Virus record (IMG/VR): IMGVR_UViG_3300009128_000136
Span: 1 to 23,241 of that record
DNA length: 23,241 bases
Strand: one strand, 5' to 3'
DNA from: a virus
Shown one piece after another: positions 1 to 23,241 of this stretch. The notes below the pieces were generated by a model. It did not search any database, was not told the origin of the DNA, and saw nothing but the letters and a program-made list of their open reading frames with translations. How positions within the stretch are numbered: the first letter of the stretch is position 1; each line of letters starts with the position of its first letter. Both the position numbers and the translations under genes were made by a program.

Positions 1-1146
1 CGGATACATAAGAAAATAGAACAGGTAAAAAAGCAAAGTATTCTTAATCTAAACTCACCCCAGCAACTTGTAGAATTGTTTTATTCAGTTATTAGATTTC
101 CCCCACAGACAGATAAACATACGGGGAATCCTACGGTTGGGAAAAAGGCTCGGGGGGTTTTACTTAAATACGATGATGAGCGGTACAAAGAAGGGGTTGA
201 GTTTATTCAACTGTTAGAAGATTATCAGCAGGTACAGACTATTGATAAAACTTTTGCGAGTAAGTGGCCTTCGTGGGTTCACGATGACGGGCTTATTCAC
301 CCGAATGTATTACAGCACGGTACTGTAACGGGTCGTCTTGCAATGCGTAATCCTAATTTACAAAATGTGCCAAGAAAAGTACAGGATACAGGTAGCGGTA
401 TAACTGCGTGGCAGTCAAGACATAACATTAAATCTTTATTCAAAAGTAAGTTTGACGGGGGTTTTATTGTTAATGCGGATTACTCACAGGTGGAACTTCG
501 GGTAATGGCTTCAATTGCGAACGATGAGATTATGGTAGATGCCTACAAAAATGGTAAAGATTTACATACAACAACGGCAAAACTATTACATCCAGACTTT
601 GACTCGGTTTCACGTGAGAGACAGGCCGCTTATAGGTATGAGGGTAAAACACATAACTTTGCTTCTGTGTATTCATTGAACAGAGAGTATTTAAATCTTT
701 ATCCTGACCTTGGTACTTGGGTGAACAGAACAATACGTAATGCGAAGAAAGACGGGTATACACAGAGTGCGTTTGGACGTAGACGTAGACTTCCTGAACT
801 TCTAAATATGCACACACTTGATACAAACAATAACAAGTTACGACAGGCAGTAAACTTTTGTATACAGGCAACAGCACACGAAATGTTAATGCGAGCCTTT
901 GTGAATGTGAACAAAGGTTTACGGGGAGCAGGATTAAAAAGCCACGTTGTCTTTGAAGTCCACGACTCATTGATTATTGACTGCCACCCTGCAGAGCTTG
1001 ACAAAGTCGCAAACCTGTTGTATATTTGGATGAGGGATACGGCAGGACTGGATTGGTTTGTTGTGCCATTAGAAATAGACATTGAATACGGAAAGGATTG
1101 GGCGAACTTGAAAAAATACAAAAATGAAAGGAGTACAAATGGGTAA
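1..1146 (+). CDS. Family A (PolA-type) DNA polymerase, 5' partial
   Basis: This is the replicative DNA polymerase; the frame is open from base 1, so the start and any exonuclease domain lie outside the window. A SPQQL segment near the left edge and TVTGRLAMRNPNLQNVP are typical of PolA proteins. Motif A is DYSQVELR, with the metal-binding Asp at 478-480. The O-helix (motif B) keeps Arg (634-636), Lys (646-648), Phe (658-660) and Tyr (670-672). Motif C is VHDS, with the catalytic Asp at 964-966, where most relatives have VHDE. After the O-helix the protein reaches the YPDL segment after only about 8 residues, where Taq and E. coli Pol I have roughly 25 more, so part of the fingers seems to be missing. 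The gene overlaps the next one by 8 bases. The family call is sure; how the short fingers affect activity is not known. Confidence 0.95.
   Translation, partial: RIHKKIEQVKKQSILNLNSPQQLVELFYSVIRFPPQTDKHTGNPTVGKKARGVLLKYDDERYKEGVEFIQLLEDYQQVQTIDKTFASKWPSWVHDDGLIHPNVLQHGTVTGRLAMRNPNLQNVPRKVQDTGSGITAWQSRHNIKSLFKSKFDGGFIVNADYSQVELRVMASIANDEIMVDAYKNGKDLHTTTAKLLHPDFDSVSRERQAAYRYEGKTHNFASVYSLNREYLNLYPDLGTWVNRTIRNAKKDGYTQSAFGRRRRLPELLNMHTLDTNNNKLRQAVNFCIQATAHEMLMRAFVNVNKGLRGAGLKSHVVFEVHDSLIIDCHPAELDKVANLLYIWMRDTAGLDWFVVPLEIDIEYGKDWANLKKYKNERSTNG
998..1026 (+). promoter_or_regulatory. Sigma-70 promoter inside the polymerase gene
   Basis: TTGACA at 998-1003 and TATATT at 1021-1026 are separated by exactly 17 bases. 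The site belongs to a family of six identical-geometry promoters in the window. It lies about 110 bases before the UvsY-like, ssDNA-binding protein and UvsX genes and would drive them. Confidence 0.7.
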
Positions 1147-1615
1147 TAATGTTTGGGGTCTGGTAGGTAGTAATACTATTACTGTAGACCTTGGTGGTGG
1201 CGAGGTTGTGTCGGTAGATATACAAGGGTATTCTGAAATAAGAAAATCTCTTGTTGAAGAAATGACAGAACTTCCAAGTATGTATGCGTATATTTATACA
1301 CTAAAGGCGAGAGCGCAGGAAAGGCTTGGGGAACTTAAAAATGCTTTGAAAGCGTTTGAGGGGGATAAGAAAAAAGACCACAGGGAAAGGATTGTAGAGT
1401 CCAAGGGGAAAGTAACAATTTCTGAAGTAGATGCTTCCGTTGACTCTGACCAAGAAGTTATTGTGGAAAGAGAGTACGTAGATAAGTATAATAGTATAGT
1501 GACTATACTCGGTGGTATTTTGTCCGCACTTTCTATCAAAAAATCAATGCTTAAACAATTAGCGGCTCACGAAAGATATAGTTTGTCAATGTACTCAAAC
1601 AATGAGGGGGAATAA
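1139..1615 (+). CDS. UvsY-like recombination mediator candidate
   Basis: The 158-residue protein starts at ATG 1139, 5 bases after GAAAGGAG, and overlaps the polymerase stop. An earlier in-frame ATG at 1124 lies before this ribosome binding site and is not preferred. The middle is a charged, probably helical segment rich in Lys and Glu (residues about 35-80). It is followed by an acidic stretch and a helix with the pattern YNSIVTILGGILSALSIKK, then MLKQLAAHER. T4 UvsY has the same layout: a basic helical part, then a hydrophobic helix ending in a basic patch. UvsY loads UvsX onto DNA covered with gp32. The gene stands directly before a gp32-like and a UvsX-like gene, which supports this role. 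Identity by sequence alone is weak, so this is mainly inference from order and architecture. Confidence 0.45.
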   Translation: MGNNVWGLVGSNTITVDLGGGEVVSVDIQGYSEIRKSLVEEMTELPSMYAYIYTLKARAQERLGELKNALKAFEGDKKKDHRERIVESKGKVTISEVDASVDSDQEVIVEREYVDKYNSIVTILGGILSALSIKKSMLKQLAAHERYSLSMYSNNEGE

Positions 1616-1616
1616 A

Positions 1617-2357
1617 ATGACAGATAACAACAGCAACTGGGATGCACTTATTAACAACCTTAAAGATGAAATGAGAAGTGAAGCAAGCTCTTCAAAGCAG
1701 GTGCTCACGTATCTTCGCTTCAAAGACGGGGACTCGGCTACAGTACGTTTCCTTCCCCCTGTGGGGGAATTGGACTCTGACAATACCCCGTTTAGAAAAC
1801 TTCTTACTCACTGGGGTCTTGGCGCAAATGGCAGGGAAAGAATTTACTGTCCGAAAACTTTCGGGGGTAATGATTGTCTTGTATGTCGTGCTGTGAGTGA
1901 GGCGTATGACAGTGGTGACGAAGACGAGATTACCTTTGCTCGTAGAACGAGAGCAAGAAGTTCTTATATGTTTCAGGCATATGTAAGAGAAACAGGTGAG
2001 ACTGTGCTGTGGGAAGTTTCCCATATGGTATATTCGAAGATACGGTCTTTCCTTACCAATACGCACTATGGCGCTCGTATCTTTGGTATTGATAATGGGT
2101 TTGATTTTGAAGTAACTCGAAAGGGCTCTGGACTTAACACTGATTATGAGCTTCTTGTAGTACCTCAGATGACCCCATTAGCGGACACCCCCGAAGAGGT
2201 CACTGCTATACTTAGTGGTAGAGTTGCTCTTAGTACCTTCTTCAAGAAGTATGATTTCACTTCTGAAGAGTTGAATGGTTTTATGGATGGTTCATTATCC
2301 CCCCACGAGACTCGCCTTGCGAAGTATTCAGCAGAAAACAATAACGATAGCGAGTAA
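1617..2357 (+). CDS. gp32-like single-stranded DNA-binding protein
   Basis: The 246-residue protein binds single-stranded DNA during replication and recombination. It has the zinc site of T4 gp32: His65, Cys78, Cys87 and Cys90, compared with His64, Cys77, Cys87 and Cys90 in T4. The N-terminal part (residues 1-30) is helical and charged, as expected for the cooperative-binding arm. The LTYLRFKDGDSATVRFLPP segment looks like an OB-fold entry strand. The C-terminus (SAENNNDSE) is short and only mildly acidic compared with the long acidic tail of T4 gp32. The start at 1617 follows GAGGGGG with a 6-base gap and lies one base after the previous stop. Its neighbours, UvsY-like and UvsX, are the partners expected for this protein. 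Confidence 0.88.
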   Translation: MTDNNSNWDALINNLKDEMRSEASSSKQVLTYLRFKDGDSATVRFLPPVGELDSDNTPFRKLLTHWGLGANGRERIYCPKTFGGNDCLVCRAVSEAYDSGDEDEITFARRTRARSSYMFQAYVRETGETVLWEVSHMVYSKIRSFLTNTHYGARIFGIDNGFDFEVTRKGSGLNTDYELLVVPQMTPLADTPEEVTAILSGRVALSTFFKKYDFTSEELNGFMDGSLSPHETRLAKYSAENNNDSE

Positions 2358-2359
2358 TA

Positions 2360-3430
2360 ATGTCGTTAACAAAAGCACTAAAAGATGCTCTCGGGGACTC
2401 TGTAAAACTTGGTTCTGACCTTGCAAAGTTTCAAGGGGAAAGAACTTGGTATTCTACTGGGTCTTTCTCTCTGGACAAAGCAATTCACCCCTCTGGTAGG
2501 GGAATACCAGGGGGGAATCTTGTAGAGTTTTTTGGAGACCCTTCTTCTGGTAAATCATTACTTGCACTGTATGTTCTGGCTTCTGCACAGGCACAGGGTG
2601 GTACAGGGGTTCTAATCAATACGGAAGGTGCTCTTGAAGCGTCTCTTGCAAAGCAAGTCAATCTAAACCTTGACGACCTTTTTATAGTGGAGTCAATGAC
2701 CTCAAAGAAGAAGGAAATACTCCCTGTGTATTTGAGTGATGTGTTTCACATCATTGAAGACATACAGGAGAAGGTACAAAAAATACACGGTAAAGACCAT
2801 CCACTTGTAATTGTGTGGGACTCACTCCCCGCGACGAATACGAAAAAGGATTTTGGTGGTGGTGCTTCAAGGGAAGGGTCAAAAGAATATAACCCTATTC
2901 CAGACCAAGGACTTAAAGCAAAAAACCTGAGACAGTGGCTACACAGACTTACTCCCCAGATAGGTGGGACAAACACACTGTTGATTATGATAAATCACGT
3001 AGTTGCAAAGATAGCTTCAAATCCTCACGTACACTATGCGAAATCGAAAGTAGCCCCGGGTGGTAGTGGACCAAAGTTTAATTCACATATTAGACTTGAG
3101 TTTACAAAGACAGGTGCGAAGTCTTCCTTTATTTTTGAAAAAGGTAAGGAAAAGTTTGCGCCTATTGGTGAGACCCTTCACGTTACCGTTGAAAAGAATA
3201 GGATATCCGCACCGTACCAAAAAGCAGATATTGACTTTTATTTTAAAAGGGAAGGCGGGGTACAGATAGACTACTATTCTGGATACTTAGAGCGGCTAAT
3301 AGCTTTAGATATAGTTGAAAACAAGGGCGGCTGGTTTAGTTTCAAAGATGAGGAAGGAAAAGAACATAAATTTAGAAAAGCCGACTTCTCAAAGACGATG
3401 GAAGAATACCCTTTCCTTCGTGAATTTTAA
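2360..3430 (+). CDS. UvsX/RecA-type recombinase
   Basis: The 356-residue ATPase should form filaments on single-stranded DNA and carry out strand exchange. Walker A is GDPSSGKS at residues 59-66. Glu89 in NTEGALEA matches the RecA catalytic glutamate, and Walker B is LVIVWDS at about 149-155. A later APGGSGPKF segment resembles the DNA-binding loop region of UvsX/RecA proteins. The C-terminal 90 residues (from FKREGG) look like the usual extension. The start at 2360 lies just after the previous stop, with no strong ribosome binding site, so translational coupling to the ssDNA-binding protein gene is likely. Length and motifs fit phage UvsX (about 390 in T4). Confidence 0.93.
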   Translation: MSLTKALKDALGDSVKLGSDLAKFQGERTWYSTGSFSLDKAIHPSGRGIPGGNLVEFFGDPSSGKSLLALYVLASAQAQGGTGVLINTEGALEASLAKQVNLNLDDLFIVESMTSKKKEILPVYLSDVFHIIEDIQEKVQKIHGKDHPLVIVWDSLPATNTKKDFGGGASREGSKEYNPIPDQGLKAKNLRQWLHRLTPQIGGTNTLLIMINHVVAKIASNPHVHYAKSKVAPGGSGPKFNSHIRLEFTKTGAKSSFIFEKGKEKFAPIGETLHVTVEKNRISAPYQKADIDFYFKREGGVQIDYYSGYLERLIALDIVENKGGWFSFKDEEGKEHKFRKADFSKTMEEYPFLREF

Positions 3431-3448
3431 CAAAGGAGTCTAAATTTT

Positions 3449-4294
3449 ATGAAGAAAACAGTTGCCCTGATATCGGATATGCACTGCGGTCATATCTTTG
3501 GATTGTGCCCTGAACCGTATCAGATTAAAGAACCAAAGGATAAGGTAGGTTATCCTAATTTAGTAATGCTTAGTAAAGCACAGGCTGAAATGTGGGACAC
3601 TTACTTGTCTTTTGTAGAGCCCTTTAAGGGTGTTGACCTTCTGGTATGTGTCGGGGATATGCTTGACGGTACACAGAAACATAGTGAAGGTTCAGAGTTA
3701 ATTTCTCTTGCTTCAGACCCAGGTGTGCAAATAGATATGGCTGAACTTGCCATATCTCAATGGCAAGCAAAAGAAGAGTGGTACATCGCAGGTACTCCGT
3801 ACCATTCTGGCAAGCGGACAGACTGGGAAGAACGGCTCGCAAAGAAGCGTAGTATAGTTACAAATGCACACTTCTCTGGCGAGAATGTTTTTGCAATAAG
3901 AGACGACGATACTGGTAATTCTTTTAAGATACACGCAAAGCACCACGTCGGTGGGTCGGCTACTCTTTATGGACAAGCCTCCCAGACAGATAAAGAAAGA
4001 GCAAGTTATCTTGAAGCAAGTTATATTGGTGGGTTTCCACACGTCGATTTGTTTGTAAGAGGGCACGTGCACAAGTACTCTTATGTAGAGTCAATCGGAC
4101 CTGATGAACGAGTTACTGCGTCAATGACTCTCCCTGCGCTACAAGGACAATCAAAGTTTGGTATCAGACGTACAAAAACAAGAGTAGTACCTTTTGGGTT
4201 TGTTGTTCTTGTAATTGAAGACGGTAAGATTGTAGATAGAACAGTGAAGATAAAATATCTTCATTCAAGTATTCCGGAAGTATATACAGTATAG
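3449..4294 (+). CDS. Calcineurin-like metallophosphoesterase
   Basis: The 281-residue protein has the two-metal site of this superfamily: SDMH (Asp10, His12), VGDMLDG (Asp70), GTPYHSG (about 115-121), a His-rich IHAKHH stretch (162-166) and RGHVH (204-208). The start follows AAAGGAG. It is distinct from the SbcD-type nuclease 1 kb downstream, having no GNHD motif but a GTxxH motif instead. Proteins of this kind occur in phage recombination clusters, but their substrate is not settled; it could be a nuclease or a nucleotide phosphatase. The family is clear and the substrate is unknown. Confidence 0.85.
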   Translation: MKKTVALISDMHCGHIFGLCPEPYQIKEPKDKVGYPNLVMLSKAQAEMWDTYLSFVEPFKGVDLLVCVGDMLDGTQKHSEGSELISLASDPGVQIDMAELAISQWQAKEEWYIAGTPYHSGKRTDWEERLAKKRSIVTNAHFSGENVFAIRDDDTGNSFKIHAKHHVGGSATLYGQASQTDKERASYLEASYIGGFPHVDLFVRGHVHKYSYVESIGPDERVTASMTLPALQGQSKFGIRRTKTRVVPFGFVVLVIEDGKIVDRTVKIKYLHSSIPEVYTV

Positions 4295-4302
4295 GGGTTA
4301 AA

Positions 4303-4539
4303 ATGAAAAAAGAAAAAGAAACAATTGTAATACCAGACCTTGATGCTTTACTGGAAGAGTTGGATAGGTGTAAGTTTACTTCAGAAATTGAAGAAGTTCT
4401 TTTTGAGTATTACAATGAGTTTGCGAGTAGACGGGCTGTACCAAAACTTACTTTGTATATAAATGAAACATTTAACAGGGGGTTTACTCCCGACCAGATT
4501 GCCAGAAGAGCAAGAACTCTTGGACTTATATATGAATAA
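4303..4539 (+). CDS. Small hypothetical protein, possible helix-turn-helix
   Basis: The 78-residue protein starts 8 bases after the previous stop, with GGGG before the ATG. I do not recognise the family. It is acidic in the first half (LDALLEELDRC). It ends with FTPDQIARRARTLGLIYE, which could be a helix-turn-helix-like end, but this is only a pattern impression. It sits among recombination genes. Confidence 0.6.
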   Translation: MKKEKETIVIPDLDALLEELDRCKFTSEIEEVLFEYYNEFASRRAVPKLTLYINETFNRGFTPDQIARRARTLGLIYE

Positions 4540-4810
4540 AAAAACACAAGATACAGAACAATTTGTAGTTGAGATTTGGTTTCAAAACGGTAGTACGTAT
4601 GTATTTAAGACAGACTACTTATCAAAATCAGAATATAGAAGTTTAGTTGAGAGTGTATCAAATACAGATATCTCGTCGTTTACAGTGTCCGAAGAGGTCT
4701 TTGATGTACTTTACGACGGACGGAAAGTAAAAACTTTTATTACTGTAAAGAAAGACCAAGTTAATCTTGTAAAGATTTCACCAAAAAAGTTTGGAGAATA
4801 TAATGGGTAA
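4532..4810 (+). CDS. Small hypothetical protein
   Basis: The 92-residue protein has its start chosen at ATG 4532, which overlaps the previous stop as ATGAATAA. An in-frame ATG at 4463 would lie deep inside the upstream gene and is not preferred. Alternating hydrophobic segments (FVVEIWF, STYVFKTDYL, VKTFITVKK) suggest a small beta-rich domain. No family is recognised. It overlaps the histone-like gene by 8 bases, so the two are probably translated together. Confidence 0.6.
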   Translation: MNKKTQDTEQFVVEIWFQNGSTYVFKTDYLSKSEYRSLVESVSNTDISSFTVSEEVFDVLYDGRKVKTFITVKKDQVNLVKISPKKFGEYNG

Positions 4811-4979
4811 ACCTATCAATATGGTTAGAGAAAAGGTGGTGCGTGAGTTTGTGCCAGACCTTCAATTGTCAGATGAGTATGTTAAAGAACTTGAGCAGTA
4901 TATGAGAATGATTGTACTTCGGTCGGCAGACAGGTGTAGGAAGAACCAAAGAAAGCGGTTGCTGAAACAAGATGTATAA
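4803..4979 (+). CDS. Histone-fold-like small DNA-binding protein
   Basis: The 58-residue basic protein starts at ATG 4803, 6 bases after GGAG at 4793-4796. Its second half reads LSDEYVKELEQYM, then RSADRCRKN, then QRKRLLKQDV. This matches the pattern of small bacterial and archaeal histones: an S-D start of the long helix 2, an A-x-R-x3-N helix end, then the GRKT-like loop with Arg-Lys and a closing D-V/D-L. The Arg and Asp that form the histone RD clamp are both present (RK and QDV). The helix 2-to-end length (37 residues) fits the bacterial HBb-like type better than archaeal HMfB, where it is about 4 residues longer. Residues 1-20 would form helix 1. The likely role is DNA binding or compaction, as a dimer. 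This is a pattern match by eye; no structure prediction was made. Confidence 0.6.
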   Translation: MGKPINMVREKVVREFVPDLQLSDEYVKELEQYMRMIVLRSADRCRKNQRKRLLKQDV

Positions 4980-5355
4980 TAAAACAATAGATACAGAACG
5001 TAGGTTAGATGCTAAAGATTATCCTATAATAAGTTATTCTGCATTTAAGTCAGCAAGGAAAAAAGCAAAAAAGGGGAAGATAGGTATATTCCCCGTAAAA
5101 ATATTACTATGTAGGGGTAAAAATTATTCATCAAAACAAATTAAAGTGTGTTTTATTGTTATGTGTAATAGGATTAAAGTTTTACAGGAGTTTTGTGAGA
5201 CTTTTTCGTTTCCTTTAATGTTAATACAGAAAACTAAAAAACAAAGATACGGGTATTTTCACGTAGTGTTGTCTGGTTATCAGGCAAACAAAATGGTTAA
5301 ATTTTTGTTAGGGGAACTTGGTAGGTTTGGGAAGGGGTTGAGAGACTTCAAATGA
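4972..5355 (+). CDS. Basic hypothetical protein
   Basis: The 127-residue, lysine-rich protein starts inside the end of the histone-like gene (8-base overlap) and its stop shares ATGA with the SbcD-type gene. I do not recognise it. Its high basic content (KSARKKAKKGK, QKTKKQRYGY) suggests nucleic-acid contact, but there is no motif to prove it. Its overlaps on both sides tie it to the nuclease operon. Confidence 0.6.
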   Translation: MYNKTIDTERRLDAKDYPIISYSAFKSARKKAKKGKIGIFPVKILLCRGKNYSSKQIKVCFIVMCNRIKVLQEFCETFSFPLMLIQKTKKQRYGYFHVVLSGYQANKMVKFLLGELGRFGKGLRDFK

Positions 5356-6431
5356 AAGAACATTTTTTAGTAACTGCGGATTTACACTTTGATAATTACA
5401 AGTCTCTTGTACCTGCCGAAGTAGGTTCTATCAGTACTCGCTGTGAGGATGTTGGAAAAGTATTAGGCTCAATGAGAGAGTACGCAATAGAACACAATAT
5501 ACATAACGTCATTGTGCTTGGTGATATATTTCACTGGCAAAACAAGATTGAAGTCCCCGTGTTTAATTATGCGGTTAAACAGGTATCAAAGTTTGCGACA
5601 CACGACATTGATGTGTACCTACTTGCAGGGAACCACGACCAGACTACAAAAAGTGGTGTGACAAATAGTCTTGAGAGCCTTGGGAGAGAACGGGTACATA
5701 TAATAGATACACCTACAACACTTTTTGTGGGTAGTTATAACTGGGTTTTAGTTCCATTTTTACCTACACAAGAATATAGTAGTACGATTTTAAGTTTACT
5801 TGAGGGTCTGAAATTACAGCACACGAACAAACCAGTAATTTTGTTTACACACGTGGGTTTGGATGGTAGTCATTTAAACAACCAGACTATCGGACAGGAG
5901 AAGACAACGGTGTCTGATATACATACCGATAAGTTTGTTGCTGGATTTTTAGGACATTACCATAAGCCACAAAAGGTAAATAAAAATACTTGGTATGTTG
6001 GTGCTCCTCTTCAGCATAACTTTAATGATATTGAACAAGAACGTGGGTTTTGGGACGTAGCGTGTACGTACTCTTCTGGTTCTTATACCGCGGTACCTTC
6101 ACTCATACCCCTTGACAATTTGCCAAAGTTCCATTATATTAAGGTAGAAGATTTTGAAGACACCAATATACCAGAACAAGATTTTGTAAAACTTATAGGG
6201 GCAACACAAGAAGAGTTACGAAAATTTGCAGACAGTTTACAAGTAGTTGGTGCAAAAGAAATGAAGAGTTCTGAAGCTGTTCAGAGGGTTTCTATGAGTC
6301 TTGGTGAGACTTGGGGGTCTCTTATAGATAAATATGTAGACTATGTAGGTAAAAATCTAACCCCCAAAGAACGCCAAAAGTATAAAAAGATAGGTTTAAA
6401 GTTATTTACGGAAAGTGGCGAAGAAGAATGA
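5352..6431 (+). CDS. SbcD/Mre11 (T4 gp47-like) nuclease subunit
   Basis: This 359-residue subunit is the metallophosphoesterase half of a DNA end-processing nuclease. Motifs in order are ADLH (Asp10, His12), LGDIFHW (Asp58), AGNHD (Asn94-His95-Asp96), FTHVG (His167) and LGHYH (201-204), the complete metal-binding set. It overlaps its partner by ATGA, which is the usual arrangement of gp47 and gp46 or SbcD and SbcC. The complex resects DNA ends to make the single strands used by UvsX. A sigma-70-type promoter lies inside its 3' part at 6112-6140. Confidence 0.93.
   Translation: MKEHFLVTADLHFDNYKSLVPAEVGSISTRCEDVGKVLGSMREYAIEHNIHNVIVLGDIFHWQNKIEVPVFNYAVKQVSKFATHDIDVYLLAGNHDQTTKSGVTNSLESLGRERVHIIDTPTTLFVGSYNWVLVPFLPTQEYSSTILSLLEGLKLQHTNKPVILFTHVGLDGSHLNNQTIGQEKTTVSDIHTDKFVAGFLGHYHKPQKVNKNTWYVGAPLQHNFNDIEQERGFWDVACTYSSGSYTAVPSLIPLDNLPKFHYIKVEDFEDTNIPEQDFVKLIGATQEELRKFADSLQVVGAKEMKSSEAVQRVSMSLGETWGSLIDKYVDYVGKNLTPKERQKYKKIGLKLFTESGEEE
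6112..6140 (+). promoter_or_regulatory. Sigma-70 promoter inside the SbcD-type gene
   Basis: TTGACA at 6112-6117, a 17-base spacer, then TATATT at 6135-6140. It is preceded by CCCC, as are two other members of the family in this window. It lies about 290 bases before the SbcC-type gene. Confidence 0.65.
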
Positions 6432-8341
6432 AATTCAAACTAACAGCAAAAAACTTTATGGCTTTTGGAAAAGACAAAGTAGTTGTTGACTTCTCTACCC
6501 CAGGAATTACTTTGATTAGGGGGGATAACAAGACCTCAAAATCAAAGGTTTCAAATGGTGCGGGAAAAAGTACCATTTTGAAGGCTCTTCTTTTCGGGTT
6601 ATACGGGAAGCTTACCAAGGTTACAAAAGATAATTTGATTAACTCTGATGTTGGCAAAAACTGTACTGTTTCAGTAGAAATTACAAAAGAAGGTCACAAT
6701 GCAATAATCACAAGGAATATTAAACGTGATGACGGGGTAGATGGGACTACTTTTACAGTAGACGGTGTTGACTGTCGCGGGGGAACAGAACGAGAGACTC
6801 AACAAAACATTACTCAATTTGTCGGAATTAGTCGTGAGTCATTTATATCTTCCGTATTGTTTTCTGCGGGTGAACAGTTCTCTTTTTCGGGGGAAACCCC
6901 GGCGAATCAGGATACTATCTTAACAAAACTATTATGTCTCGGGGACCTTGAAGTTGCCCGGGTAAGGGCAAGAGAGAAAAAGAAAGAAGTTCAAGATACG
7001 ATTGATAAGCTTCACGGAGACATTTCTGGGGCCGTGCTTGTGGTTAAAGAGCTAAACTCTCAGTTAGGAGAAAACAAGTCTGTAATTGAGCGCTGGGAGG
7101 TTTCTCGGACAAATAGGGTAAATATGTTGGAACAGAAGTTAACTGTCCTTGAAACGACACACAGACAGGATAAAACTTCTCTGGACTCCTTATTAGAAAA
7201 AAAGTCTATACTTGAAGCAAAGTTTAATGAGTTGACACCAAAAGATATGCTTGAGCAAGATTATGAAAAGTTATTGAAAGACAAAGAACTTTTAAATAGT
7301 AAATTGAGTAGTCTTAAGCAGGAGATTGCAGTGGTGTCTGCGGGGCATAAAAAAATTACAGGTAAATTACAACTTGCACGGGGGATTTCAAAGGAAGCAA
7401 ACTGCCCTGCTTGTGGCACACATCTTACAGATGACGCTCTTTCTACCTATGTTACTGGGCTTTTAAGTGAGGAAGTCGAGAGTAACAAGATGTATGAAGA
7501 CTTAACAATACAGCAAGTTAAAATTAAAGAGCAGAAAATTTACAACAGCAACAAACTTGAACAAATAGATACTGTGTACCGTGAGTATGATTCCTATACT
7601 CGTAGTATAGAAAAAATTGAGCAGAAAGTTCCTGAGATTTATACACGACTTACCCAAATTAGTAAATACAGGGAAGATATTTCCGACGAAATTGATAGGG
7701 AACTGTCTCTTATACCCCCTTTAGACACAAGTCAAAAGAGCATTGAAGGAAAAATTAACACTTATACTACCCGGATTAAAAAAATTGAACAGAAAATAGA
7801 GAACGAGTATGAACCATACTTGTCTGTGTATGCCTTCTGGGAAGAGGGGTTTAGTAGTTCTGGTATACGTAATTTATTGATTGAAAGTATTTTACCAGAA
7901 TTAAATAGGATAGCACAGCAGTATTCGGAGACCTTGACAAATGGCGAATTGCGAGTTATATTTTCAGCACAGAGTGAAACTCAATCTGGGGTTGTGAAAA
8001 ATAAGATGACTGTTAATGTTTCTGATGTTTTTGGTAGTAATGATTACACTACGTCAAGTGGGGGGGAGCAGCGACGTATTGACCTTATTGTTAGTTTAGC
8101 CCTTCATAGTCTTGTTGCTTTACGACAGAATGTTGGTTTCTGTGTTATGGACGAGGTTTTTGTAAAGTTGGATGAGCGTGGTAGGCGAAAGGTGATGGAA
8201 TTGCTCCGACTGCTTTCGAGTAAAATTGAATCTATTTTTGTAATATCAAATCAAAGTGAAATTGAGTCTGAATTATTTGACCAAACTTGGGTCGTTGAGA
8301 GGGTAAATAAATCAAGTAAAATAATAAAGGAGTTTGTATGA
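6428..8341 (+). CDS. SbcC/Rad50 (T4 gp46-like) ATPase
   Basis: The 637-residue ABC-type ATPase works with the SbcD-type subunit. Walker A is NGAGKST (43-49), preceded by a short Lys/Ser-rich insertion after RGDN. Long coiled coils (about 180-320 and 345-460) flank a zinc hook CPAC (Cys327, Cys330). The ABC signature SSGGEQRR lies at 544-551 and Walker B CVMDE at 573-577. All parts of a Rad50-like machine are present, with shorter coiled coils than cellular SbcC (about 1000 residues), as in phage gp46. The 3' part contains a promoter at 7934-7962. Confidence 0.95.
   Translation: MKFKLTAKNFMAFGKDKVVVDFSTPGITLIRGDNKTSKSKVSNGAGKSTILKALLFGLYGKLTKVTKDNLINSDVGKNCTVSVEITKEGHNAIITRNIKRDDGVDGTTFTVDGVDCRGGTERETQQNITQFVGISRESFISSVLFSAGEQFSFSGETPANQDTILTKLLCLGDLEVARVRAREKKKEVQDTIDKLHGDISGAVLVVKELNSQLGENKSVIERWEVSRTNRVNMLEQKLTVLETTHRQDKTSLDSLLEKKSILEAKFNELTPKDMLEQDYEKLLKDKELLNSKLSSLKQEIAVVSAGHKKITGKLQLARGISKEANCPACGTHLTDDALSTYVTGLLSEEVESNKMYEDLTIQQVKIKEQKIYNSNKLEQIDTVYREYDSYTRSIEKIEQKVPEIYTRLTQISKYREDISDEIDRELSLIPPLDTSQKSIEGKINTYTTRIKKIEQKIENEYEPYLSVYAFWEEGFSSSGIRNLLIESILPELNRIAQQYSETLTNGELRVIFSAQSETQSGVVKNKMTVNVSDVFGSNDYTTSSGGEQRRIDLIVSLALHSLVALRQNVGFCVMDEVFVKLDERGRRKVMELLRLLSSKIESIFVISNQSEIESELFDQTWVVERVNKSSKIIKEFV
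7934..7962 (+). promoter_or_regulatory. Sigma-70 promoter inside the SbcC-type gene
   Basis: TTGACA at 7934-7939, a 17-base spacer and TATATT at 7957-7962. It has the same geometry as the other five promoters and would serve the genes from 8338 on, including the nuclease and the ribonucleotide reductase. Confidence 0.65.
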
Positions 8342-8793
8342 AAAGGACTATTTATGCTCATCGGTTTTGCGATGATTATATTGTGTTATCTGAAGTAGAT
8401 ACTAAATCTATATTTGAGCCGGGGGACATTTTATTTCTGTTTGTAGGTACTGGTAATGAAAAGTTTAGGGTATACTATAAACACCCAAAAGACTTTCTTA
8501 TACCGGTTGTATTTAGCATTGACGGATATAACTCGGTATCAACCCTGTCCTTAGACAACATACCACGGATACGAGGGCACAACGAAATTTTGGATATGAT
8601 TATATCAAATACCCAGACACTCTATGCGGTGGAGGAAGTACCAATTGAGTCTTTGGAGTTTAATGACATTTATGCGGATATATTAGAGCCGATACCTTTT
8701 TATAAACGTATGATAGCCTTTTTCCTACTTATGTTCTCAAAGGCTATTTGGAAATACAGAAGGTGGAAACTTTGCAGAAGGTTTGGTAGATAA
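8338..8793 (+). CDS. Hypothetical protein with C-terminal hydrophobic segment
   Basis: The 151-residue protein starts within the stop of the SbcC-type gene (ATGA overlap) after AAAGGAG. I do not recognise the family. Most of it appears soluble and beta-rich (DDYIVLSEV, GDILFLFVGTG, KFRVYYKH). A hydrophobic stretch near residues 120-138 (MIAFFLLMFSKAIW) is flanked by Arg and Lys, so the protein may be anchored at the inner face of the membrane by its C-terminus. Function unknown. Confidence 0.65.
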   Translation: MKRTIYAHRFCDDYIVLSEVDTKSIFEPGDILFLFVGTGNEKFRVYYKHPKDFLIPVVFSIDGYNSVSTLSLDNIPRIRGHNEILDMIISNTQTLYAVEEVPIESLEFNDIYADILEPIPFYKRMIAFFLLMFSKAIWKYRRWKLCRRFGR

Positions 8794-9335
8794 TGGCTTC
8801 TGTAGGGAAGGGCGCAAAAGCAAAGGGTTCTAACTTTGAAAGGACTATTGCAAAGCAATTAAACGAGTGGTGGGGTGAAGACGAATTATTCACACGAACA
8901 CCCGCCAGTGGGGGCCTTCGGTGGCAATCACGTGAGGACGTGATTGGTGACATTTCTACCCCGGAAAATTTCACACATACTATTGAGTGTAAAAACAGGG
9001 AGGACTGGAAGCTTAAAGAATTTTTCTCTGAACAAATTGGAACAAAAGACGGGGGGAACATTGCGTGTTGGTGGTATCAAGCAGTGGACGAGGCAAGGAG
9101 AGCAAGACGTTTACCCTGGCTTATTATCAAAAAGAATTATGTTAAACCATTATTGATTTGGTCAAACAGGGATATTAAAATGTTTGTACACTATAGACGG
9201 CAGTTGAGGGACTACAGTGTCATAACAAGGATAAAACTTGAGGATGAGGATATGCGGGAACATACAGAGGTTCGTATATGCGGCTTTGAGATAGTTTTAA
9301 GTATATTAGACCCTAAGCATTTTATAACAGGATAG
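8793..9335 (+). CDS. PD-(D/E)XK nuclease, Holliday-junction resolvase type
   Basis: The 180-residue protein starts in TAATG, overlapping the previous stop by one base. It opens with a KGSNFERTIAKQL helix carrying Glu16, then has a GDI motif (Asp53) and ECK (Glu65, Lys67). This spacing is typical of PD-(D/E)XK resolvases and related phage endonucleases. The C-terminal 60 residues are not recognised. Beside UvsX and gp46/47-like genes, resolution of branched recombination DNA before packaging is a reasonable job, but the substrate is inferred. Confidence 0.75.
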   Translation: MASVGKGAKAKGSNFERTIAKQLNEWWGEDELFTRTPASGGLRWQSREDVIGDISTPENFTHTIECKNREDWKLKEFFSEQIGTKDGGNIACWWYQAVDEARRARRLPWLIIKKNYVKPLLIWSNRDIKMFVHYRRQLRDYSVITRIKLEDEDMREHTEVRICGFEIVLSILDPKHFITG

Positions 9336-9347
9336 AAAGGATATATA

Positions 9348-9587
9348 ATGAGATTAGAACAGATGCCTGAAATAAAGCAGAACATTGAGTCTGCTATTGA
9401 TAAAATAAACGAACTTACTGAAAGCAAGACTCCGCTTAAATTTGAATGGAAGATTGAAGTTAACTATGACGACCTTTCTATTGATGTTCGTATTTTCCCA
9501 AAATATAAAGAAGTCGTTGAGACTACTAAATACGGGATTGAGGGAGAGCAGGGTACTTACCTGTTATCCAACCACGACGACGAGTAG
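9348..9587 (+). CDS. Small acidic hypothetical protein
   Basis: The 79-residue protein has a good AAAGGA ribosome binding site. It has an N-terminal helix (EIKQNIESAIDKINELTE), then a strand-rich part (FEWKIEVNYDDLSIDVRIF) and an acidic end. No family is recognised. It lies 7 bases before the ribonucleotide reductase start. Confidence 0.6.
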   Translation: MRLEQMPEIKQNIESAIDKINELTESKTPLKFEWKIEVNYDDLSIDVRIFPKYKEVVETTKYGIEGEQGTYLLSNHDDE

Positions 9588-9594
9588 GTGTTTT

Positions 9595-11562
9595 ATGAGT
9601 TACATAGACACGCCAATGCGTTCTTTCTACTTATCCGATAAGTTTTTAGAGCAATATAAAGGAAAGCAACCCGACTGGGGGGAACTTGGTCGTGTTACAT
9701 ATCTCCGTACTTATTCTCGGTATCTCCCTGAAGAAAACAGAAAAGAAGAATTTTGGGAGACTCTTAAACGTGTAGTTGAAGGGTCTTTCAACCTACAGAA
9801 AAGACATTGTGCTATTTTGCATATACCTTGGGACAATGCTAAGGCACAGAGACGTGCACGGGGTATGTATGACAAGATGTGGAACTTTCGGTTCTTACCT
9901 TCTGGAAGAGCTTTGTGGCTTATGGGGACAGAATTTGTGGAGAAACACGGGTCTGCTGGATTAAACTCGTGTGCTTTTACTACTACAGCAAACATAGACG
10001 AATACCCTACAGACCCGTTTACTTGGGCAATGGGGGCTTCTATGTTAGGTCTTGGTGTAGGATACGACACAAAGGGTGCGGGACTGATAAGAATACAGGG
10101 GTGCGAGAAAAGTAAAAGTGGTATCTTCCTTATTGATGACTCAAGAGAGGGTTGGGTACTATCCCTTGAAGTGTTGTTAAATGCTTATCTTAAGGGCGAA
10201 ACACTTCCAAGATTCGATTACACACTTATAAGACCTGCGGGAAAACTTCTAAAAAACTTTGGGGGCATTTCGGCGGGCTCTGCCCCTTTAAAGTTAATGC
10301 ACAAAGAACTAATTGAACTTTTTGAGTCCCGTGTAGGAGAGGTAATTTCTTCTGTGGATATCACAGATATCTTTACAACAATAGCAAAATGTATTGTAAG
10401 TGGGAATATCAGGAGGAGTGCGATGCTTGCTCTGGGGGATTTCAACGATGATGGCTTCCTTGTAATGAAGCAAGACCTGAATAATCTAAAAAACAGGTGG
10501 GCGGCTAATATATCTGTTGTAGTACAAAATGGGTTTGACTACAAAAAGGCGGCCGAATTGTTTTTAAATAATGGAGAACCTGGGCTTATCTGGTTAGAGA
10601 ATATACGAAATTATGGTAGGACGGCTGACGGGTTTAATCCAATAGATATACGTGCTGATGGTGTAAACCCTTGCTCGGAACAAAGTTTGGAGTCTGGGGA
10701 AATCTGTAATCTTGTAGAAACCTTCCCCAGTAAACACGACAGCTACAAGGAGTATGAAGAAACTTTATTTTATGCCTTGCTGTTTGGCAAGAGTGTTACA
10801 CTACTTGACACCCATTGGGCTAAAACCAATGCTGTAATGCTTCGTAACAGGAGATTAGGTATTTCTCAGTCTGGTATTATAGATGCGTTTGTAAAACACG
10901 GTAAAAAGAATATGAGAGAGTGGTGTGATAAAGGATATAAGTTTTTACGGAAAGCCGATGAAGAAGTCTCCGATGCTCTTTGTATTCGTACCTCTATAAA
11001 GCTAACGAGTGTGAAGCCGAGTGGGACTATAAGTTTATTACCCGGGGTTTCTTCTGGTATACATTTTCCACATAGTAAATATTATATAAGAAGAATTAGA
11101 TTTGCTGAGAACTCTTCATTGTTACCCGCCTTGGAAGATGCCGGTTACTTTATTGAAGAAGATAAGTACTCAAACAATACTGTCGTTGTGGAGTTCCCTG
11201 TGAAAACAGTAAACTATGATAGGGCAAAAGATGAAGTAACTATCTGGGAGCAGTTATCAAATGCGGCGATGTACCAAAAATACTGGGCAGACAATCAAGT
11301 TAGTATTACAGTCACCGTCTGTGAAGAAGAAAAAGACCAAGTTGTTGTAGCATTGGAGACGTTTGAAGACCAGTTAAAAGCCGTGTCTTTTTTACCTTTA
11401 ACAGAACACGGGTATGTACAAGCACCTTATGAGGCAATAACGGAGAAAAGGTATCTTGAAATGAAATCAAAAATATCAAAGGTAAAGTTTACTGGTGTTG
11501 TTGATATTGCTGACGGTGAACAATTCTGTACAAATGACTCTTGTACACTTGACGTAAAATAG
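9595..11562 (+). CDS. Adenosylcobalamin-dependent ribonucleoside-triphosphate reductase (class II, monomeric)
   Basis: The 655-residue enzyme reduces ribonucleotides to make DNA precursors, using coenzyme B12. It resembles Lactobacillus leichmannii RTPR (739 residues). The chosen start is ATG 9595 after AGGTG; upstream in-frame starts lie inside the previous gene. The active site NPCSEQ gives Asn358, the thiyl-radical Cys360 and Glu362. Redox Cys371 lies 11 residues later, the same gap as C408-C419 in RTPR, and the partner Cys126 is in GLNSC. The C-terminal dithiol FCTNDSC (Cys645, Cys650) has the RTPR spacing. All five cysteines are therefore kept. No small subunit is needed, but the host must supply B12. 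The TYLRTYSRYLPEENR start and LPSGRALW motif also fit this family. Confidence 0.95.
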   Translation: MSYIDTPMRSFYLSDKFLEQYKGKQPDWGELGRVTYLRTYSRYLPEENRKEEFWETLKRVVEGSFNLQKRHCAILHIPWDNAKAQRRARGMYDKMWNFRFLPSGRALWLMGTEFVEKHGSAGLNSCAFTTTANIDEYPTDPFTWAMGASMLGLGVGYDTKGAGLIRIQGCEKSKSGIFLIDDSREGWVLSLEVLLNAYLKGETLPRFDYTLIRPAGKLLKNFGGISAGSAPLKLMHKELIELFESRVGEVISSVDITDIFTTIAKCIVSGNIRRSAMLALGDFNDDGFLVMKQDLNNLKNRWAANISVVVQNGFDYKKAAELFLNNGEPGLIWLENIRNYGRTADGFNPIDIRADGVNPCSEQSLESGEICNLVETFPSKHDSYKEYEETLFYALLFGKSVTLLDTHWAKTNAVMLRNRRLGISQSGIIDAFVKHGKKNMREWCDKGYKFLRKADEEVSDALCIRTSIKLTSVKPSGTISLLPGVSSGIHFPHSKYYIRRIRFAENSSLLPALEDAGYFIEEDKYSNNTVVVEFPVKTVNYDRAKDEVTIWEQLSNAAMYQKYWADNQVSITVTVCEEEKDQVVVALETFEDQLKAVSFLPLTEHGYVQAPYEAITEKRYLEMKSKISKVKFTGVVDIADGEQFCTNDSCTLDVK

Positions 11563-11575
11563 ATTGGTTGGTGTT

Positions 11576-12412
11576 ATGACTAAAAAAGATATAAAAACAG
11601 AACTTGGAAATGAAGATATTCTTGATGAAAAACGGTTGTTCTTACTTTTGTTAGAATACCAAGATGATACACTTCATCACAAGGTACGGAAACAAAAGAA
11701 AGAAGAAATAATTATAGGGCTATTCCCAATAGCTACGAGTCTGGCTTGGAAATATCAAAATGCTAATTTAGAGTTATTGGAAGAAGACTTATTTCAAATC
11801 GGTATTGAGAAGATTATTAAGATGATTGACTTGTGGAGCCCCGAAAGAAAGGGGACTATTGGTGGATTTTTTAGGATAGGTGTTGAGAATCAGTTTAAGT
11901 CTATTTACACCCGTACAAAGAAACGATACCTTGATACTACAAGTTATGAAGAAGATTCTCTCGGGGACTCTTCTGTATATTCTGTACATTCTTACGAAAG
12001 TATTGTTGACATCAAACGTTTACGGAGGGTTGGTGAAGGAATCTTCACGGGGGACGACCTTGAAGCCTACAATATTTCTATTATGTGGATATTGTCCTTG
12101 CGAGGAAGTTATTCCAAACTACAACAATACTTAAGACAGAAGTTTGGGTTTACATATCAAGATGCGGCACTCATTTTAAACCACGCAATCATATCTATTA
12201 GGATTGAGACAATATCAAAAACCCCCTTGTACACCAGAGACGAAGCATTGCTTGAGAGCTCAAAGACAAGTTTGTTTTCTCGTCTGTGCCTACTGCTTGA
12301 AGATAATAAAGATAATAACTATTCGTTTAACCAAATTCTTACTTTGTTCCAAGGTATGAATATAAAAATCCCTGGAATTAAAATAGATGTACAGGAGGTC
12401 GGAAATGGGTAA
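11576..12412 (+). CDS. Sigma-70-like RNA polymerase sigma factor, probably phage late sigma
   Basis: The 278-residue protein has a sigma region 2-like part at residues 45-115: FPIATSLAWKYQ, then LEEDLFQIGIEKIIKMIDLWSPER and FFRIGVENQFKS. This would bind core polymerase and the -10 element. A region around 175-210 (KLQQYLRQKFGFTYQDAALILNHA) could be a second DNA-binding helix-turn-helix. The start at 11576 is preferred over TTG 11564. Its place among replication genes and before the packaging genes resembles T4 gp55, the late-gene sigma factor. The six promoters recognised here look like host sigma-70 sites, so the sites this protein reads are not known. Confidence 0.72.
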   Translation: MTKKDIKTELGNEDILDEKRLFLLLLEYQDDTLHHKVRKQKKEEIIIGLFPIATSLAWKYQNANLELLEEDLFQIGIEKIIKMIDLWSPERKGTIGGFFRIGVENQFKSIYTRTKKRYLDTTSYEEDSLGDSSVYSVHSYESIVDIKRLRRVGEGIFTGDDLEAYNISIMWILSLRGSYSKLQQYLRQKFGFTYQDAALILNHAIISIRIETISKTPLYTRDEALLESSKTSLFSRLCLLLEDNKDNNYSFNQILTLFQGMNIKIPGIKIDVQEVGNG

Positions 12413-12749
12413 AAATATAGACATAGAAGAAATAGATGAACGGACAGATGAACAAAAGGTACTTGACAAACAGGCAGAGTTTGAGTATAATCGGGAAAGA
12501 CTTCGGGACTTTGCAAAGCCGAACTGTCATAAGTGTTATGGTACAGGTAGACTTGGTTTCATCAACACCGAAGATGGTGGTAAGGTTGCTATACTTTGTA
12601 CTGCAAAAGGTTGTGCTCTTCATCAGGTACAAATTACACGCCGCTTAATGCAGAAAGAAGAGTCAAGAAGAAAAGCAGAAGAACGTGAAAATAGGAAGAA
12701 AGAGCGAGAAGAAAGGCAGGTAGATACTGATGAAAAAGAAAATACTTAA
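12405..12749 (+). CDS. DnaJ-type zinc-finger protein
   Basis: The 114-residue protein starts at ATG 12405 after AGGAGG and overlaps the sigma-factor stop by 8 bases. Residues 41-48 read CHKCYGTG, the CxxCxGxG repeat of the DnaJ cysteine-rich domain. A second pair, Cys65 and Cys70, could complete one zinc site. The tail (about 85-114) is very rich in Glu, Arg and Lys and is probably a charged helix. There is no J domain, so it is not a full DnaJ. A role in binding proteins or nucleic acid is possible but not shown. A perfect sigma-70-type promoter lies inside it. Confidence 0.7.
   Translation: MGKNIDIEEIDERTDEQKVLDKQAEFEYNRERLRDFAKPNCHKCYGTGRLGFINTEDGGKVAILCTAKGCALHQVQITRRLMQKEESRRKAEERENRKKEREERQVDTDEKENT
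12463..12491 (+). promoter_or_regulatory. Consensus sigma-70 promoter before the packaging genes
   Basis: TTGACA at 12463-12468 and TATAAT at 12486-12491 with a 17-base spacer are a perfect consensus promoter. CGGG follows, as in the two intergenic promoters near 17.2 and 17.7 kb. It lies inside the zinc-finger gene and about 240 bases before the HIRAN, terminase and portal genes. Confidence 0.8.
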
Positions 12750-13161
12750 AGTTCTTTTTGGTGGTGGTAGTATTAAATTCTCAATAACTGGGACTACTTT
12801 CCCCTGCTATAATGGTGACTTTATTGAAAGGCAGGAAGTTCTTGCCTATGTAAAGCGGACTACAGATGAAGGAAAGACACTCCCACTTGTATTTGTAAAA
12901 GAACCCGATAACAAATACGACACAAATGCTATTCGTGTTGAATTAACTGACAAATCAGATATTGGTTATATTCCCCAGAAAGATGTTACAGTTTCTTTTT
13001 TATCAAGGGAAGGGAAAGCAGTATCACATACAGTATCTTGCCTTGGTTTAAATAGTATACTTCAACAAGTATCTATCACGGGAGAGTTGCTTCGTGTTAC
13101 TGGTGGCGTAGACGGACTTTCCCGTGGTGGTGTTGTCCGAGTTTGGTTGCAAGAATGGTAG
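12730..13161 (+). CDS. HIRAN-domain protein
   Basis: The 143-residue protein is almost entirely a HIRAN domain: GTTFPCYNGDF, then EPDNKYDTNAIRV at residues 58-70 and IGYIP at 78-82. In the HLTF helicase this domain binds the 3' end of single-stranded DNA at stalled forks; here it stands alone with no helicase part. The start overlaps the previous gene by 20 bases. It could protect or recognise DNA ends during replication or packaging, but this is inference from the domain only. Confidence 0.85.
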   Translation: MKKKILKVLFGGGSIKFSITGTTFPCYNGDFIERQEVLAYVKRTTDEGKTLPLVFVKEPDNKYDTNAIRVELTDKSDIGYIPQKDVTVSFLSREGKAVSHTVSCLGLNSILQQVSITGELLRVTGGVDGLSRGGVVRVWLQEW

Positions 13162-13862
13162 AGCGTAAACGGGGATTGACCCGTTCTGAGTCAATTATAA
13201 GACAAGGAAGAGCTTCACGGACAAAAATAGACCTTGATGAAGAAGTACTCCCAGGATTGACACAGAAGTCTCGGCTAAAAATACTCGAGTCAATTCAGTC
13301 TTTTGGGGACTTCCCACTTGAAGACCCTAGAAGTGCTATCGCATACATCTACTCAATAATTGCTCGGATAGAAGAAGAGTATACAAAACTTGAGCAGATT
13401 TATGAAGAAGAGGGGGATACGGTAAAAGGGATAAAAAATAGAATAAATATTCTAAATACTTTATCTACAAATGTTAACAAACTCGTTAAAAGTATGGTAG
13501 ACCATCAGAACATCAAGGAATCACGGCAGCGACAAGAACTTATGACAATACAAGAACATTCCGCTATACTTGAGGCAATTATGTCTGCGTTTACTATTTC
13601 ATTATTGCAGGAGGGGTTGTCCGAAGATGTTCGTATATCTATCTTCAAACGATTCAAGGACATACAGGGACAATACCCTGTAGTCACAACTGACCTTGAG
13701 CGTATAAAGAAACGGCTTTACGGTACACCCGAAGAACTTATTGATGTAGAAGTTGAAGCAATACTTGTAACTCAAGATGAAGACCCCGAGCTTGTTTATG
13801 AAGCCGCCTTAAAAATGTTATCAGATGATAGGGAACAAAATGGAAAAAAATCAGATAAGTAA
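13155..13862 (+). CDS. Candidate small terminase subunit
   Basis: The 235-residue protein is almost wholly helical, with likely coiled-coil parts (IARIEEEYTKLEQIYEEEG and VNKLVKSMVDHQNIKESRQRQ). It lies directly before, and overlaps by 23 bases, the large terminase gene. The start is ATG 13155, overlapping the HIRAN stop. I see no clear helix-turn-helix motif. The call rests on its position and helical nature, which are typical of small terminases. A scaffold or other packaging protein is an alternative. A weaker promoter-like site lies inside at 13542-13570. Confidence 0.45.
   Translation: MVERKRGLTRSESIIRQGRASRTKIDLDEEVLPGLTQKSRLKILESIQSFGDFPLEDPRSAIAYIYSIIARIEEEYTKLEQIYEEEGDTVKGIKNRINILNTLSTNVNKLVKSMVDHQNIKESRQRQELMTIQEHSAILEAIMSAFTISLLQEGLSEDVRISIFKRFKDIQGQYPVVTTDLERIKKRLYGTPEELIDVEVEAILVTQDEDPELVYEAALKMLSDDREQNGKKSDK
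13542..13570 (+). promoter_or_regulatory. Possible sigma-70 promoter before the large terminase
   Basis: ATGACA at 13542-13547, 17 bases, then TATACT at 13565-13570. Each box has one mismatch to consensus. It lies inside the small-terminase candidate, about 270 bases before the large terminase start. It is weaker than the six main sites. Confidence 0.3.
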
Positions 13863-15666
13863 AAAACCACTTGTATCAGTAAGTGACGTTGCTGATAGAC
13901 TTCTTGCGTCTGCTGGTATTGGTAGAGACGGAGAAGTGATTGTTTGGGATTATGAGCCTGTAAATATTGTGCAATTTATAGAAGACCCGTACTATCTCAA
14001 TCTGAAAGAGTCGGTTAGGCAAAATGTTATGGATGACCTTGTTACACTATTTGGTACTGACCCAAAACAAGTTAAACCAAACTTTAATTATGCTATCTTT
14101 TCAGAAGCCGTTGGTACTGGTAAAACATTTCGTATGGGGTGTGCCGCTGTATACCAAGTGTATAAACTTCTTTGTTTAAGAGACCCCATACGTTTCTTTA
14201 ATACATTAGGGATACAAGGACAACCAAAACTTGCAAGAGATAGTAAACTCGCTGTACTACTTATGGCGGTTACCGCAGAAAATGCCCGTAAAGTTATTTA
14301 TACAGAAGTTGGAAATAAGATAGCAAACTCGCCTTGGTTTAGAGAACACTACCCACCAGAACCTCACGTTAAAACTGAAAGACAATTTGACCCAACCCCA
14401 AGTGATTACAGAAAAAGAACAGATAGGGTGTATAAAAATATTTTTATAATCCCAGGGTCATCTTCTGAATACTCCGCTGTAGGGTATAATGTTATACTCG
14501 CAGTAATTGATGAGGTGACCCTGTTTGAAGATATAAAAGACGCATCACTTACAGGCGGTGCGAGTGTGAATGACCAAGCGGAAATTGTGTATAGTACGCT
14601 TAACTCTCGTATTAAGTCTCGCTTTCTTAATCACGGCTTACTTGTTACATCTGGAAATCCAAAACACACGGAAGACTTTCTTGAAAGACATATTGCGGAC
14701 TCTGAAGGACGTAAAGATACTTATATTATATCAAGGAGGCCTGTATGGAAGTCAACACTACCTGACTTTGACCCCGATGCAACCGACAGACGTGGAAAAA
14801 TTATATATCCACATTTTTGGTTTCATCTTGAACGGTTGGAGGTAGTTAAAGAACAGTTTAGAAATCTTCCAGGGGTTATTCCGATACCTATGCAATTCTT
14901 TGATGACTTTAAGCGTACTCCTGAAGTTGCAAAAAGAGACCTTGCTGGGTATCCTACATCTGCCGTAGGTCGTGTTATTTCTGACCCTGACCTTGTATTT
15001 AAGAATGTTAATAGTGATAGAGACATCCCAATAGACCCCTCATTGGCAAGACCGTCCCCACCTAAAAACTATATTGAACCTTGGTTTAAGAGACGTGACC
15101 TTGCTTGGCACGGTATTCATATAGACCTTGCTGAAGTTAAAGATAAAGCAGCTATGTGTTTATCACACCCTGTAGGACACGACGAGAACGGGGAAGTGCT
15201 CATTTACACAGACTTAATCTTGACATTTCAAGGAAGTCCTGATGACCCTGTAAATCCCGAAGAAATCTACAAGTGGATACTCTTCTTAAGAGACGAGTTA
15301 AATATTCCTATTGGGAAAATTACAGCAGATAAACATCAGTCGTCCTATTTGTTACTTCAGTTAAGGGCTTCTGGGTTTGAGACAGGGATATTGAGTACTG
15401 ATACGTCAAATGACCCTTATGATGAACTCATACAGGCTATACGAAGTGGTAGGCTTGATTACTATAATCATTCGTTGGCAATTCAAGAGTTAACCAATCT
15501 TGAAAGGCGTAAGGGTAAATATGACCACAGTAGGTCATTTTCAAAAGATGCGTCAGATGCGTGGGCTGGTTCAGTATATAATAGTATAAGGCTTGCAGAA
15601 ATCTCACCTCCCCCTCCTTCTTGGGAAGATGCAAGTAAACGGGGGAGCAGGGCAATTATAATCTAG
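13840..15666 (+). CDS. Terminase large subunit
   Basis: The 608-residue motor packages DNA into the capsid. Walker A is EAVGTGKT (89-96) and Walker B is VILAVIDEV (about 218-226). The nuclease domain starts with GIHIDLAEVKDKAA (Asp429). It continues with TADKHQSS and ends with KDASDAWAG, giving the acidic triad of the RNase H-like fold. The start is ATG 13840 after GGGA. The gene is complete and immediately before the portal, as in most tailed phages. Confidence 0.92.
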   Translation: MEKNQISKKPLVSVSDVADRLLASAGIGRDGEVIVWDYEPVNIVQFIEDPYYLNLKESVRQNVMDDLVTLFGTDPKQVKPNFNYAIFSEAVGTGKTFRMGCAAVYQVYKLLCLRDPIRFFNTLGIQGQPKLARDSKLAVLLMAVTAENARKVIYTEVGNKIANSPWFREHYPPEPHVKTERQFDPTPSDYRKRTDRVYKNIFIIPGSSSEYSAVGYNVILAVIDEVTLFEDIKDASLTGGASVNDQAEIVYSTLNSRIKSRFLNHGLLVTSGNPKHTEDFLERHIADSEGRKDTYIISRRPVWKSTLPDFDPDATDRRGKIIYPHFWFHLERLEVVKEQFRNLPGVIPIPMQFFDDFKRTPEVAKRDLAGYPTSAVGRVISDPDLVFKNVNSDRDIPIDPSLARPSPPKNYIEPWFKRRDLAWHGIHIDLAEVKDKAAMCLSHPVGHDENGEVLIYTDLILTFQGSPDDPVNPEEIYKWILFLRDELNIPIGKITADKHQSSYLLLQLRASGFETGILSTDTSNDPYDELIQAIRSGRLDYYNHSLAIQELTNLERRKGKYDHSRSFSKDASDAWAGSVYNSIRLAEISPPPPSWEDASKRGSRAIII

Positions 15667-15675
15667 GGAGAAAAG

Positions 15676-17226
15676 ATGAGTAATAAACAACCAAAAGAAG
15701 AATCAAGAGCATTTGTTATTGAACAAGATGATGGACTTGATTTACTTGATAACTTCGGGTTACGGCGGTTACGTGAGAAAGAACGTAATCAAAGAACTCT
15801 TGTGGAGAAGTTTTACACAAAGGTAGAAGATGATGAGAGTGTAAATATTTCTGATTTACCTACATCTAACCAGATAGAAGAGACCGCTCGTGGCGAGTAC
15901 ATAAAGAAGCCATACTCACAAAGTACTCTCTCGTCGTATATAGGTATAAGTCCACGTTTAAAGTCTTGTTTAAGGGCGATGGTGGATAATACAGTAGGTC
16001 TTGGTACTGAGATAATGCCTACAGGTTCCCCTGACGTTAAACGAAGTGATTTAACAAAGGAAGAAGAAGCAACGTTTGTAGAACAAAAAAAGAGCCTACT
16101 TAACTGGCTCAATAGGATTTGTGGGAATGGTGTAGACTTCCAAGGGGTTTGTGAAGAGGTTACTCGTAACTATATAGGGTTAGGGGAAGCCTTTATTGAG
16201 GTAATCCCAGACGCAAGTGGTAAGACTTACCAGATAAAGTCAGCAAACCCCGAAATAATCTTTGTAGGAATAAACAAAGATAGGTATATTGCTGTCTCTG
16301 GTGGTAACAAGGTATACTTTAGGAAGTTTTGGGAAGAAGACCCACAACCAAGGCGAGCGGATGACTTTACAACGGGAAGTGTTTCTCTTCAAGAACAGGC
16401 GACAAAGTTAATTCACTTTAAAAAAGGTAATTTTGAATCAACTACTTATGGTGTACCCGGGTGGCTACCAAGCATTCCTGCTATATTAGGGGCACGTGCC
16501 GCTGAAGAGCGAAATAAAAACTTTTTCGACAACGATGCCGTACCCCGTATGGCTGTGCTTATTTCTGGGGGTACACTTACAGATGATACAATTGAAGCTA
16601 CTCGCAGTTTCTTTAAGAAGGGACATCGTGGGGTTGAAAACTCAAATAGAGTTCTAATACTTGAAGTAACGGGACTTAACCCGAACCAGATGAGTTACAA
16701 ACCACCCACGGTAGAGTTAAAACCACTTACTCTTGGTAAAACAGAAGATGCGTCTTTTCTAAACTATATTGAGGCGTGTAATGAACAGATAAGAGAATCT
16801 TTTGGTTTTGGTAATCTATTTCTTGGGACAATGAAAGATGTAAATAGGGCCGCCGCATTTACAATGCGTGAGACTTCTGTTAATCTTATATTTAAACCTA
16901 CAGGTAGGGAGATATCAAGGAAACTTAATCAAACTTTACTGTATGCGTGGATGGAAGAAGAAAACCTTGATGAAGAATCCTGTCTTGTAGAGATTGGATT
17001 TAAGTACCCGAATACACTCACACAGCGTGACCTTGCTGGAATTTACAAGGACTACGCCACGAGTGGGGGACTTTCCCCAAATGACCTTAGAGAAAACTTA
17101 GGACTTGATAGAGTAGATGCAGATTGGGCAAATATACCTGCGATATTTACACTTGGGTCTATACAAAGTTCGGGCGATGATGTTGAGCCAATTGTAGATT
17201 ACACGGAGGGACTTGACGAAAATTAG
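15676..17226 (+). CDS. Portal protein
   Basis: The 516-residue protein follows the large terminase with a 9-base gap and AGGGAG before ATG. The segment YGVPGWLPSIPAIL followed by AAEERNKNFFDNDAVPRMAV is characteristic of siphophage- and myophage-type portals, with a long helical part after it. The portal is the dodecameric ring through which DNA enters the head. The acidic tail (PIVDYTEGLDEN) is common in portals. The gene is complete. No capsid protease or capsid gene follows, which is unusual. Confidence 0.88.
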   Translation: MSNKQPKEESRAFVIEQDDGLDLLDNFGLRRLREKERNQRTLVEKFYTKVEDDESVNISDLPTSNQIEETARGEYIKKPYSQSTLSSYIGISPRLKSCLRAMVDNTVGLGTEIMPTGSPDVKRSDLTKEEEATFVEQKKSLLNWLNRICGNGVDFQGVCEEVTRNYIGLGEAFIEVIPDASGKTYQIKSANPEIIFVGINKDRYIAVSGGNKVYFRKFWEEDPQPRRADDFTTGSVSLQEQATKLIHFKKGNFESTTYGVPGWLPSIPAILGARAAEERNKNFFDNDAVPRMAVLISGGTLTDDTIEATRSFFKKGHRGVENSNRVLILEVTGLNPNQMSYKPPTVELKPLTLGKTEDASFLNYIEACNEQIRESFGFGNLFLGTMKDVNRAAAFTMRETSVNLIFKPTGREISRKLNQTLLYAWMEEENLDEESCLVEIGFKYPNTLTQRDLAGIYKDYATSGGLSPNDLRENLGLDRVDADWANIPAIFTLGSIQSSGDDVEPIVDYTEGLDEN

Positions 17227-17239
17227 TACTGTCCCCCCC

Positions 17240-17268
17240 TTGACAATCCTGTCCCGTCACCGTATATT
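17240..17268 (+). promoter_or_regulatory. Intergenic sigma-70 promoter after the portal gene
   Basis: TTGACA at 17240-17245 and TATATT at 17263-17268 with a 17-base spacer, preceded by CCCC and followed by CGGG. It lies in the 187-base gap between the portal and the next recognised gene and opens the accessory block. A second TTGACA at 17288 is followed by TTATAA at an 18-base spacing and may be a second, weaker start. Confidence 0.8.
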
Positions 17269-17323
17269 CGGGATTGGGGCAGGGTTGTTGACAAAACAAA
17301 TGAAAAGGGGGTTATAACTGCTT

Positions 17324-17401
17324 ATGAAAATCTATAAAATCACGGGACAAACGAGTATTTATAAGGCTAAAAATGAGTCTGACGAGTCTAATGGAACTTA
17401 A
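17324..17401 (+). CDS. Possible 25-residue peptide
   Basis: ATG 17324 opens a 25-codon frame, MKIYKITGQTSIYKAKNESD and five more residues, ending in TAA. AGGGGG lies 12 bases before the start, a wide spacing. It sits between a promoter and a clear gene, so it may be a real small peptide, a leader peptide, or chance. No family is recognised. Confidence 0.3.
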   Translation: MKIYKITGQTSIYKAKNESDESNGT

Positions 17402-17413
17402 AAAGGGGGCAAA

Positions 17414-17734
17414 ATGAAAACAAAAATCTTAACCTACGACACCCGAAAGGGTAAACAAATACTTGCGGGAAGCGTAGATGACCTTACACATACCTTTATT
17501 AAGAAAGTTACATCAAAACATTTCTTTAAAAAAACACAGTCTTATGCCATACAAGAAACTGTTATTGAGCAACTAAAAGAACTCGGTATAACTACAATAA
17601 AAATTATAACACCCGCCTCTATTTATATGAGTACTCTTGACATTTGGCTTGACCCTTGTATAAAGGTATTAGACTACGGACACGGGAAGCAAAGGTTCCT
17701 CCCCATAAAGTATATGAGACGTATTCCAAAGTGA
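17414..17734 (+). CDS. Hypothetical protein
   Basis: The 106-residue basic protein starts 4 bases after GGGGGC. It contains a helix then a strand pattern (VIEQLKELGITTIKIITPAS) and a basic end (RFLPIKYMRRIPK). I do not recognise the family. It is the first clear gene after the intergenic promoter and is separated from the next gene by another promoter, so it may be transcribed as a short unit. Confidence 0.65.
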   Translation: MKTKILTYDTRKGKQILAGSVDDLTHTFIKKVTSKHFFKKTQSYAIQETVIEQLKELGITTIKIITPASIYMSTLDIWLDPCIKVLDYGHGKQRFLPIKYMRRIPK

Positions 17735-17738
17735 CCCC

Positions 17739-17767
17739 TTGACAATTTCCAACATCAGTGTTATATT
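17739..17767 (+). promoter_or_regulatory. Intergenic sigma-70 promoter before the lysis/accessory block
   Basis: TTGACA at 17739-17744 and TATATT at 17762-17767 with a 17-base spacer, preceded by CCCC and followed by CGGGG. The module, including a second TTGAC some 40-50 bases further on, resembles the one at 17240. It would drive 17806 onward. Confidence 0.8.
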
Positions 17768-17805
17768 CGGGGAGAAGTGCTTGACTCAAAACGAAAGGAA
17801 AAATT

Positions 17806-18039
17806 ATGCCAAAGCCAATTGAAAGGGGGCCAATGGTTATGTTTACAGCCCCCGTGTTTTCACTATCGGCAAGTGATATTGCTCGTGTCGGATTTAATAC
17901 AAAGTATCTTACTGCATATGACGTATCAATAATTGCAAGGAAACTAACATCTAATCTTATAGACGAGTACAACGAAGAACTGACCCGGACGTGCAAAGAC
18001 CTTGGGCTTACACAAAAGGGGGGTATAAATGTCACCTAA
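17806..18039 (+). CDS. Small hypothetical protein
   Basis: The 77-residue protein has AAAGGA before its ATG and lies 39 bases after a promoter -10 box. It has one probably helical part (AYDVSIIARKLTSNLIDEYNEEL) and no recognised motif. Its end overlaps the next gene by 11 bases. Function unknown. Confidence 0.6.
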   Translation: MPKPIERGPMVMFTAPVFSLSASDIARVGFNTKYLTAYDVSIIARKLTSNLIDEYNEELTRTCKDLGLTQKGGINVT

Positions 18040-18217
18040 AATGTATACTGCTTTTGTGTGGTGGAAGAACGGCGATACCGAAGAGATAGATGTATACGGC
18101 GAAAATAAAACTGACGCTCACAGTAGAGTTGAAATTATACTTAATTGTGACTATGAAATAGACTGGGAAATTGTTGAAATAAGAGAACAACCCCCGGGAT
18201 TTTTGGGGGAGTTATAA
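18029..18217 (+). CDS. Small hypothetical protein
   Basis: The 62-residue acidic protein starts after AAAGGGGGG. It shows a strand-helix-strand pattern (YTAFVWWKNGDTEEIDVYG, then DAHSRVEIILN, then WEIVEIREQ). No family is named with confidence. Its stop overlaps the RlpA-like start by one base (TAATG), so the two are probably translationally coupled. Confidence 0.6.
   Translation: MSPKMYTAFVWWKNGDTEEIDVYGENKTDAHSRVEIILNCDYEIDWEIVEIREQPPGFLGEL
18191..18209 (+). promoter_or_regulatory. Small hairpin over the RlpA-like ribosome binding site
   Basis: CCCCC at 18191-18195 can pair with GGGGG at 18205-18209, which is the ribosome binding site of the RlpA-like gene starting at 18217. The stem is short (5 GC pairs, 9-base loop). 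It could keep translation low until ribosomes of the upstream gene open it. Confidence 0.3.
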
Positions 18218-18594
18218 TGATAGTAAGTCTTATATTTTCTCTCCTATTCTCTCTGGGTCAGGGTCAATCAGGGGCTTGTACTGTTAGTTGGTACGGCGGA
18301 TACTTCCACGGCAGGTTAACAGCCTGCGGTGAAGTCTATGATATGAATGAGTTGAGTTGTGCCCACAAGGAACTCCCTATGGGTACAATTGTACAATTTT
18401 ATTACCCTGAAACAGAGCGGGGGCTGACACTCATAGTAAATGATAGGGGTCCGTATATAGATGGACGAGACTTTGATTTTTCACGAGCTGCATTTGACTC
18501 CTTGTTTAAAGACCTCGATATTGGTGTTGCTCATAATGTTTCGTATGTAGTGGTGGGTAGAGAAATACGACCCACAATGAGATATAATTTATAG
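18217..18594 (+). CDS. RlpA-like lytic transglycosylase domain, exported
   Basis: The 125-residue protein has an N-terminal hydrophobic stretch (SLIFSLLFSLG) followed by a small polar region, which reads as a signal peptide. The rest is an RlpA double-psi beta-barrel: VSWYGGYFHGRLTACGE, VYD, CAHKELPMGT, NDRGPYIDGRDFDFSRAAF. The Glu, Asp, His and Asp residues of the RlpA active-site cleft (GE-x2-D, AHK, NDRGP) are all kept. There is no SPOR domain. Pseudomonas RlpA cuts glycan strands that have lost their peptides. The amidase encoded 690 bases downstream would make such strands, so both may serve lysis. The domain call is sure; the role in lysis is inferred. Confidence 0.88.
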   Translation: MIVSLIFSLLFSLGQGQSGACTVSWYGGYFHGRLTACGEVYDMNELSCAHKELPMGTIVQFYYPETERGLTLIVNDRGPYIDGRDFDFSRAAFDSLFKDLDIGVAHNVSYVVVGREIRPTMRYNL

Positions 18595-18603
18595 GGGTGT
18601 AAT

Positions 18604-18777
18604 ATGCCAAACTGTCCAAAGCAACCTACAAGAGAATCAAGTAAACAAGAAATATTAGACTACCTTGTTTACCAAGACGAGAATGTACAAAAAACACTGA
18701 GGAAGCTGAACAAATATGTAGAGAGGCTTGAAAAGGCAAATGACCTTTTTGACGAGCTTTATGGAAAGAAACTTTAA
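18604..18777 (+). CDS. Small helical hypothetical protein
   Basis: The 57-residue protein starts at ATG 18604 after GGGGTG. The end is strongly helical and charged (TLRKLNKYVERLEKANDLFDE), with hydrophobic residues spaced like a short coiled coil. It lies between the RlpA-like gene and an exported protein gene, 9 bases after the former. No membrane segment is seen, so it is not an obvious holin. Function unknown. Confidence 0.55.
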   Translation: MPNCPKQPTRESSKQEILDYLVYQDENVQKTLRKLNKYVERLEKANDLFDELYGKKL

Positions 18778-18790
18778 TAAAGGGGAAAAA

Positions 18791-19264
18791 ATGAAGAAGA
18801 CAATAATGGTGCTTTTAGCGGTAGTAGGGTTGTCCTTTGCACGGGGTGGCGTGATGGACGGTACTCTTTATTGGGGCGACGCAAATGCTGTATATCACGA
18901 CGTTCTTAATACCGGGTGGACTTGTACCTCCAACATTCAGTACGAGAGTAATTTTGGCATTGCGGGTGGCGGTATATGCTACATTGTAGGCTACCCTGGA
19001 AGAACCTTTGGTTACTCTGACCTGTACTATGCAGGGACAGACGATAATGATACTTTCCGGGTACTTGCTGCCGTTGGCGCGGTAGGTAGGGTCAGCAGAG
19101 GAGCAAGCTGGAGTTCTAATACACTTGTTATTGCCTTTGAAGACTGTTTTATTGTTGTGTCTACAAGTACTTGTAGGTATGTAGAAGGCCTCGTGGTGGG
19201 GCGGGGACAAGTCCAAGACGGTATTTCTTACCTAGTAAACAATTCGCTTGTCGTTCCTTATTAA
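18791..19264 (+). CDS. Exported four-cysteine protein
   Basis: The 157-residue protein starts at ATG 18791 after AAGGGG; an earlier in-frame start at 18728 lies inside the upstream gene and lacks the signal at its front. MKKTIMVLLAVVGLSFA is a clear signal peptide with a likely cut after Ala17. The mature part has four Cys (in TGWTCTS, GGGICY, EDCF, STSTCR) that could form two disulfides outside the cytoplasm. It is rich in Gly, Tyr and Val and looks beta-structured. I do not recognise it. Possible roles are superinfection exclusion, lysis control or a host-surface change; none is shown. Confidence 0.7.
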   Translation: MKKTIMVLLAVVGLSFARGGVMDGTLYWGDANAVYHDVLNTGWTCTSNIQYESNFGIAGGGICYIVGYPGRTFGYSDLYYAGTDDNDTFRVLAAVGAVGRVSRGASWSSNTLVIAFEDCFIVVSTSTCRYVEGLVVGRGQVQDGISYLVNNSLVVPY

Positions 19265-19281
19265 AAGCCGGGGTGTAGACT

Positions 19282-19782
19282 ATGCGAAAAATTAACAAAG
19301 TAGTTATCCACCACACAGAGTCAAGGGGCGGGGATAAAGAGTTTATTAGATATCTTCACGTAGATAGGAATGGTTGGTCTGATATTGGTTATCACTACAT
19401 CATTACCAATGGCAAGATGAATGGTAGTTGGGAAGCAGGTAAAGACGGCGAAGTACAAATAGGTAGGCCCATTGAGAAAATGGGGGCTCACGCAAGAGGT
19501 TCAAACAAGGGTACTATGGGAATAAGTCTTGTAGGTACTTTTATGGTAGATAAACCTACACCGAAGCAGATGTCAAGCCTTGTGAACTTTCTTGCGGACT
19601 TTTGTGTCAAATTTGACTTAGACCCGCTACGGGACATTGTAGGGCACAGGGACGTGGGCAGTACAGACTGCCCCGGAGATAATCTATACGAACAAATGCC
19701 TACTATTAGGGCGATTGTTTACGGAATTATTCGCCACTTACAAGAGAGAAGAAAAAGTATAAAAGTAAAGGAAGAGGACTGA
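19282..19782 (+). CDS. N-acetylmuramoyl-L-alanine amidase (endolysin)
   Basis: The 166-residue protein is an amidase_2 (T7 lysozyme-like) enzyme that cuts the bond between muramic acid and L-Ala of peptidoglycan. Zinc ligands are His10 or His11 (VVIHHTES), His122 (VGHRD) and Cys130 (TDCPG). GYHYII at 37-42 gives the usual Tyr. The T7 residue Lys128 is Thr here, as in many relatives. There is no signal peptide, so it should need a holin or other help to reach the wall. The C-terminal 25 residues are basic and charged (HLQERRKSIKVKEED). Confidence 0.93.
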   Translation: MRKINKVVIHHTESRGGDKEFIRYLHVDRNGWSDIGYHYIITNGKMNGSWEAGKDGEVQIGRPIEKMGAHARGSNKGTMGISLVGTFMVDKPTPKQMSSLVNFLADFCVKFDLDPLRDIVGHRDVGSTDCPGDNLYEQMPTIRAIVYGIIRHLQERRKSIKVKEED

Positions 19783-19783
19783 T

Positions 19784-19912
19784 ATGACAAAAAAAGGAAA
19801 GCCAGAGGGCGTTACAGTAAAACTTATTTTTGAAGAAGACGGCGTGGTGCTATTACCAATTCCCCGCCACACCCTTGAAGAATTAAGCTGGAAGGCCGGG
19901 GGACGAGTGTGA
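19784..19912 (+). CDS. Mini AbrB-like peptide
   Basis: The 42-residue protein starts one base after the amidase stop. The segment VVLLPIPRHTLEELSWKAG resembles the AbrB/MazE pattern in which IP, then LEELGWK-x-G, forms the swapped-hairpin DNA-binding fold. It ends just after this motif, so the second half of the fold is missing or very short. It might be a truncated antitoxin-like regulator, or the likeness could be by chance. The end overlaps the next GTG start by 4 bases. Confidence 0.5.
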   Translation: MTKKGKPEGVTVKLIFEEDGVVLLPIPRHTLEELSWKAGGRV

Positions 19913-20310
19913 AAGAAGTTAAACACACACCCTTTGATGTGGGCTGGGTTTCTTCTTCTGAAGGCGGTTACACCCAGAAAATCTGCTCAACTTGTGGGAC
20001 AGTTGCAAAGCCCAAAAAACATACGGGCGGTAGTTTTCTTTCAGAGTTGGTGTTGTGGGGAATATTCCTTTTCTTATCTGCATTTTTTCTACCCCTGATA
20101 CTCGCCCCAATTATTTACACTTTATGGAGGCAATCTACACAAAAGAAAGTTTGCCCTTCTTGTAACGCCCCCAATATGATTTCTCTTGATTCACCCCTTG
20201 GTTGTAAACTTCAAGAGCAATACGACACTGATATAGAAAAAGATAATGTAGGAGTACCTTTTGAAGTATTACATAACCCGCAAAGGCAGAAAGAAGATAA
20301 TAGTGTTTAA
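19909..20310 (+). CDS. Membrane-anchored double zinc-ribbon protein (LITAF-like layout)
   Basis: The 133-residue protein starts at GTG 19909, 6 bases after GGGGGA. CSTC (Cys26, Cys29) and CPSC (Cys82, Cys85) flank a hydrophobic stretch at 44-72 (LVLWGIFLFLSAFFLPLILA and on). This CxxC-membrane-CxxC layout is that of LITAF-like and related bacterial zinc-ribbon membrane proteins. The segment could be a single span or a re-entrant hairpin. It lies close to the amidase gene and is the strongest membrane protein in this block, so a holin-like or wall-access role should be considered, though zinc ribbons are not typical of holins. Confidence 0.75.
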   Translation: MKEVKHTPFDVGWVSSSEGGYTQKICSTCGTVAKPKKHTGGSFLSELVLWGIFLFLSAFFLPLILAPIIYTLWRQSTQKKVCPSCNAPNMISLDSPLGCKLQEQYDTDIEKDNVGVPFEVLHNPQRQKEDNSV

Positions 20311-20818
20311 AAACTTTTTTAGCGCCCCTCTGTGGAGTAAGATTTCTCTTTTGAGTTCACGGTATTGGTTCAAGGCCAAGTATTACTGTCAGTCCCAGTT
20401 AAAATATAAACTGATAATAACTTCCCTTGATAAAAATTGGTGTGATAAAGACGGGGTAATGTTACACGCTTGTTTCCAACTCCTTGTAGACTTCTTTGAG
20501 AAAGAGCAAGCAGAAAGTATGAATGTATTTGAGGGCGATGACTTTATACTTAAAGACCTTTATACTTGGTGGACACAGAAACGAGCAGAGAGAGACGACC
20601 CGTTTGCTGATAAGTGGTTTAATGGTGTTGAAGCACCAAAACATAGTTTTATGAGTTCACTTGAACGTTACAAGAGTAATCTATCCGCTATAATTAAACA
20701 GGATAAGGCTTATTTTCAAGTACTTGAAGAGTGCGCTGAAAGAGAACGATGTTATGAACAAGAGGACCAGGATAAACTACTACAACTTATATCATTACGA
20801 AATAGATTGTGGACATAG
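20303..20818 (+). CDS. Conserved phage-type hypothetical protein
   Basis: The 171-residue protein most likely starts at GTG 20303, overlapping the previous stop and 8 or so bases after AGAAAGAAG; TTG 20261 is the alternative. WCDKDGVMLHACFQLLVDFFEKEQ near the middle and QLISLRNRLWT at the end are patterns I recall from uncharacterised proteins of other large phages. It has no known function. It is charged and probably helical. Confidence 0.65.
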   Translation: MFKNFFSAPLWSKISLLSSRYWFKAKYYCQSQLKYKLIITSLDKNWCDKDGVMLHACFQLLVDFFEKEQAESMNVFEGDDFILKDLYTWWTQKRAERDDPFADKWFNGVEAPKHSFMSSLERYKSNLSAIIKQDKAYFQVLEECAERERCYEQEDQDKLLQLISLRNRLWT

Positions 20819-20828
20819 GGGAATACAA

Positions 20829-21014
20829 ATGAATAAGATAGCAAAGTGTTACTTTTGTAAAGAAGTAGTATACGAGGACAAAGACGATGTATCCCCGCTT
20901 CGCTTTTGTACTGTAAAGTATGGGTTAGTTTGCAAGAACTGTTGCTTCGTGTGTATGAAAGACTTAATAAAACACGATGCTTTTGATGGGTGCGGCGAAC
21001 AGAAAGTATGGTAA
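20829..21014 (+). CDS. Small cysteine-rich (zinc-binding) protein
   Basis: The 61-residue protein starts at ATG 20829 after GGGGAA. It contains CYFC near the start and then CKNCC and CFVCMKD, giving enough Cys for one or two zinc sites. Such small treble-clef or zinc-ribbon proteins are common in phages; its partner is unknown. Confidence 0.6.
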   Translation: MNKIAKCYFCKEVVYEDKDDVSPLRFCTVKYGLVCKNCCFVCMKDLIKHDAFDGCGEQKVW

Positions 21015-21021
21015 AAGAATT

Positions 21022-21288
21022 ATGAAACTATGGTTGTTAGAGAGTTTAGGAGACAGTGCGTGTAACCCCTGGGTACCTTGGTACGACAAGTGCTTCGGGT
21101 TTATTATTTCAGCAAAGACTGAAAAAGACGCAAGAGAACTTGCGGACTTCAAAGGCGGTTGTGAAAATACGGGGAAAGAGGGGGTAAGACCTTGGCTTGA
21201 CCCTAACCTTTCTACTTGTAAAGAACTGAAAGCAAAAGATTATGATAAAGAGGAAGTGGTAATGTGGGACTTTCACGGTACAGGTTGA
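21022..21288 (+). CDS. Conserved hypothetical protein
   Basis: The 88-residue protein starts at ATG 21022, 7 bases after the previous stop. The pattern MKLWLLESL, then PWYDKCFGFIISAKTEKDA, then PWLDPNLSTCKEL and WDFHG is one I have seen in uncharacterised bacterial and phage proteins. Trp, Cys and Pro residues are concentrated in these blocks. Function unknown. Confidence 0.65.
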   Translation: MKLWLLESLGDSACNPWVPWYDKCFGFIISAKTEKDARELADFKGGCENTGKEGVRPWLDPNLSTCKELKAKDYDKEEVVMWDFHGTG

Positions 21289-21300
21289 TAAACAAATAAT

Positions 21301-21333
21301 GAAACAAAACAAGTTTGTGTATGTTTTTGTTTC
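21301..21333 (+). promoter_or_regulatory. AT-rich hairpin in the leader of the Gp88-like gene
   Basis: GAAACAAAACA at 21301-21311 can pair with TGTTTTTGTTTC at 21322-21333 (one bulged base) around a 10-base loop. No T-run follows, so it is not a normal terminator on this strand. It lies 10 bases before the strong AAGGAGG site of the next gene and may affect its translation or mark an RNA processing point. Confidence 0.35.
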
Positions 21334-21355
21334 ACTCTAAAAAAGGAGGGACACA

Positions 21356-21994
21356 TTGAAAGACGGAAAGTTTATAAGGAATAAAAAGTTTTATACAGGA
21401 ATTGTGTATGAGTGGAACCTACCTGCCGGACATACCTGCCCTTTTGCAACAGAGTGTAAGACGAGTGTTAATAGGGAGACGGGAAAGTTTACAAAAGCAA
21501 AAGGATACTTTAGTTGTTATGCCGCAAGAAGTGAGCGCTTTCCTGTTGTAAGAGAGCACAGGTGGGATAACTTTAATCTTGTTAGAAATGGTGGTACCCC
21601 TATAATTCCAAAGAAAGCAAAACATATACGCATTCACGCAAGTGGTGATTTTTACTCTCAAGAGTATTTTGATATGTGGTTGCAAATAGCAAAGGACAAT
21701 CCCTGTATTCGCTTCTGGGCGTTCACAAAATCTATACAGTTCTGGTTAAACAGAAGAGACTCGATTCCTCGGAACTTCATACTAACAGCAAGTTACGGCG
21801 GGAAGTACGACGACTTGATAGAGAAGTATAACTTAAAAAGTGCTCGTGTCTATTCAAGTGAACAAGACATACCAAAGGGTATGCCAATAGATACTAATGA
21901 CGATTATGCAAGAATACCGAATGTTTGCTTTGCACTGCTTGATAATAATAAAGTAAAGAAACAAAAGCAAAATCTTATTAAAGATGCAATTTAA
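21356..21994 (+). CDS. Gp88-like phage protein
   Basis: The 212-residue protein starts at TTG 21356, 6 bases after AAGGAGG. An N-terminal NLPAGHTCPFATEC, then SCYAAR (Cys28, Cys34, Cys54), and HASGDFYSQEYFDMW at 94-108 followed by FWAFTKS match the family first named for mycobacteriophage gene product 88. The cysteines may hold a metal. No activity is established. The TTG start is unusual beside the ATG starts of most neighbours, but there is no better choice. Confidence 0.75.
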   Translation: MKDGKFIRNKKFYTGIVYEWNLPAGHTCPFATECKTSVNRETGKFTKAKGYFSCYAARSERFPVVREHRWDNFNLVRNGGTPIIPKKAKHIRIHASGDFYSQEYFDMWLQIAKDNPCIRFWAFTKSIQFWLNRRDSIPRNFILTASYGGKYDDLIEKYNLKSARVYSSEQDIPKGMPIDTNDDYARIPNVCFALLDNNKVKKQKQNLIKDAI

Positions 21995-22006
21995 TCGGGG
22001 TAAAAA

Positions 22007-22069
22007 ATGAATATAGGATACCAAGTAACTTGTTTATACGCAGGTAGTGAAGTTACAAACAGAGTTTAG
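22007..22069 (+). CDS. 20-residue peptide or decayed gene
   Basis: ATG 22007 after CGGGG opens MNIGYQVTCLYAGSEVTNRV and stops at TAG 22067. The same frame continues past the TAG as FVKYENGPLVC before a second TAG at 22103. This reads like one small protein broken by an amber codon. TAG is a normal stop elsewhere in this window, so a nonsense mutation in a small gene is more likely than readthrough. Confidence 0.3.
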   Translation: MNIGYQVTCLYAGSEVTNRV

Positions 22070-22147
22070 TTTGTTAAATATGAGAATGGGCCGCTTGTGT
22101 GTTAGTATAGATGAAGTAATAAAAGATAACAAGAAAGGAAACCAAAA

Positions 22148-22387
22148 ATGAAATCACCCCGCGATAACAATGGTAAGCACATTTCATTAGAAGAAATAGA
22201 AAAAGCCACAAATACTTTTGAGGGCTGGGGAGAGGTAGTAGAAGAGTTGGCGATGGCGTGTAAAGGAAATCACGAACTAATAAAAGAATTTATGTCTATG
22301 GTGAGGTTACTTGCTACAAGATTGTCTGCTCTTGAAATAGTAGTTAATCACTTAGAAGAAGGGGGTTATGATAATGAAAAGTCTTAA
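22148..22387 (+). CDS. Small acidic helical hypothetical protein
   Basis: The 79-residue protein has GAAAGGA before its ATG. It is acidic and helical almost throughout (LEEIEKATNTF, WGEVVEELAMAC, FMSMVRLLATRLSALEIVV), with hydrophobic residues spaced for helix packing. No family is recognised. Confidence 0.6.
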   Translation: MKSPRDNNGKHISLEEIEKATNTFEGWGEVVEELAMACKGNHELIKEFMSMVRLLATRLSALEIVVNHLEEGGYDNEKS

Positions 22388-22430
22388 AATAGAGAAATGC
22401 TTGATAAATTAACTATTAAAGGAGAGTAGT

Positions 22431-22571
22431 GTGGGTAAGTGGGAGAAGAAACCCCCAAGATATAACAAAAGAGTATGGCTGAATCCCGAAGATAGTGCAA
22501 GTTCGGGGAGTCTTATATGTTTTGACGGTTTTGTTGTCAACTTTTTCAAAAGTGATATTTTTAAGTTGTAA
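22431..22571 (+). CDS. 46-residue protein, possibly shortened
   Basis: GTG 22431 follows AAAGGAG by 6 bases. The segment KRVWLNPEDSASSGSLICFD looks like the start of a small phage family that I recall being longer, in which VWLNPE is followed by S-x-G and a strand. Here the frame stops after 46 residues, so this copy may be cut short. Function unknown. Confidence 0.55.
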   Translation: MGKWEKKPPRYNKRVWLNPEDSASSGSLICFDGFVVNFFKSDIFKL

Positions 22572-22629
22572 ACAAGTTGTATACAAAAAGACAGATTATT
22601 CCCGGAAGGGACGAAAAGAGGGTGATTAA

Positions 22630-23241
22630 ATGAAACAAGAGCTAACAGAGAAGTTATTCAACGACTTCCCCCTCATCTTTAGACAGAAAGACCTGTCTGT
22701 AACCGACACCTGTATGTGCTGGGGGGTTGACTGTGGCGACGGTTGGTTTGATTTAATACATTTACTATGCGGAAAGATTAAACTCCTGTCAGACGCTACG
22801 GGAAGTACCATAGAAGCCACGCAGGTTAAAGAAAAGTATGGGACCCTTCGCTTCTACTTCTCGACACAAGTTGGTAAGGGTTCTCAAGATGATTTAGAGT
22901 TGGTAGATAGTATAATCTCCGATATTATTCTTCACGCAGAACTTGTGTCAAGTCGTACTTGTGAGGTGTGCGGAAAGCAGGGGACACTTTCTACCAACAC
23001 CGGTTGGTACAAAACACGTTGTACCGTTTGTGGGGGCGGTGAAAAAAGCATTGTGGAAGATACGATTAAAAAAGGAGTAATGATGGAATACAATATAATC
23101 TACGGGGATTGTTTAGAAGAAATGCGAACAATGGAAGATAACTCGGTTGATAGTATAGTTACCGACCCACCTTATGGACTGTCATTCATGGGTAAGAAGT
23201 GGGATTATGATGTGCCAAGTGTTGAAATATGGAAGGAATGT
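22630..23241 (+). CDS. Zinc-ribbon phage domain fused to DNA methyltransferase, 3' partial
   Basis: A single frame runs without a stop from ATG 22630 (after GAGGGTG) to the window edge. Residues 1-137 form a common phage domain of unknown function: WGVDCGDGWFDLI, QVKEKYGTLRFYF and a zinc ribbon CEVC/CTVC (Cys111, 114, 131, 134). From residue 152 a DNA methyltransferase begins, with YGDCLEEM and DPPY motif IV (179-182) followed by GLSFMGKKWDYDVPS. This is typical of phage N4/N6 amino-methyltransferases. The target site is not known. An internal AAAGGAG and ATG at 23083 could give the methyltransferase alone. The first domain alone has no stop codon, so it can only be made as the fusion unless the mRNA or protein is processed. 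Confidence 0.8.
   Translation, partial: MKQELTEKLFNDFPLIFRQKDLSVTDTCMCWGVDCGDGWFDLIHLLCGKIKLLSDATGSTIEATQVKEKYGTLRFYFSTQVGKGSQDDLELVDSIISDIILHAELVSSRTCEVCGKQGTLSTNTGWYKTRCTVCGGGEKSIVEDTIKKGVMMEYNIIYGDCLEEMRTMEDNSVDSIVTDPPYGLSFMGKKWDYDVPSVEIWKEC
23071..23085 (+). promoter_or_regulatory. Internal ribosome binding site and start of the methyltransferase
   Basis: AAAGGAG at 23071-23077 is followed by ATGATG. The second ATG at 23083-23085 is 5 bases from GGAG, the best spacing, and starts exactly where the methyltransferase homology begins. It lies in frame inside the fusion ORF. Confidence 0.6.

Follow-up and report, generated by a model that had tools for sequence, protein, structure and literature searches.

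The window analyzed here, the whole 23,241-base virus record, is that of a tailed phage by its gene content, and midway in its uvsX–sbcD–sbcC operon lies a 58-codon ORF. This raises the question of whether a phage encodes a histone of its own, to which class that histone belongs and what it would do among recombination genes. An earlier note, made from the letters alone, had read the ORF as an HBb-like bacterial histone gene between those for UvsX and SbcD. The location was correct, as the gene starts 1.4 kb past uvsX with one small gene between it and sbcD (Table 1). Further genes in the window encode a PDDEXK nuclease, a terminase, and a portal protein, while no tRNA genes were found in its 23,241 nt.

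Table 1. Coordinates of the histone gene and of neighboring and diagnostic features in the window.
Feature	Position	Strand	Evidence or remark
Family A DNA polymerase, truncated at the window's start	76..1146	+	family match
gp32-like ssDNA-binding protein	1602..2357	+	PF08804 E 6e-11
UvsX/RecA-type recombinase	2360..3430	+	PF00154 E 2e-27
Gene 5' of histone gene, no family match	4463..4810	+	overlaps histone gene 8 bp
Shine-Dalgarno-like TTGGAGA run, 5' of histone ATG	4790..4796	+	sequence
FtF-type alpha3 histone gene	4803..4979	+	ATG start, 58 aa
Gene 3' of histone gene, 127 aa, no family match	4972..5355	+	overlaps histone gene 8 bp
SbcD/gp47-like nuclease	5352..6431	+	Metallophos match
SbcC/gp46-like ATPase	6428..8341	+	AAA_23, SbcC_Walker_B
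RlpA-like DPBB lytic transglycosylase	18217..18594	+	PF03330
N-acetylmuramoyl-L-alanine amidase/endolysin	19282..19782	+	PF01510

The ORF is a real, well-placed coding gene. A Shine-Dalgarno-like GGAG stands 7 nt upstream of its ATG, and the 8 bp shared with the genes on both sides (stop at 4810 and ATG at 4972) form a coupled-operon arrangement. If the upstream gene starts at an inner ATG at 4532, it would likewise share 8 bp with the gene preceding it. The in-frame codon log-odds is +0.117, where in-frame 58-codon pieces of trusted genes range from 0.09 to 0.48 and all out-of-frame pieces lie below it, with a maximum of 0.02. The encoded protein is basic (pI 9.8, net charge about +4.5).

Neither Pfam nor PHROGs matched the 58-aa protein, and the nucleosomal archaeal and eukaryotic histone families (PF00808, PF00125) gave no match at E values up to 10. 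An unaided search of PDB sequences returned only four matches, all weak, two of which are histone folds (HTkC and NF-YB). The top match was HTkC, the crystallized face-to-face (FtF) histone of Thermococcus kodakarensis, which aligned without gaps. Reference alpha3 histones were therefore taken from both domains: 30 archaeal FtF proteins of the phylum to which a Pacearchaeota genome belongs, Thermococcus HTkC relatives, and, on the bacterial side, HBb-type proteins together with FtF proteins of a Bdellovibrio-like phylum. An archaeal FtF profile of 33 alpha3 histones, built without the 58-aa protein, gave it 30.4 bits, with E 2.2e-11 when it was searched as one sequence. Of 20,000 shuffles of the protein, the highest-scoring reached 13.6 bits, and among the 251 window ORFs the protein had an E value of 9e-9, with the next best ORF at 3.2 bits. 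A stricter FtF profile, which leaves out one relative fetched with the help of the 58-aa protein and all NQR members, still gave 26.8 bits (E 2.9e-10). The bacterial FtF profile (ten proteins) scored 14.5 bits, and the HBb-type profile 2.5 bits, which is below the best shuffles. The profile search against prokaryotic histone families proposed in the earlier note thus finds the protein, and the helix-2, loop, and RK...D pattern that had drawn attention to it is genuine and stands far above chance.

AlphaFold2 run on the sequence alone (pLDDT 83) gave alpha1 and one long alpha2 helix with no loop-2 break, and Foldseek found no match to this model. When the alignment held ten histone relatives, of which viral contigs supplied four, the pLDDT was 92.5 and the model took an alpha3-truncated histone fold (alpha1 10-16, alpha2 24-47, one-turn alpha3 55-57), in line with the alpha3 of 3-4 residues and the shortened alpha2 that mark that superfamily. 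The best Foldseek match of the aligned model was HTkC (TM 0.86, rmsd 1.1, 28% identity), followed by HLp (TM 0.83) and HBb (TM 0.81-0.84), and all 50 of the 50 matches listed are histone folds. In VIA-align, alpha3 histones reached Z 7.2-7.8, and no other histone fold exceeded 5.8. The structure prediction, for which the earlier note had named a fold other than the histone fold as the refuting outcome, is thus a histone fold in this one-chain model; because the histone alignment leans AlphaFold2 towards such a fold, the independent weight rests on the profile search. Together, profile search and structure comparison bear out the histone identity, and the assignment of both fold and FtF class is well supported.

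The residues that separate the classes agree with this assignment. In the numbering of the class profile, the dimer-dimer interface of the FtF tetramer is built by R48 and N52, and HBb-type dimers are without them (PMC11390915, PMC12701072). The 58-aa protein has both, as R44 and N48, at positions -6 and -2 from the anchor Arg. Position -6 is R in 30 of 30 archaeal FtF proteins and either R (12/20) or K (8/20) in bacterial ones, and position -2 is N in 29 of 30 and 20 of 20, giving R/K in 50/50 and N in 49/50 FtF proteins overall; among HBb-type sequences both counts are 0/24, with S/A and D in these places. Also present is the R50–D57 clamp, in register with the RxTxxxxD motif, and the protein ends one residue past D57, like HTkC, HLp, and D4GZE0; in D4GZE0 this C-terminal position bears the carboxylate pairing with the -6 Arg. 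The loop-2 Thr of the motif, found in all 74 FtF and HBb reference sequences, is R52 here, and Arg occurs there in none of them. By profile alignment, only the strongest of the alpha1 lysines (profile position 16) is kept, as the conservative change R14, and the other lysine positions hold E10, V12, and P18. Basic residues of alpha1 and loop 2 are R9, K11, R14, K51, and R52. Because R44/N48, R50/D57, and the C-terminus are kept while the Thr and most alpha1 lysines are lost, the protein is, judged by its residues, FtF-like with an apparently altered DNA face. The class named in the earlier note therefore holds only in part: the short alpha3, as opposed to the archaeal nucleosomal length, was seen correctly, but the HBb-like form is not supported, given an HBb-type score of 2.5 against an FtF score of 30.4 bits and FtF-like class-separating residues.

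FtF histones occur in archaea and in several bacterial groups (Schwab et al. 2024, PMC11390915), and 20 were found here in a Bdellovibrio-like phylum. HTkC (59 aa, PDB 9F2C) resembles the phage protein in length, matching C-terminus, R at -6, and R anchor, but it is an archaeal chromosomal protein with E in place of N48, T in place of R52, and far more alpha1 lysines. HLp of Leptospira perolatii (PDB 9QT0-9QT2), which wraps about 60 bp (Hu et al. 2025, PMC12701072) and whose family has been put forward as the principal chromosomal protein in Leptospira, is similar in fold (Z 7.8), in its end one residue past the Asp, and in R49/N53/R55/D62, numbered as in that paper and corresponding to R44/N48/R50/D57; it differs by its own N-terminal tail, T57, and K15/K17/K21. 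Searching PDB sequences with HTkC or HBb as query did not return HLp itself. HBb (Bd0055, PDB 8FVX/8CMP) shares the fold, the truncated alpha3, and RK...D, but not the tetramer residues. What Schwab et al. (2024, PMC11390915) define as “phage histones” (A0A2E7QIQ9) are likewise alpha3 histone folds in tailed-phage genomes, but they carry a C-terminal tetramerization helix and lack the RxTxxxD motif, whereas the 58-aa protein stops without any C-terminal extension and retains R50/D57 together with the FtF residues. A search of the openly accessible literature turned up no description of a phage FtF histone.

At least three further viral contigs carry FtF-type histones, a lower bound since the exact-pattern scans over 2.9 million viral contigs miss diverged members. 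L086 (7974-8168; FtF profile 76.9 bits) lies on a 63.9-kb contig with a tail sheath and an SLT transglycosylase. L087 (846-1106; 40.1 bits) encodes an 86-aa phage histone with a non-basic N-terminal tail of about 30 residues, on a contig that also has a DNA methyltransferase and an SLT transglycosylase, and was missed by both Pfam and PHROGs. L085 (7995-8348; 69.3/66.9 bits) encodes two FtF-type folds fused into a 117-aa doublet, on a contig with membrane proteins, an ATPase, and no bacterial-phage marker seen, and is possibly from an archaeal virus. These three are of the same class by profile, and L086 and L087 are on tailed-phage-like contigs, but their gene neighborhoods differ from that of the 58-aa protein and they keep the Thr. 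The L086 histone gene is covered by a 500-aa antisense ORF, which longest-ORF calling would favor.

No close ortholog of the 58-aa protein was found in the viral contig scan or by tblastn against 50,697 phage records, where queries with this protein, an archaeal FtF protein, L086, and L087 gave nothing convincing. Weak tblastn matches in the cultured phages Tonenili and GR11A fall within an approximately 250-aa protein and a GTP cyclohydrolase and were due to chance, a match in PM2 spans 25 residues, and L089 met a search pattern by chance within what is a large non-histone protein. Used singly as queries against viral contigs, the histone, SbcD, and UvsX likewise gave no relatives. In the tree, most forks of which are unresolved, the 58-aa protein has a very long branch of 2.78 changes per site and no resolved placement; its nearest row is L025, and because the pattern that retrieved L025 incorporated the 58-aa sequence itself, this closeness is biased. 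The viral FtF histones are scattered with no common group, a picture that fits one acquisition as well as several.

The host of the virus is very likely bacterial, because two peptidoglycan enzymes, an RlpA-like transglycosylase and an amidase, are encoded. An archaeal virus was dropped as a candidate on account of these peptidoglycan hydrolases and the PolA-type polymerase.

We consider it probable that the 58-aa protein is a phage nucleoid protein, an FtF alpha3 histone whose tetramer would wrap phage DNA during recombination-dependent replication. Two chains would form a histone handshake dimer, and two dimers would join face to face via R44/N48/R50 and the C-terminus to make a ring-like tetramer; by analogy with HLp, about 50-60 bp of phage dsDNA may wrap around it. 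The backbone contacts of the lost Thr and alpha1 lysines could be taken over by R52 and K51 in loop 2. Through translational coupling to the recombination genes, the histone would be on hand while phage DNA is copied by recombination, and, made along with UvsX and the gp32-like and SbcCD-like proteins, it may compact and shield the replicating or recombining DNA. The tetramer could also restrain nucleases and shape the substrate on which UvsX and SbcCD act. Compaction, guarding of DNA ends, and a change of host chromatin had been put forward in the earlier note as candidate roles.

The same protein might instead be aimed at the host, joining or competing with the FtF or other alpha3 histones of a histone-bearing bacterium and disturbing its chromatin or transcription. 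The presence of FtF histones in several bacterial groups would provide such targets, and the kept tetramer residues make mixed tetramers conceivable, but the gene lies among phage DNA-metabolism genes and not in a host-takeover stretch, and alpha2 is strongly diverged, which makes this reading unlikely. Somewhat less likely still is a histone fold kept in a small regulatory protein or in a subunit partnering, for instance, the transcription machinery or the SbcCD-like complex, with no architectural part in wrapping DNA. The altered DNA-contact positions and the tight packing between two small no-match genes and sbcD would fit such a part; against it stand the net positive charge and the basic alpha1 and loop 2, and we know of no tie between alpha3 histones and SbcCD. 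A dimeric HBb-like histone that bends or sheaths DNA, as the earlier note had it, would be in keeping with the shared alpha3-truncated fold and the TM values to HBb structures, but it is very unlikely given a profile score under the best shuffles and two FtF-specific residues seen in no HBb-type sequence. A chance likeness to histones in an unrelated small helical protein, as the missing Pfam and PHROG matches and the unbroken single-sequence model might suggest, is highly improbable in view of a full-length, collinear match with signature residues that scores far over all shuffles and window ORFs, and Pfam misses even the clear phage relative L087.

A broader suggestion can be put forward tentatively, namely that phages carry their own DNA-wrapping FtF histones and that at least one of them genetically couples a “phage chromatin” protein to the recombination-dependent replication machinery (UvsX, gp32-like, SbcCD-like). 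Replicating phage DNA would then be chromatinized, and recombination would act on histone-wrapped DNA. To our knowledge, the phage histones described so far are of another type, predicted to bridge DNA. A 58-residue histone of the FtF type, which in Leptospira wraps DNA, offers, in a phage recombination operon, a small, easily expressed test of phage DNA chromatinization, and viruses with FtF genes are a possible vehicle for histone movement between archaea and bacteria.

Several other genes in the window deserve mention. A second metallophosphoesterase gene (3449-4294) directly follows uvsX, in addition to the SbcD-like one at 5352. A B12-dependent (class II) ribonucleotide reductase is encoded at 9442-11562, and a scan of viral contigs with it returned L002 (51% identity) and L003 (28%); the gene surroundings in L002 differ from those in the window. 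A stand-alone HIRAN-domain protein (PF08797) is encoded at 12730-13161, a domain usually fused to helicases that recognize DNA ends or stalled forks, and a Gp88 family protein (PF17338) at 21356-21994.
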